In this document: piece after piece, positions 1 through 64,000 of the stretch | How the letters are laid out: every line of letters starts with the position of its first letter | How positions within the stretch are numbered: the first letter of the stretch is position 1 | Origin: Candidatus Pantoea bituminis | GTDB taxonomy: Bacteria > Pseudomonadota > Gammaproteobacteria > Enterobacterales > Enterobacteriaceae | Direction: 5' to 3' | Length of the DNA stretch: 64,000 bases | NCBI RefSeq assembly: GCF_018842675.1 | Contig: NZ_JAGTWO010000004.1 | Span: 1,798,001-1,862,000, forward strand | The notes under the pieces: generated by a model | What the model saw: only the letters and a program-made list of their open reading frames with translations | Told to the model about the DNA's origin: nothing | The model's database searches: none | Program-made: the position numbers and the translations under genes

Positions 1-1
1 T

Positions 2-643
2 GATGTTGGACGTGAATTGCTGTATAGCCATGGCATCGGTCAAGGCCGAGCGTTTTGTGAAAAACTGGCGAAGCAGGCGGAGCTTGATCAGGCGCATCCC
101 GCGTTACAGCGCTGGCAAGCGTCGCTACACGAAACCCATAACGACAGCGAAATTGTGCGCTTGTATGCCCAGCTGGTGCAACCGGTGTTGGATCGTCAGG
201 CGCGTCGTGAAATAAGCCGTCATGCTGCTGAATCAACATTGATGATTGCGGTCAGTCCGCTGGCGTTGGTCGATATGGCCTTTATCGCCTGGCGTAATTT
301 GCGCCTGGTGAACCGCATCGCCGCTATTTACGGCATTGAGCTCGGCTATTTTAGCCGGATCCGTTTGTTCCGCTTAGTCTTACTCAACATGGCGTTTGCT
401 GGCGCTTCTGAACTGGTGCGCGAAGTGGGAATGGATTGGGTATCGCAGGATATTGCGGCAAAGCTTTCAGCACGCGCTGCGCAAGGCATTGGTGCAGGTT
501 TGCTAACAGCGCGGTTGGGTATCAAGGCGATGGAGTTATGCCGTCCGTTGCCGTGGTTGGAAGAAGATAAGCCGCGTTTAGGCGATTTCCGCCGTGAACT
601 TGTTGGGCAACTCAAAGAGGCGCTGCAAAAAAGCAACGCTTAA
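2..643 (+). CDS. ycjF: YcjF family inner-membrane protein, C-terminal part
   Basis: The frame is already open at the window edge, so the 5' end lies outside; the visible 213 codons match the C-terminal part of E. coli YcjF (DUF697 family). A hydrophobic segment around the [21 protein letters not shown] stretch and a second near [16 protein letters not shown] fit a membrane-associated protein. The C-terminal [20 protein letters not shown] stretch is the typical YcjF ending. In E. coli ycjX-ycjF is a phage-shock/sigma-32 linked pair directly upstream of tyrR, the same arrangement as here. Biochemical function is unknown. Confidence 0.9.
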
Positions 644-725
644 CGTCGCGTTGCTCGACGCGCGCTGAGTTATCGCAGCGCGCATATTACTCATCTCGCC
701 TAAATCCTCGCCACAGACACAAAAA

Positions 726-745
726 CTGTCAACTTTTCCTGACAG
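726..745. promoter_or_regulatory. TyrR box in the tyrR promoter
   Basis: The dyad CTGTCA-N8-TGACAG contains TGTCAA-N6-CTGACA, matching the TyrR box pattern TGTAAA-N6-TTTACA at the essential TGT and ACA ends. It lies about 70 bp before the tyrR ATG. E. coli tyrR is autorepressed through such a box, so the same is inferred here. Confidence 0.6.
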
Positions 746-812
746 ATCTCTTTCTGTCACGCGCTAAGTTAGCGTATTATCGCTGAATCTTAACCTGTTT
801 AAGGCCATCGCA

Positions 813-2377
813 ATGCGTTTGGAAGTCTTCTGTCAAGACCGCATCGGTTTGACGCGCGAACTGCTTGACCTGTTGGTGGCGCGTAATATTGATCTGCGCG
901 GCATCGAAATCGCGGCCTTGGGCCGTATCTATCTAAATTTCTCAGCGCTGGAATTCGAACAGTTCAGTAATCTTATGGCCGAAATCCGGCGTACACCAGG
1001 CGTGACGGATGTGCGCACTGTCACGTACATGCCATCTGAACGCGAGCATCGCGCCTTGAGCGCTTTGCTGGTTGCGATGCCCGAACCGGTGTTTTCTATC
1101 GATCTCAAAAGCAAAGTAGAACTGGCTAACCCAGCCGCCCTAAACCTGTTCAATCTCGACGAACAGAAAATGCGTAACTTCAGCGCGGGCAACCTGATCA
1201 ACGGCTTTAACTTTATGCGTTGGCTGGAGAGCGATCGGGTTGAAGCTCAGGCGCAGCATGTGGTGATTGAAGGGCGTGATTTCCTGATGGAAGCGCGTCC
1301 TATTTATCTCACGGCGGAAGAGGGCCAAGGCGATCAGCCGGTGGGCGCAATGGTGATGCTGAAATCCACAGCGCGCATGGGACGCCAGCTGCAAAACCTG
1401 ATTGTTACCGATGAATCAGAATTCGATCATATCGTTGCTGTTACGCCGAAAATGCGTCAGGTGGTCGATCAGGCGCGCAAGTTAGCGATGCACGATGCGC
1501 CGCTGCTGATTGTGGGTGATACCGGCACCGGCAAAGATATGCTGGCGCGTGCCTGCCATCTGCGCAGTGCTCGCGGTAAAATGCCGTTCCTGGCGCTGAA
1601 CTGTGCCTCATTGCCGGATGAAGTCGCGGAAAGCGAACTTTTTGGCCATGCTGCGGGGGCGTACCCCAATGCGCTGGAAGGCAAAAAGGCTTTTTTGAGC
1701 AGGCCAATGGTGGTTCGGTGCTGCTGGATGAAATTGGTGAGATGTCGCCACGTATGCAGACTAAACTGCTGCGTTTCCTCAATGACGGCACTTTCCGCCG
1801 CGTTGGGGAAGAGCACGAGGTTCACGTTAACGTTCGGGTGATCTGTGCGACGCAGAAGAATTTAATTGAGTTAGTCCAGCGAGGCGAATTTCGTGAAGAC
1901 CTGTTTTATCGACTGAATGTATTAACGCTGAATCTGCCGCCGCTGCGCGATCGTCCTCAGGACATATTGCCGCTCACGGAGATGTTTATTGCCCGCTTCG
2001 CAGATGAGCAAGGCATTCCGCGTCCTCGGTTGTCGCCACAGTTAGCCCCTTTCTTAATGCGTTACAGCTGGCCGGGCAATGTGCGTCAACTGAAAAATGC
2101 GCTCTATCGCGCGCTGACTCAGCTTGAAGGATATGAACTGCGACCGCAGGACATTGTTCTGCCAGAGCAGGCGCTGGATGTGGCGTTGGGCGATGAAGCC
2201 ATGGAAGGGACGCTGGATCAAATTACCAGTCGTTTCGAGCGCTCCATTTTGACGCGTCTCTACATTTCCTATCCAAGTACGCGCAAGCTGGCTAAACGTT
2301 TAGGCGTTTCGCATACGGCTATTGCGAATAAGCTGCGTGAATATGGCTTGGGGCAAAAGCGTACGGAAAGTGAGTAG
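813..2377 (+). CDS. tyrR: Transcriptional regulator TyrR (frame break at 1683-1687)
   Basis: Aromatic amino-acid responsive regulator of the tyrosine/phenylalanine/tryptophan biosynthesis and transport genes. Domains in order: N-terminal ACT-like domain (about residues 1-75), PAS domain (about 80-190), AAA+ sigma-54-activator-type ATPase core with Walker A GDTGTGKD near residue 240, and a C-terminal helix-turn-helix (STRKLAKRLGVSHTAIANKL). The reading frame breaks in the run of five A at 1683-1687 (codons for GKKGFFEQ). Adding one A restores an uninterrupted 521-residue protein, close to the 513 of E. coli. The downstream half otherwise appears as a separate ORF. Start ATG at 813 matches the family N-terminus MRLEVFCQDR. 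Confidence 0.93.
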
Positions 2378-2423
2378 CCTGTTCTGAATAAGCAGCCACG
2401 AATCAAAGGCTGAGAATAAACGT

Positions 2424-2452
2424 AAAAGCGGATAACCAGGTTATCCGCTTTT
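2424..2452. terminator. Bidirectional terminator between tyrR and tpx
   Basis: AAAAGCGGATAAC/GTTATCCGCTTTT stem with a CAG loop; A-run on the left and T-run on the right, so it can end both the rightward tyrR and leftward tpx transcripts. Confidence 0.85.
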
Positions 2453-2456
2453 TTTA

Positions 2457-2960
2457 TTACTTCAGTACAGCCAGTGCCGCGTCGTAATCAGGCTCATTGG
2501 TGATTTCATTCACCAGTTGGCTGTAGATAACATTGTCATTCTCATCCAACACCACCACTGCGCGAGCCGTTAAACCCTGCAGTGCGCCTTCCGCAATTTC
2601 GACACCATAATCTTGTTTGAACTCAGTGCCACGCAGAGTAGACAACGTGATGACGTTGTTCAGGTTATCTGCACCGCAGAAACGCGACTGAGCGAAAGGT
2701 AAATCAGCTGAAATACACAGCACCACGGTATTGTTCAATTCGCTGGCGAGCTGATTGAATTTGCGTACCGATGTTGCACAAACGCCGGTATCAACGCTTG
2801 GGAAAATGTTCAGAACTTTGCGTTTTCCTGCATACTCAGAGAGCGAGACGTTTGCCAGCGTCTTCGCAACCAGCGTAAAAGGCTTGGCGCGCTCGCCCGC
2901 TTGTGGGAACTGACCTGCAACCAGCACGGGCTGATCTTTAAAATGAACTGTCTGGGACAT
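2457..2960 (-). CDS. tpx: Thiol peroxidase Tpx (2-Cys peroxiredoxin)
   Basis: Thioredoxin-dependent periplasm/cytosol lipid hydroperoxide peroxidase. The 167 residues match E. coli Tpx along their whole length. The peroxidatic cysteine sits in the [10 protein letters not shown] motif (about C61) and the resolving cysteine in QSRFCGAD (about C95). Ends in the bidirectional terminator shared with tyrR; transcribed divergently from ycjG with a 150-bp promoter region between them. Confidence 0.97.
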
Positions 2961-3112
2961 AGATGTTCCTTTTTATGATGGAATAATCGCCGGAAAATTT
3001 GCGAAAGATGAAATATAGTCATTGTTTATGACATATTTTTTAAGGGTTTACGAGCGCATTCGTTGTACTTCGCTCAGTGCTAAGCCGCAAGCGAGCTGAT
3101 TAAGGAGAGGTG

Positions 3113-4096
3113 ATGAGAACGGTAAAAAGTTATCCCGAAGCCTGGCCGTTACACACGCCGTTTGTGATTGCACGCGGAAGTCGTACCGAAGCTAAAGTTG
3201 TGGTGGTTGAACTGGAAGAAGCCGGTATCAAAGGTGTGGGTGAAGCGACACCTTATGCACGGTACGGTGAAAGCGAACCGTTAGTGTTGGAACAGATCGC
3301 CACGCTGCTGCCGCAACTCCAGCAAGGTATGACGCGTGAAGCGTTGCAATTGGCGCTTCCCGCTGGGGCAGCGCGTAACGCCATTGATTGCGCATTGTGG
3401 GATCTGGCGGTAAAGCAGCGGCAGCAATCGTTGTTGCAACTCAGCGGCATGACCGCGCCCGATTCGGTCGTCACCGCACAAACTGTCAGTATTGATGCGC
3501 CGGAAGCGATGGCCAGTAGCGCGTTGGCCTTATGGCAAAATGGGGCGACGTTGTTAAAAATCAAGCTGGACAACAGCTTCATCACTGAACGGCTAATCGC
3601 GATACGTGCCGCGGTGCCGGACGCAACCTTGATCGTTGATGCTAATGAATCATGGCATGCAGAAGGATTGGCGGCGCGTTGTCAGTTATTAGCCGATTTG
3701 AATATCGCGATGCTGGAGCAGCCGCTGCCAGCAGGGGAAGATGCCGCGCTGGCGACCTTTATCCATCCGCTGCCGATTTGCGCTGACGAAAGCTGCCACA
3801 CGCGTGACAGCCTGCCTTCACTGCGTGGTCGCTATGAAATGGTTAACATCAAACTGGATAAAGCAGGCGGGCTAACGGAAGCATTAGCCCTGGCCGATGC
3901 CGCCAGCAAAATGGGGTTCGAGGTGATGCTGGGCTGCATGCTTTGTACTTCACGCGCCATTCGTGCAGCGTTACCGTTGGTGTCGAAGGCGCGTTTCGCT
4001 GATTTAGACGGTCCAACCTGGCTCGCAGTGGATGTTGAACCGGCACTGAAAGTGCAAAACGGCAGGGTGATTATTGCTGCCAGCGCAGTAACTTAA
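3113..4096 (+). CDS. ycjG: L-Ala-D/L-Glu epimerase YcjG
   Basis: Enolase-superfamily (muconate lactonizing subgroup) enzyme that epimerises L-Ala-D-Glu released from murein tripeptide so that both amino acids can be reused. Visible signatures: LLKIKLD with the catalytic lysines near residue 150, metal ligands in IVDANESW, MLEQPLP and ICADESCH, and the second acid/base lysine in NIKLDKAGG. I chose ATG 3113, preceded by AGGAGAGG, over the in-frame GTG at 3110. The neighbours mpaA and mppA process and bind the same murein peptide, so the block is a recycling pathway. The 3' end overlaps the convergent mpaA by 26 bp. Confidence 0.94.
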   Translation: MRTVKSYPEAWPLHTPFVIARGSRTEAKVVVVELEEAGIKGVGEATPYARYGESEPLVLEQIATLLPQLQQGMTREALQLALPAGAARNAIDCALWDLAVKQRQQSLLQLSGMTAPDSVVTAQTVSIDAPEAMASSALALWQNGATLLKIKLDNSFITERLIAIRAAVPDATLIVDANESWHAEGLAARCQLLADLNIAMLEQPLPAGEDAALATFIHPLPICADESCHTRDSLPSLRGRYEMVNIKLDKAGGLTEALALADAASKMGFEVMLGCMLCTSRAIRAALPLVSKARFADLDGPTWLAVDVEPALKVQNGRVIIAASAVT

Positions 4097-4778
4097 TCAT
4101 CATGTCAAGGTAGGTTTCCGTGGCTTCATCCACGGAAATCACCGGCATCTCCGCTGTTACGCAGGGCAAACTCAGGTCGTTACACCAGCTGCCAAAGGAG
4201 CCCGGCGTGTCATAACCGATGGCGCTCACGCGGGGCAACGCGGTGTGCTGTGCCAGCCATTCACCCACTGCAACCTGATGAGGATCGTCAATGCAGGCCA
4301 GCGGTTCATGCCACGACACAATCCAGGCCGGTTTGAGCTGATGAATCAATGCGCACAGCGCCTGCGTTTCGGGTTCCGACGCGGGATGCGTGCCGGTAGA
4401 TAACCTGACATCGCGATCGTCAGCCACGCTATTCCAGCGGTACACCGTATCGGCCGATTGCCAGTTAGCCGCCGGAAAGTTGCGATTGAGATCGACACCA
4501 TTGGCATTAGCGCGTAATCCAAGCTGGCATCCATCTGGATTCACTGCCAGCACGACATGATGACGACGGAGATGATCGGGCAAGCTACGCATGGCAGCAG
4601 AGAGCGTGGCAATTGTCGCGTTTTCATCGCCATGCGTGCCCGCCAGAATCAAACCACTGTCTGCATCGGCCTGCGGCGCGGGGAACCAAAGCAGCGGTGC
4701 GCCCAACACCGATTTGCCATAAAGCTGAAACGGAACGTCCAGTTTGCCTCGCAGCGATCGCGGGTGTAATGACGACAT
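4071..4778 (-). CDS. mpaA: Murein peptide amidase A (gamma-D-Glu-Dap carboxypeptidase)
   Basis: Zinc carboxypeptidase of the M14 family that cuts the gamma-D-glutamyl-diaminopimelate bond in murein tripeptide, giving L-Ala-D-Glu for YcjG. Zinc-site HGDEN near the N-terminus, substrate-binding NGVDLNRNFP, and the SWHEP segment carrying the third ligand are visible; the family's catalytic Glu is in VTAEMPV. I placed the start at ATG 4778, with AAAGAGAG 5-8 bases upstream, instead of the GTG two codons earlier. Convergent with and overlapping ycjG. Confidence 0.92.
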   Translation of the reverse strand: MSSLHPRSLRGKLDVPFQLYGKSVLGAPLLWFPAPQADADSGLILAGTHGDENATIATLSAAMRSLPDHLRRHHVVLAVNPDGCQLGLRANANGVDLNRNFPAANWQSADTVYRWNSVADDRDVRLSTGTHPASEPETQALCALIHQLKPAWIVSWHEPLACIDDPHQVAVGEWLAQHTALPRVSAIGYDTPGSFGSWCNDLSLPCVTAEMPVISVDEATETYLDMMIKLLRWQQ

Positions 4779-4934
4779 GTTCACTCTCTTTGAAGGGGTT
4801 TACCCTAAAAGTAGCTGAAAAGCCTGCGCGGGAAAATAGCTATTTATCAATCAGCAATTTGCGCTAAAGTGCCCGAGGACAAGCTGCGTCAGACAGGGTC
4901 TGATGCAGCGCTTCTTTGGGGTAAAGAGGTGATG

Positions 4935-6554
4935 ATGATCAACACGTTTCGCATGACGTTGGCGGCGCTCAGCCTGGCCAGTGTTATCTCGCCCGCGCTG
5001 GCGGCCAATGTACCGGCGGGTGCACAACTCGCCGATAAACAAGAAATCGTACGCCATATAAAAGATGAACCCGCTTCGCTCGATCCTGTGAAAGCTGTGG
5101 GATTACCTGAAATTCAAGTAATCCGCGACCTGTTTGAAGGTCTCACTAACCAGGACGCACACGGGAAAATCGTGCCGGGCGTGGCGCAAAGCTGGAGCAG
5201 CAGCGACAACAAAACCTGGATTTTCACCCTGCGTAACACGGCTCGCTGGTCAAATGGTGAGCCGGTTACTGCGCACGATTTTGTCTACAGCTGGCAGCGG
5301 CTGGTCGATCCTAAAAATAGCGCGTCTTTCGCCTGGTTTGCCGGTCTTAGCGGCATTGAAAATGCGACAGCGATCACCAAAGGTGAAATCAGCCCAGACA
5401 AACTTGGCGTGACTGCGCTGGATAATCAGCGTTTGAAAGTGACACTGGATCGCCCGGTGCCTTGGTTTCCAAGCCTGGTTGCTAACGTGGCGCTGTTCCC
5501 GGTACCACAAAAAGTGATAGAGAAAGAGGGTGAAAGCTGGACATCGCCGGGCAAATTGGTGGGCAATGGCGCGTATCAGCTCAGCGATCGAGTGGTAAAT
5601 GAAAAAATTGTGCTGACGCGCAATCCGCAATATTGGGATAACGCGCATTCGGTGCTCTCTAAAGTGACGTTTTTACCGATTAACGAGGAATCCAGCGCGA
5701 CCAAACGCTATCGCTCTAATGACATCGACATCACCGAATCTTTCCCCAAAAACATGTATGCGCTATTGAAGAAAGAATTACCGGGCGAGGTGTATACACC
5801 GGATCAACTCGGCACCTATTACTACGCGTTTAATACGCAAAAAGGACCTACGGCGGATGTGCGGGTGCGCAAGGCGCTGTCCTGGAGTATTGATCGCAGC
5901 ATTATTGCAGAAAAAGTAGTGGGAACCGGCGAAAAACCGGCCTGGCACTTCACGCCAGACGTGACCGCAGGATTCAAACCGCTGGACTCCATTTTACAGC
6001 AGCATCCACAAAATGAGCTCAATGCCCAAGCCAAAGCATTACTGGCATCAGCAGGGTATGGACCTGAAAAGCCTTTGCATCTCAAGTTGCTGTATAACAC
6101 CTCTGAAAGCCACCAAAAGATTGCCATTGCTGTCGCCTCAATGTGGAAAAAGAATCTCGGCGTTGACGTCACGCTGGAAAATCAGGAGTGGAAAACCTAT
6201 ATCGACAGCCGAAACAGCGGTAATTTTGATGTGATTCGCGCTTCGTGGGTGGGTGATTACAATGAGCCGTCAACTTTTCTTAGCCTGCTAACATCTGGCA
6301 ACACTAGCAACATCGCACGCTTTAAAAATGAGGATTACGATGCGGTGATGGCAAAGGCCAGCAGTGAAACCAGCGAACAAGCCCGCAACGTCGATTACAA
6401 TCGTGCAGAGCAAATCCTTGCCGATCAGGCCCCCATTGCACCCATTTATCAATATACCAATGGCCGTTTAATCAAGCCGTGGGTGAAAGGTTATCCCATC
6501 ACCAACCCCGAAGATGTGGCCTATAGCCGCGAACTCTGGATAGAAAAACAGTGA
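4935..6554 (+). CDS. mppA: Periplasmic murein tripeptide-binding protein MppA
   Basis: OppA-family (SBP_bac_5) binding protein, 539 residues, that delivers L-Ala-gamma-D-Glu-Dap to the Opp permease. The N-terminus MINTFRMTLAALSLASVIS with PALA before ANVPAG is a Sec signal peptide. The family motifs are present (VRDLFEGLTNQD-like segment, GNGAYQL, YNEPSTFL). ATG 4935 was chosen because AGAGG ends 5 bases upstream; ATG 4932 or GTG 4929 would be too close. It sits beside mpaA and ycjG, which act on the same peptide. Confidence 0.93.
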   Translation: MINTFRMTLAALSLASVISPALAANVPAGAQLADKQEIVRHIKDEPASLDPVKAVGLPEIQVIRDLFEGLTNQDAHGKIVPGVAQSWSSSDNKTWIFTLRNTARWSNGEPVTAHDFVYSWQRLVDPKNSASFAWFAGLSGIENATAITKGEISPDKLGVTALDNQRLKVTLDRPVPWFPSLVANVALFPVPQKVIEKEGESWTSPGKLVGNGAYQLSDRVVNEKIVLTRNPQYWDNAHSVLSKVTFLPINEESSATKRYRSNDIDITESFPKNMYALLKKELPGEVYTPDQLGTYYYAFNTQKGPTADVRVRKALSWSIDRSIIAEKVVGTGEKPAWHFTPDVTAGFKPLDSILQQHPQNELNAQAKALLASAGYGPEKPLHLKLLYNTSESHQKIAIAVASMWKKNLGVDVTLENQEWKTYIDSRNSGNFDVIRASWVGDYNEPSTFLSLLTSGNTSNIARFKNEDYDAVMAKASSETSEQARNVDYNRAEQILADQAPIAPIYQYTNGRLIKPWVKGYPITNPEDVAYSRELWIEKQ

Positions 6555-6560
6555 TCCTGC

Positions 6561-6582
6561 CGCGGCCTGTGAACAGGCCGCG
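6561..6582 (+). terminator. Terminator after mppA
   Basis: Nine-base-pair stem CGCGGCCTG/CAGGCCGCG with a TGAA tetraloop, followed by a T-rich stretch (TTCTGACATTTTTACT). Confidence 0.75.
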
Positions 6583-6672
6583 TTCTGACATTTTTACTCA
6601 CAGCCAGAAGATTGCATCTGTTTGCTGCCACGCTAGACTGTATCGTATTGATTTTGGTAGTGAGGCTCCATC

Positions 6673-7656
6673 GTGGATGTGATTGAAGGCAAAGCGTTAC
6701 AAGTTTCAGATGCCATTATTGCTTGTCAGCTTGACGGTAAAGGTGGCCAGATTGCCATCGAAGATAAAGATATTATTCACTGCGAGAAGCCGTGTTGGCT
6801 CCATCTAAATTACACCCATCGCCAAAGTGCCGAGTGGTTGCAATCTACGCCGCTGCTGCCTGATTCAGTGCGCGATGCGCTGGCGGGAGACAGTATGCGT
6901 CCGCGCGTTAGCCGGTTGGGTGACGGGTTCATGATTGTGCTGCGTAGCGTCAACCACAACAGTGATTCACGGCCAGACCAGTTGGTTGCTATGCGGATGT
7001 TTATCAACGATAAGTTGATCGTCTCAACCCGTCGCCGCAAAGTGTACGCAGTAGATGAGGTGCTGACCGATCTGCAGAATGGTAATGGTCCGGTGGATTG
7101 CGGTAGCTGGCTGATAGATATCTGCGACACCTTAACCGATCACGCCAGTGAATTTATCGAAGAGCTGCACGATAAAATTATCGAGATGGAAGATGCACTG
7201 CTTGATCAACGCATTCCCGCACGGGGCGAATTGGGCTTACTGCGTAAACAACTGATCGTCATGCGGCGCTATATGGCACCGCAGCGTGATGTTTATGCAC
7301 GCCTCGCCAGTGAAAAATTACCCTGGATGGATGATACCGAACGCCGTCGCATGCAGGAAATTTCAGATCGTTTAGGGCGCGGCCTGGATGATTTAGATGC
7401 GGGTGTTGCGCGTACTGCGGTGCTGGCAGATGAACTCGCGTCAGTGATGGCGGAATCGATGAACCGTCGGACTTACACCATGTCATTAATGGCGATGATT
7501 TTCTTGCCCGCGACCTTCCTGACTGGCTTGTTTGGCGTCAATTTAGGCGGCATTCCCGGTGGCGAATGGCGCTACGGTTTCAGCGTTTTTTGCTTTCTGT
7601 TGGTGGTATTAGCCTTGGGTGTCGCGGGCTACCTCAAACGGCGACGCTGGCTTTAA
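6673..7656 (+). CDS. zntB: Zinc transporter ZntB (CorA family)
   Basis: Inner-membrane CorA-type channel-like transporter that moves zinc; 327 residues, the same length as E. coli ZntB. The long N-terminal cytoplasmic domain is followed by two C-terminal membrane helices (about residues 268-288 and 298-318). The signature GVN tripeptide is in the [13 protein letters not shown] loop between them, and a positively charged C-terminus follows. Start is GTG 6673 with GAGG 7 bases upstream. Followed by the FnrS RNA gene, as in E. coli. Confidence 0.95.
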
Positions 7657-7732
7657 AAATTGCTTAAAAGGGTTATCAGCATGTTATAGAGACGTTTTTA
7701 TCGGACTGATGATGGAGAAAGGGCGATAAAAA

Positions 7733-7746
7733 CTGATCGATATCAA
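7733..7746. promoter_or_regulatory. FNR box of the fnrS promoter
   Basis: CTGAT-CGAT-ATCAA matches FNR consensus TTGAT-N4-ATCAA at 9 of 10 defined positions. Its centre (7739.5) is 42.5 bases before the predicted fnrS 5' end at 7782, the spacing of a class II FNR-activated promoter. Confidence 0.85.
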
Positions 7747-7781
7747 TAACGGCGAACGCCGATTGACGCAAACTCTCTTCC

Positions 7782-7902
7782 GCAGGTGAATGCAACGTCA
7801 AGCGATGGGCGTTGCGCTCCATATTGTCTTACTTCCTTTTTAGAATTATTGCATAGCACATTATAATTCGAATCATGCCGGCCTTATCCGCCGGCTTTTT
7901 TT
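7782..7902 (+). ncRNA. fnrS: Small RNA FnrS
   Basis: The segment starting GCAGGTGAATGCAACG is nearly identical to the E. coli Hfq-dependent anaerobic small RNA. That includes the 5' seed and the single-stranded ATTGTCTTACTTCC region that pairs with targets. It ends in a GCCGG/CCGGC hairpin and seven T. In E. coli FnrS is induced by FNR under anaerobiosis and represses aerobic-metabolism mRNAs such as sodB and maeA. Position downstream of zntB is the conserved locus. fnr itself lies at 37.1-37.8 kb. Confidence 0.93.
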
Positions 7903-8007
7903 GCCCGCCTGGCTCAGCCGCACATTCTTTCCTATGCTTAAGTACATACGATAAGTACAGACGAAAAATACATTCGAAAAGTGTCCACGCAACAGAAGGA
8001 GAACGGC

Positions 8008-8145
8008 ATGAACGCGATTATTGCCAGCGAACCGATTCCAACTGACCCAACGCCAATCCCCGAGCCGTTTCCACAACCTCAGCCGCAACCCGATCCACCC
8101 AACCCTGACTTTCCGCCGGTTATGGATCCGCCGCCGCACAGATAA
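8008..8145 (+). CDS. Small proline-rich protein (45 residues), unknown function
   Basis: ATG 8008 is preceded by an excellent ribosome binding site (AGAAGGAGAA, 7 bases upstream). The product has 45 residues, about 40% proline, in alternating XP pairs (EPIPTDPTPIPEPF then PQPQPQPDPP) ending PPPHR. There is no membrane segment or signal peptide. It sits between fnrS and ttcA and ends just before a hairpin at 8148. I do not recognise a family. The strong ribosome binding site and low-complexity composition argue it is translated; function cannot be inferred. Confidence 0.6.
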   Translation: MNAIIASEPIPTDPTPIPEPFPQPQPQPDPPNPDFPPVMDPPPHR

Positions 8146-8147
8146 AA

Positions 8148-8174
8148 AGGGCGCGCTGTTATGCAGCGCGCCCT
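8148..8174. terminator. Terminator between the proline-rich gene and ttcA
   Basis: Eleven-base-pair stem AGGGCGCGCTG/CAGCGCGCCCT with a TTATG loop. Five T follow it on the minus strand, so it ends ttcA; it may also serve the + strand small gene. Confidence 0.8.
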
Positions 8175-8194
8175 CTCTGTTTCTACGTTGAATT

Positions 8195-9130
8195 TTACTT
8201 AATCTGTAGCACATCCAGTCGCGTACTCAGGACTGGCGACTCTTCCTCTTCCGCGCGCCAGCCAATCGGCTGCACCGGTAAGGTTTCCCGGTCAAACGCT
8301 AAATCGCCACCATCCACCACGGCATCGCCGTGTTTGATGCCTTTGAAGTCAAACAAATTGATATCAGCCATATGCGATGGCACCACGTTTTGCATTGCGC
8401 TGAACAGGGTTTCAATACGACCGGGATAACGTTTATCCCAATCGCGCAGCATATCTGCTACGACCTGACGCTGCAGGTTCGGCTGTGAACCACACAGGTT
8501 GCAAGGGATGATCGGATACTGGCGCGCCTCAGAGAAACGAATAATATCTTTTTCACGACAGTAGGCCAGCGGGCGAATAACGATGTGTTTGCCGTCATCG
8601 CTCATGAGCTTTGGCGGCATTCCTTTCATTTTTCCGCCGTAGAACATGTTCAGGAACATCGTCTGCAAAATGTCATCACGATGATGGCCTAATGCGATCT
8701 TAGTGCAACCCAACTCACTCGCGGTACGATAAAGGATGCCACGACGCAAGCGAGAACACAGCGAGCAGGTCGTTTTGCCTTCAGGGATTTTATCTTTGAC
8801 GATGGAATAGGTATCTTCCTCGACAATTTTGTACTCAACGCCCTGTGATTCCAGATATTCCGGCAGGATGTGGCCCGGAAAACCGGGCTGTTTCTGATCG
8901 AGATTCACCGCCACCAGGCTGAAATTGACCGGTGCACTTTTCTGCAAGTTACGCAAAATTTCGAGCATGGTGTAGCTGTCTTTGCCGCCGGAAAGGCAAA
9001 CCATGATGCGATCGCCTTCTTCAATCATATTGAAATCAGCAATGGCAGAACCGACATCACGGCGCAGGCGCTTCTGCAGCTTATTAAGGTTGTACTGTGC
9101 TTTCTTTGTATCTTCTTGACTTTGTTGCAT
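8195..9130 (-). CDS. ttcA: tRNA 2-thiocytidine(32) synthetase TtcA
   Basis: Iron-sulfur dependent ATP-PPi-loop enzyme that thiolates cytidine 32 of certain tRNAs. The PP-loop SGGKDSYTM is near residue 47. Cluster-binding cysteines are in [12 protein letters not shown] (about 122-125) and in the [12 protein letters not shown] motif (about 210-215). Length 311 residues equals the E. coli enzyme. Start ATG 9130. Confidence 0.96.
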
Positions 9131-9349
9131 TTAATTATTGCCTGACATTGAGGTGAGCACCCGATAAACGCGCTGCGTCAGCACGTGACCCGGTCACTAA
9201 ATAGAGCGACATCGACTATGCACAGTATGGTACGGATTGCGGCGATGAAAGCCAGCATGATTTTAGCGTAAGCCGCCGTGTTCACCGACAGGCTTGTCAG
9301 GTCCTCCTTGCGATAAGTTGCGCCCTTTATGCTCTGTAATTAAACGCTA

Positions 9350-9381
9350 TTAAGGCTTTGAACGAACCGACAAAGCCTTAA
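9350..9381. terminator. Inverted repeat after the deaminase gene
   Basis: Perfect 11-bp inverted repeat TTAAGGCTTTG/CAAAGCCTTAA with a 10-base loop, just beyond the leftward deaminase stop codon. There is no clear T-run on the minus strand, so termination is likely but not certain. Confidence 0.5.
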
Positions 9382-9386
9382 CGCGA

Positions 9387-10805
9387 TCAGTTTACATTTG
9401 CCCGCTGTTGCAAAATTTTTACAGCCTCTGCCGCCTCGCGTCCCAGCTCAGCCAGATCGACGCCGGGAATCACATCATCTTCGACAATCACTTTTCCCTG
9501 GCAGAGCAACATTTTCAATGCCGCGCGTCCGCCACACGCCACTGGCCCGATAGCACTATCATGCAGGCCAAAATAGCGCGGATCGTCAAGTCGATAGACA
9601 GCGATGTCAGCCGCCATCCCCGGGCGAAGTTCCCCCGTATCCAATCCTAATATTTGCGCACCGCCAGACGTTCCCCAACGCACCACATCTTCAATCGTGG
9701 CGGCATCGCCGCCGCCTTCAAAGGTTCCGCCCGCGTAACGCGGTTTCGCCAGCATCCCTTTACGTGCGCGCTGTAATTGCCATGCTGCATGGGTTTCGCT
9801 TTGCATATCTGCGGCTTCATTAGAGGCGGCACCATCCACGCCAATGGAAATTTTCACACCCGCTTGCTCCAGCCCAATTAAATCAGCGATACCGCTACCA
9901 AGCCGCGCATTGCTTTGCGGGCAGTGAGCAATACCTGAGCGCGATGCACCAAGCAGCGCAATCTCGTCAGGCAGCAATTTGACCAGATGAGCAAACCAGA
10001 CATCCTCACCAATCCAGTCATGTTCGGCGCAAAACTGCAAAGGCGTCATGCCAAATTTTGCTTTTGCCGCATCCAGATAATCGACAGTCTCTGAGAGATG
10101 GCTGTGTAAACCAATGCCAAGTTTTCGCGCCAGGCTGGCGCTTTCACGCAATTCTTGCGGCGTAGTTGAATGCAATGTCGTTGTGGGTGCCATAACCACG
10201 CGGCGCATGGCATGTTGGCTCGGTTGATGATAGCGCTGAACCAGCCGTTCGACGTCCTCCATCCATCGATCAAATTTTTCAGGCCGTAAGGCTGTCGGTA
10301 AGCTGCTCTCGAGTCCACGACTTTGGGTGGCGCCGCCCCGGCATAAAACAAAACGCACGCCTAATTTCTGCGCTTCATCAAACAGAATCTCAGCGCCATC
10401 AAACGGCATATCGGGCCAATAAAGATAGTGGTGATCGGCAATCGTGGTGCAACCAGAACGCACCAGTTCAATTAAACCCACACGCGTCGCCACGCGAAAG
10501 GTCTGCTCATCGAAAGCGCCACGAAAACGGTAGGGCGTGGCAGCCAGCCACGCGCCCAGACTCTGATTCAACCCTTGCGGCTCACCTTTTAGTAGAGATT
10601 GAAACAGATGGTGATGGGTATTTACCCAGCCGGGATAGACAACACAATCTCGGGCGTCGACCAGCCTCTCTCCCTGTTGGCATGTCAGGCTTCCCATTTC
10701 AGTGATAATGCCTTGCCGGATGCGAATATCACTTGCAGTGCTGCGCGGCTGTTGGCGGTTTCCCGTGAGAATCGCATGGCAATTTTTGATCAGTAGCGCG
10801 TCCAT
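9387..10805 (-). CDS. 8-oxoguanine/guanine deaminase-like amidohydrolase
   Basis: Metal-dependent amidohydrolase of the ATZ/TRZ-like branch (472 residues) that hydrolytically deaminates N-heterocycles. Closest recognised activity is 8-oxoguanine deaminase; isocytosine or hydroxyatrazine-type substrates belong to the same branch, so substrate is inferred. Metal ligands are visible: NTHHHLF (about residue 63), LHSHLSE (about 236), FAHLVKL (about 270) and GVDGAASNE (about 324). It follows the binding-protein gene by 9 bases and is co-transcribed with it from the minus-strand sigma-54 promoter. The locus is absent from the E. coli arrangement of this region. Confidence 0.8.
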   Translation of the reverse strand: MDALLIKNCHAILTGNRQQPRSTASDIRIRQGIITEMGSLTCQQGERLVDARDCVVYPGWVNTHHHLFQSLLKGEPQGLNQSLGAWLAATPYRFRGAFDEQTFRVATRVGLIELVRSGCTTIADHHYLYWPDMPFDGAEILFDEAQKLGVRFVLCRGGATQSRGLESSLPTALRPEKFDRWMEDVERLVQRYHQPSQHAMRRVVMAPTTTLHSTTPQELRESASLARKLGIGLHSHLSETVDYLDAAKAKFGMTPLQFCAEHDWIGEDVWFAHLVKLLPDEIALLGASRSGIAHCPQSNARLGSGIADLIGLEQAGVKISIGVDGAASNEAADMQSETHAAWQLQRARKGMLAKPRYAGGTFEGGGDAATIEDVVRWGTSGGAQILGLDTGELRPGMAADIAVYRLDDPRYFGLHDSAIGPVACGGRAALKMLLCQGKVIVEDDVIPGVDLAELGREAAEAVKILQQRANVN

Positions 10806-10814
10806 TCTTTCTCC

Positions 10815-11782
10815 TTACAGGGCAGGCTGCGGGTAAAACTGGGTCGTAAACGCGCTCTGCCAGTTAACAGATTTATTCAGCAGGCCAGCGTTAACCATAA
10901 AATCTCGTGTTGCCTGCCAGCGTGCAGGTGTCATGGCGCCAATTCCTTGCTTAGCCGCATCGCCGCCCTCAATGAGATGTAATGTTTTGAGCTGTCCAAC
11001 GCCAAAGGCCAGCACGGCATCGGTCATTTGTGGATTCTCTTTTTTATCAGGGCATTACCGGGTTTAGGATCGCTAAGATAAGATTTCCATCCTTCCATTG
11101 ATGCGGCAACAAAGCGTTTCATGACCTCCGGTTTTTCTGCCAGCAGATCGTCACGCGTGACCAGAATGCCGCCATAAGCGGGGTAGCCGTAATCGGCAAA
11201 AAGATAGAATTTACTGTCCGGTTGAACGGCTTTGATCTGCTGAACTTCTGAAGTGGCATACGCCTGCTGCGACGTATTTTTATCGGCGAGAAAAGGCTGC
11301 ATGTTGAAGGTATAAGGGCGAACCTGAGCGTCGCTGAGCTGATATTTGCTTTTCAACCATGGCCACCAGCTGGCTTGACCGCTGGCAGAAACTAATACGG
11401 TTTTGCCTTTCAAACCCGCCAAAGAATCAACATCGCTGTGGGTGATAATGCCTTGTGGATCAAACTGGAAGGGCGCGGCAATCGCTTTCAGGGGAAAGTT
11501 TTTCGCAATGCCCTGTAGTACCTGAAGGTCATAGCTGATGATGACATCTGCACGCTTTGCCAGCAGCAGCGTCATGTTATTAAGTTGCGGTCCACCAGAA
11601 CGCACCTCAACATCAAGGCCATATTTTTTATAAATTCCGGTGGCAACAGCCTGGTAATAACCCCCTTGTTCTGCTTGCGCAACCCAGGTTGTTTGTAGAA
11701 CCAGTTTGTCTGCGGCGTGAGAGAGGGCGCTAGCACTCATCGCGAAGGTGAAAAGAGATAAACGGAATAACGACATTGACAT
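10815..11782 (-). CDS. NMT1/THI5-like ABC transporter substrate-binding protein (frame break at 11040-11045)
   Basis: Periplasmic binding protein of the NMT1/SsuA type, whose members bind pyrimidine, nitrate, sulfonate or taurine-like ligands. A signal peptide is visible (LFRLSLFTFAMSASALSHA). The mature protein begins KLVLQTTWVAQAEQGGYYQA, where a family ligand-pocket aromatic follows WxAxxE. The frame breaks in the A6 run (minus strand) after NALIKK. One more A joins it to ENPQMTDAVLAFG and gives 322 residues. Start ATG 11782 has GGGGG 5 bases upstream. No permease or ATPase gene is in the module, so it may use a transporter encoded elsewhere. Confidence 0.8.
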
Positions 11783-11946
11783 TGTAACCCCCAATTCAAG
11801 CATGAAAATGCCATCAGGGGATGAGTGGCTAAGCGTTGTGCTCGCGATGCTTATCATCGCCCCCTGACGAGGTACAGCCGAAGCTGCAGAGCAATGTCCC
11901 ACATGGATTCTGCTGCCATGTTGACCGCTTATACTCTGAATTTTTT

Positions 11947-11962
11947 TGCAAGCCACATGCCA
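11947..11962 (-). promoter_or_regulatory. Sigma-54 promoter for the binding protein-deaminase operon
   Basis: Minus strand reads TGGCATGTGGCTTGCA, matching sigma-54 consensus TGGCAYR-N4-TTGCW, with GG and GC separated by the required 10 bases. Predicted transcription start is near 11937, giving a 155-base leader to ATG 11782. Confidence 0.75.
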
Positions 11963-12048
11963 GCTACAAAACGGCGAGTTTATCTCAATGATTATGAAAG
12001 TGATTTTAAAAAAACAGAAAAATCCACTGAGGAGCAGAGTCGCCATTA

Positions 12049-12065
12049 AGCACGCTAATGGCGCA
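12049..12065. promoter_or_regulatory. NtrC-type enhancer site, weaker copy
   Basis: AGCAC-GCTAATG-GCGCA matches the NtrC dyad TGCAC-N7-GTGCA at 8 of 10 arm positions. Its centre is 30 bp (about three helical turns) from the perfect copy at 12079-12095, the same-face tandem arrangement known from glnA. Confidence 0.6.
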
Positions 12066-12078
12066 AAAGGTGCAGAAA

Positions 12079-12095
12079 TGCACATTCTTAGTGCA
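12079..12095. promoter_or_regulatory. NtrC-type enhancer site, strong copy
   Basis: TGCAC-ATTCTTA-GTGCA is a perfect match to the 17-bp NtrC (GlnG) dyad arms. It is about 97 bp upstream of the predicted + strand start (12184) and about 150 bp upstream of the minus-strand start (11937), within the usual enhancer range for both. Confidence 0.75.
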
Positions 12096-12157
12096 TAAGC
12101 AGCGCTTTTGGGCAGCCCAAAAATATCAACGAACTGATTAATAAAGAATTTATGAAG

Positions 12158-12173
12158 TGGCACAGCACTTGCT
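12158..12173 (+). promoter_or_regulatory. Sigma-54 promoter for the dioxygenase gene
   Basis: TGGCACAGCACTTGCT is an exact match to TGGCACR-N4-TTGCW. Transcription would start near 12184, leaving a leader of about 127 bases before ATG 12311. Confidence 0.85.
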
Positions 12174-12215
12174 TGATGACCAGAGAGTAGAAGCTGTCAG
12201 CCGATATCATTCTCG

Positions 12216-12282
12216 GTGGGTCATTGCTCAATCACGTAGTTGTGAAGTGAGGCTTTGACCCGTCGCTCAGGCGTGGGTCATT
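12216..12282 (+). repeat. Direct repeat GTGGGTCATT with an interposed TGACCC in the dioxygenase leader
   Basis: GTGGGTCATT occurs at 12216-12225 and again at 12273-12282. TGACCC at 12256-12261 is complementary to the GGGTCA in both. The element lies inside the predicted transcript leader, so two mutually exclusive hairpins (loops of 32 and 13 bases) could form; it could instead be a protein operator. No known family was recognised. Confidence 0.5.
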
Positions 12283-12310
12283 CGTTGAAAATCGTTAACG
12301 AGGTAGACCA

Positions 12311-13290
12311 ATGACCAATACATCAGCTTATGCATTACATGAGTTATCAAAAGAGTCACGGATGGGTGCGCGAGGCGTGGAAGCAGCACGCGAAGTGCGC
12401 ATTATCGACCTGACCGATTTTGACCAGCGCAAAGAGGAAATAGCCGATCAGGTATGGCAAGCCGCCACCGATATCGGTTTCTTTCAGGTTTCCGGTCATG
12501 GTATTGCTGTTGAAGAGATCAATTCAGCTTTCGCGAATGCAGAGCAATTCTTCGCATTACCCGAAGCCGATAAAGCTCGTCATCCTTTGCGACGTAACGC
12601 AGGGTGGGAATATCGCTCGCAAATACGCCCCTCAACCGGTAAACCCGATCAAAAAGAGTCTTATCAGATTACCCGGCCACGTATGGAAGGGCTGTGGCCT
12701 GACGATGTCACGTTGCCGGGCTTCAAACAGCGCGCGCTGACGTTTGAACGCCAATGCTGGGAAGTGGGAATGAAATTATTATCCTGCTTCGCCATTAAGC
12801 TGGGCATGCCTGAAACGTTCTTTACTCAAGCGCATGATCCGTCGCGTGAGACGTATCAAAGCACCTTACGCATGCTGCACTATTTTGCCATTAGTGGCGA
12901 ACCGGATGGCCCGTGGCGTGCGGGTGCGCATACTGATTTCGATTGTCTGACGCTGCTTTTTCAACGTGATGGACAAGGTGGGCTTCAGGTCTGTCCAGGC
13001 AAAGAGATGGATGAACAAGTCTGGACGCCGATTGAACCGTCAGAAGGGCTGATCACCTGTAATATTGGCGATATGCTAATGCGCTGGAGCGATGACAAAC
13101 TGCCGTCTAACTTTCATCGGGTCAGTAATCCATTGCCGGGCGAATCGGTTCCAGCTCGCTACAGTCTGGCCTTTTTTGCCAGGCCAATGAAGATGTCATC
13201 ATTGAAGGCCCGGAGAAAAAGTATCCTGCCATCTCTGCAAAAGAGTATCTGGCGCAGCGGATCAGCGCGAACTTCTCAGGTAAGTATTGA
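12311..13290 (+). CDS. 2-oxoglutarate/Fe(II)-dependent dioxygenase, isopenicillin N synthase-like (frame break at 13172-13177)
   Basis: Double-stranded beta-helix oxygenase. The N-terminal DIOX_N domain (IGFFQVSGHGI, about residues 56-66) precedes the catalytic core. Iron ligands HTDFD (about 215-219) and NFHRV (about 270-274) and the 2-oxoglutarate-binding RYSLAFF are visible. The T6 run at 13172-13177 breaks the frame; with one more T it continues CQANEDVIIEGPEKKYPAIS and ends at the TGA at 13288-13290, about 326 residues. Its start ATG 12311 has AGGT 6 bases upstream. It is read from a sigma-54 promoter, divergent from the deaminase operon. The shared control region suggests it oxidises the same nitrogen heterocycle; substrate unknown. 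Confidence 0.82.
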
Positions 13291-13298
13291 TTAACAAG

Positions 13299-13321
13299 AA
13301 TGCCCGGTCACGCCGGGCATT
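13299..13321. terminator. Terminator after the dioxygenase gene
   Basis: Perfect stem AATGCCCGG/CCGGGCATT with a TCACG loop right after the stop codon. Confidence 0.75.
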
Positions 13322-13351
13322 TCTCGCCATGACGCTTGCGCTTAACTTGAT

Positions 13352-13684
13352 CGCCAAACTTAGGTCGAGCCCGCCATAGCCAATATCCGATACCCAACAA
13401 TTACCGCCAATGATCCAGACCGATTTATCAACCAGCGCATCGACTGTGTCACAGAGCGCAACCGCAACAGGAGGGGAGTGATTTAACTGCTTTTTAAGCT
13501 GAATCATTACCGCTCGGCACTGACTGATTGTGACGTTGTCACTCAAAAGTATTTGATGAATCTCAGGCAGTAACGCTTCGCTGTGCTGATTCAGCAAGCG
13601 CAAAGCACGCTGGCGTTGATGATCAACGCTTAACCGAAAGCCGAAGTTAAACACCGCGTTCTCTTCTGAGTGGTGGTAATAGCT
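13352..13684 (-). pseudogene. nifJ: Remnant of pyruvate:flavodoxin oxidoreductase (nifJ/ydbK)
   Basis: About 110 codons resemble one internal segment of NifJ/YdbK, from the ENAEFGFGFR-like stretch to the thiamine-diphosphate site. The family GDGWAYDIGYGGLD motif reads GNCWVSDIGYGGLD, so the conserved GDG is lost. Homology stops abruptly right after GGLD. The full protein is near 1170 residues, so over 90% is missing. E. coli carries intact ydbK at this place, next to ydbJ and ldhA, so this is a deletion scar at the ancestral site. The open frame around it (13262-13717) is probably fortuitous. Confidence 0.75.
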
Positions 13685-13713
13685 CACGCAGGGGTATCTC
13701 ATTTTAATGAGAT

Positions 13714-14370
13714 TCAAATCAGTTCAAGCGACTGCACCCCTTTGATTTCCATGACTTTCTCATAAAGATGCGCATCTTTGGCTTTGTGTGACAACGTCAC
13801 ATGGACGCTAAGTTCACACAAGCCCGTTTCTGGATTGCGATTTACCACAGCAATATGTCCATAGCGAATGCCTTCACGCTGTAACACCAATAACACCAGC
13901 GGCACGCTTTTCGCTTTAAGGAACACCACAATGGTATGATGTTTGCCTATCAGTAGATGGCTCAGACGGCGGAAGACTTCCAGCACCACTAAAGCTAAAA
14001 CCGTGCCGTAAATGCCGATTTCATACATGCCGCTACCAATCACTAAACCGATTGCGGCGGTCACCCAAAGTCCGGCGGCGGTGGTTAAGCCCTTAACTAC
14101 CTGCTTTTGGATGAGGATAGTACCGGCACCCAAAAAGCCCATGCCGCTAACGACTTGCGCAGCGATACGACTGGGATCCAGAGAAACATGTTGATCGTTG
14201 AGCATATCGGCGAAGCCATATTTCGATACCAGCATAAACATCGCGCTGCCTATCGCCACTAAGATATGGGTGCGCAAGCCCGCTTCTTTGGCCCGCATCT
14301 GGCGTTCCATCCCAATTAATCCACCTAACACGCCGGCAAGGGCGATGCGGATTAGCATATCCGTTAACAT
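13714..14370 (-). CDS. MgtC/SapB family inner-membrane protein
   Basis: 218 residues. The N-terminal half has about four to five membrane helices with the family signatures GGLIGMERQ (residues 16-24), LRTHILVAIGSA and GMGFLGAGTIL; a small soluble ACT-like domain follows (from about residue 145). This fits the MgtC/YhiD family, whose members are linked to magnesium limitation and, in Salmonella, to control of ATP synthase. Nothing here shows which role applies. It takes the place of hslJ in the E. coli gene order. Confidence 0.85.
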   Translation of the reverse strand: MLTDMLIRIALAGVLGGLIGMERQMRAKEAGLRTHILVAIGSAMFMLVSKYGFADMLNDQHVSLDPSRIAAQVVSGMGFLGAGTILIQKQVVKGLTTAAGLWVTAAIGLVIGSGMYEIGIYGTVLALVVLEVFRRLSHLLIGKHHTIVVFLKAKSVPLVLLVLQREGIRYGHIAVVNRNPETGLCELSVHVTLSHKAKDAHLYEKVMEIKGVQSLELI

Positions 14371-14553
14371 GGCTTTTCTCCGAAATATCAGAACCGTTTT
14401 TAATCTGTCAAACCAGGCATGGCGCTAAACAAGATAATTCTGCTTGTAAAGCTAGCCAGGAAATTTTGTAAAAAGCTGTTTCACCTCTCGACCCCTTGCG
14501 CTGCCTGACATATGCTGACTCCGCCACTAACCTCAATTCCCGGAGTTTGACTG

Positions 14554-14829
14554 ATGAAAGCTGCCACCCTTCTGCTGGCCGGCGCCGCTTTGTTGCTATC
14601 CGCCTGTAGCAGCAACAGTGATGACAATGAACCGCCACAACAAGCTACCGCCGCCCATATCCAACCCCACGTTGTGATGTCTTCTTTAGCCGAGAGTAAT
14701 TGTGCGGGTGCCGGTGGAACATTGGCGTTTTCGCATCAGTTAGATGGTTCACGCGTGGGGATGTGCCAGTTGGTTAATGGCCGCCGCTGTGATGAACAAG
14801 CGTTGATTGGCGGACGCTGCGCACGTTAA
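14554..14829 (+). CDS. ydbJ: DUF333 lipoprotein YdbJ
   Basis: 91-residue outer-envelope lipoprotein. Signal MKAATLLLAGAALLLSAC with lipobox LSAC and the acylated cysteine at residue 18. The DUF333 domain has paired cysteines and glycines (NCAGAGG, GMCQLVNGRRCDE, GGRC). Same location as E. coli ydbJ, between nifJ (here a remnant) and ldhA. Function unknown. Confidence 0.85.
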   Translation: MKAATLLLAGAALLLSACSSNSDDNEPPQQATAAHIQPHVVMSSLAESNCAGAGGTLAFSHQLDGSRVGMCQLVNGRRCDEQALIGGRCAR

Positions 14830-14835
14830 CGTAGA

Positions 14836-14854
14836 GGGCCGGCTAAACCGGCCC
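14836..14854. terminator. Terminator between ydbJ and ldhA
   Basis: Stem GGGCCGG/CCGGCCC with a CTAAA loop, followed by GCGTCTTTTA; between two convergent genes. Confidence 0.75.
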
Positions 14855-14861
14855 GCGTCTT

Positions 14862-15851
14862 TTATGCTGAAAGCTGGTTAGGACAAGATTCGCCTTTTTC
14901 GAGCTGGCTGAGATTACTCAGCGTAGTTTGTGATATTGCCGTCAACGCTTCGGCAGTCAAAAAGCCTGATGTCCGGTAAACAGCACGTTATGGCAGGCTG
15001 ACAAACGGCGGAAAACATCATCCTGAATCACGTCATTTGATTTGTCTTCAAAGAACAAGTCCCTTTCGTTTTCATAGACATCCATGCCAAGCGAACCGAT
15101 CTTTTGCTGTTTCAATGCATCAATTGCTGCTTGTGAATCGATTAAACTGCCGCGACTGGTATTAATGATCATCACGCCATCTTTCATCTGGCTGAAAGCG
15201 CCTGCGTTGAGCAGATGATGATTCTCGGGGTTAACGGGCAATGCAACGTAATTACGTCTGACTCAGCAAACAGCGTTTTGAGGTCAACATATTCGGCGCC
15301 TAATTCCAGCGCTTGCTGGCTTGGGTAAGGATCATAGGCCAATAAGCGCATACCAAATCCCTTCAAAATACGCATCGTCGCCACACCAATTTTGCCGGTG
15401 CCGATCACGCCTGCGGTTTTGTTATGCATGTTAAAACCGGTTAAACCGTCCAGAGAAAAGTTGGCATCTCGGGTGCGTTGATAGGCACGATGAATGCGGC
15501 GATTAAGTGTCATCATCAGGCCAATCGTATGTTCCGCCACGGCTTCGGGCGAATAGGCAGGAACACGCACCACGTTGAGGCCCAACTCAGCTGCGGCGGC
15601 TAAATCCACATTATTGAAACCAGCACAACGCAGTGCGATGTGCTTAACACCTAACGCAGCCAACTCCTCAAGCACCGGGCGGCTACCATCATCGTTCACA
15701 AAGATGCACACAGCATCACAGTCCACGGCATTTTTGGCCGTGGATTCGGTCAGCAAAAAGTCGAAAAAACCAGTTCGTAGCCATACTCCTGATTCACCTG
15801 CTCGAGATATTTCTGGTCGTAGTGTTTGGTGCTGTAAACCGCGATTTTCAT
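14862..15851 (-). CDS. ldhA: D-lactate dehydrogenase LdhA (three frame breaks)
   Basis: Fermentative NADH-dependent enzyme reducing pyruvate to D-lactate. The N-terminus [20 protein letters not shown], the Rossmann motif [14 protein letters not shown], the catalytic Arg in LRCAGFNN, and the acid/base pair in [12 protein letters not shown] and GHQAF are all present, but in three different frames. Breaks fall in the homopolymers at 15764-15769 (A6), 15237-15240 (G4) and 14959-14963 (A5). Restoring one base in each gives 330 residues ending near the TTA at 14862, close to the 329 of E. coli. Three homopolymer losses in one otherwise well-conserved gene point to sequence error. Confidence 0.93.
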
Positions 15852-16007
15852 CGTTATGCTCCTGCATACGGGGATATTCCAAGGATAACGTGTTCTGCCG
15901 CGCTTTGCTGAATCTGCTTCATCATCTCGCCAGCAATCCTTCACCTTGTGCGCGTAACATGCCATCATCTTTGTCAGGATACTGTAAGAAAAAGGATTAT
16001 TGCTGTC

Positions 16008-18626
16008 ATGCCGCGGATTTTCCGTCGACGACTTGCTGCGATTCTGGCGCTGATTCTGCTGGTGCTGGGTTTATTGCTCACCATCACACAATGGCTGCCG
16101 CGGCTGGTCGGCATCTGGCTGCCTCCTGAAACACGAATCGAACTGGAAGGCACGCCACGCTGGCGTGACGGCGGCGTGTGGTTTCCTCACATTCGCTATC
16201 TGACCGGCGATTGCGTCTTAGCTTCGGTTGAACACGCTTCACTGGGCTGGCATCTCTCACGTTGGCGGCTCAACGCGGGGCAAGTCAGTGTAAACAGTGA
16301 ATGTCTACAACACATTCCTGCCACAAACGATAATCCCTCTGCACCCAAAAGCCTGGCTGAATGGCAAGCCATGCTGCCTGGCGCCGATCTGCATATTGAT
16401 CAACTGATCATTGCACCCTGGCAAGCGTATGCCGGGCAGTTGGATCTGGCGCTAGAGAGCGGTCAGCAGCAGTTGCATTATCAGGGCGACAACCTACAGC
16501 TTGAGGCGACGTTAAAAGGTCAGCAGCTCAACATTCAGCGACTGACGTTTAAAAATGGCGCACTCCCTGAACCGGTTACCGTAAGTGGTCAGCTGGAGTT
16601 ACCGAAATTCGCCGATGGCTTACCGGTGAACGGTAACGTGAGTGGGCAACTGTCACTGGGGGCACTCCCCGATCCGCTTGACGTCACGCTTGACTGGCAA
16701 CAGCAGCAAGGCATGTTAAAAGTGATGATGCAGGGCATTCCGCAGCCGTTGTTAAGTTTGCCGTGGCAGGCCAGCGCGCAGCAGATCCACATCGAAAAAG
16801 GGCAATATTACTGGCCGCTGGATGCACAGCCGCTGTCGGGCTTTATCAACCTGACGCTGGACAACTGGCAAGCCGGGCTGGAAGCTGCACGCATAACAGG
16901 CCGACTTAATCTGTTAACCCAAGGGCGCGGCGGCAAAGGCAACGTCGTTTTAGGGATCGGCCCGGGTCATCTGAGTATGACGCAAAGCCAGCTGCCGTTT
17001 CAGCTCACCGGCGAAAGCAAGCTCGCGGAGATGCAGCTGTACGGCACCATTCCAGGTGAGCTCAGCGGCTCGGTTCTTGATCCATTGTTGACGTTAAAAC
17101 CTGGCGCGCTTCTGCGGTTGCGCGGGCGGTTGCTGGCCACGCTGGACGTTGATGAAGCCCGCTGGCCGTTGGCCGGCGTGCGACTCTCTTCGCAAGGTAT
17201 TGATGGCCGATTACAGGCAATTCTAAAAGCCCACGATCCCAGCTTCGGAAAGTTTTTGCTGCACCTTGATGGCCGGGCAAATAATTTCTGGCCAGATAAA
17301 GGCGAATGGAACTGGCGTTATTGGGGGGCGGCGAAATGTTGCCGCTCAATGCAAAGTGGGATGTGAAGGGCACTGGCGGCTGGCAGGATACGTTGATTCA
17401 TCTCGATACCTTATCAACGGGGTTCAATCAGCTGGAATATGGCATGGTGCAGGTTAGTAAGCCGCGTTTAACGCTGACGACGCCGGTTAACTGGCAGCGA
17501 GATGTGCAACGCCCGTCGTTTGATGGCGGGTTCAAAATGCAGTCGGGGCAAACGCAGTTTAGCTACGGCGGCTGGTTACCCAATTCAGATCTGGAATTTA
17601 AAGCCAAAGGGCGCGATCCAAGCCACTTTATCTGGCGCGGTGAGCTAAAGGCAGGCGATATTGGCCCATTGCGCGTCCACGGTCGTTGGGATGGCGAACG
17701 CCTGCGCGGCGAAGCCTGGTGGCCAGCACAATCGCTCACTGTTTTTCAACCTTTACTGAGTCAGGATCTGAAGATGAAAATTCAGTCCGGTGAGCTGCGC
17801 GCGCAAATCGCCTTTTCTGCCGCGCCGGAACAAGGTTTTGAAGCGGGCGGACACTGGACGGTCAAACAGGGCAGCGTCTGGACGCCTGACAGCCAAATCA
17901 ATGGCGTCGATTTCTCATTGCCTTTCCGCCTTAAGCAGCAACGCTGGCAACTGGGCGTGCGCGGCCCGGTTTCACTGCGTATCGCTGAGGTAAAAATCAG
18001 TTTGCCCTGCAGAACATACGTGCCGATTTGCAGGGGCTTATCCTTGGACGGAATCACATCCATTAACGCTGCAGGACGTCAGCCTGGATTTGCTCGGCGG
18101 GCAAATTACGTTGCCATCGTTACGCATGCCGCAACACGAGGTTGCTCGTGTTGCGCTGCGTGATATCAGTTTGAGTGAGCTCATTACCGCCATCAAACCC
18201 AAGCAGTTTGCTATGTCTGGCAAGGTTAACGGTGAATTGCCGCTGTGGCTTAATCATCAACGCTGGCTGATTGAAAAGGGTTGGATTGCCAACAGCGGGT
18301 CGCTGACATTCAGGCTGGACAAAGACATGGCTGATGCGATTACCAGCAACAATATGGCAGCGGGCGCGGCAATGAGTTGGCTGCGTTACATGGAAATTTC
18401 CCGCTCGTGGGCCACCATCAATCTGGATAATCTGGGCGACCTGACGATGGATGCACAGGTGCAAGGGACAAGCCGCTTCAGCAATCGTAATCAAACCGTT
18501 AATCTCAACTATCGTCATCAGGAAAATCTGTTCCAGCTATGGCGCAGCCTGCGTTTTGGCGATAATTTGCAATCCTGGGTGGAGCAAAACGCCACCTTGC
18601 CATCGAAAAAGGACCCTCAACCATGA
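16008..18626 (+). CDS. ydbH: AsmA-like inner-membrane bridge protein YdbH (three frame breaks)
   Basis: One of three paralogous AsmA-like proteins (with TamB and YhdP) that carry phospholipids from inner to outer membrane. An N-terminal membrane helix (AAILALILLVLGLLLTITQW, from about residue 11) is followed by a long beta-rich periplasmic body. Frame breaks at 17323-17328 (G6), 17992-17996 (A5) and 18033-18036 (G4) are each cured by one extra base, giving about 873 residues against 879 in E. coli. I chose ATG 16008 over the upstream in-frame start because it matches the family N-terminus. The 3' end overlaps ynbE by 4 bases. Divergent from ldhA. Confidence 0.92.
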
Positions 18627-18811
18627 GCCTTAGGGCATTACTGGTTTTAGCCGCCGGGCTGCCGCTGATCGGATGCGTGCCGCGCATTGAAGTCGCCGCA
18701 CCCAAGGAGCCGATCACAATCAATATGAATGTAAAAATTGAGCATGAAATTCATATCAAAGTGGATAAAGACGTGGAAGCGTTATTGAAAAACCAGAGCG
18801 ATCTGTTCTGA
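18623..18811 (+). CDS. ynbE: Lipoprotein YnbE
   Basis: 62-residue outer-membrane lipoprotein. The signal ends in lipobox LIGC (cysteine 18) and the mature part is a beta-rich stretch (ITINMNVKIEHEIHIKVD). In E. coli YnbE multimers bind the C-terminus of YdbH to complete the intermembrane bridge. Overlaps ydbH by ATGA, indicating translational coupling. Confidence 0.9.
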   Translation: MSLRALLVLAAGLPLIGCVPRIEVAAPKEPITINMNVKIEHEIHIKVDKDVEALLKNQSDLF

Positions 18812-18822
18812 GGAGAAACTGC

Positions 18823-19143
18823 ATGAAACGCATCAGCGCCGTGCTGCTTTTGGTCTGGATTGTTGCCCAACCGGCGTGGGCGATCACGTTGGATGAAGCG
18901 CGCCAGCAAGGTCGGGTAGGCGAAACGCTTTCCGGCTATATCGCTGCCCGTGAGCAGGATAATGAGACGTTGGCTTTGGTTAAGCGCATTAATGAAGGAC
19001 GCAGCGTGCAGTATCAGCGCCTGGCGCAGCAAAACAATCTCACCACCTCAGACGTGGCCAGCATTGCCGGGCAAAAACTGGTGAGAAGGGCCGAAGCGGG
19101 TGAGTATGTGCGTGGGATAAACGGACAGTGGCTAAAGAAGTAA
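18823..19143 (+). CDS. ydbL: DUF1318 periplasmic protein YdbL
   Basis: 106 residues. Signal peptide MKRISAVLLLVWIVAQPAWA, then a DUF1318 domain ending in AGEYVRGINGQWLKK. In E. coli YdbL acts as a chaperone-like factor that controls YdbH-YnbE assembly. Third gene of the operon, 11 bases after ynbE, with a GAGGAG ribosome binding site. Confidence 0.9.
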   Translation: MKRISAVLLLVWIVAQPAWAITLDEARQQGRVGETLSGYIAAREQDNETLALVKRINEGRSVQYQRLAQQNNLTTSDVASIAGQKLVRRAEAGEYVRGINGQWLKK

Positions 19144-19180
19144 CCGTCGCGACAGCATTTATTCACAGGTTAACGCGCAT

Positions 19181-19205
19181 AAAAAAGCCGGGCATTAAGC
19201 CCGGC
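19181..19205. terminator. Terminator between ydbL and azoR
   Basis: Stem GCCGGGC/GCCCGGC with an ATTAA loop; an A-run on the left gives a T-run on the minus strand, so it terminates azoR and probably ydbL. Confidence 0.85.
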
Positions 19206-19227
19206 AAGGTACAACGGCATCAAAAGC

Positions 19228-19863
<636 letters not shown>

Positions 19864-20084
19864 TCAATGCCTTACACTCTACGGATATCAGCGGCACGGT
19901 GAAAGCGCAATATTTCGAGATCTATGTTCGAATTTATTGAATAAGCTTCACGTGCGCCCGGTCTCGGCAACGCCCGAAATGTGCTATTATGCGCACAATT
20001 ATTTTATTGAATCAGCTGGTTATCCCAGCCCCATTGGGCGCTGTATTTCACAGCGACACCGTCTGAGTAAGGTACGTCATTACT

Positions 20085-23000
20085 ATGTCATCACCGGATA
20101 ATTCTTCTCTCGCGCCGCTCTGGTCGCGGCTTGATGCTGTGATGCTGCGCGATCGGCAGCGTTTGCAGCGTCGTTTGCATGGCGCAAAAAAGTTAAAAAT
20201 AGTGAAGCGCAACAAGGGATTGTGGCGGAGCTGGAGCAAGATTTTGCCGCAGCTGAACAGCGTGTTGCACAGCGCATCGCGGCCACGCCAACCATCACTT
20301 TCCCCGAAAATTTGCCGGTCAGCCAAAAGCAGCAAGAGATTGCTGACGCGATTCGCGAACATCAGGTGGTGATCGTGGCCGGTGAAACCGGTTCGGGTAA
20401 AACCACGCAGCTGCCAAAAATTTGCTTAACGCTGGGACGCGGCGTGAAAGGGCTGATTGGCCACACGCAGCCACGTCGCCTGGCTGCACGTACCGTAGCG
20501 AACCGTATTGCGGATGAGCTGGATACCTCGTTGGGTGGCTGCATCGGTTACAAGGTGCGCTTTAACGATCAGGTCAGCGAAACGACCCAAGTGAAGCTGA
20601 TGACTGACGGTATTTTACTGGCAGAAATTCAGCAAGACCGCCTGCTGCTGCAATATGACACCATTATTATCGATGAGGCGCACGAGCGCAGTCTTAACAT
20701 CGATTTTCTGTTGGGTTATCTGCGCGAGCTGTTGCCGCGTCGTCCCGATCTGAAAATCATCATTACTTCAGCCACTATCGATCCACAGCGTTTTTCACGT
20801 CACTTTAATAACGCGCCGGTAATTGAAGTTTCAGGCCGTACTTATCCGGTTGAAGTGCGTTATCGCCCGATTGTGGAAGACGCTGACGATGGCGACCGCG
20901 ATCAGTTACAAGCCATTTTCGATGCCGTTGATGAGCTGGGCCATGAAAGCGCCGGTGATATTTTGATATTCATGAGCGGCGAGCGTGAAATCCGTGATAC
21001 CGCGGATGCACTCACCAAGCGTGACTTACCGCATACCGAGATTTTGCCGCTCTACGCGCGCTTATCCAATGCTGAGCAAAACCGCGTGTTTCAGTCGCAC
21101 AGCGGACGTCGCATTGTGCTGGCAACCAACGTGGCAGAAACCTCGTTGACCGTGCCGGGTATCAAATATGTTATCGATCCCGGCACCGCGCGTATCAGCC
21201 GCTACAGCTTCCGTACCAAAGTGCAGCGCTTACCGATTGAGCCAATTTCTCAAGCGTCGGCAAATCAGCGTAAAGGGCGTTGCGGGCGCGTATCGGAAGG
21301 GATCTGTATTCGCCTGTTTTCCGAAGATGATTTCCTGAGTCGCCCGGCCTTTACCGATCCTGAAATTTTGCGTACCAACCTGGCTTCGGTAATTTTGCAG
21401 ATGACCGCGCTGGGATTAGGCGATATCGCTGCGTTCCCGTTTGTGGAAGCGCCCGATCGCCGCAATATTCAGGACGGCGTGCGCCTGCTGGAAGAGCTGG
21501 GCGCACTGACGCTGAACGAAGAGGATGGGCACTACAAACTCACCCCTTCAGGACGCCAGCTGGCGCAGTTGCCGGTCGATCCGCGTTTGGCCCGTATGGT
21601 GCTGGAAGCGCAAAAATATGGCTGCGTACGTGAAGTGATGATTATCACTGCGGGCTTGTCGATTCAGGATCCGCGTGAACGTCCGGCGGAGAAAAAGCAG
21701 GCTTCGGATGAAAAACATCGCCGCTTCGCTGATAAAGAGTCCGATTTCCTCGCCTTCGTTAATCTGTGGAATTACCTCAGCGAGCAGCAAAAGGCGTTGT
21801 CCGGCAATCTGTTCCGTCGCCAGTGTAAAACCGATTTTCTTAACTACTTGCGCGTGCGCGAATGGCAGGACATTTACACGCAACTGCGTCAGGTGGTACG
21901 TGAACTGGGGATCCCTGTTAACAGCGAACCCGCTGGGTTCCGCGAAGTTCACTGTGCGTTGCTGACAGGTTTGTTATCGCATATCGGCCAAAAAGATGCC
22001 GACAAGCAAGAGTTTACCGGCGCACGCAATGCACGCTTCGCCATTTTCCCGGGTTCTGGTTTGTTCAAAAAGCCGCCCAAATGGACAATGGTGGCTGAAC
22101 TGGTGGAAACCAGCCGCTTGTGGGGCCGCATCGCTGCACGCATCGATCCAGAATGGATCGAGCCGCTGGCACAGCATTTGATCAAACGCAGCTACAGCGA
22201 ACCGCATTGGGAGAAGGCTCAAGGCGCGGTGATGGCGACGGAAAAAGTCACGCTTTATGGGCTGCCTATCGTTGCGGGCCGCAAAGTCAATTATGGTCGC
22301 ATTGATGCGACATTAAGCCGTGAGCTGTTTATTCGCCATGCACTTGTGGAAGGTGACTGGCAGACGCGTCACGCCTTTTTCCGCACCAACCAGAAGTTGC
22401 GCAGCGAAGTCGAAGATTTGGAACACAAATCGCGTCGTCGTGACATTTTAGTCGATGATGAAACGCTGTTTGCGTTCTATGACCAGCGCGTCGGCAAAGA
22501 GGTGGTCTCCGCTAAGCATTTCGACAGCTGGTGGAAGCGGGCCAGCCGCGAGAATGCGGAACTGCTCAACTTTGATAAGCAGATGCTGATTAAAGAGGGC
22601 GCGGATAAGGTCAGTCAGCTTGACTACCCGAACTTCTGGCATCAAGGCAATCTCAAACTGAAGCTGAGTTATCAGTTTGAGCCCGGCGCCGATGCGGATG
22701 GCGTGACGGTGCATATTCCGTTGCCGCTGCTGAATCAGGTTGAGGATCAGGGTTTCGAATGGCAGATCCCAGGCATTCGCCGCGAACTCGTCATTGCGCT
22801 GATTAAATCGCTGCCGAAGCCGCTGCGCCGTAATTTGGTGCCCGCGCCCAACTATGCCGACGCCTTCTTAGGCCGCGTGACCGCGATGGAAATGCCGCTG
22901 TTGGATGCGTTAGCGCGAGAGTTTCGTCGTATGACCGGCGTCACGCTGGAACGTGAAAACTGGCAATGGGAACAGGTACCCGATCATCTCAAAATGACCT

Positions 23001-23986
23001 TCCGCATTATCGATGAACACAATCGTAAGCTGCAGGAAGGCAAAGATTTGACGGCGCTGAAAGCGCAGCTTAAAGGGAAAGTGCAGGAAACATTGTCGAA
23101 AGTGGCAGATGACGGGCTGGAGCAGAGCGGCCTGCATATCTGGAGCTTTGGTGATTTACCGCGCAGCTATGAACAGAAGCGCGGCAGTTATCAGGTAAAA
23201 GCCTGGCCAGCGCTGGTGGATGAAAAGGATAGCGTTGCGATTCGCCTGTTCGACAGCGAGCAGGAGCAGCAGAAAATGATGTGGCGCGGTCAACGCCGCT
23301 TGCTGCTGCTTAACATCCCGTCGCCGGTTAAATATTTGCACGAGAAACTGCCGAACAAAGCCAAACTGGGACTCTATTTCAATCCGTACGGCAAAGTACT
23401 GGAGCTGATAGATGACTGTATCGCCTGCGGAATCGATAAGCTGATCGCAGAGGCGGGCGGGCCAGCCTGGCAACAGGACGATTTTGCCCAGCTGCATGAA
23501 AAAGTTCGCGCTGAGCTGAATGAAACGGTGGTCACCATCGCGAAGCAGGTTGAGCAGATCTTGACCGCGGTGTTCAACATCAACAAGCGTTTGAAAGGGC
23601 GCGTTGATATGACGCTGGCTCTGGCGCTTTCCGATATCAAAGCGCAGATGAATGGCTTGGTTTATCGTGGGTTTGTCACGGGCAACGGCTGGAAACATTT
23701 AGCGGATACGTTGCGCTATTTGCAGGGCATTGAGCGTCGGCTGGAGAAATTGCCTGTCGATCCGCACAGCGATCGTGCGCGCATGCTCCGTGTGCAGGCA
23801 GTTGAGCAGGCTTATCAGGCATGGCGCAATAAACTGCCGCCACAGCGTTTGGATGACGAAGAGGTGCTGAATATTCGCTGGATGATTGAGGAGTTAAGGA
23901 TCAGCTTATTTGCTCAGCAGCTTGGCACGCCTTATCCGATCTCAGATAAACGTATTATGCAGAGCATGGAGCAGATTGCCGGATAG
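20085..23986 (+). CDS. hrpA: ATP-dependent RNA helicase HrpA (frame break at 20195-20199)
   Basis: DEAH-box helicase that rescues stalled ribosomes in E. coli. Helicase motifs in order: Walker A GETGSGKTT, DEAH box IIDEAHERS, SAT (TSATIDPQRF), and motif VI QRKGRCGRV; the C-terminal half is the long HrpA-specific region. The first 38 codons (MSSPDNSSLAPLWSRL...) are in another frame. One extra A in the A5 run at 20195-20199 joins them to the rest and gives exactly 1300 residues, the length of the E. coli protein. Confidence 0.95.
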
Positions 23987-24018
23987 GTGTTTGGCATCAA
24001 TGCGTAATAAGTCATAAA

Positions 24019-24049
24019 GCCTCGGCCACAAGGATGTGGCGGGCGAGGC
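24019..24049. terminator. Hairpin after hrpA
   Basis: GCCTCGGCCACA pairs with TGTGGC-GGG-CGAGGC across an AGGA loop with a three-base bulge; located shortly after the hrpA stop and before convergent ydgD. No T-run, so only a probable terminator. Confidence 0.45.
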
Positions 24050-24116
24050 TAAATATGGATTGAAGCCTTATCAACGCGTGTCGGTTATTGCTGTCACATG
24101 CGCTTTTGCCAAACGT

Positions 24117-24926
24117 TTACTGCGCCAGTGCTTCCAGTTTATCGCGGAACGACGTCACGGAAATGGCGCGATTATCCGCCAGATAACGATCTTTAGCCGC
24201 CGGGGCTGAACTCTGCACCGCTATCAATTGCCAGCCTTTATCACCATTCAGTAACAGAGGCGATCCGCTATCGCCGGGCAGCGTATCACATTGATGTGAT
24301 AGCACCGCGCGCTGCGCCCAGCCCGTAATCACACAGTCGCTGTGCGAATAAAGCGTATCAAGGTGATCTTCCGGGTATCCCGCTTGTGTCACTTTACGAT
24401 CGGCTTGTTTCAACGCGGCAGTAAGATCGCTGCGCGAGCCTTCAAACAGCGGAATAGGTGTAATAGCCGAGGGCGGATTACGCAGAATCACTAAGCCGTA
24501 ATCAAGCGGAGCCGCATTGCTCGGGACGATCCATCCTTCGCCATCAGCCTTCAAACGTTTAGCCAGTGAAGGTTCAACGCGCGCATCAATATCGTGGATT
24601 TCATAGCGCCAGCCTTTATCGCTGGCCATAAAACGCAGCGCCACCGGTTTATCAAAATTACCGGGCGGGGTTAACAAACAGTGACCAGCAGTTAACGCCA
24701 GATGGGGTGAAATCAGCGTAGCCGTGCACAGGTTTCCGCTCTCGGTTTCAAGTTGACCGATGGCATCCCAAGGTACAGCGGTGATATCGCTGATCGCTTT
24801 ACGGTGATCTTTACCAAAGAACAGCGTCTTGATCTCGTCAGGATTGGGCGCGTCATCATCATCATCGGCATGTACAACGGTGTTAAAACTGAATAATCCA
24901 ACAAGTAACAAGATAGCCAGGCGCAT
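24117..24926 (-). CDS. ydgD: Trypsin-like serine protease YdgD
   Basis: Secreted chymotrypsin-fold (S1) protease, 269 residues, closely matching E. coli YdgD. A signal peptide is visible ([18 protein letters not shown]). Catalytic His is in LTAGHCLL, Asp in PLDYGLVIL and Ser in [10 protein letters not shown]. An aspartate run [11 protein letters not shown] follows the cleavage site and is not in my recollection of the E. coli protein. Neighbours ydgU and asr are the conserved set. Physiological substrate unknown. Confidence 0.9.
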
Positions 24927-25042
24927 AGTTCTCTCAATGGCGAGAATAAGTAGAGGATAAGGTCATCACGCTTGAGCGATAACTATAGTCGGTGAGCGGT
25001 TAAAAAGGGAGTTTTATTGGGATTATCAGCACACTACAACGA

Positions 25043-25123
25043 CTAAATAAAAAAGCAGGCTGCGACTACGCCGCACAGGATCATCACAATCAATATAATT
25101 TCGAAGCGATAGCGATGCACCAT
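25043..25123 (-). CDS. ydgU: YdgU-like small membrane protein (26 residues)
   Basis: Too short for routine ORF calling: 26 residues with a short basic N-terminus (MVHRYRFE) and one hydrophobic helix, IILIVMILCGVVAACFFI. GGAG lies 8 bases before ATG 25123. It sits between asr and ydgD, exactly where E. coli encodes the small acid-associated membrane protein YdgU, so it is assigned by position and architecture. Likely read through from asr. Confidence 0.65.
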   Translation of the reverse strand: MVHRYRFEIILIVMILCGVVAACFFI

Positions 25124-25145
25124 TTCAGCCACTCCATTAAACAAA

Positions 25146-25164
25146 CACCCGGCAAAACCGGGTG
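25146..25164 (-). terminator. Terminator after asr
   Basis: Stem CACCCGG/CCGGGTG with a five-base loop; minus strand continues TTTGTTT. Partial readthrough would supply ydgU. Confidence 0.7.
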
Positions 25165-25195
25165 CTTTTAATCAATCACGCTTCAGGACTAAGCC

Positions 25196-25612
25196 TTATT
25201 TTTTAGCAGCAGCTTTCACAACTTTTTTGTGATGAACTTTTTTAGCAGCCTGCGCTTTCTGCGGAGCGGCTTTCTTCACAGCTTTTTTGTGATGAACTTT
25301 CTTAGCAGCCTGCGCTTTCTGAGCCGCATCTTTCTTCATCGCTTTCTTGTGGTGAACTTTCTTAGCGGCCTGTGCTTTTTGAGCGGCATCTTTCTTCGCC
25401 ACTTTTTTGTGATGAACTTTTTTAGCAGCCTGCGCTTTCTGTGCAGCCGCTTTGTGATGTTTCTTGTGTGCAGTTTTATGCACAGTTTTTGCTGGCGCTG
25501 CGGTGGTGGTTGTGGTGGCAGCAGCAGCTGGCGCAGCTGTTGTTTCAGCAGCGAAAGCAACAGAAGAGATACCCATAGCAGCGGCGATCACCAGCGCAAA
25601 TAATTTTTTCAT
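25196..25612 (-). CDS. asr: Acid shock protein Asr
   Basis: Periplasmic, intrinsically disordered, very basic acid-shock protein. Signal peptide [21 protein letters not shown], then an Ala/Thr-rich linker, then four tandem 20-residue units rich in Lys, His and Ala. At 138 residues it is longer than the 102 of E. coli Asr because of extra repeats. I chose ATG 25612 (GAGGA 8 bases upstream, proper signal peptide) over the in-frame start 9 codons earlier. Its promoter carries an RstA-like box. Confidence 0.92.
25199..25444 (-). repeat. Four tandem 60-bp repeats in asr
   Basis: The coding DNA repeats with a 60-bp period. Each copy encodes the core [13 protein letters not shown] followed by a variable KK/AA tail. 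The copies differ at a few codons, so they are not a recent slippage product. Confidence 0.9.
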
Positions 25613-25660
25613 TGCAAATTCCTCGGACGATTTTTTCATGTGTAGCCCACTGCGGGGCCG

Positions 25661-25730
25661 GTGAAAAGACTATATGCAAAACCCGTCACGGCTTCCGTGG
25701 GTGATTGGTATCGGCGTGTAACGGATTGTA
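25661..25730 (-). promoter_or_regulatory. asr promoter with RstA-like box
   Basis: The minus strand at 25730-25717 reads TACAATCCGTTACA, matching the RstA box TACATNTNGTTACA at 10 of 12 defined positions. A -10 element TATAGT lies at 25674-25669, predicting a start near 25661, so the box is centred near -62. RstAB is encoded 2-3.6 kb away. Confidence 0.65.
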
Positions 25731-25782
25731 CGAAGCGAGGAAGGCAATGAGAAAAGAGGGCGGCCAAACGACCGCCGAAAGC

Positions 25783-27270
25783 TTAGTTGTGCAGATAACG
25801 TTGTTCAAGATGCTGACGGAAATAGTGTGGATTAAGGGCTTCGCCAGTGGCGTTCAACAGCAGTTGCTCGGTTGAAAAACGGCTGCCGTGCTGCCAGATA
25901 TTCTGTTGTAGCCAGTTAAATACCGGCTGCAAATCCCCTTCACGAATCAGCTCACTTAACTGCGGAATCGCTTTTTTCACCGCCTGGAACAGCTGCGCCG
26001 CGTACATCGCACCCAAGGTGTAGGTCGGGAAGTAGCCGAATGCGCCGTCGGTCCAGTGAATATCTTGCATGCAGCCGTCGCGATAGTTGCCGCGGGTATC
26101 AATGCCCAGCGACTGCTGCATTTTCGCATCCCATAAGGCAGGAATATCGTCGACTTCAATCTCGCCTTCGATCAGCGCTCGTTCGATTTCGTAACGCAGC
26201 ACCACGTGTGCTGGATAGCTCAGCTCATCGGCATCTACGCGAATATATCCCGGCTTCACCTGCTGTGTTAAACGAACAAAGTTATCAGACTGCAGTGCGG
26301 GCTGGTCGCCCATGTGTATCTTTACCTGCGGCAACATGCGCTGCAGAAATTCGCGGCTGCGGCCCAACTGCATTTCCATGAACAGACTTTGCGATTCGTG
26401 AATGGCAGTGGAACGTGCGAGCGCTACCGGCTGACCACGCCACTGCTGCGGTAAGTTTTGCTCGTAACGCGCGTGGCCGGTTTCATGGATGACGCCCATC
26501 ATGGCGCTGAGGAATTCATTCTCGTTATAACGCGTGGTGATGCGTACATCTTCCGGCACACCACCGCAAAATGGATGGGCGCTGACGTCAAGACGACCAT
26601 GATTAAAATCGAAACCCAGCATCTTCATGATATCCAGACCCAGTTCGCGTTGCGCGTTAACGGGGAAAGGGCCTTTCGGATGGATAATCTCCTGCTGCGA
26701 CTGCTTCTCCACCACTTGCTGGAGGAGGTCCGGTAACCAGGTTTTAAGCTCACCAAATGTGCTGTCGAGTTTAGCGCTGGTCATGCCTGGCTCGAAGACA
26801 TCCAGTAGCGCATCGTAGCGCGAGCTGCCGTTGGCATCGGCACGCAGTTGGGCTTCTTCGCGGCTTAAGCGAACCACTTCTTTCAGGTTGGCAGAGAAGC
26901 CTTTCCAGTCGTTAGCGGGACGCTGCTGACGCCATGCATGTTCACAATGTGAACCGGCAATCGATTTTGCTTCAACCAGCGAGGCGGGCAAGAGTGTGGC
27001 TTGCTGATAAGCGCGGCGTATTTCCAGTAAATTAGCGCGCTCAACGTCGTTCAGCGACTGCTGCTCTGCTTCCTGAATTAAATCACCGACGCGTTTGTCG
27101 GTTAAAATTTCATGCTGTAATACGCTCATTTCGGCCAGTGCTTCACCGCGCGCACGACTACCGCCCGGCGGCATGGTGGTTTGCATATCGCAACCGGCAA
27201 TGGCAGAAAGATGGCTGAAACGAGAAAGACGCTGAAAGATGGCGCTAAGTTGTTGATACGCTGAGGACAC
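25783..27270 (-). CDS. M32 metallocarboxypeptidase (carboxypeptidase Taq family)
   Basis: Cytosolic zinc carboxypeptidase of 495 residues. The HETGH zinc motif (GVIHETGHARYEQ, about residues 260-272) and the family's DIHWTDGAFGYFPTYTLGAMYAAQ segment identify M32; the third zinc ligand is in ESQSLFME. GTG start 27270 has GGAG 7 bases upstream. It directly follows rstB (21 bases), so it is probably co-transcribed with rstAB. E. coli K-12 has no such gene here. Confidence 0.9.
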   Translation of the reverse strand: MSSAYQQLSAIFQRLSRFSHLSAIAGCDMQTTMPPGGSRARGEALAEMSVLQHEILTDKRVGDLIQEAEQQSLNDVERANLLEIRRAYQQATLLPASLVEAKSIAGSHCEHAWRQQRPANDWKGFSANLKEVVRLSREEAQLRADANGSSRYDALLDVFEPGMTSAKLDSTFGELKTWLPDLLQQVVEKQSQQEIIHPKGPFPVNAQRELGLDIMKMLGFDFNHGRLDVSAHPFCGGVPEDVRITTRYNENEFLSAMMGVIHETGHARYEQNLPQQWRGQPVALARSTAIHESQSLFMEMQLGRSREFLQRMLPQVKIHMGDQPALQSDNFVRLTQQVKPGYIRVDADELSYPAHVVLRYEIERALIEGEIEVDDIPALWDAKMQQSLGIDTRGNYRDGCMQDIHWTDGAFGYFPTYTLGAMYAAQLFQAVKKAIPQLSELIREGDLQPVFNWLQQNIWQHGSRFSTEQLLLNATGEALNPHYFRQHLEQRYLHN

Positions 27271-27291
27271 GTAGGGCTCCTTGTGGAAGTT

Positions 27292-28593
27292 TTAACGCAG
27301 CGGAATGTCCCGCAAGGGTAGATCAACCGGCCAGCAAAAGCGAACGCTGGCACCGCCGAGCGGGCTGCTTTCAATGGCGACATTGCCGCTTAACGCTTGA
27401 GCGATAGAATAGACAATCGCCAGACCCAGCCCGCAGCCGCCCGTGGCGCGGTCGCGGCTGGGATCAAGACGAACAAAAGGTTCAAACACCCGTTCGCGCT
27501 CCTCAAGGGGAATGCCGGGGCCATCATCTTCAACCTGTAAAAAGCCCAGCGAACCGTCAAACCACAGGCTGATACGCAGCCGCTGCTGCGCATAGCGCAG
27601 CGCATTGTTGACCAAATTGTCCAGTACACGCTCCATTAATCGAGTATCTGAAACGCCGTAATTTTCTCGTTGAGGTAAATCCAGATCGATTTGCGTGTGA
27701 GGATTAATCGCGCGGAAATCATCAAGCCGCTCGCGCAACCAATTGGCCAAATCCAATGATTTAAGATTTAAATCGACACGCGGGCGATCGAGTCTCGCAT
27801 AGGTCAGCAGCTCTTCAATTAAGCTTTCAAGCTGGCCGATATCACGATTTAATGCCGCTAACTCCGCTTCCGTTAGGTTATCGCTCATCTCGAGCCGATA
27901 GCGCAGCCGCACCAATGGCGTGCGCAATTCATGGGCAATGCCATCAATCAGCTGCTTCTTACTGGCCACCAGCGTATTGATGTTTTCGGCCATCTGATTA
28001 AAGGCAATACCTAAGCGAAACAGGCTGGAGGTGCTGTCAAAATGGGTACGAACATCCAGTTCGCCTCGGCCAAATCGTTGCGCTGCTTTTTCTAAGCGCT
28101 GCATCTCTTTCCAGTGCGGACGCATCCAGATGAAGACCGGTAGCGCCAGCGACATGCCGATGAACACCAGCAGTGCGATGTCCAACAGCCGCATTTGATG
28201 AAGGTAAAACAGATAGGGAATGGGGCCGACAGATAAAACGTAATGGCTGCGCGGGATATGCTGCAAGAAAGTATATTGATCGTCGAGGGCGACGATTTCA
28301 CCCGCGTGCAGGCGCCGCATATCGATCTCATCAAGCTGATATTTACTCAGCGGTTCAATATGCAGATCAAACGACAAACCGAGATCGAGACTTTTAACGG
28401 TTTTATTCCAGTCGCGTGGTGGAATTTCACGCAGTTCGCTGCGGATTAAATAGAGCGAGCTGGCCATCAAGTCATTCATTGATTGTCGCCCGGCACGTTC
28501 AGCGGTGAATTTGTAGACCAATCCCACCAGCAACGTCATCACCAGAAAGCAGACAAACAGCAGCAGATAAAACTGGATAAAAAGCTTTCTCAT
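27292..28593 (-). CDS. rstB: Sensor histidine kinase RstB
   Basis: Inner-membrane sensor of the RstAB two-component system, 433 residues. First membrane helix at residues about 4-26, a periplasmic domain, second helix (LLDIALLVFIGMSLALPVFIW) about 135-155, HAMP, H-box IDGIAHELRTPLVRLR, N-box NLVNNALRY, and ATP motifs DDGPGIP and GCGLGLAIV. ATG 28593 was chosen because MRKLFIQFYLLLF matches the E. coli start and overlaps the rstA stop (ATGA). Confidence 0.95.
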   Translation of the reverse strand: MRKLFIQFYLLLFVCFLVMTLLVGLVYKFTAERAGRQSMNDLMASSLYLIRSELREIPPRDWNKTVKSLDLGLSFDLHIEPLSKYQLDEIDMRRLHAGEIVALDDQYTFLQHIPRSHYVLSVGPIPYLFYLHQMRLLDIALLVFIGMSLALPVFIWMRPHWKEMQRLEKAAQRFGRGELDVRTHFDSTSSLFRLGIAFNQMAENINTLVASKKQLIDGIAHELRTPLVRLRYRLEMSDNLTEAELAALNRDIGQLESLIEELLTYARLDRPRVDLNLKSLDLANWLRERLDDFRAINPHTQIDLDLPQRENYGVSDTRLMERVLDNLVNNALRYAQQRLRISLWFDGSLGFLQVEDDGPGIPLEERERVFEPFVRLDPSRDRATGGCGLGLAIVYSIAQALSGNVAIESSPLGGASVRFCWPVDLPLRDIPLR

Positions 28594-29315
28594 ACTGAAC
28601 GGGTATCCCACGCCTGCGGGGCAAAAAGATAGCCTTTGTTACGAATGGTTTTTATGCGAAAAGGTTCGGTTGCGCTGTCATGCAGCTTTTTGCGCAGGCG
28701 CGAAATGGCGACATCAATACTGCGATCCAAGCCATCGTAGCTTACGCCGCGTAAGGTTTTCAGCAGCGCATCGCGGTTGAGGATCTGTCCGGCATGGTTA
28801 GCTAAAAACCACAACAGCTCAAAATCAGCGGTGGAAAGGGCGATCTGCTCATCGAACAGCGTCACCTGGCGATTGAGTGCGTCGATGGTTAGCGAGCCGA
28901 AACGCAGCATTTTATGCGGTGCGATGATCGCAGGGGCTTCGCCAGGCTGACTTTGCTGTGACTGACGCAAATGCAGACGCAATCGAGCCAGTAAAACAGC
29001 CGGAGGCGTGGTTTTAAGGATGTAATCTTGCGCGCCCATCTCAAGCGCCAGGATGTGGTTCATGTCGCTGTCGAGCGACGTCAACAACACAATGGGACCT
29101 TGCCAATTTGCACGCAAATCACGGCAAATTGTCATGCCATCTTTGCCCGGCAACATGATATCCAGCATCACCAGATCCGGTTGTTCCTGGGCAATGGTTG
29201 CCTCGGCACGATCCCCGCGCGTTTCTACAATGACCTCAATATCATGACGTCCCAGATAAGCGGCAATCAGTGATCCCACTTCAGGTTCATCTTCAACGTA
29301 AACGATTCTGTTCAT
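28590..29315 (-). CDS. rstA: Response regulator RstA
   Basis: OmpR/PhoB-family regulator, 241 residues. Receiver with acidic pocket EDEPE, phosphorylated Asp in VMLDIMLPG (about 52), conserved Thr/Ser in LLTSLD and Lys in ILKTT; C-terminal winged helix (DRSIDVAISRLRKKL). Overlaps rstB by 4 bases. In E. coli it activates asr; an RstA-like box lies before asr in this window. Confidence 0.95.
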   Translation of the reverse strand: MNRIVYVEDEPEVGSLIAAYLGRHDIEVIVETRGDRAEATIAQEQPDLVMLDIMLPGKDGMTICRDLRANWQGPIVLLTSLDSDMNHILALEMGAQDYILKTTPPAVLLARLRLHLRQSQQSQPGEAPAIIAPHKMLRFGSLTIDALNRQVTLFDEQIALSTADFELLWFLANHAGQILNRDALLKTLRGVSYDGLDRSIDVAISRLRKKLHDSATEPFRIKTIRNKGYLFAPQAWDTRSV

Positions 29316-29496
29316 ATTTTACTAACAAGGCGTGTAAGTATGGAATGCAGCATAACTTTTCCTGGTCCTGAGCTCTACGCGACCGCACGAAATATCCTTA
29401 TGTTACTGGTATAGAACCCGCAAAATGTGCCATCATTAGCCCTGCGTTTTTTGCGCAAGTTTCGGAACCGTAACGATAAACATGAGGAGCGTGAGT

Positions 29497-29910
29497 GTGT
29501 CTGATAAAGAGCTGGCATCAGCCATATACAGTGACCGCATCTGCTTCAATTACAGTGATTTTCTTTCCGCATCTTGCAAGAAACGTTGGAGTTTTGTTGA
29601 TGCCATTTATGGCGTGTTGCCGATCTTCGGCATGGTGACACGCAAATCTGCGCACAGTTTACAGGCCACTGACGAGCACCTGAAAGAATTAGCATTACAA
29701 ATCATTTCAACTCAGGTCAGCGACGAAATTAACATCGCACGTTTGATCACCCTTGCTGAACAGCAGCACATTAACCGCTTTGATATCCAGCTTCCTTATC
29801 CGCTCTCCGAGCAGCAGCTCGACAGCATCCAGCAGGAATACCGCAAGCCGGTCGATTTAACACAGCAGGTTGACCTGCTGTGTGTCTCCATTCCCGAACA
29901 ATCACATTAA
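29497..29910 (+). CDS. Unrecognised conserved-looking protein (137 residues)
   Basis: I do not recognise a family. GTG 29497 is preferred as start because GAGGAG lies 7 bases upstream; the in-frame ATG 29482 overlaps that site. Features: a tryptophan-containing segment SCKKRWSFVDAIYGVLPIFGM (moderately hydrophobic, residues about 25-45), then a helical, soluble half rich in Gln and Glu ending with PEQSH. No signal peptide. Divergent from rstA, convergent with and overlapping the end of ydgI by 4 bases. Confidence 0.7.
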   Translation: MSDKELASAIYSDRICFNYSDFLSASCKKRWSFVDAIYGVLPIFGMVTRKSAHSLQATDEHLKELALQIISTQVSDEINIARLITLAEQQHINRFDIQLPYPLSEQQLDSIQQEYRKPVDLTQQVDLLCVSIPEQSH

Positions 29911-31298
29911 TTCGTTAGCTGCCACATTGCGGGCAACGTGGCAGCAATCAACAATCCCATTGCTACGCGCTCAAGCGACGTAAGCGCAATATCGCTTCGC
30001 CCGCCACGACGGGCAAACAGAAACAGCAGCAGACCCGGCGCATAAAGCACCACTGACATCAGTAGATGCAGGGGACCAGAGGCATAAAGCAGCCAAATGC
30101 CATAAGTGCTGGCACCGATGCCGATAGCCATTGGCAGCGGTTGACCTTTTCCTCGCACCACTTTAATCAGATACAAACCCACTAGCAGATAGGGCACCAG
30201 AATCATTTCTGAGGCGATATTAAGCAGCGTATTATAATCAGCCTTTGTCAGGGCAATAAGGATCAGGCAAACCTGAACGCTCCCGTTGGTCAGCCAAAGC
30301 GAGGCTGATGGGGCGTTGCGGCTATTTTGACGTGCAATACTGCGCGGGAACGCACCTTGCTGCGCAGCGATAAAGGGAACTTCTGCTGCCATTATCGTCC
30401 AGCTCAGATAAGCGCCACAGACGGACACAATCAATCCGGCAGCAATCACTGCATCACCCCAATTTCCCATTAAATGCGTCATCAGACCCGCCATGGAAGG
30501 ATTACGCATTTCTGCCAGTTCTGCTCGCGGCACAACGCCTAATGAAAGCAACGTCACCAGTAAATAGACCAACAACGCGGCAAGCACCGCCAGCAAGGTT
30601 GCACGGCCTACATCTTTTTTATTGCGTGCACGAGAGGAAACAACCACTGCGCCTTCAACCCCGATGAAAACCCATAAGGTGATCAGCATGGTTTGCTTGA
30701 TCTGTTCCCACAGCGGTTGGCCTAGCGTGACCCCGGAAAAATCAAAGTGGAATCGGTCGTAATTGAACGCCATCACCGCCAGGACAATGAACAGCAACAG
30801 GGGGACCAGTTTACCTAAAGTGGCTAAAAGATTGATGCTGGCTGCGGTTTGTACGCCACGAAGCACCAGACAATGCACCAGCCAGAGCAAAACGGACGCT
30901 CCCAACATCGCTTGCCAGGTATTGCCATCGCCAAAAACAGTGTGATCGGGTGTGTCGGTGAAGAAGCTCAACGCGGAAAAAACGATCACCAGATAAGAGA
31001 CGTTGGCGATAACCGCGCAAAGCCAATATCCCCACGCCGAGCAAAACCCCATGAGTTCGCCAAATCCTGCTCGCGCATAGGTGAATATGCCGCCATCTAG
31101 CTCGGGTTTGAGACGCGTAAGCATCAACATAGCCAACGACAGAAAAATAATCCCTACGCCCGTGATCAACCAGCCAATCAGCAACGCCGCCGGACCGGCT
31201 ACGGCCGCCATGTTCTGCGGCAAGCTGAACACGCCTGCACCCAGCATAGAACTGAGCACCAACGCCGTTAAGGCACTAAGACCTAATTTTTTCTCCAA
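29907..31298 (-). CDS. ydgI: Basic amino acid antiporter YdgI (arginine:ornithine type)
   Basis: APC-superfamily inner-membrane exchanger with about 12 helices, strongly similar to E. coli YdgI (also called ArcD). The substrate loop SSMLGAGVFSLPQNMAAVAGP is typical of the basic amino acid/polyamine antiporter family. TTG 31298 is proposed as start because it gives MEKKLGLSALTALVLSS, the E. coli N-terminus, with AAGGA upstream; the alternative ATG is 14 codons earlier. Exchange specificity is inferred from family. Confidence 0.88.
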   Translation of the reverse strand: MEKKLGLSALTALVLSSMLGAGVFSLPQNMAAVAGPAALLIGWLITGVGIIFLSLAMLMLTRLKPELDGGIFTYARAGFGELMGFCSAWGYWLCAVIANVSYLVIVFSALSFFTDTPDHTVFGDGNTWQAMLGASVLLWLVHCLVLRGVQTAASINLLATLGKLVPLLLFIVLAVMAFNYDRFHFDFSGVTLGQPLWEQIKQTMLITLWVFIGVEGAVVVSSRARNKKDVGRATLLAVLAALLVYLLVTLLSLGVVPRAELAEMRNPSMAGLMTHLMGNWGDAVIAAGLIVSVCGAYLSWTIMAAEVPFIAAQQGAFPRSIARQNSRNAPSASLWLTNGSVQVCLILIALTKADYNTLLNIASEMILVPYLLVGLYLIKVVRGKGQPLPMAIGIGASTYGIWLLYASGPLHLLMSVVLYAPGLLLFLFARRGGRSDIALTSLERVAMGLLIAATLPAMWQLTN

Positions 31299-31474
31299 AA
31301 CATCCTTCCTGCTAGCATAAGTGGCTAGGTAAAACGGCATTTATCGAATTTATATCGTAGCTTAAGCGACAGGAACGATGAAATACCCTGAAAAGCAGGC
31401 GGAAGATTTTACGGAGTGCTGAATGAGATGGCAATGCGTGAATATGCAAAAGCGGACAGGGATTATGCAAATAA

Positions 31475-31496
31475 CAGGGCGGCGGGCGCCGCCCTG
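31475..31496 (-). terminator. Terminator after ydgH
   Basis: Nine-base-pair GC-rich stem CAGGGCGGC/GCCGCCCTG with a GGGC loop; minus strand continues TTATTTGC. Confidence 0.7.
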
Positions 31497-31502
31497 AGAA
31501 TC

Positions 31503-32459
31503 TTACTTAAAGATGTCTGCGGTAACAGTCAGGTTACCGCCACTTTGGTTCTGCCATTGACGCGTCACGTGATAGAACTTAGCGCCTTTATCGGCTGCAC
31601 GTTTAGCGACTTCTTCAGAAATTTCGGTAGGCGATCCAAAATGCCCGGTGAAGGTCACGGTATCAAACGGCTGCATCTGCGCAGCGGTAATGGCGTTGAC
31701 TTCCTGAACTGATTTACCGTTTGCCAAATTTACCGTGTAACGTTTACCAGTGGAGCTTTGTGTTTCGAAGAAGCGTCCAACATTGTTGCTTGGTGTTTCT
31801 GAAGACGCAACATTAGGAATCTCGACATTCTTCGCTGCCGCGCCGCCCGCAGCGATAGCCGCTTTACCGGCTTCGGAATTGGCTGGGATCAGGTTAGGAC
31901 TTTGCACCTTGCGCGCTTTGGCATCCGCTTTATAAACGTAAGCCGTAACGTATTGGTTACCGCCGTTGTTGGCATCAATCTGGCGCACGATAAAGAAGGA
32001 GGCTGCCCCTTTCTCTTTGGCTGCTTTAGAGATGGCGTCATTGACATCCGGCTGGCTGGCAAAGAAACCGCTGGCTGATACGGTATCGAAAGGTTCAAGC
32101 ATGAAGGCTTCATTTTTTGGCAATTCTTTCACGCCATTGAAGCTACGGTATTGATGTTTGTCACTGTCGGCATTAGCGGCATCGGCTTTGTAGAGATCGG
32201 CTGTCACGCGCCAGTTGCCGCTGTTTCCGTTGCTGTCATTGATGCCCTGAATGTAATAAGAGGTGGCGCCCATCTCATCTGCGCGCTTTGACACCGCGTC
32301 GGCAGCGTCGCCAATCGCGTTGAAACGGCCGGTGATATTAATACGTTCGAATGGCTTCAACGCGGCCGCTTTTTCCGGCGTCAGTTCCTGCGCAGCATAT
32401 GCGTTAGCTGCTAACAGAGATAACAAGGTCGTCGCCAGAATGGTGTTCTTCAGCTTCAT
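31503..32459 (-). CDS. ydgH: Periplasmic DUF1471 protein YdgH
   Basis: 318 residues with signal peptide (LKNTILATTLLSLLAANAYA) and three DUF1471 (YhcN-type) domains: ITGRF...YYIQGI (about 40-90), SASGFF...FFIVRQ (about 128-180) and FTGHFGS...FYHVTRQ (about 265-315). Domains of this family occur in enterobacterial stress and biofilm proteins. Conserved neighbour of pntAB, divergent from it. Confidence 0.92.
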   Translation of the reverse strand: MKLKNTILATTLLSLLAANAYAAQELTPEKAAALKPFERINITGRFNAIGDAADAVSKRADEMGATSYYIQGINDSNGNSGNWRVTADLYKADAANADSDKHQYRSFNGVKELPKNEAFMLEPFDTVSASGFFASQPDVNDAISKAAKEKGAASFFIVRQIDANNGGNQYVTAYVYKADAKARKVQSPNLIPANSEAGKAAIAAGGAAAKNVEIPNVASSETPSNNVGRFFETQSSTGKRYTVNLANGKSVQEVNAITAAQMQPFDTVTFTGHFGSPTEISEEVAKRAADKGAKFYHVTRQWQNQSGGNLTVTADIFK

Positions 32460-33001
32460 AAAAATGATCCTTCGCCTTACGCAAAAATGAGTACGAAAAC
32501 GTGCTGGACTCTTGATGTATAACAGATTAGCCGCTGATTATTGCATGTTATAAACAGGCTGTCGCAGCCATTTTTTGCGGCATATCTCGTTAATGAAGAC
32601 TGTTTTTTTCATTCATCTATGACGAAAAGATATTATGGCTGCGATCAGCGTCAATTAACCCGTTTAAGTGGTAAGGCTTAACGTTGTAACAGTTAATATA
32701 TTGTTAAATAACGGTTTTTGTCGATGCGATGTGCGTCATGACACGATTTTGCTTAGCAGATAATTTTATTTAAGAGTCGATTAGCAGTGTTAAAGCACGG
32801 GATTTATTCTCTGAGACTGAATAATTGTGTGAATGTCATAAGTATGCGTTATGAGTGTAGATCGGCAGACATATTTTCAGTAGGTTATAAATACTTCGAA
32901 ACAAATGCATTTCATTTATAAGCGCCTGAAACCGTGTTTCAGGCGTTGTACTGTCATGCAGGTAACAGGCGATCATCCTTTAACCGATAAAAGGGAACAT
33001 T
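32460..33001. promoter_or_regulatory. ydgH-pntA divergent intergenic region with a hairpin
   Basis: 542 bp, AT-rich, no credible gene. It must hold the promoters of ydgH and pntA. A perfect 10-bp inverted repeat CGCCTGAAAC/GTTTCAGGCG with a three-base loop lies at 32923-32945, about 56 bases before the pntA ATG. It could be a leader hairpin or an operator; it has no T-run. Confidence 0.6.
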
Positions 33002-34531
33002 ATGTTAATTGGAATTCCCAAAGAGCGGTTGTTAAACGAATCGCGCGTGGCTGCCACGCCGAAAACCGTTGAACAACTGATTAAGCTGGGTTTTAGCGTC
33101 ACTGTCGAGCATGACGCCGGTAAGCGTGCAAGCTTTGATGACGAAAGTTATCGTCGCGCCGGCGCGACACTGACTGACAGCCAGCAGGTGTGGCAATCTG
33201 ACATCGTCCTTAAAGTGAACGCACCTGATGATGCAGAGATTTTACTGGCGCGTGAAGGCAGCACCTTAGTGAGTTTTATTTGGCCAGCGCAAAATCCCGA
33301 TCTGCTGGAAAAACTGGCGGCGCGCAATGTGACTGTCATGGCGATGGATTCAGTGCCGCGCATTTCACGCGCGCAGTCGCTTGATGCGCTGAGCTCAATG
33401 GCAAACATTGCGGGTTACCGAGCCATTGTTGAAGCCGCCCATGAGTTTGGCCGCTTTTTTACCGGTCAAATCACGGCAGCGGGTAAAGTTCCTCCCGCTA
33501 AAGTCATGGTAATTGGCGCTGGCGTAGCTGGACTCGCGGCAATTGGTGCGGCAGGCAGTTTGGGCGCTATCGTGCGTGCCTTTGATACTCGCCCTGAAGT
33601 AAAAGAGCAAGTACAGAGCATGGGTGCCGAATTTCTCGAGCTCGATTTCGAAGAGGAAGCGGGCAGCGGTGATGGCTATGCCAAAGTCATGTCGGAAGCC
33701 TTTATCAAGGCTGAAATGGCGCTGTTTGCCAGCCAGGCGCAGGATGTTGACATTATTGTTACCACCGCGTTGATTCCCGGCAAACCGGCCCCCAAACTGA
33801 TCACCGAAGAGATGGTTGCCAGCATGAAACCGGGCAGCGTCATCGTTGATTTGGCGGCACAAACTGGCGGTAACTGCGCGTTAACCGTTGCCGATCAGGT
33901 TACTGTGACGCCTAATGGCGTGAAAATCATCGGTTACACCGATCTGCCAAGCCGTTTACCTACGCAGTCGTCTCAGCTTTATGGCACCAATCTGCTTAAC
34001 CTGATCAAACTGTTATGCAAAGAGAAAAACGGCGAGATCGCTGTCGACTTTGATGACGTTGTGGTACGTGGCGTTACTGTGATTCGCGAGGGAGAAGTGA
34101 CCTGGCCAGCTCCGCCGATTCAGGTTTCTGCTGCGCCTAAAGCGACACCCGCTGCTCAGCCGCTGAAAAAAGCGGAGGCAAAACCCGCTTCTCCAACACG
34201 TAAATACCTGCTGATTGCGCTGGCTATCGTGCTGTTCGCTTGTCTGGCAAACGTAGCACCGAGTGAATTCCTGTCGCACTTCACCGTCTTCGCGCTCTCC
34301 TGCGTGGTGGGTTATTACGTGGTGTGGAATGTCAGCCATGCGCTTCATACACCGCTAATGTCAGTCACCAACGCCATTTCCGGCATTATCGTGGTGGGAG
34401 CGGTGCTGCAAATGGGGCACGGTGGATGGGTTACGTTTATTTCCTTTATTGCGGTGCTGATCGCCAGCATCAATATTTTTGGTGGCTTTACCGTCACTCA
34501 ACGCATGCTGAAAATGTTTCGTAAGGGGTAA
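33002..34531 (+). CDS. pntA: NAD(P) transhydrogenase subunit alpha PntA
   Basis: Proton-translocating transhydrogenase subunit, 509 residues. The N-terminal NAD(H)-binding domain I carries the Rossmann motif [18 protein letters not shown] and the RQD-loop equivalent near [11 protein letters not shown] Pro/Ala/Lys linker (about 375-395) leads to four membrane helices at the C-terminus. Forms the operon with pntB, 3 bases apart. Confidence 0.97.
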
Positions 34532-34534
34532 CAC

Positions 34535-35923
34535 ATGTCTGGCGGATTAGTGACTGCAGCATACATTGTTGCCGCAATTTTGTTTATTTGTAGTCTGGCT
34601 GGCCTCTCAAAACATGAGACGTCCAAGCGAGGCAATACCTTTGGTATCAGCGGCATGGCAATTGCGCTGATCGCCACCATTTTTGGCCCAGACAGTGGCA
34701 ACGTGGTCTGGATTCTGTTGGCGATGGTGATTGGCGGTGCAATTGGTATTCGTCTGGCGAAAAAAGTTGAAATGACCGAAATGCCAGAGTTGGTGGCTAT
34801 CCTGCACAGCTTTGTGGGTTTGGCGGCGGTATTGGTTGGTATCAACAGCTATATCGATCATGCCCCCGGTTTGCCGAATGTGATGGAGAATATCCATCTG
34901 ACCGAAGTGTTTATAGGTATCTTTATTGGTGCAGTGACCTTCACCGGTTCTCTGGTAGCGTTTGGCAAACTCTGTGGCAAAATTTCGTCGCGTCCATTGA
35001 TGCTGCCGCATCGGCACAAGCTGAACTTGCTGGCGTTGGTGGTTTCATTCCTGCTGTTGCTGTGGTTCGTTAATACCGACAGCTCAGGCGCGCAGGTGTT
35101 TGCACTGTTTGTCATGACTGTCATTGCATTGGCGTTTGGCTGGCATCTGGTGGCCTCCATCGGCGGTGCAGACATGCCGGTCGTGGTTTCGATGCTGAAC
35201 TCCTATTCAGGTTGGGCGGCGGCGGCGGCAGGTTTTATGCTGAGCAATGATTTGCTGATCGTTACCGGCGCGCTGGTTGGCTCTTCGGGTGCCATCCTCT
35301 CGTACATTATGTGTAAGGCGATGAACCGATCGTTCATCAGCGTTATTGCTGGTGGATTCGGTACTGATGTCAGCGTAGCAGGCGAGAGTGACGAAGCGGG
35401 TGAACACCGTGAAATCACGGCTGAAGAAACGGCAGAAATGTTAAAAGCCTCCACGTCGGTCATCATTACCCCCGGCTATGGTATGGCGGTGGCGCAGGCG
35501 CAATATCCAGTAGCTGAAATCACAGACAAATTGCGTGCGCGGGGTATCAAAGTTCGCTTTGGTATTCATCCGGTCGCAGGACGTTTGCCTGGTCACATGA
35601 ACGTGTTGCTGGCCGAAGCCAAAGTACCCTATGACGTGGTGTTGGAAATGGATGAGATCAACGATGACTTTAGCGATACCGACACGGTGCTGGTGATTGG
35701 TGCTAACGACACTGTAAACCCGGCAGCACTGGAAGATCCGCGCAGTCCAATCGCGGGTATGCCAGTGCTTGAAGTGTGGAAAGCGCAAAATGTTATCGTC
35801 TTTAAACGTTCAATGAATACCGGCTACGCTGGGGTGCAGAACCCGCTGTTCTTCAAAGACAACACACACATGTTGTTTGGCGATGCAAAAGCCAGCGTTG
35901 AAGGCATTTTAAAAGCGTTGTAA
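34535..35923 (+). CDS. pntB: NAD(P) transhydrogenase subunit beta PntB
   Basis: 462 residues, as in E. coli. About nine N-terminal membrane helices form the proton path, and a C-terminal NADP(H)-binding domain III (from about residue 290) has [10 protein letters not shown] and the [14 protein letters not shown] motif. Transfers hydride from NADH to NADP with PntA, using the proton gradient. Confidence 0.97.
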
Positions 35924-35939
35924 TCATCAGGTATGCCAT

Positions 35940-35972
35940 AAAAAAGGCGGCTCTATGAGCCGCCTTTTTTTG
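35940..35972. terminator. Bidirectional terminator between pntB and uspE
   Basis: GGCGGCT/AGCCGCC stem with a CTATG loop, A-run before and T-run after; suits both convergent genes. Confidence 0.88.
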
Positions 35973-35983
35973 TTGAGAAGAGA

Positions 35984-36940
35984 TTAATCTTCCTCATCTT
36001 CCTCATCGTCTAAATCAATCGGTGAAGTGAAGTCATCTGGCTTTATTGCCAGCAAATCACAACGAAGATGATCAATGACTTGTTCGGCAGTATTACCGAG
36101 GAATGCGGCGGACAATCCAGTGCGCCCAATAGTGCCTAACACCACGATACCTGCGCTGAGATGACCGGCTAAATCAGGAATCACTTCTTCCGGCAAACCT
36201 TTCGCGACGTGTGTGAACTCTTCACCAATTGAGAACTTCTGGCGTAACGCTTTCATTGCCACTAAATGCTGGCCGCGAATGGCGTCGTTATAAACGCCGG
36301 GATCGAAATCAGGCAGTTCAATGGCGATATTAATGGGTGTGATGGGATACGCGCCAACCAAATGGACTTCGGTATGATTCACCATATCGGCAAGCAGCTT
36401 GGTTTCGCGGATCAGCTTTTGATTCAATCCATCATGATGCGGCTCTTCGCTGGCGAGATTGACCGCGACAATCGCTTTACCGCCTTCCGGCCAAGGCTGA
36501 TCTTTTACCATCCAGACCGCGCAGGGACATTTACGCAGCAAATGCCAGTCGGTGGGGGTGAAAATCACGGATTCGAGACGATCGTGCTGATGCGCCATCT
36601 TCAGGACTAAATCATGTTTCTGGCTTAGCACTTCCTGAATAATGGCTTCATAAGGGCGATTATGCCAAATAACCTTTATTTCAATCTCTATACCCGCGTC
36701 CAGATACGCTTGCGCCTGCTCACGAATCCATTCAGTTCGTTGGCTGATAACGCCCTGACGCATTGATGAGCGCTCATCTGGCGACAGCAGCGTGGTCATC
36801 TCATAAGAGAAATCATAGATAGGCAAAAAGGCTTTGATTTTGCCGCCAATGAGTTGGTTGAGATAAACCGCACGACGCAGCGCCGGCTGATCGTCCTGCT
36901 GAGCATCAATGGCAACCAGAATATTTTGGTAGCGTGACAT
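35984..36940 (-). CDS. uspE: Universal stress protein UspE
   Basis: Tandem-domain universal stress protein, 318 residues (E. coli 316): two Usp folds, about 1-150 and 155-310. The second has the nucleotide-binding-like [20 protein letters not shown]. Ends in an acidic [10 protein letters not shown] tail. ATG 36940 ([12 protein letters not shown]) was chosen to match the family start, with GGAG 9 bases upstream; the longer ORF start is unsupported. Next to fnr as in E. coli. Confidence 0.95.
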
Positions 36941-37057
36941 AAGGGCATTCTCCATACACCAAAGCAATTGGATTAAAGATAGCCTATGTTTATGACGGGA
37001 AGAAGGGAAAAGTTGTTGCCGGATCAATAAAATAACATTTATCGACCCGGCAATTAT

Positions 37058-37810
37058 CTATGCAGCCTGGTGACTCTGGCCGGCTAATTCAGCCAGTAAG
37101 GCGTGGTTTTCAATCGTGATGTATTTTCCTTTAACCGCCAGCATTCCGCTTTTTTGGAAGCGTCCCAGCAAGCGGCTAATCGTTTCTACCGTCAAACCAA
37201 GGTAATTACCGATATCTCCACGCGTCATGGTGAGGCGAAATTCGCGCTGTGAGAAACCCCGTTGACCAAAACGGCGAGAAAGGTTCCAAATAAAGGCGGC
37301 TAAACGCTCTTCCGCATTCTTTTTGGAGAGCAGTAGAATCATGTCTTGATCGCCTTTGATCTCACCACTCATCAAACGCATCATTTGCTGACGCAGAGCC
37401 GGCATTTTGCCAGAGAGATCGTCCAGCGTTTCAAAAGGAATTTCGCATACCATTGCCGTTTCTAATGCCTGAGCAAAACTTGGATGGTTGTTGCCCATAA
37501 TGGCGTCGAAACCCACTAAGTCGCCAGCAAGATGGAAACCGGTGATCTGTTCGTCGCCCTGTTCGGTAATGGTGTAACTTTTAATGGTGCCGGAGCGAAT
37601 AGCATAGAGCGATTTTAAATCATCGCCGGCTTTGAAGAGAGTTTGACCTTTCTGTATCGGTTTTTTACGCTCAATAATGTTGTCGAGCTGATCCAGCTCA
37701 TGTTCGTTTAGCGTAAAAGGGATACATAACTGACTGATGCTGCAATCCTGGCAGTGAATAGCACAACCGCCTGACTGAATACGACGAATGCTGCGTTTTT
37801 CAGGGATCAT
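37058..37810 (-). CDS. fnr: Anaerobic regulator FNR
   Basis: Oxygen-sensing CRP/FNR-family regulator, 250 residues. The [4Fe-4S] ligands are present: three in [11 protein letters not shown] (C20, C23, C29) and the fourth in [10 protein letters not shown] (about C122). The recognition helix [14 protein letters not shown] has the E..SR readout of TTGAT. An FNR-like dyad lies 21 bases before its start. FnrS, a direct FNR target in E. coli, is encoded at 7.8 kb. Confidence 0.97.
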
Positions 37811-37830
37811 AATGGTTAGCTCTACGATAA

Positions 37831-37844
37831 TTGACTGCGGTCAA
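37831..37844. promoter_or_regulatory. FNR-like autoregulatory box of fnr
   Basis: Perfect dyad TTGAC-TGCG-GTCAA, one base per arm off the FNR consensus TTGAT-N4-ATCAA, 21-34 bases upstream of the fnr start, where a bound protein would repress. E. coli fnr is known to be autorepressed. Confidence 0.6.
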
Positions 37845-38123
37845 TTTTAACATTTTTCAGCCCGAAGGGAACTCATCCGAGCAGTATTATCCTCACCAAG
37901 TGTAAGGATGGATTTTCCAGGCGGGAAGGGCGGCATGACGGGCCTTGGCAGTATTAAAATGTGTCATGTGTCACGAAATGTTGCCGCTTTATTGATCTCA
38001 CGCACACATTTTCTTTTGATATTCTTAAGTAAAAAACAGCTTTAGCGCAGGTATTCCGCTTTTTGCTACTCTCTCTGACGGGGTCTATATTGCGACCCAT
38101 CATTATATTAGGTGTGAAAAACC

Positions 38124-38690
38124 ATGAACCTTGATGAAGACAATATTTTTCGAGATACCATCGGTGATGTCACTCCACTGAAAGATACAGCCAACACCTT
38201 GTGGTTAAAATCCCCTTCAACCAAAGCTCCGCGTCCAACTCAGGCAGAAGCGGAGCAGGATAACTTCCTGACACGCGGCTTTCTCGATATTGTGCCGCTG
38301 GATACCTTGCTGGAATACAAGGCTGACGGTATTCAGCAAGGCGTGTTAGATAAACTCCGTAAAGGGGAATATCCACTTGATGCCAGCCTGAATCTGCTGC
38401 GACAGCCGGTTGAAACCTGTCGTCAGGCAGTGTTTAGCTTCATCCAGCAGGCGAGAAAAGAGGGGCTACGCAATGTACTCATCATCCATGGCAAAGGGCG
38501 TGACAACGAATCTCATGCCAACATCGTACGCAGTTATCTTGCGCGCTGGCTAAAACAATTTGATGAGGTTCAAACCTTTTGCGTGGCGCAAGCCCAGCAT
38601 GGCGGCAGCGGGGCGCTCTATGTCGGCATGCGCAAAACCGACAAAGCGCGCCTGGATAACTGGGAAAAGCACGCCAAACGCAGCCGCTAA
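38124..38690 (+). CDS. smrA: Smr-domain endonuclease SmrA
   Basis: 188 residues matching E. coli SmrA (YdaL). The Smr domain (about residues 90-175) has the LDASLNLLRQPVE start, the HGKGRD motif and the GGSGALYVGMRK end. E. coli SmrA has DNA endonuclease activity. Conserved neighbour of fnr. Its stop overlaps the convergent LysR gene by 4 bases. Confidence 0.92.
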   Translation: MNLDEDNIFRDTIGDVTPLKDTANTLWLKSPSTKAPRPTQAEAEQDNFLTRGFLDIVPLDTLLEYKADGIQQGVLDKLRKGEYPLDASLNLLRQPVETCRQAVFSFIQQARKEGLRNVLIIHGKGRDNESHANIVRSYLARWLKQFDEVQTFCVAQAQHGGSGALYVGMRKTDKARLDNWEKHAKRSR

Positions 38691-39606
38691 CTGTGAAATT
38701 TGCGAATCGTTGACATCAGTACTTCTGTACTCAAACTCAACGTATTGCCGGTGCGGGTGATGATTCCTACCGGCTCGCCCGCACCAGAAGAATTAATCGG
38801 CAATGCACATACGGCATTATGCGTGAGATCCTCTTTAATGGCGCCAGAAGGGACGAACCAAATATAGTCGTAACGCAGCGCAAGCTGTCGGGCAAGCGAC
38901 GTTGAGGAGGTCTCAACACAATTAGGCGGCAATACGCAGCCTTGTTCATCAAGCATCTGCTGCGCAATTCGGCGTGGTGCCGTTCCTTCCGGTGAAATCA
39001 CGACCGGCCATTGCATCGCACGGGATAATGTGACGTTGTCACATAAAAGGGGTGTTCAGGACGAACAACCAGCTTAAGTGATTCCAGAAACAGCAGCTCA
39101 TAAGTTAAACCTGCCATCATTTCGCTATCAGCCATTCGGCCAATACCAATGTCAAATTCGCCCGCTCTCAGTCCCGCTAATAAGACATTATTGTGCAGGG
39201 TTGCGACCTGTACCGTGGTATGCGGTTGCAGTTGATGAAAACGATCCAGAATTTGCGGCAACATACCCATCGCCGCTGTAGTTAATGCGCCTAAGCGAAT
39301 GATGATAGGGCGGTCAGTGAGCGGTTCATTAAAGCTTTGACCCGCATGGTTTAGCGCATCCAACACTTTTACGGCGTGTGTCAAAAACTGTTCGCCCATG
39401 GTAGTCAGCTGTGCGCCCAATCGACCCCGCTCAAAAAGCCGAACGCCTGTTAACTCTTCCAGTTCATTCAATGTTTTCGACAGGGCAGGCTGGCTCAGGC
39501 TCAGCGTTTCTGCCGCTCTGCCTAAAGTGCCTTGCTGCGCGACGGCAACAAAAGTATGTAAGTGGCGCAGTCGTATGCGCTGATTAAAGATGATGTTTTT
39601 GTCCAT
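38687..39606 (-). CDS. LysR-type regulator, PcaQ/aromatic-acid type (frame break at 39049-39052)
   Basis: LysR regulator. The N-terminal helix-turn-helix reads RIRLRHLHTFVAVAQQGTLGRAAETLSLSQPALSKT, of which the RIRLRHL start and long QPALSKTLNELEE helix resemble PcaQ. The effector domain is split: the frame changes at the G4 run 39049-39052, and one extra base joins RPEHP to the LCDNVTLSRAMQWPVVISPEGT continuation, giving about 306 residues. Divergent from an aromatic-acid-type transporter, its probable target. Confidence 0.82.
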
Positions 39607-39933
39607 TGTTCAAACTTAATGACAAACTCAAGAGGCTGGCAACCCTAAAAAATGGATTCTGTTAACTTTGCTGCAAAATAACATTAACAAATGAATTCTT
39701 AAATCGGAATACAGCAATAAGCTGCTGAATTTGATAAGAACATGCGACAAATATATTCGAGTAAGGATTCATGGTAGCCATATTACAATCAATCACTTAT
39801 CAATAAAAAGGTTGAATAATTCTCAATATCATATAAAAATCGGGCGTTTTATTGTTAACGATCGGCTATCATTAGCGCCGTTTTTTTACCAAAACTGATG
39901 TCTAATCCTGATCGCGAAGTGAGGAGTATTTCA
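39607..39933. promoter_or_regulatory. Divergent LysR/MFS intergenic region
   Basis: 327 bp, markedly AT-rich, no gene seen. TGTTAA and TTAACA half-elements facing each other near 39659-39690 could be the LysR operator, but the match is weak. The MFS start is set by GAGGAG at 39921. Confidence 0.4.
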
Positions 39934-41267
39934 GTGACCAGCGTCGAGGCGGTGGATGTTCGCCAGTTAATAAACCAACGTGCTTTAAGCCGTTGGCAGA
40001 AACGGTTAATCGCATTGTGTTTCATTGTGGTTGCCCTCGATGGCATGGACATCGCAATTATGGGATTTATCGCGCCAACGCTTAAAGCTGCGTGGGGCGT
40101 GACCAATCATCAGTTAGGCGTGGTCATTAGCGCAGCCTTAATAGGATTGGCTATCGGTGCAATGGTTGCCGGTCCGCTGGCCGATCGCTATGGGCGTCGA
40201 ATGATGATTATCCTGAGCGTATTCTTTTTGGCCTCTGGACGTTAGCGACCGCGCTATCGCAAAACATCGAGCAGATGATGCTGTTCCGCTTCCTGACGGG
40301 GCTTGGATTAGGGGCTGCAATGCCCAATGTCGGCACGTTAGTGGCTGAATACGCACCAGAACGCCGCCGCGCTTTTATCATCACCGTGGTGTTTTGCGGA
40401 TTTACCTTTGGTGCTGCCAGCGGAGGCTTTGCTGCTTCGTGGTTGCTGCCTCGCTACGACTGGCATTCCGTTTTGTTGCTGGGCGGGATTCTACCTTTGA
40501 TCGTGCTGCCGTTTTTGCTGCGCGGCCTGCCTGAATCTGTACGCTTCTTGATCAGTCGGCGCGCGCCTGCAGCGCGGATACATGCCATTTTGGAGCGTAT
40601 GCTGCCTGGCACCACACGCCCAGACACCGATTTTCATGCGGTAGAAGCCGTTCCACAGCATAGCGGTGCCATCAGTACGGTTGTTTCTCCGCGCTACCTG
40701 TTTGGCAGCCTGATGCTGTGGGGCGGCTATTTTATGGGCTTGTTCCTGGTGTATCTGATTGGCAGTTGGTTGCCGTCGTTGGTCAATACTTTGGGGATGT
40801 CGGTTACGGAAGCCGCGATCATTACCGCCATGTATCAAGCTGGCGGCACGCTGGGTTCGCTGTTCGCAGGTTGGTTAATGGATCGCTTTAACGCCAACCT
40901 GGCCTTAGCGGGCATCTATTTCTGCGGGGGTATTGCAATTGTAGCGCTGGGTTTCTCACCGGCACAGGTCGGTATTATGAGCGGCATCGCCTTTTGCAGC
41001 GGCTTCTGCTTCAACGGCGCAAATACGGGAATGAATGCGCTTTCTGCCAGCTATTATCCCACGCATGCGCGTGCTACCGGCTCCAGCTGGATGCACGGCG
41101 TTGGGCGCATTGGTGCCATTCTTAGCGCTTTTATCGGCGCAGAAATGCTGTCGCTGGGCTGGTCATTTAATTCCATTTTCCTGCTACTGGCTATTCCCGC
41201 TGTCATCACAACCCTGATGTTGATCTTAAAAAATCGCTACGGCTTTAAGCCGATCACAAATTCGTGA
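39934..41267 (+). CDS. MFS transporter, aromatic acid:H+ symporter type (frame break at 40225-40229)
   Basis: Major facilitator with 12 predicted helices. The first carries the DGMDIAIMGFIAPTLKAAWG signature of the aromatic acid:H+ symporter family (PcaK, BenK), and the A-motif loop GPLADRYGRR is present. The frame breaks in the T5 run at 40225-40229; one more T continues FFGLWTLATALSQN and gives 444 residues. GTG 39934 was chosen, with GAGGAG 7 bases upstream, over ATG 39898. Substrate (4-hydroxybenzoate, protocatechuate or similar) is inferred from family. Confidence 0.84.
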
Positions 41268-41334
41268 TTTTTTCCGCTGGCATCAGCGCGTTGCATTAAA
41301 GTAGCTGCAACGTTCTCGGTGTCAGGTGGATAAA

Positions 41335-42674
41335 ATGGACAACTTTCAAAGTGCGGACGCAATTCGCACACGCTTCTCTAAAGCTATGTCGGCCCTTTAT
41401 CAGCAAGAAGTTCCGCAATACGGGACGCTGATGCAGCTGGTTATGACCGTCAACGAACGCACATTAGAAGCCAATGTTGGCCTAAAAATCGTCTTTCTGC
41501 GTCAGATGAACTCAGCCGACTTAGCGTTGAACGTCACGGCGCTATTCGTGTCGGCACCGCTGACGAACTCTCCATGCTGCGACAGATGTTTGCCATAATG
41601 GGGATGTTTCCCGTTGGCTACTACGATCTTTCTCAAGCGGGCGTGCCGGTGCATTCCACCGCGTTTCGGCCCATCAGTGACACAGCTTTACGTCGCAATC
41701 CTTTTCGTGTTTTCACTTCACTGCTTCGCCTTGAATTAATCGACGATGAGCTGCTGCGCAGAAAGGCCGCAGAAATCCTTGCGGCGCGGGATATCTTTAC
41801 GCCGCGTTGCCGCCAACTGATTAAACAACACCAACAGCAAGGCGGATTGCACGCAGACGATGCGGCCATGTTTGTTGATGAAGCGCTGGAAACCTTCCGC
41901 TGGCATTCTCATAGCAGCGTTGACAGCGCCACCTATCAGGCTTTGAATCAGCAGCATCGACTGATCGCTGATGTTGTCTGCTTTCCGGGCTGCCACATCA
42001 ATCACTTGACCCCGCGCACGCTGGATATTGATCGCGTGCAGGAGATGATGCCGTCACGCGGCATTGAACCCAAAACGTTGATAGAAGGTCCGCCGCGCCG
42101 TCAGGTGCCTATTTTACTGCGTCAAACCAGTTTTAAAGCGCTGGAAGAGCCGATAACCTTCAAAGATGGACATCATGGCACGCACACGGCACGCTTTGGC
42201 GAAATTGAACAGCGCGGCATAGCACTCACGCCTAAAGGGCGAGCGCTCTATGATCAACTGCTGAATAACGCGGGCAGTGGCAGCGATAATCAGCAGCATC
42301 AGCAGCATTTAGCGAGTGTGTTTGGTGCTTTTCCTGATGATGAAATTACGCTCCGCCAGCAGCAGCTCGCGTGGTTTGATTATCGTCTTAGCGAGAAAGG
42401 GTTGGCATCGCCGCCGCGCCAGCATGATGCGTTAGAAACGCTGATTGCAGAGGGCCGTGTTATCGCCGATCCCATTACGTATGAGGATTTTTTACCTGTC
42501 AGCGCTGCGGGGATTTTTCAGTCCAATTTAGGCGACAAGTCGCAGGCCAGATCGGCAGGCAAGGCCAGTCGTTCCAGCTTTGAACAGGCGTTAGGCAGTG
42601 AAGTCATCGATGAAATGCAGCTGTATGCAGATCGACAGCAGCGTTCATTACAGCGCTGCGGTTTAGAACAGTAA
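41335..42674 (+). CDS. ydcJ: 2-oxoadipate dioxygenase/decarboxylase YdcJ (frame break at 41484-41488)
   Basis: DUF1338 (VOC superfamily) protein matching E. coli YdcJ. The Pseudomonas homologue HglS converts 2-oxoadipate to D-2-hydroxyglutarate in lysine breakdown. The metal ligand histidine in HSTAFRP, FPGCHINHLTPRTLDIDRVQ, and the Glu-containing RFGEIEQRG are visible. The A5 run 41484-41488 breaks the frame; one more A joins VGLKN to the RLSASDELSRLSVERHGAI segment and gives 446 residues (E. coli 447). ATG 41335 is preceded by AGGTGG. Confidence 0.9.
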
Positions 42675-42681
42675 AAGAAAA

Positions 42682-42701
42682 GGGCGACATTGCTGTCGCC
42701 C
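42682..42701. terminator. Terminator between ydcJ and the DoxX gene
   Basis: Stem GGGCGACA/TGTCGCCC with a TTGC loop, A-rich before and CTTCATTTCTT after; between convergent genes. Confidence 0.75.
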
Positions 42702-42713
42702 CTTCATTTCTTA

Positions 42714-43146
42714 TTATTGCAGGCGCGTATCGCGCACCAGCGTATATTTTCCCGCACCCATCAACATTATCACCAGCGCACCTAAAAATAGAGCGCTTCG
42801 GTTTCCAACGACCATGCACCGACATCAGAGCGATGCCATACATCGCCGCTCTTCACCAGCAACGTCGCCACCAGCATATTGATTGCAATGATGAAGGCAG
42901 CGGGACGGGTAAATAAGCCAATGATGATCATGATGGGGGCAATTATTTCCCGATGTAAGCACCGTAAGCGATGAAATCCGGTAGACCCTTTTGCGTAAGA
43001 AGGCGCGCAATCCAGCCGACGCCGTGAATAACTTTGAACTGGCCATGAAAAAGCAGCAAGCCACCAAATGTTATTCGTAACAACAGCTTACCCATTTCGG
43101 GATGATCGGCCATTCGCACAAACAGTTGGTTGATGCCACTGAACAT
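42714..43146 (-). CDS. DoxX family inner-membrane protein (two frame breaks)
   Basis: Four-helix DoxX/SURF4-type membrane protein of about 144 residues: LLLRITFGGLLLFHGQFKVIHG, APIMIIIGLFTRPAAFIIAINML, and a C-terminal LGALVIMLMGAGKYTL helix. Breaks at 42949-42951 (C3) and 42784-42788 (A5) are each cured by one base. Related proteins (YphA, YqjF) are of unknown or redox-linked function. Neighbours give no clear pathway. Confidence 0.75.
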
Positions 43147-43337
43147 GCGTCACGCTCCTCTACCGGATTGAATAAACAAATCTAAAGAAAAAATCGTTTA
43201 CTGCATATTCAATAGTTTTGATTATCTTGTTCAGACCTTTCAACCAACCTTCGGCATATTCTGCAAATGTGTCTCAGACATAGACAATGTCTTAAGCCCT
43301 GCAAATAATGGAAAGATGCTTTAACAGGGAATCAGTG

Positions 43338-44855
43338 ATGAAAAATGAAACAGGTCTGAGGATCATGACTGCGGAAGGCGAGTTACGAGGGAGCATGGAT
43401 GATGATCTCTTTGTCTTCAAAGGTATACCTTATGCAGCCGCGCCAGAAGGCCCGCTTCGCTGGCGATCGCCGCAGCCGGTAAAGCCGTGGCAAGAGGCGC
43501 GCGATGCCACCATGTTTGGTGCTGCCAGTTGGCAGAACCGTGAATATTGCCTGGCCGTAGGCGGTGGCGATCCAGGAAATTTCAGTGAAGATTGTCTCTA
43601 TCTTAATGTCTGGACACCGGACATTGAGCCGGTAAAACCGTTACCGGTCATGGTCTGGCTGCACGGTGGCGGTTACACCATCGGCGCGGGCGGTTTAGCC
43701 CCTATAACGGTAAACCGTTAGCATCACGTGGCGCGGTGGTGGTTACGGTAAATTATCGTTTAGGCCATTTGGGATTTTTTGCCCATCCGGCGCTGGATAA
43801 AGAGTACCCCGCCAACGGCGTAGTGAATAACTTTGGCCTGCTTGACCAAATCGCTGCACTGCAATGGGTACAGCGCAATATTCCTGCTTTTGGTGGCGAC
43901 CGCCGCAACGTCACACTTTTTGGTGAGTCATCGGGCGCGCGCAGTGTTCTGTCACTCTGCTGTTCTCCTTTAGCCGAAGGACTCTTTCATAAAGGAATTG
44001 TGCAAAGTGCTTACAGCTTGCCGGACACGCCGCGCAAAAAGCGTTGCAGCAAGGCGTCAGCGTGGCAAAACACTTTGGCCTGACGGAAAATGCCAGCGCC
44101 GAACAGCTGCGTGAACTCCCCGCAGATGCGTTCTGGTCTCTGGAACAGCCACTGATGATTGGCCCGGTTCCCATAGCCGGAGATGCTGTATTACCTAAGC
44201 CGATGCTGGAAACCTTTTTCGCCGCCCGGCAACATCGGATTCCGCTTATCGCTGGCAGTAACAGCGATGAAGCCAGCGTGCTGGAATTTTTGGTGTGGAT
44301 GCCACAGCCGTATTGCACCAGCTGCGTGATAAAAATCGGATGCGCTATCGCCTGCTCAAATGGCTGTATGACATTCATGACGACCAGCGTTTGGGCCGAG
44401 CCGTTGCGCGCGATATGGCATTTAGCGTGGTGCCTTGGCTGGTGATGCGGGCTCAGCATAATATTGGTATGCCTGGCTGGCGTTACTGGTTTGATTATGT
44501 CTCCGAAAACGCCCGCGATCTTTATCCTCACGGCACCTGGCACGGTAATGAAGTGCCTTATGTGATGAATACCTTGGCTCAGATGCCGACCGCCAATGAT
44601 AATCGCGCCTATACCGCGAAGGACAAGGCTTTTTCTGACCGGGTGTGTGCCTATTGGTTTGCATTTGCCCGCGATGCCAGCGAATTCAAACACCAGCTTG
44701 AGGGGGAAGTTCCCTGGCCAGCCTGGCATCCGGGTGAGGACGTTACGTTATCGCTGGGCGATGAGCGCGAAGATCGCATTGTGCTGAAGCGTAACTTTAT
44801 GAAGGCGCGTATGCGGCTGTTTCGCCTGATGATGACGCACATGGTCAAACTTTAA
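43338..44855 (+). CDS. Type B carboxylesterase (three frame breaks)
   Basis: Alpha/beta hydrolase of the carboxylesterase/para-nitrobenzyl esterase family, about 506 residues. Oxyanion loop [11 protein letters not shown], nucleophile elbow FGESSGAR (serine in GESSG), acid in SNSDEAS and histidine in [10 protein letters not shown] are visible. Breaks at 43694-43696 (T3), 44036-44040 (A5) and 44287-44291 (T5) each need one extra base. ATG 43338 with AGGGA 8 bases upstream is the likely start. Substrate unknown. Confidence 0.85.
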
Positions 44856-44864
44856 TAAGCTTGC

Positions 44865-44923
44865 TAATCATCAAGTGGCGTGAATGAAATTCGGTTCATC
44901 ATTCCAGGCTAACTTGATGATTA
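44865..44923. repeat. 12-bp perfect inverted repeat between esterase and chemoreceptor
   Basis: TAATCATCAAGT at 44865-44876 and ACTTGATGATTA at 44912-44923, with a smaller imperfect TGAATGAA/TTCATCATTC dyad inside. It could form a long hairpin ending the esterase transcript, or be an operator. Confidence 0.6.
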
Positions 44924-45069
44924 TTGGTTGTGTTACCCACGTCACTAAAGAATAACGCAACAATAAATTAGCCAATAAAACCGTTACATCTTCCCCATTC
45001 CCTGCCGATAAATTCTCTATGCCCGCTTAAGCTGGGCCAACGTCGGTTATCACCGTAAAGGATTTAGGT

Positions 45070-46731
45070 ATGGGAATTCTCAGAAACTTCAGCATTCGTG
45101 CTGTCATGCTTACCGTTCTCGGGCTGTTTTGTCTGCTCTGGAGCGCTGTCGGTCTGTTCAGCATTCACGCATTGGGCTCACTCAGTGAAGGCAACGACGT
45201 CGATCGCCATTTGGTTGAGCAGATGACTGTCTTAAGCAAAGGAAACGATCAATATTTTCGCGTGGTTACACGTTTGTCACGTGTAATGGAAGCCAAAGCG
45301 GCGGGCACCACGCTTGCGGATACCGCCTATGCGCCTGCACAACAGGCGCTTGAAAGCATGGCGCAGCAGCTGGTGCGTTTTAAGCAATTAGCCCCGGGTC
45401 CAATGCGTGCTGAAGTTGTGGACGGCGTGATCAGCAACTGGCAAAAACTGCTGGACGAAGGTGTGGCCTTACAGCTGCAACGCGCCCAGCAAGGATCGTT
45501 GGAGGAATATCGTCAGCAGGCCAATAACGTTACGCCTGCGTTGAGCCGCGCGTTTGGTGCCAGCGCGGAGCAGTTTAATCAGGCTGCCGCCGTTAAGCTT
45601 GATGAAACGCGCGTTGCAGTTGATGGCCTGACCGCCGTGACAAAAGTGATCATCATGGTGGCGGTGATTACAGGATTGGTGATTTTACTGTTCACCGATC
45701 GCTATCTGGTGGCGATGTTGGTGAAACCACTGGACCGTGTGCGTGAGCATTTTGCCGTCATCGCCAAAGGCGATTTGAGCCAGCCGGTACAGGAATTTGG
45801 TCGCAACTGCGTCGGCAAATTAGTGCCGCTGTTGAGCGCAATGCAGGACAGCCTGCGCGAAGCTGTCAGTGCTATTCGCAGCGGTACCGAAAATATTTCA
45901 CGCGGTGCGGCAGAAATTTCAGCGGGTAATAACGATCTCTCTTCACGTACCGAAGAGCAGGCGGCCGCGCTGGAACAGACCGCTGCCAGCATGGAGCAGT
46001 TAACGGCGACGGTGAAATTCAATGCCGACAATGCACGTCAGGCCAGCTCGCTGGCAGAAACGGCGTCAACCACTGCGCAACGCGGCGGAAGTTTGGTCAG
46101 CGAAGTGGTCAGTACTATGCAGGGCATTTCTGGCAGCTCGAAAAAGATTGCTGAGATTACCAGCGTCATTAACGGTATCGCATTCCAGACCAATATTCTG
46201 GCCCTGAACGCAGCGGTTGAAGCGGCGCGAGCGGGTGAGCAAGGTCGTGGTTTTGCCGTGGTCGCCAGCGAAGTGCGCAACCTGGCGCAGCGCAGTGCTG
46301 GCGCAGCAAAAGAGATTGCGACGCTCATTGAGGATTCCGTTCAGCGCGTTGAAAAGGGCGCGGAATTGGTTGGTACCACGGGTATCACCATGAACAACAT
46401 TCTCAAATCAGTACAGGATGTGGATGCGATCATGAAGCAAATCGCAGCCGCTTCTGAAGAGCAGAGCAAAGGCATTTCCCAGGTTGGTACCGCAGTAACA
46501 GAAATGGACAGCGTGACGCAGCAGAACGCCTCACTGGTGGAGGAAGTTTCAGCCGCGGCTAGCGCACTGGCGCTGCAAACCGAAGCGCTGCAAGCCTCGG
46601 TTGCCAAATTCCGCCTTTCCAATGTTCATCACGAGGTGCGTCCGGTAACAAAAAGCGCGCCACCAAAAGCACCGTCTCTTCAACCGTTGACTAAACCTGC
46701 CGTCGATAACGGCGAATGGGTGACTTTCTGA
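45070..46731 (+). CDS. Methyl-accepting chemotaxis protein
   Basis: Tsr/Tar-type chemoreceptor, 553 residues. Membrane helix 1 (about 10-32), periplasmic four-helix ligand domain to about 190, helix 2 ([20 protein letters not shown]), HAMP, and a cytoplasmic hairpin with the conserved tip [20 protein letters not shown]. The C-terminal EWVTF fits the xWxxF CheR/CheB docking pentapeptide, so it is probably a high-abundance receptor. The ligand is unknown. The 3' end overlaps the convergent LysR gene by 52 bases. Confidence 0.93.
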
Positions 46732-47570
46732 GACTGACACAACCACGCCACCAAATCCGCCAGGAAAGGTGGCGCTTCAGCCGACGGTCGCTGTAATAAA
46801 CTGTAGGCTGCACCGGTTTTCACACCGCCAGCGAAAGGCGCAACCAGTCTGCCGCTGGCGATATCGTTTTCGACCAGATTGATATCCGCCATTGTAATGC
46901 CAAACCCCTGAATGGCGGCGCTAATGGCCAGATCCATGGTGGCAAAGTGCTGATTACGTTTCATGGTGAGCGCGACCTGCTGCGCATCCAGCCATAATTG
47001 CCAGTCACGGGTATCGTTGGTGGGGTGCAAAAATGTCATGCCCGCTACATCCTCAATCCTGGCAGGTAGTGGCAATCCTGTCGCCATCACGGGCGTTACC
47101 GACTCCTCAAATAACAGCATGGCTTCGGGCTGCGGCTTGCCGTAGACAATCGCAGCATCGAAATTATCCAGTTGCGACACATGATCAAGCGTGGTGGTTA
47201 AGGCGACATGCAACTCGGGCCGTGCTTTTTCTAATGAAACCAGCCGGGGAACCAACCAACGCATGGCGCAGGTGGGCGCTTTAAGGCGAATGCTGATGTG
47301 GGTGCGGCTGGCCTTTTCCGTCGCGCTCAACATCAATTCAAATCCCTGGCGCAGCTCTGGTAACAGCGCCGCGCCTTGCGGCGTCAGACGTAAGCCACGT
47401 GCATGGCGATCAAATAACGCAAAGCCAAGCCAGCTTTCCAGCGCGGCGATTTTGCGGCTAACCGCGCCTTGTGTGATGCACAATTCACTGGCAGCGTGAG
47501 TCAGATTCTCATGACGTGCTGTCACCAGAAACGCGTGAATAGCATTAAGCGGAAGGGATGAGCGTGTCAC
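46680..47570 (-). CDS. LysR-type regulator, GcvA-like
   Basis: 296 residues. N-terminal helix-turn-helix ([23 protein letters not shown]) and a periplasmic-binding-like effector domain with the GcvA-group segment [17 protein letters not shown]. It is divergent from the aminotransferase gene with a 126-bp intergenic region, so it probably regulates that operon. Its 3' end lies inside the 3' end of the chemoreceptor gene on the other strand. Confidence 0.88.
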
Positions 47571-47696
47571 GTTAACCTCGAGCTATGCATTATTGTCATG
47601 GCTATTATGACAACAATTCGCTTGTCGACTCAAGCCATACTCAGTTGAATAGAAATCTACTTGCCGTCGCTTTTTATGCATTCAACCGGAGTAAAC

Positions 47697-48863
47697 ATGT
47701 CCCTGGAAACGCCCGTACAGATCTCCTCGAAACTGCCGGATGTCGGTACCACCATTTTTAGCGTCATTGGTCAGCTCTCGGCCCAGCATAAAGCGATTAA
47801 TCTTTCGCAGGGCGCGCCTAATTTCCCTTGCGATCCGGCGTTGGTTGAAGAAGTTAGCCGTGCCATGCGCGAAGGTCATAATCAATACGCCTCGATGACC
47901 GGTTTGCCCGCATTGCGAGAGGCGTTGGCGAATAAAGTCGAAACGCTGTATGGCCAACGCTACGATGTGGCGAGTGAAGTGTTGATAACCGGCAGCGCAA
48001 GCCAGGGCATTTACATGGCTATTACTGCGCTGGTCCATCCGGGTGATGAAGTGATTTTCTTTGAACCGGCTTTCGACAGCTATGCGCCGGTGGTGCGTTT
48101 GCAAGGCGGCAAACCGATTGGCCTGAAATTACAGGTGCCAGACTTTGCGATTAACTGGGATGAATTACAGGCCGCGATCACGCCACGCACCCGCATGATC
48201 ATTATCAATACGCCACATAATCCCAGCGCGCAGGTTCTTACTCCAGACGATCTTGATCGCCTGGCTGCTTTAACGCGTAACACTGATATTGTGGTGCTGT
48301 CCGATGAAGTGTACGAACACATTCTGTTTGATGGGCGTAAGCATTGCGGCATGGCAACGCATCCAGAACTCGCCGAGCGCAGCGTTATCGTCTCCTCCTT
48401 CGGCAAAACCTTTCACGTTACCGGCTGGCGCGTGGGGTATTGTCTGGCACCGGCCGCGCTGATGACTGAGTTGGTAAAAGTGCATCAGTTTATGATGTAT
48501 GCGGCGGATACCCCGATGCAGGTCGGTTTCGCGCATTATCTGCAAAAGGCTGAAAACTATCTTTCTCTGTCGCGGTTTTATCAGGAAAAGCGCGACCGCC
48601 TGCTGACATTGATGAAAGATTCACCGTTCAAGCTGCTGCCTTGTGCCGGCTCCTTCTTTATGTTGGCCAGTTACGGACATTTCAGTGACGAATCTGATAG
48701 CGAAATGGTAAAACGTCTCATCGTCGATCACGGTGTGGCGACCATCCCGCTGTCGGCGTTTTATATGGATGGCACAGACAATAAACTTATTCGTCTCTCG
48801 TTCGCTAAAGATGATGCAACGTTGCAAGCTGGCGCCGCTGCGCTGTGCAACGTAAAACAATAA
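47697..48863 (+). CDS. PLP-dependent aminotransferase, YbdL (methionine) type
   Basis: Class I/II aminotransferase of 388 residues. Similar throughout to E. coli YbdL, a methionine/phenylalanine:2-oxoacid aminotransferase, but clearly divergent, so a paralogue is possible. PLP contacts NTPHNPSAQV and SDEVYEHI, Schiff-base lysine in SSFGKTFHVTGWRVG, and Arg in LIRLSFAK. ATG 47697 with CCGGAG upstream. Followed after 13 bases by an amino-acid binding protein gene, suggesting uptake and transamination of the same amino acid. Confidence 0.85.
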   Translation: MSLETPVQISSKLPDVGTTIFSVIGQLSAQHKAINLSQGAPNFPCDPALVEEVSRAMREGHNQYASMTGLPALREALANKVETLYGQRYDVASEVLITGSASQGIYMAITALVHPGDEVIFFEPAFDSYAPVVRLQGGKPIGLKLQVPDFAINWDELQAAITPRTRMIIINTPHNPSAQVLTPDDLDRLAALTRNTDIVVLSDEVYEHILFDGRKHCGMATHPELAERSVIVSSFGKTFHVTGWRVGYCLAPAALMTELVKVHQFMMYAADTPMQVGFAHYLQKAENYLSLSRFYQEKRDRLLTLMKDSPFKLLPCAGSFFMLASYGHFSDESDSEMVKRLIVDHGVATIPLSAFYMDGTDNKLIRLSFAKDDATLQAGAAALCNVKQ

Positions 48864-48876
48864 TCAGGGGTCAGTA

Positions 48877-49654
48877 ATGAAAAAATCAATACGCTGTTTC
48901 TCGCTCTGGGCATGATGACGTCGGTATCCGTTTTTGCGCAAGACAGCCTGCGTTACGGTCTTGAATCACAATATCCTCCCTTTGAAAGCCGCAATGCACA
49001 AGGCGAACTTGAAGGGTTTGATATCGAATTAGGTAACGCGATCTGTAAAGCGGGCAACTTTAACTGTCACTGGGTTGAAAGCAGCTTCGATGCCTTGATT
49101 CCGGCGCTGCAGGCGAAAAATTTGATGCGATCAACTCAGCAATGAACATCACCGAAGCGCGGGCGAAAAATATCGATTTTACCCGCCCCATTTACCGCAT
49201 CCCAACGATGTTAGTCGGTAAAGAAGGGCAGAAAATGGAGCCAACCGCGGCAGCGCTGAAAGGCAAAAATATTGGTGTGTTGCAGGGTTCGATTCAGGAA
49301 ACCTATGCCAAGAAGCATTGGGAATCGCAGGGCGTTACTGTGACCGCGTATCAAGATCAGAACCAGGTTTATAACGACATGGTCGCGGGCCGTTTGGATG
49401 GCACACTGGTGATGTCAGCTGCTGGGCAATCGGGCTTCCTCGACAAGCCGCAGGGCAAAGGTTTCGCTTTTATCGGCAAGCCGGTAGAAGATGACGCTAT
49501 CCTGGGCTCCGGCATTGGTTTTGGCCTGCGTAAAGGCGATGCCAACCTGAAGCAGAACCTGGATGCAGCCATCGCTAAAGTCCAGAGTGATGGCACGGTG
49601 AAGAAGCTTGCCGAAAAATTCTTTCCCGGCATTGATGTTAGCGTGAAGCAGTAA
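48877..49654 (+). CDS. Amino-acid ABC transporter substrate-binding protein (two frame breaks)
   Basis: SBP_bac_3 family protein of the Lys/Arg/Orn/His-binding type, about 259 residues with a signal peptide (LFLALGMMTSVSVFA). Ligand-site motifs GFDIELGNAIC, SSFDALIPALQ and the RxxNIDFTRP-like segment are visible. Breaks at 48880-48885 (A6, right after the start) and 49116-49120 (A5) each need one A. AGGGG precedes ATG 48877. No permease or ATPase follows, so it must use another permease. Confidence 0.85.
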
Positions 49655-49661
49655 ATTCAAC

Positions 49662-49683
49662 ATCGGGCGCGTCTGCGCCCGAT
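49662..49683. terminator. Terminator between the binding protein gene and pepT
   Basis: Stem ATCGGGCGC/GCGCCCGAT with a GTCT loop followed by TGCTTTT; between convergent genes. Confidence 0.82.
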
Positions 49684-49691
49684 TGCTTTTC

Positions 49692-50918
49692 CTACCGTGC
49701 CGCCAGATAACACAATTTTTCTGCCACCTGATACGATTTCACAAATGACGTAATCGGTAAAAACTCGAAGCGGGAATGGAAATTGTGCGCGCCGGTAAAG
49801 AAGTTTGGCGTCAGTAAACCCTTGGCGGACAGTGCCGCGCCGTCGGTGCCGCCGCGCATAGGTATGACCTTCGGTTCAATATCCAACGCTTCCAGCGCGT
49901 TAAAAATCAAATCAATCGCTCGACGATCGTCGCCCAGCGCATTAGAGATGTTGCTGTAGGTATCACTGATCGTGATGTCAACCTTGCCGGTTGGGTAACG
50001 CGCCGCAATGTCTTGTACAACCTGCTGTAAACGCTGTTTGCGCAGCGCAAAGTTAGCCAGATCAAAATCACGAATTGAGGCTTTCATGGTCGCCAAACTG
50101 GCGTTAGCGTGAATTTCATTGAACCAGATATAGCCTTCACGGCCTTCGGTATGCTCCGGCGTTTCTAGTCGATCAAACTGGCTAATAAAGTCGTGCGCCA
50201 TTAACAGCGGATTCACCAGCACGCCTTTGCCGGACATCGGATGTGCGGGGACACCGGTGAACGTAATTTCCGCTGCGGCGGCATTGAAGTTTTCATATAC
50301 CACTTCGCCAAGTTCGCAGCAGTCGATGGTCCAGGCAAAATCTACGTTGAACCGCTGCTCCAGATCCAGCGCTTTAGCGCCGCGCAGACCAATTTCCTCA
50401 TCCGGCACAAATGCCACCACGATGTCACCGTGATCGCCTTGCAGATTTTCCATCAGCGTCATCACTACGGTAACGGCAGCTTTGTTGTCGGCACCCAGCA
50501 CGCTGGTGCCGTCGCTGAAGATAATCTCCTGACCGATATAAGGCGCAATTTCAGGGTGTTCATCTCGGCGTAGCCAGATATCTTGCTGCGCATTCAGACA
50601 CAAATCTTCACCTTGCCAGGTCAGTATCTGTGGATGAATATCGGGCGACAGCCCAACATCAACCGTATCGATGTGGGTGATAAAACCGATGCGCGGTGCG
50701 TCAGGACGATTACCCGGCTTCACGGCGGTCACCGTGGCGTGTTCATCTATCACCACGTCCTGTAATCCCAACGTCAGCAGCTCATCCGCGAGCAGTTTTG
50801 CCATCGTGTGTTGGCTTGGCGTGCTCGGTAATGTGGTGGATTTGGCATCGCTTTGGCTGCTTACTGCCAGGTAGCGAAAAAAGCGTTGGGTTAACTGCGT
50901 CTCAAGTTTGCCGGTCAT
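49692..50918 (-). CDS. pepT: Peptidase T (aminotripeptidase)
   Basis: Cytosolic di-zinc M20B peptidase removing the N-terminal residue of tripeptides; 408 residues. Zinc ligands and catalytic residues: ITHIDTVD (His and catalytic Asp), LGADNKAAV (bridging Asp), VPDEEIG (catalytic Glu and Glu ligand), TIDCCELGE and GAHNFHSRFEF. ATG 50918 is preferred (AAGGA 6 bases upstream) over the GTG one codon earlier. Confidence 0.94.
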   Translation of the reverse strand: MTGKLETQLTQRFFRYLAVSSQSDAKSTTLPSTPSQHTMAKLLADELLTLGLQDVVIDEHATVTAVKPGNRPDAPRIGFITHIDTVDVGLSPDIHPQILTWQGEDLCLNAQQDIWLRRDEHPEIAPYIGQEIIFSDGTSVLGADNKAAVTVVMTLMENLQGDHGDIVVAFVPDEEIGLRGAKALDLEQRFNVDFAWTIDCCELGEVVYENFNAAAAEITFTGVPAHPMSGKGVLVNPLLMAHDFISQFDRLETPEHTEGREGYIWFNEIHANASLATMKASIRDFDLANFALRKQRLQQVVQDIAARYPTGKVDITISDTYSNISNALGDDRRAIDLIFNALEALDIEPKVIPMRGGTDGAALSAKGLLTPNFFTGAHNFHSRFEFLPITSFVKSYQVAEKLCYLAAR

Positions 50919-51034
50919 CACTAATCCTTATTGGTTCTGAGGTTCGCTAAGCTGCCGAATCGTGCTATCAATGAAGCATATGAATGATTCATTTAGTTAT
51001 TCTGATCAACGGAAGTCAATAAAAAGCGAGAGTA

Positions 51035-52629
51035 ATGATGAAAATGAAGATGGCCATGTTAGCGCTGCTTACCGCTGGGATAAGCATCACCAGCAGCGTT
51101 AACGCGAAAACCCTGGTTTACTGTTCAGAAGGTTCACCAGAGAATTTCAATCCACAGATTTACACCTCTGGCACCAGCGTCGACGCCAGCGCGGTACCGA
51201 TATTTAATCGCTTGGTCGATTTTAAAACCGGCACCACTGAACTGGTGCCAAGCCTGGCAGAGCGCTGGGAAATCAGTCCAGACGGCACGGTTTATACCTT
51301 CCATCTACGCCAGAACGTTAAGTTTCACAGTAATAAATCCTTTAAACCAACGCGCGATTTTAATGCAGATGACGTGATTTTTTCGTTTATGCGCCAGATG
51401 GATCCCAAAAATCCCTATCACAATGTCTCTGGCGGCACTTACGCCAACTTTGAAAGTCTTGAGCTTTCGACACTGATCAAAAGCATCGACCGCGTCGACG
51501 ATCACACCATACGCTTTACCTTGAACCACGCAGAAGCGCCATTTCTTGCCGATCTTGCCTGGTATTTTGCTTCCATTCACTCGGTGGAATATGCCGATAA
51601 AATGCTGAAAGCGGGAACGCCAGAAAAGGTGGATATGGACCCGATCGGAACGGGACCGTTTGAACTGGCGCAGTATCAGAAAGATTCGCGCATTCTCTAT
51701 AAAGCCTTCCCCGATTACTGGCAGGGCAAAGCCAAGCTGGATCGCTTAATCTTCAGTATCACGCCGGATGCCTCGGTGCGTTATGCCAAGCTGGAAAAAA
51801 TGAGTGTCAGGTTATGCCATTTCCTAATCCGGCAGACTTAGAAAAAATGCGTGAGAACGCGAATATCACGCTGGCTCAGAAAGCTGGATTAAACACCGGT
51901 TTCCTCGCGTTCAATACCACCAAAGCGCCTATGGATAACGTTAAAGTGCGGCAGGCACTGGCAATGGCAATCAATAAGCCCGCTATTATTGAGGCCATTT
52001 TTAAAGGCACCGGCACGGTAGCGAAAAACATTCTGCCGCCGGGCGTCTGGAGCGCGGATAAAGACCTCAAGGATTACGATTATGATCCCGAAAAAGCCAA
52101 GGCGCTGTTAAAAGAAGCAGGCATCAAACCCGGCACTGAAATTGCGCTATGGGCGATGCCAGTACAGCGACCTTATAATCCCAATGCGCGTCGTATGGCT
52201 GAGATGATTCAGGCAGATTGGGAAAAAGTCGGTATCAAGGCCAATATCGTCAGTTACGAATGGGGAGAGTACCTTAAACGTGTGCGCAGCGGCGAGCATC
52301 AGGCGGCCTTGATGGGCTGGACCACCGCGACCGGCGATCCAGACAACTTTTTTGGCCCGCTTTATAGTTGTACCTCTGCTCAGGGTGGCTCTAACTCCTC
52401 CAAATGGTGTTATCAGCCGTTCGAGAAGTTAATTACTGAAGCGCGTAAAGAGCCGGATCAGGGCAAGCGCACTGCACTTTATCTTCAGGCGCAGCAGATC
52501 ATGCATGATCAGATGCCTGCCGTGATGATTGCGCATTCGACAATATTCGAGCCGGTACGCAAATCTGTCAGCAACTATGAAGTCGATCCTTTTGGGAAGC
52601 ACATTTTCTATCAGGTAGACATCAAATAA
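51035..52629 (+). CDS. Dipeptide ABC transporter substrate-binding protein, DppA-like (frame break at 51795-51800)
   Basis: SBP_bac_5 protein of about 531 residues with signal peptide (KMAMLALLTAGISITSSVNA). It closely resembles DppA: LVYCSEGSPENFNPQ start, VDPIGTGPF-type motif, and GWTTATGDPDNFFGPLYSC. The A6 run 51795-51800 breaks the frame; one more A joins AKLEKNECQVMPFPNPADL. Since no permease genes follow, it is probably an additional binding protein for an existing Dpp permease. It lies beside pepT and an M20 peptidase gene, a peptide-use neighbourhood. Confidence 0.87.
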
Positions 52630-52649
52630 TGCCGCTTGCGGCAGGCCAG

Positions 52650-53567
52650 TTAACTCGCCTGCCGCAGTTGTGCATCCATCTCCGTTAAACGTTGCTGTAG
52701 GAACGTTAGGAACAGATTCAATGCCGCGCTGCGCTGTCGACCCGATACGGTTTGCAGCTGCAGCGTGCGCTGGCTAAGTTGATCAACACCCATTGAACGC
52801 AACACCAGCTGCGGCGTTTCTTGCCTAAACAACAGCGTAAAGGCGCTGCAAATCGTCACCGCCTGCGGCGTATGGAGCACGAAGTTGTAGAGGGTAGAAA
52901 AATAATCGCAGGTTAGCACCGGTTCAACCACGCTGCCGTTCATCTGACAAGAGAGATCAAACAGTTGGCGCACAGTGGTGTTTTGCCCCGGTAGCGCCAG
53001 CGGATAGTGACTTAAATCAGCCAGCGTGACCTGCCGTTTTGCCAGCGGATGTGTGGTTTGCATCGCCAGCAAAACCGGGGCAGGCCACGAACCCAAAACC
53101 TCAACACCCCGCTCAGGATGCAGACTAAATTGCAGCGCGACATCACATTCTCCGGCTCGCACCGCTTCCGCCACGCCCTGTGAATGCGTGACTTTCATAG
53201 CAAACAGCACGCTGGGATTAGCCAGCCTGAATTCCGCTAGCAGCCCCGGCAACAGGCTGAATGCCATTCCATCGGTACAAGCGATCCTTATTTGCGTGCG
53301 GCGCACCGCTTTCAGTCCTTTAATTTCAGCCAGTGCATATTCCATATCCAGCTGACTTTTCCGTACGTGATGCGCAAAGATTTCACCCGCTTCATTCAGC
53401 ACCATGCCGCGAGCGTGGCGTTCAAACAGCGGTACGCCAACCTGCGCCTCCAGCCGTTGAATCTGTCGGCTGATTGCCGACACCGCGACGAACAGCTGTT
53501 CACTGGCGGCGCTCAAGGAACCCTGGTTAACCACGGCGAGAAAATAGCGTATTTCACTACTGAGCAT
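52650..53567 (-). CDS. LysR-type regulator
   Basis: 305 residues from ATG 53567 (AAAGG 7 bases upstream, MLSSEIRYFLAVVNQGSLSAA is a canonical LysR start); the longer open frame begins without support. Helix-turn-helix reads LSAASEQLFVAVSAISRQIQRLE. Divergent from the M20 peptidase-MHS transporter operon with a 165-bp intergenic region, so probably its regulator. Confidence 0.88.
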   Translation of the reverse strand: MLSSEIRYFLAVVNQGSLSAASEQLFVAVSAISRQIQRLEAQVGVPLFERHARGMVLNEAGEIFAHHVRKSQLDMEYALAEIKGLKAVRRTQIRIACTDGMAFSLLPGLLAEFRLANPSVLFAMKVTHSQGVAEAVRAGECDVALQFSLHPERGVEVLGSWPAPVLLAMQTTHPLAKRQVTLADLSHYPLALPGQNTTVRQLFDLSCQMNGSVVEPVLTCDYFSTLYNFVLHTPQAVTICSAFTLLFRQETPQLVLRSMGVDQLSQRTLQLQTVSGRQRSAALNLFLTFLQQRLTEMDAQLRQAS

Positions 53568-53732
53568 TGCGTAACCTTTGTGTTCAGGTGCCTTAAAAAG
53601 GGGCATGCCTCTTAATCGGGCAAATAAGCTTTGTCTTAAAAGCAAAGCTTACTCGATAAATTGATGATTGTGGCAACGCTAATTTTTTGACAATTATAGG
53701 TTCATTATTAAGACAAAAAATGCAGGGCAAAC

Positions 53733-55166
53733 ATGACACAGCAACAGAGCGTACAGCAGGCCGTAGAACAGGCGATGCGTTATTTCGATAGTGGAGAATT
53801 TCAACAGCTTTTAGCACGCCGTATCGCCTGCGTAACAGAGAGTCAGCGTCAGGATCGTGACCAGGAATTAGATCATTACCTGCGCGATGAAATTGCGCCT
53901 CAACTCAAGGCGTTGGGATTTACTCTGCACTTCTTTGACAATCCACAAGCGGCTAATCGACCTTTCCTGATTGCTACACGCATTGAAGATGCTGCTCTGC
54001 CAACGCTGCTCTGTTATGGGCATGGCGATGTGGTATTTGGTGATGATGAAAACTGGCGGGAAGGTTTGTCGCCTTGGCAGCTCAAAGAAGAGGGCGATCG
54101 CTGGTATGGACGCGGCAGCGCAGATAATAAAGGCCAGCACTGCGTCAACCTGGCCGCGCTGGAGCAGGTGTTTTCTGCACGCGGCGGCAAACTGGGCTTC
54201 AACTGTAAAATCCTGTTTGAGATGGGTGAAGAGATCAGCTCACCTGGACTGGCAGAAATTTGTCAGGAGCAGCAAGAATTACTGCGCGCCGACCTGTTTA
54301 TCGCCTCTGACGGCCCGCGCCTCAATGCAGTCCGCCCCACATTGTTTCTTGGTTCACGCGGCGCGGTAAACTTCCGCCTGACGATTAACGCTCGCGACAA
54401 CGCTTACCATTCCGGCAACTGGGGCGGTTTGCTCAGCAATCCCGGCACGCAACTTGCCAATGCTATCGCCTCTCTGGTCAATGCTCAGGGCGTGTTACAG
54501 GTTGAGGCGCTGAAACCCAATTCTCTCACCGAGGCGGTACGTGAAATTCTCAGCGACGTTGAAGTGGGCGGTATGCCGGGCGATCCTGAACTGGCAGCCC
54601 ACTGGGGCGAGCCAGGGTTATCTCCGACGGAGCGACTGTATGGCTGGAATACGCTGGAAGTGCTGGCGTATGAAACCGGCAATTTAGCGCGTCCGATGAA
54701 TGCAATTCCTGGTAAGGCCACGGCGGTTTGTCAGCTGCGTTTTGTGGTGGGGACAGACTGGCAGAATCTGGTGCAGCACGTTGAAACGCATTTGCGCCAG
54801 CACGGTTTTGATAATGTCGATGTTGAGTTTATGCGAGGTTCACCGGCTACCCGTCTTGATCCTCTCAATCCGCTAGTTGCTTGGGCGCTGGAAAGTCTGG
54901 CTATTAGCAGCGGTAAAAAACCCGCGTTACTGCCCAATCTGGGGGGCTCGCTGCCGAATGAAGTTTTTTCCGATATTCTCGGTTTACCCACATTGTGGGT
55001 GCCGCATTCCTATCCCGCCTGCGGTCAGCATGGCGTGAATGAACATATGCTGAAGTCAATAGCGCGTGAAGGTTTGCAGATCATGACACGCCTGTTTTGG
55101 CAGTTAGGTGAAGAGGGCGAACAGCTGATAGCTCGCCATCGTGCTTATCAGGGCGGTGTAAAATGA
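53733..55166 (+). CDS. M20 family metallopeptidase
   Basis: 477-residue di-zinc M20 peptidase/deacylase. Zinc and catalytic residues: CYGHGDVVFG, GRGSADNKGQH, and FEMGEEISSPGL, then a dimerisation domain starting near SRGAVNFRLTINARD, and a C-terminal ligand His in CGQHGVNEHML. Related enzymes hydrolyse dipeptides or N-acyl amino acids. The stop overlaps the start of the transporter gene by ATGA, so the two are translationally coupled and probably share the substrate. Confidence 0.87.
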   Translation: MTQQQSVQQAVEQAMRYFDSGEFQQLLARRIACVTESQRQDRDQELDHYLRDEIAPQLKALGFTLHFFDNPQAANRPFLIATRIEDAALPTLLCYGHGDVVFGDDENWREGLSPWQLKEEGDRWYGRGSADNKGQHCVNLAALEQVFSARGGKLGFNCKILFEMGEEISSPGLAEICQEQQELLRADLFIASDGPRLNAVRPTLFLGSRGAVNFRLTINARDNAYHSGNWGGLLSNPGTQLANAIASLVNAQGVLQVEALKPNSLTEAVREILSDVEVGGMPGDPELAAHWGEPGLSPTERLYGWNTLEVLAYETGNLARPMNAIPGKATAVCQLRFVVGTDWQNLVQHVETHLRQHGFDNVDVEFMRGSPATRLDPLNPLVAWALESLAISSGKKPALLPNLGGSLPNEVFSDILGLPTLWVPHSYPACGQHGVNEHMLKSIAREGLQIMTRLFWQLGEEGEQLIARHRAYQGGVK

Positions 55167-56431
55167 GCAGTCTGGCCCAAGAAATGCCGTTAGCAAAACC
55201 GAGCCTGCATAAAACGCTGTTTGCGACCTGTATCGGTAATGCGCTGGAGTGGTTTGATATTGCGGTTTATGGTTTTTTTGCCAGCTATATTGCACACAAC
55301 TTTTTCCCTACCAGCGATCCTTCAGTGTCCATGCTCCTGACTTTTGGCAGCTTTGGTGTCTCGTTTTTGATTCGTCCGTTGGGTGCCATTGTGCTAGGCA
55401 ACTACGCCGATCGTCATGGGCGCAAGAAAGCCCTTTTGCTCTCCATCAATTTGATGATGCTGGGCGGCGCGATGATTACCTTTATGCCGAGCTATGCCAC
55501 GCTCGGCTTGGCTGCACCGCTGCTGATTTTAATGGCGCGTCTTATTCAGGGATTCTCTGCTGGTGGCGAATTTGGCAGCTCAACGGCGTTTTTGGTTGAA
55601 CACTTCCCGGAACGCAAAGCTTTCATCGCCAGCTGGCAGTTCGCCACGCAGGGCGCGAGTACCTTAATGGCGTCGGCGTTTGGCCTGGGATTAACGCAGC
55701 TACTGACAGAGGCGCAGATCCAGGATTGGGGCTGGCGAATTCCCTTTGCTTTTGGCCTGCTGATTGGTCCACTAGGCTGGTATATTCGCCGCAACATTCA
55801 TGAACCTGCCAGCTTCGTTCAACAGGAGAAGCATGCAGCGCCGCTGAAAGCGCTGTTTGGCAAGCAGAAGTCGCTGATTACTCTAGCGATTGGCTTAATG
55901 GTGATTTCAACCGCCGTCAATTACATGCTGAACTACATTCCAACCTACGCCACGAAAACGCTGCATTTACCGGGATCGGTAGCGTTTAGTGCCACGCTGG
56001 TGGCAGGCATTATCCTGACGGTGGTCACGCCGGTGATGGGGTTGTGGGCGGAGAAAATTGGACGTTTACCCTTGATGTGGGGATCGCTGCTGCTGCTGAT
56101 CATCACCATCTATCCGGCATTCAAAGGGATGGTGAATCACATCACGCCAACTACGCTCATTCTGTTGGTCGGTTGGATGGCGCTGCTGAAATCGATCTAT
56201 TTTTCGACCGTGCCGTCGGTGATGGCGGATATTTTCCCGCTCACCACCCGCGCCAGCGGCATGGCGATCAGCTACAACGTGGCGGTAACGGTTTTTGGAG
56301 GTTTTGCACCGCTGATTTGCAGCATGTTAATCAGCAGTACCGGCAGCAGCCTGGCACCAAGCTATTACTTGATGGCCGTCGCGTTATTGAGTGGTTTGGC
56401 CTTATTGCGTAGCGGCAAGCGCGTGGCATAA
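55163..56431 (+). CDS. MFS transporter, metabolite:H+ symporter (MHS) family
   Basis: 422 residues, about 12 helices. The start IGNALEWFDIAVYGFFASYIA and the GGEFGSSTAFLVEHFPERKA segment are typical of the MHS family (CitA, ShiA, KgtP, ProP); A-motif GNYADRHGRKKA. Substrate is not deducible; organic acids, betaines and dipeptide-like compounds occur in the family. Coupled by 4-base overlap to the M20 peptidase, suggesting import of the compound it cleaves or of a related one. Confidence 0.87.
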   Translation: MSSLAQEMPLAKPSLHKTLFATCIGNALEWFDIAVYGFFASYIAHNFFPTSDPSVSMLLTFGSFGVSFLIRPLGAIVLGNYADRHGRKKALLLSINLMMLGGAMITFMPSYATLGLAAPLLILMARLIQGFSAGGEFGSSTAFLVEHFPERKAFIASWQFATQGASTLMASAFGLGLTQLLTEAQIQDWGWRIPFAFGLLIGPLGWYIRRNIHEPASFVQQEKHAAPLKALFGKQKSLITLAIGLMVISTAVNYMLNYIPTYATKTLHLPGSVAFSATLVAGIILTVVTPVMGLWAEKIGRLPLMWGSLLLLIITIYPAFKGMVNHITPTTLILLVGWMALLKSIYFSTVPSVMADIFPLTTRASGMAISYNVAVTVFGGFAPLICSMLISSTGSSLAPSYYLMAVALLSGLALLRSGKRVA

Positions 56432-56438
56432 AGAGATC

Positions 56439-56460
56439 GGGCCGCTGAAAAGAGCGGCCC
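56439..56460 (+). terminator. Terminator after the MHS transporter gene
   Basis: Eight-base-pair GC stem GGGCCGCT/AGCGGCCC with a GAAAAG loop, followed by a weak T content. Confidence 0.6.
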
Positions 56461-56573
56461 GGCTTGCTATCTGAAACAATGTGAGCCGCAGTGCGCCCAA
56501 GTGCTTATTCAAGCAGGCGACCAGGGTGAACAAGCGACGCCAACGTCTCTGCGCCAATAACTATGATGGAGAA

Positions 56574-58010
56574 TTAGGTGAATTGCAGATAGGCGACATG
56601 GGTCTGCAGATACTCTTCCAGGCCATGTTTTCCATCGGCTCCGCCGACGCCTGATTTCCGCCAGCCCGCATGGAAACCCTGCATCGCTTCAAAATTCTCA
56701 CGGTTAACGTAGGTTTCACCAAACTTCAGCTTACGCAGCGCGTTCATCGTCGTATTGATATTTTGCGTGAAAATCGAGGAAGTTAAGCCATATTCGCAAT
56801 CATTCGCCAGTGCAATGGCTTCATCCAGCGTTTTGAACGTCATGACAGGTAATACCGGGCCAAAGATCTCGTCACGCATGATCTCCATATCCTGGCGCAC
56901 GTTAGTGATAATGGTTGGCTCAAAGAAAAACCCTTTATCGCCAGCACGTTTGCCACCCAGCACCAGGTTGCCGCCATCTGCCAGCGCATTAGCCACTTTT
57001 TGCTCAACGCGAGCCAATGCAGCGGAAGTGATCAGTGGCCCCATATCGATATCCGCTTTTTCGGCTGGATTGCCGAATTTAACCTCTTTAAAGGCAGCTG
57101 TAATGGCTGTTAAAAAGCGATCGTAGATGCCTTCCTGCACATAAACACGCTCCACGCAGTTACAGACTTGTCCGGTATTGATGACGCGTGAGCTAACAAT
57201 CGCTTTTACGGCGATATCCAGATCAGCATCATCCATCACGATGGCGGGCGCTTTACCGCCCAACTCCAGCGACACTTTAGTGACGTTTTTGGCTGCCGCT
57301 TCCATGGTGGCGATGCCAGCACCGACGCTGCCAGTCAGGCTGACCAGGCCCACTTTCGGGTTTGCAGCCAGTTCCTGTCCCACTTCTGGGCCATAACCGT
57401 ACACAAAGTTGATCACGCCGTTGGGTAATCCGATCTCTTGCAGAATTTCAGCAAAAATACCGGCATTGTTTGGGGTCACTTCGCTGGGTTTAATGACGAT
57501 GGTGTTGCCGGTAATCAACGCCGGTGCGGCTTTGCGCGCAATCAAGAAGAAGGGAAAGTTCCACGGTAAAATACCGGTGGTGACGCCAATCGCCTTTTTG
57601 AACAGGAAAATATTCTCATTGGGACGATCGCTGTTAATGATTTCGCCTTCATAACGGCGCGCCCATTCCGCCATATATTCAAGATAATCGGCGGTAAACA
57701 ACACTTCAGTCTGTGCCAGTCCTTGCGTTTTACCGCCTTCGGCCACAATGGTTGCCGTCAGTTCAGGCTCTCGCTTGCGAATAGCGGCCGCAATTTTGCG
57801 TAACCAAATACCACGCTCAACAGCGGGCAACGCTTCCCAGCCTGGCTGCGCGGCTTCTGCTGCGCTGATAGCTCGGCTGGCGTCGGCAGCACTGCCTTCA
57901 GGAATACGTGACAGCAATGCTTCGGTTGAAGGGTTGATAACTTCAATCCATTTATCGTTCTGGTGGGCGACAAATTCGCCATTAATATAATGTTGAAGAT
58001 GAGTTGTCAT
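56574..58010 (-). CDS. aldA: Lactaldehyde/glycolaldehyde dehydrogenase AldA
   Basis: NAD-dependent aldehyde dehydrogenase, 478 residues (E. coli 479) oxidising L-lactaldehyde, a product of rhamnose and fucose breakdown, to L-lactate. Motifs: GILPWNFPFFLIARK, general base in LELGGKAPAIV, nucleophile Cys in INTGQVCNCVERVYV, and KYGLTSS-like NDCEYGLTSSIF. A RhaS-type operator lies about 90-140 bases upstream. It sits 1.4 kb from rhaT, whereas in E. coli it is unlinked to the rha genes as far as I recall. Confidence 0.94.
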   Translation of the reverse strand: MTTHLQHYINGEFVAHQNDKWIEVINPSTEALLSRIPEGSAADASRAISAAEAAQPGWEALPAVERGIWLRKIAAAIRKREPELTATIVAEGGKTQGLAQTEVLFTADYLEYMAEWARRYEGEIINSDRPNENIFLFKKAIGVTTGILPWNFPFFLIARKAAPALITGNTIVIKPSEVTPNNAGIFAEILQEIGLPNGVINFVYGYGPEVGQELAANPKVGLVSLTGSVGAGIATMEAAAKNVTKVSLELGGKAPAIVMDDADLDIAVKAIVSSRVINTGQVCNCVERVYVQEGIYDRFLTAITAAFKEVKFGNPAEKADIDMGPLITSAALARVEQKVANALADGGNLVLGGKRAGDKGFFFEPTIITNVRQDMEIMRDEIFGPVLPVMTFKTLDEAIALANDCEYGLTSSIFTQNINTTMNALRKLKFGETYVNRENFEAMQGFHAGWRKSGVGGADGKHGLEEYLQTHVAYLQFT

Positions 58011-58096
58011 TCGAAGTGCTCTCCGCTATCGGTACGTTACATTTATGTAAGCTAAAGGATGTAATAAGTGCAGCCTGAAACAGATCAAGGTGTAGC

Positions 58097-58147
58097 ACCT
58101 TTTTCTGGTTGCCAGCGGAGAATCAGACATGGCAGTCAATCGCAGGT
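58097..58147. promoter_or_regulatory. RhaS-type operator upstream of aldA
   Basis: Half-site ACCTTTTTCTGGTTGCC at 58097-58113 matches the E. coli rhaI half-site at 14 of 17 positions as I recall it. A 17-bp spacer and the inverse half-site GGCAGTCAATCGCAGGT (58131-58147) follow. Next to it, on the minus strand, TGTGAAGGTCACGTCA (58163-58148) is a partial CRP site. The rest of the 337-bp gap 58011-58347 shows no gene. Confidence 0.7.
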
Positions 58148-58347
58148 TGACGTGACCTTCACAGCAAATCTGCGAGTTTGTTGTAAAATAAAGGTGTTAT
58201 ACCTTAAATGATTCGCGCGCCAGGAAGGCGACAAGCTTGTGCTTTCTCATGTGATTACGCCGTCAGGTGACGGGGACAAACGAGGTGAATCAACGCATCT
58301 GCAGCGTAAAGCAGGTTGGATAGGGTGGTTTAAACGAGGGCGAGATC

Positions 58348-58614
58348 ATGGCAAATGGTTGGGCGTCTGACGGCGCAGTGCAAGAACAGATCGACAGCAC
58401 GGTGAATGATGAAATTAGCCGTGTCCGTCAGTCGCTAGGTCAGGGTGAAAGTGCCACAGAGTGCGAAGCTTGCGGCGAGCCCATTCCTGAAGCGCGACGT
58501 AAGGCGCTGAAAGGTGTGCGCTATTGCGTAGCCTGTCAGGAAAAAATGGATAAACAGCAGAAGGGCGCAGGACTGTTTAATCGTCGCGGCAGCAAAGACA
58601 GCCAGCTGCGCTAA
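58348..58614 (+). CDS. ybiI: DksA/TraR-type zinc-finger protein YbiI
   Basis: 88 residues, the length of E. coli YbiI. C4 zinc finger CEACGEPIPEARRKA...YCVACQ and the family C-terminus NRRGSKDSQLR. The short coiled N-terminus lacks the DksA acidic tip. Role is unknown. Confidence 0.92.
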   Translation: MANGWASDGAVQEQIDSTVNDEISRVRQSLGQGESATECEACGEPIPEARRKALKGVRYCVACQEKMDKQQKGAGLFNRRGSKDSQLR

Positions 58615-58618
58615 AAGA

Positions 58619-58717
58619 TCAGGAACCGGGCATTGCCAGACCGCTGCCGATGAACCAGGCGAGAAAGCCGACGCCTGCCACTATAATGGCGATGGGAAAC
58701 AAAATACCAATTCTCAT
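58619..58717 (-). CDS. YoaK-like small membrane protein (32 residues)
   Basis: Too short for routine ORF calling. MRIGILFPIAIIVAGVGFLA continues WFIGSGLAMPGS: one membrane helix, with AGGA 6 bases before ATG 58717. Sequence and length strongly resemble the E. coli small protein YoaK as I remember it. Convergent with ybiI, whose stop is 2 bases from this one; it lies downstream of a hypothetical gene on the same strand. Confidence 0.7.
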   Translation of the reverse strand: MRIGILFPIAIIVAGVGFLAWFIGSGLAMPGS

Positions 58718-58752
58718 TATTTTCCTGCTATTCAGTGAAAAAAGCGATTTTA

Positions 58753-59076
58753 TCACGCTAACTGCAACACTGCGCGATGGGTTTTCAGCAGGGTGAAGAG
58801 CTGAAACTGCGTCTCGTCATCCACCTGACGCAAAACGTCACCCTTCTGATAAGTAATGTGATGCACATGCCCTAACTGACGCCAGACCACAATGGCTGAA
58901 GCCACCAGCGCGCAGTTTTCCTCAATTTGAATACATTCCACCGTCGCGTAATGCGATTCATCAAGTCCATTGATAAATATTTTTACCGCTTCGGCAGGCA
59001 AAATCGCGCGAATATCATCCAGCATCACGCGGCTGACGGCGCGTGAGAGAAACAGCGTTAACCACTTCGTTGTCAT
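58753..59076 (-). CDS. Uncharacterised protein (107 residues)
   Basis: ATG 59076 has AGGGA 5 bases upstream and gives MTTKWLTLFLSRAVSRVM...; the longer frame reaches back without a start signal. Soluble, mixed alpha/beta-looking, with one Cys pair (VECIQIEENCALV) and a His-rich stretch GHVHHITYQKGDVLRQVDD. I do not recognise a family. The small YoaK-like gene follows on the same strand, 35 bases on. Confidence 0.6.
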   Translation of the reverse strand: MTTKWLTLFLSRAVSRVMLDDIRAILPAEAVKIFINGLDESHYATVECIQIEENCALVASAIVVWRQLGHVHHITYQKGDVLRQVDDETQFQLFTLLKTHRAVLQLA

Positions 59077-59280
59077 CACAATCCCTGATATCGATGGATT
59101 TTCCCTGTTTATACGGCCTTGGCTGGGCAATGAAAAGCGTTCTTTGTCTCTTTGCCAATTTTGCTGATAGGGCGGCAATCAACACGAAAATGTGCTGCGC
59201 CACACAGCAATTCAGTAAAAAAATCATAATAATAAGCGACTTAACAGGTTGAGTGTCCGACTTTCCGACAAATGTGATTT

Positions 59281-59350
59281 TGTGATCTCTGACGGGAATA
59301 ACAATTAAATATTGCCACTACGCCTTCGCCTTCGGCAGCCATTCAAAGGC
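59281..59350 (+). promoter_or_regulatory. rhaT promoter: CRP-like site and RhaS-type operator
   Basis: TGTGATCTCTGACGGG at 59281-59296 (good left half of a CRP site). Then half-site AACAATTAAATATTGCC (59300-59316), 17-bp spacer, and GGCAGCCATTCAAAGGC (59334-59350). The TGTGA starts 19 bases before the first half-site, exactly as in the rhaB promoter. The rest of 59077-59434 holds nothing recognised. Confidence 0.65.
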
Positions 59351-59434
59351 TGATGAATTCCTGCAAAACGTAGACTGCGTGCTAAGCGGGAATCTTCGGA
59401 TTTCTGTCGGCCTCAACCTTACGAAGGAATAACA

Positions 59435-60468
59435 ATGAACAGTGCCATTATTGCAGGTATCTTCTGGCATTTTGTCGGAGCTGCCAGTGCCGCGTGTTTC
59501 TACGCGCCATTTAAACAGGTGAAAAGATGGTCATGGGAAACCATGTGGTCAGTTGGCGGCATCATGTCCTGGCTGATTTTGCCTTGGGCAGTCAGCGCCG
59601 TATTACTGCCAAATTTCTGGGCGTATTACAGTAGTTTTACTCTTTCACAGTTGATGCCGGTGTTTCTGTTTGGTGCGATGTGGGGCATAGGAAACATCAA
59701 CTACGGGTTAACGATGCGTTACCTTGGCATGTCGATGGGGATTGGTATCGCCATTGGCATCACGCTGGTCGTCGGTACGCTTATGACGCCCCTGATTCAG
59801 GGCCGCTTTGGCGAGCTCTTTGCTTCAACGGGCGGGCTGCTAACGCTGTTAGGTGTGTTTGTGGCTCTGATCGGCGTAGCGATTGTTTCGCGTGCGGGTT
59901 TACTTAAAGAACGCGCACTGGGAATCAATGCCGAAGAGTTCAACCTGAAGAAAGGTTTAGTACTGGCTGTGATGTGCGGGATTTTTTCTGCTGGCATGTC
60001 CTTCGCCATGGACGCAGCCAAACCTATGCATGAGGCGGCAGGGCAATTAGGCATTGATCCCCTGTATGTCGCTTTACCAAGCTATGTGGTCATCATGGGA
60101 GGGGCGCCTTGGTTAACCTTGGTTTCTGTTTCTTCCGCTTGATGACCAAACCCGAGTTGTCGATACGCAAAGATTTTTCTGTGGCTAAGCCACTGCTGCT
60201 CGCCAACGCAGCTTTTGCTGTATTGGGCGGCACCATGTGGTATCTGCAATTTTTCTTCTATGCATGGGGCCACGCCAAAATCCCACCGCAGTATGACTAT
60301 GTAAGCTGGATGCTACACATGAGCTTGTATGTGCTGTGTGGTGGCTTGGTTGGCCTGCTGCTGAAAGAATGGAAGTCAGCGGGGCGCCGTCCGGTTAGCG
60401 TACTGTCTATTGGCTGCGTGGTTATTATCATCGCTGCCAATATCGTTGGCTTAGGCATGGCGGTGTAG
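59435..60468 (+). CDS. rhaT: L-rhamnose:H+ symporter RhaT (frame break at 60101-60104)
   Basis: Ten-helix rhamnose-proton symporter of the DMT-like superfamily. [41 protein letters not shown] and [15 protein letters not shown] are hallmark segments. The frame breaks in the G4 run 60101-60104; one more G ([13 protein letters not shown]) gives 344 residues, the E. coli length. ATG 59435 has GAAGGA upstream. Convergent with rhaR. Confidence 0.96.
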
Positions 60469-60490
60469 ATCTCATATCCAGATGCATTAC

Positions 60491-60512
60491 AGCGAGCCTT
60501 AACCGGCTCGCT
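60491..60512. terminator. Bidirectional terminator between rhaT and rhaR
   Basis: Stem AGCGAGCC/GGCTCGCT with a TTAACC loop, followed by TTATTGTTTTT; between convergent genes, abutting the rhaR stop codon. Confidence 0.8.
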
Positions 60513-61384
60513 TTATTGTTTTTCAGTATCAGGAATTTTAAGCGTGTGACGAGGCGAAAGAAAACGCTGGCGCCAGGCGCTGGGGGTTAATCCAGTATCT
60601 CGCGTGAATACCACAGAAAAATAGTTACTGTCATCAAAGCCGCAGCGCGCGGCCACTTCTCCGATTAAACAGTCTTGTGTACGCAATAAATACTTTGCCT
60701 GACACAGTTGCAGTTGGCGCAGGTAATGGCCAACGGTCATCCCGGTTTGCTGACGAAACAGCTGTTTTAGCGATCGCTCATTGAGTTGGTTCTGCTGACA
60801 AAACACGGCAAGGTCAAAGGGCCTGGCAACGGCACCTTGCAGTGCTGACATCAACAAATCGAGTTGTTCACCTTCAGGCAAAGCCCAAGGCCGATCAGCG
60901 GCATAGCCATGACGACGCAAAATGATGGCTAACTGAAGAAAAAGTGCTTCTGAAAGTTGAATGGAGAGAGGATCGGTTTTGCGGCTTTCCCGTTCAAGCT
61001 GACTAATCACGCCGCGCGCCAGCGCCATGCCGCGCGTGGTTAAGCGCCAGCATCCTGGCGCATCGTGACCTTGTGAAGGGATGAGTTGCTGCCAGTCCAG
61101 TCCCAAACCAAAGCGATCGCGACAATAGAGAATGTTATCCAGCACTAAATCGTTGACGCTGTCATAGCTGTGGCAATCATTATCTCGGATATAGAAAACG
61201 TCGCCGCAGGTGACTAACCAAGGTCGGTCATTCAAGACATGCAAGCCATTGCCTCGCCAAACAATGACAATTTCACTGAACTCATGCCGATGAGGGGAAA
61301 TGAGGGTTGTGGCATACGTTCTGCCACCGCAACCGGGAGGTTAGGGGCAGGAAAATAATCCTCTCGGCTGAGTAACAACGTCAT
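60513..61384 (-). CDS. rhaR: AraC-family regulator RhaR (frame break at 61294-61297)
   Basis: Rhamnose-responsive activator of rhaSR. The N-terminal cupin carries [20 protein letters not shown], and the C-terminal double helix-turn-helix ends [24 protein letters not shown]. The frame breaks in the G4 run 61294-61297; adding one base joins [13 protein letters not shown] and the rest and gives 290 residues with start ATG 61384. Only 11 bases separate it from rhaS, as expected for the rhaSR operon. Confidence 0.93.
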
Positions 61385-61395
61385 GGCTGGCTCCT

Positions 61396-62217
61396 CTATA
61401 ACATCTGCTGGCGCTCCGCCCGTGGAGCACAGCCAAATTCACGCCTGAACAAAGTAGAGAAGTGATTGCTGTCACCAAAACCACATTGAAAGGCGATATC
61501 CGTAATGCGCATATCACTGTGACGCAGCAAGTGACGCGCTTGCAACAAGCGCAGCCGGTTGAGATAACGCTGCGGCGTACTGCCTGTTTGCTGCTTCATT
61601 TGCCGATGTAGCGTACGCAGCGAGAGCGAAAAACGATCCGCTATCTCATCCCATATGATTTCATCACTGTAATGATCGTTCAACCAGTCCAGTAAACGGT
61701 GTAAACGCGCCTCCTGATCCTGTGCATTTTCGTCACGGCAGGCTTCACGCAATAACACCAGCAGCTGCAAGAACAGTTGCTCCTGACGCGCTTGTTTTTC
61801 CAGTGACCAGGCCTGATCCTGGCGCATTTGTGCCACCACGTTCAACGCCTGCGCCATCACTTTATGATTGATGCGCCAATGTGATGAATATTGACCATCC
61901 TGGTCGCAGGGCAGCAGCGCTTGCAGGCCAGAGAGAAAACGAAACGCGCTGGGGCTGCGGTAAAGCACATTCGTCAGGCAAAGGTTTTCCGTTTGCTCAT
62001 ATAAGTGGCGATCGTGATCGCGGATAAAGCAGACGCATCCTGCACATAACGTTTGTGGCTGACCATTAAAGACATGAATTCCCGATCCCTGTTCAACCAG
62101 CACAATTTCGTGGAAATCATGATGATGCTCTGGAAAAGCCTGTTGCGGCACGCGAGGTTCAATCGCTATCGCGTAATCACCTTCAGGGAAAAAATCGGCA
62201 CTGTGTAAAATGGTCAT
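61396..62217 (-). CDS. rhaS: AraC-family activator RhaS
   Basis: Rhamnose-responsive activator of rhaBAD and rhaT; 273 residues (E. coli 278). Cupin [20 protein letters not shown], then AraC domain [20 protein letters not shown] and [16 protein letters not shown]. Divergent from rhaB; its targets' operators are visible before rhaB, rhaT and aldA. Confidence 0.95.
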
Positions 62218-62385
62218 GGTCGCCTCTTATTATCGTTAACAAAAACGTAACCGAGTCTAAAGAGGACACCCAAACTCTACCTTGAATTTTTACCTTAACT
62301 CAGCAGGAATTATGCTGTTTATTTAAGAAAGCCGCAGTAGATAACAGAATTGCGGCGAATGTCACATCCCCTCGCATGCCACCTC

Positions 62386-62455
62386 TGTGATCTCCCTCAC
62401 GAACATCTTTGCAAGTCTGCCAGCGCTAATGCGCCACTGGCAGTATGCGGAAGGT
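62386..62455 (+). promoter_or_regulatory. rhaBAD promoter: CRP site and RhaS operator
   Basis: CRP site TGTGATCTCCCTCACG at 62386-62401 (TGTGA-N6-TCAC, 9 of 10). RhaS half-sites ATCTTTGCAAGTCTGCC (62405-62421) and GGCAGTATGCGGAAGGT (62439-62455). With a start about 24 bases before the ATG, as in E. coli, the CRP centre falls near -93, the known E. coli position. The divergent rhaS promoter shares the 293-bp gap. Confidence 0.85.
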
Positions 62456-62510
62456 GCAGAAAGGGCAAGGTTTCTACTCTGTGAACATCAAATCACAGGA
62501 AGAACACGCC

Positions 62511-63983
62511 ATGAGTAAGCGAAATATCGTTGCCATAGATTTAGGCGCATCCAGTGGACGAGTGATGCTTGCCCACTGGGATGCAGCGACCCGCCATCTC
62601 AATCTGCGTGAAGTCAAACGCTTCGCCAATCAACGTCAACGCCGCGCCGGCTATGACTGTTGGGATGTCGATCAGCTCGAACAGGAGATTCGTGCTGGTC
62701 TGGCCCAGTTAGATCAGGAAGGTATCGTACCCGATAGCATCGGTATTGATACGTGGGGTGTAGACATGGTGCTGCTGAATGCCCAGGGTGAGCGCGTTGG
62801 CGAAGCGGTTAGCTATCGTGATGCACGTACTCACGGCGTGATGGAGCGTGCCCTGCGAGAAGTGGGGAAAAGTGCCATCTACGCACGCACCGGTATTCAG
62901 TTCCTGCCTTTTAATACGCTGTATCAAATGCGTGCGCTGCATGAGTCGCAACCCGACTGGCAAGCTGACGTAGCACATGCCCTGATGATTCCTGATTACC
63001 TGCATTATCGCCTGACTGGCAACATGAACTGGGAATATACCAACGCCACGACGACCCAAATGCTGAATATCGAAAGCGGCGAATGGGATGCCGATTTGCT
63101 GGCATGGGCAGGCGTTGAGGCTAAATGGTTTGGCAAGCCCCAGGCGCCAGGCAACACCATCGGCTTTTGGAAAAGCGCAACCGGCGAACCCATTCCGGTG
63201 ATCGCCGTTGCCACCCATGATACCGCCAGCGCGGTTTTGGCCACGCCGTTGATGCAGGATGATTCCGCTTACCTCAGTTCAGGCACATGGTCATTGATGG
63301 GGTTTGAAAGCTTACAACCTTACGCTTCAGAAGCTGCGATGCGCGCCAATATTACGAATGAAGGTGGCGCAGAAGGGTATCGGGTACTGAAAAATATCAT
63401 GGGTTTATGGCTACTACAGCGAATTTGCAGCGAACTGAATATTGAAGATTTGTGCCAACTGATCGCCGAAACAACACACGAACCCGCCTGCCGCTCGCTG
63501 ATTAACCCTAACCATGCGCGCTTCATCAATCCCGATAGCATGGTTGGTGAAATTCAAAATGCCTGCGCTGAGCAAGGTATGCCCGTTCCGCAATCTGCTG
63601 CTGCTTTAGCCCGCTGCATCTTTGACAGCCTGGCGCTGCTGTATCGTGAAGTGATGGGTGAGCTGGCGACGCTACGTGGACAAAATTTCAGTCAGTTACA
63701 CGTGGTCGGCGGTGGCTGCCAAAACCATTTTCTTAATCAACTTTGTGCCGATGCCTGTGAAATCTCTGTGCTGGCGGGGCCAATTGAAGCCTCAACGCTT
63801 GGCAACGTCGGATGCCAGCTGATCGCGCTCGGCGAACTGACCGACGTGGCGGATTTCCGTCGCTGCGTAGCGAAGAACTTCCCACTCGAAAAATTTGAAC
63901 CGCAAACTAACAGCGCTTTTGGTGCCAGCCAGGCACGCTTCACCGCGCTGAGCCAACCTGCTAAGGAACTCGCTTATGACTAA
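62511..63983 (+). CDS. rhaB: L-rhamnulokinase RhaB
   Basis: FGGY-family sugar kinase phosphorylating L-rhamnulose; 490 residues. Phosphate-binding N-terminal [17 protein letters not shown], catalytic Asp in [12 protein letters not shown], and C-terminal [16 protein letters not shown] 62511 (AGGAAG 8 bases upstream) was chosen over the longer frame. Last codons overlap the rhaA start. Confidence 0.96.
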
Positions 63984-64000
63984 GCTAATTGAACAAGCCT
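63976..64000 (+). CDS. rhaA: L-rhamnose isomerase RhaA, first codons
   Basis: ATG 63976 overlaps the end of rhaB by 8 bases and reads MTKLIEQA, like the E. coli RhaA N-terminus, before the window ends. Assigned mainly by position in the rhaBAD operon. Confidence 0.85.

Follow-up and report, generated by a model that had tools for sequence, protein, structure and literature searches.

Divergent sigma-54 promoters around a putative shared NtrC-type enhancer, each apparently leading into a riboswitch of the xanthine class, in Candidatus Pantoea bituminis

Sigma-54 promoters activated by NtrC, such as that of glnA, carry -24/-12 boxes and are served by tandem palindromes spaced by some three helical turns and located about 100-150 bp upstream, with the consensus TGCAC-N7-GTGCA. 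The NMT1 motif, the xanthine riboswitch, was reportedly defined in work of 2017. According to the text of PMC7373994 (Yu and Breaker 2020), binding of xanthine was demonstrated for one member of the class (Rfam RF03054), which is reported to be a genetic OFF switch: in a reporter carrying the leader from Hydrogenophaga intermedia, a mutant in a conserved aptamer base was more active than the wild type. The same text lists NMT1 binding proteins, PRK12393 deaminases and pcbC-like dioxygenases among the gene types under this riboswitch and leaves open the purpose of cellular xanthine monitoring. By the accessible text of three further papers, the hpx purine-scavenging operons of Klebsiella oxytoca rise in nitrogen starvation (PMC8381380), Ralstonia solanacearum requires rpoN1 for xanthine as a nitrogen source (PMC4676750), and xanthine dehydrogenase and a urate oxidase cluster belong to the common sigma-54 and NtrC targets of Burkholderia cenocepacia (PMC5491218).

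The locus described here lies in Candidatus Pantoea bituminis, within a stretch of 64,000 nucleotides that was analysed as a whole (the window; positions are counted from its first letter). Two divergent gene sets flank a common control region (Table 1). They look built for purine scavenging; for the amidohydrolase, the next best family after PRK12393 is 8-oxoguanine deaminase. We propose, with a probability of roughly 0.8 and from sequence analysis, that a shared nitrogen-control centre and two transcripts, each predicted to begin with a xanthine sensor, constitute a two-input gate for scavenging purine nitrogen.

Table 1. Features of the divergent locus, in window coordinates
Feature	Position	Strand	Basis or remark
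Amidohydrolase PRK12393, second gene of the minus side	9387..10805	minus	NF009059, 753.8 bits (cut-off 543)
NMT1/THI5-like substrate-binding protein gene	10836..11782	minus	Pfam NMT1, 9e-25; frame break ~11036-11045
GGGGG, probable ribosome-binding site of the binding-protein gene	11788..11792	minus	read in sequence
Putative expression platform: inner hairpin enclosed by an outer stem (GUCAGGGG-type with CCCCUGAU)	11811..11870	minus	alignment A2, 13 leaders
Xanthine (NMT1) riboswitch aptamer, binding-protein leader	11884..11941	minus	Rfam RF03054, 54.8 bits, E 2.1e-11
Sigma-54 -24/-12 box TGGCATGTGGCTTGCA	11947..11962	minus	read in sequence, pattern scan; predicted +1 ~11936
Weaker NtrC-type dyad AGCACGCTAATGGCGCA	12049..12065		2 mismatches in the 10 fixed positions; start 30 bp from that of the strong dyad
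Perfect NtrC-type dyad TGCACATTCTTAGTGCA	12079..12095		pattern match
Two overlapping IHF-like sites	12124..12139		one mismatch each; between enhancer and plus promoter
Sigma-54 -24/-12 box TGGCACAGCACTTGCT	12158..12173	plus	read in sequence, pattern scan; predicted +1 ~12184
Xanthine (NMT1) riboswitch aptamer, dioxygenase leader	12180..12234	plus	Rfam RF03054, 47.3 bits, E 2.6e-09
2OG-Fe(II) dioxygenase gene	12311..13287	plus	Pfam 2OG-FeII_Oxy 6.4e-20, DIOX_N 3.5e-18; frame break ~13171-13183

A sequence-only reading of this DNA had proposed a near-consensus sigma-54 promoter on each strand, and both were recovered, sequence and position alike. Each has GG and GC elements ten bases apart in TGGC and TTGC context, and together they are the only two matches of the pattern TGGCRYRNNNNTTGCW in the window; shuffled windows held 0.46 matches on average, with 7 of 100 reaching two. 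Since the pattern was written to fit both boxes, the shuffles understate chance and conservation is the better test. Both promoters adjoin riboswitch aptamers, which the sequence-only reading lacked. These score above the curated RF03054 cut-off of 36 bits, and the genes they precede are of the types associated with this family (NMT1/tauA, pcbC, PRK12393); their ligand is presumably xanthine. The first G of the GAGTA (GAGUA) motif falls at 11936 on the minus and 12185 on the plus strand, 12 and 13 nt, respectively, after the C of the -12 element. As transcription starts were predicted by counting 12 nt from that C, this spacing places +1 at P1, the first base pairs of the aptamer, so that both transcripts seem to open with a xanthine sensor. 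Divergent sigma-54 promoters and a tandem NtrC-type enhancer between them, as proposed earlier, are well supported. The proposal is incomplete in missing the riboswitch after each promoter: a second control would follow transcription under nitrogen limitation, and both gene sets probably respond to nitrogen hunger and to xanthine.

Conservation in relatives, the check that the sequence-only reading had called for, bears the promoters out. Dioxygenase-like matches were found in 21 of the 40 genomes searched (own genome included), the close ones being loci L001-L006. L002-L005 hold sigma-54 boxes in the same place and riboswitch patterns on both sides, and an Rfam run on L003-L005 put RF03054 above its cut-off on both sides of all three. 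L006 has the dioxygenase gene; the riboswitch pattern had no match in the stretch fetched there, where the upstream part reads, by eye, as the end of an amidohydrolase. Across the family, a search that loses weak matches detected the riboswitch in 23 of 392 genomes, with a divergent pair in 11 of the 23. These 11 together with L002, L004 and L005 make up a set of 14 divergent family pairs that includes the own genome. Sigma-54 boxes lie 12-18 nt from the aptamer on both sides in 11 of the 14; on the dioxygenase side of L045, L050 and L051 there is only a variant box (TGGT or no GC).

The family also contains single-copy riboswitches (L030-L039, L042, L052), preceded by the box TGGCA(T/C)-N5-TTGTAT, with GT replacing GC. 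The gene downstream reads as a binding protein (L032 checked), and in most of these leaders a downstream GCUGAGC offers a possible pairing partner for the GCUCAGC of the aptamer.

The perfect NtrC-type dyad and the weaker one 30 bp away, also predicted by the sequence-only reading, were both found. Dyads matching TGCAC-N7-GTGCA occur at 10 places in the 5.2-Mb genome, compared with 4 for a reversed control pattern, and one of the ten is the strong dyad upstream of the two promoters. A search of the 14 divergent family regions detected a perfect dyad in 6 (own genome included; 0.01 in shuffles), one with at most one mismatch in 9 (0.1) and one with at most two mismatches in all 14 (1.24), extending the conservation from the boxes to the enhancer. 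Two listed NtrC-type sites are 30-31 bp apart in four of the regions (L001, L044, L047, L048), and the IHF consensus has a perfect match in 6 of 14 (0.18 expected). It is plausible that one enhancer pair, about 100-150 bp from each predicted +1, serves both promoters. The sigma-54 boxes might be real and yet answer to another enhancer-binding protein, for example a purine-specific one, a reading to which L040, L043, L048, L050 and L051, where the dyad has two mismatches, lend some weight. We regard it as unlikely, since 9 of the 14 family regions have a dyad with at most one mismatch (0.1 in shuffles) and the genome has a full-length ntrC gene (profile match of 811.9 bits, over the family cut-off), and we infer that the activator is NtrC itself.

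Other elements were seen between the boxes. By eye, a recurring GCAAAA(A)GTTTCA- or CAACTTTTGTTTCAC-like element lies near the NtrC-type sites of L040, L041, L043, L044, L045 and L047. L004 (1252-1329, 100% complementary) and L005 (1257-1329, 96%) have an inverted repeat of 25-27 nt that separates the NtrC-type site from the plus sigma-54 box and looks like a short palindromic mobile repeat; matches to microRNA and other families in these two loci were below their cut-offs, and most of them fell on this repeat.

The position of the box relative to the aptamer can be followed through the riboswitch class. One collection was scanned with a riboswitch-only pattern, which gave at least 119 stretches, and the own and family loci were added; the resulting test set comprises 195 distinct aptamers with 160 nt of upstream sequence from 136 loci, among the matches listed. 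This sample is non-random, some genera recurring in it, and all its counts hold among the matches listed. A strict box, TGGC-N8-TGC, was scored when 12-18 nt separated its -12 C from the aptamer downstream, and expected counts were taken from the rate at offsets 19-139. The strict box precedes 96 of the 195 aptamers (1.6 expected) and a relaxed box 136 (3.7 expected). As the relaxed box was defined after a first inspection of the loci and admits doubtful matches, such as the second Rhizobium copy, the strict box is the fair test. After thinning of similar upstream stretches, 78 (strict) and 102 (relaxed) of 152 remain, whereas other 7-nt windows in the thinned set hold on average 1.37 and 3.06, with maxima of 6 and 8. 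TPP riboswitches served as a control: with minus-strand matches turned round, neither box was found within 160 nt in any of 30 loci. Without turning, the relaxed box appeared in 2 of 30 at 10-20 nt and in 1 of 30 at 12-18 nt; that minus-strand matches need turning is suggested by L046 and by a TPP-like GGGGTGC, which lies near the start of 17 of the 30 loci once turned and of 7 of 30 before turning.

The relaxed box is unevenly distributed over taxa, the genera being grouped here by their usual bacterial class. Among the matches listed, it lies 12-18 nt before 52 of 55 aptamers in the named betaproteobacterial groups (Hydrogenophaga 10/10, Variovorax 12/13, Acidovorax 5/5), 5 of 6 in Acinetobacter and 32 of 54 in loci without a genus label, and before 37 of 40 in the loci of this genome's family. 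Only a minority of the named alphaproteobacterial copies (7 of 17 among the matches listed) fit the coupling, and the second aptamer copies in Chelativorans and Aquibium have no box. None was found at this distance among the listed matches from Marinomonas (0/5), Marinobacter (0/2), Halopseudomonas (0/2) and Thalassobium (0/2). Altogether, a relaxed box at 12-18 nt is missing from 59 of the 195 listed aptamers, some of which have a box 24-42 nt away; both Halopseudomonas and some Marinomonas copies show a similar box 34-42 nt upstream, so that the transcript may start earlier there. The divergent layout, which the sequence-only reading had called unusual, turns out to recur: there are 53 distinct divergent aptamer pairs less than 600 bp apart among the matches listed, and a relaxed box precedes both aptamers in 34 of them and one aptamer in 7. 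Their gaps fall into two groups, of 65-146 bp and 208-325 bp. At the shorter distances (for example, L072 and L112) two sigma-54 promoters must sit nearly back to back and might be mutually exclusive.

Frame breaks affect three unrelated genes of the genome. In tblastn, the L003 relatives of both the binding protein and the dioxygenase align in two frames, and rpoN (G000:C4:3415069-3416465) is split between two frames in the profile match, neither piece reaching the family cut-off. One break in each of three unrelated genes suggests assembly errors; were the rpoN break real, both sigma-54 promoters would be dead in the present genome. That break is what speaks for sigma-70 transcription from elsewhere, with the sigma-54-like boxes arising by chance. 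A simple-pattern scan of 11780-12315 for sigma-70 promoters gave a sole match (9 of 12 positions; 0.8 in shuffles), which is at chance level and downstream of the minus aptamer, and chance boxes would hardly be enriched at one specific position before the aptamer, so that we consider this explanation very improbable. Transcription from the paired sigma-54 promoters remains our reading.

How the riboswitches would act on the transcripts is a separate matter. In the putative platform of the minus leader, the CCCC arm of the outer stem might pair with the ribosome site instead. Alignment A2, of 13 binding-protein leaders, has 91.9% of cells paired over the whole structure of aptamer and stem-hairpin, and 11 pairs changed on both sides versus 5.6 in shuffles, a covariation above all 500 shuffles and all slides, from a structure drawn from one of the 13 sequences and to that extent biased in its own favour. 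Further pair types in A2 were not above chance, 74 of 500 shuffles reaching them. The two-sided changes concern 6 pairs of the aptamer, 4 of 6 in the inner hairpin and 1 of 9 in the outer stem, the element that would compete with the ribosome site and that is 89.2% paired. The GGGGG run is also present in the other A2 leaders, which were chosen by it.

Folding with the aptamer enforced leans towards ON switches in the single-copy and dioxygenase leader groups. With fixed ribosome sites, the mean shift at the ribosome site was -3.2 kcal/mol in 11 single-copy leaders (shuffled +0.3), -1.4 in 14 dioxygenase leaders (+0.1) and a nearly neutral -0.3 in 14 binding-protein leaders (+0.4); for the two leaders of the window it was -2.0 on the minus side (shuffles -0.2) and -0.1 on the plus side (0.3), with a standard deviation of 1.1. 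Among the matches listed, 154 leaders of the collection, mostly from outside the family, gave 93 ON-like and 12 OFF-like calls (shuffles 21% and 19%), with an automatic start finder that chose wrong or doubtful starts elsewhere, for example in the minus leaders of L001, L003 and L004. The published direction is the reverse. If the riboswitches are OFF switches, the gate would be nitrogen limitation AND NOT xanthine, which competes with the ON reading and not with the promoters. This comes close to an even bet: the Hydrogenophaga reporter (PMC7373994) argues for it, and against it stand the ribosome sites, freed by the enforced aptamer more than in shuffled leaders, and the excess of ON-like calls. 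The plus leader of L063 is ON-like in folding and, by gene order (two binding proteins, deaminase and dioxygenase, compared by eye), appears to be the very leader tested as OFF in the text of PMC7373994. Folding here goes against the one reporter result and cannot be trusted alone.

Pairing of the aptamer 3' strand with the start region was considered as a general mechanism and rejected, most leaders being without it. Exact complements of at least 7 nt were found in 20 of 192 leaders among the matches listed (1.3 expected; automatic start finder), and they are striking in the single-copy group (GAGCAATG).

Taken as a working model of the two-input gate, phosphorylated NtrC would bind the tandem dyads in the 250-bp region under nitrogen limitation, and DNA bending, probably by IHF, would bring it to sigma-54 polymerase at either promoter. 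On either side, transcription would then start with the opening nucleotides of a xanthine riboswitch, through which xanthine would determine how far the 2OG-Fe(II) dioxygenase and the operon for the purine-binding protein and deaminase are translated. More tentatively, and at somewhat less than even odds, the class as a whole may be largely coupled to sigma-54: most betaproteobacterial and enterobacterial and some alphaproteobacterial aptamers would begin at a sigma-54 +1, nitrogen licensing the transcript and xanthine gating its translation, with many leaders ON, opposite to the published direction. Such coupling would explain why genes for the import and oxidation of purines carry the class, and would cast doubt on OFF switching as a rule for all its members. 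The recurrent sigma-54 link offers a concrete and testable purpose for xanthine sensing, namely nitrogen scavenging from purines. If true, one sigma factor and one riboswitch class would be joined at an almost constant spacing, the transcript opening with the sensor; to our knowledge, no other such pairing has been described.

The riboswitch, its opposed copies and NtrC/sigma-54 control are each known singly; for their coupling, which recurs in many Proteobacteria, we found no report in the open-access literature and no mention of a xanthine riboswitch-sigma-54 link in the accessible text of PMC7373994, PMC8266621, PMC12316311, PMC5491218, PMC8381380, PMC5748707, PMC3616915 or PMC4676750. The locus resembles the RF03054 systems of PMC7373994, as far as its text describes them, in having the aptamer above cut-off on both sides and the same gene types, and adjacent opposed copies are noted in the legend of its Fig. 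5 for Hydrogenophaga intermedia. A word search of that main text returned no sigma factor and no divergence, nitrogen occurring only in a cited title, and the promoters in it are T7 and, for the reporter, E. coli thiC. With the hpx operons of Klebsiella the locus shares the scavenging of purine nitrogen, raised there in nitrogen starvation; other genes are named for those operons, and the word riboswitch is absent from the main text of PMC8381380. With promoters of the glnA type it shares the -24/-12 boxes and the tandem palindromes. Unlike them, it has one enhancer between two outward promoters and a putative metabolite sensor opening each transcript.
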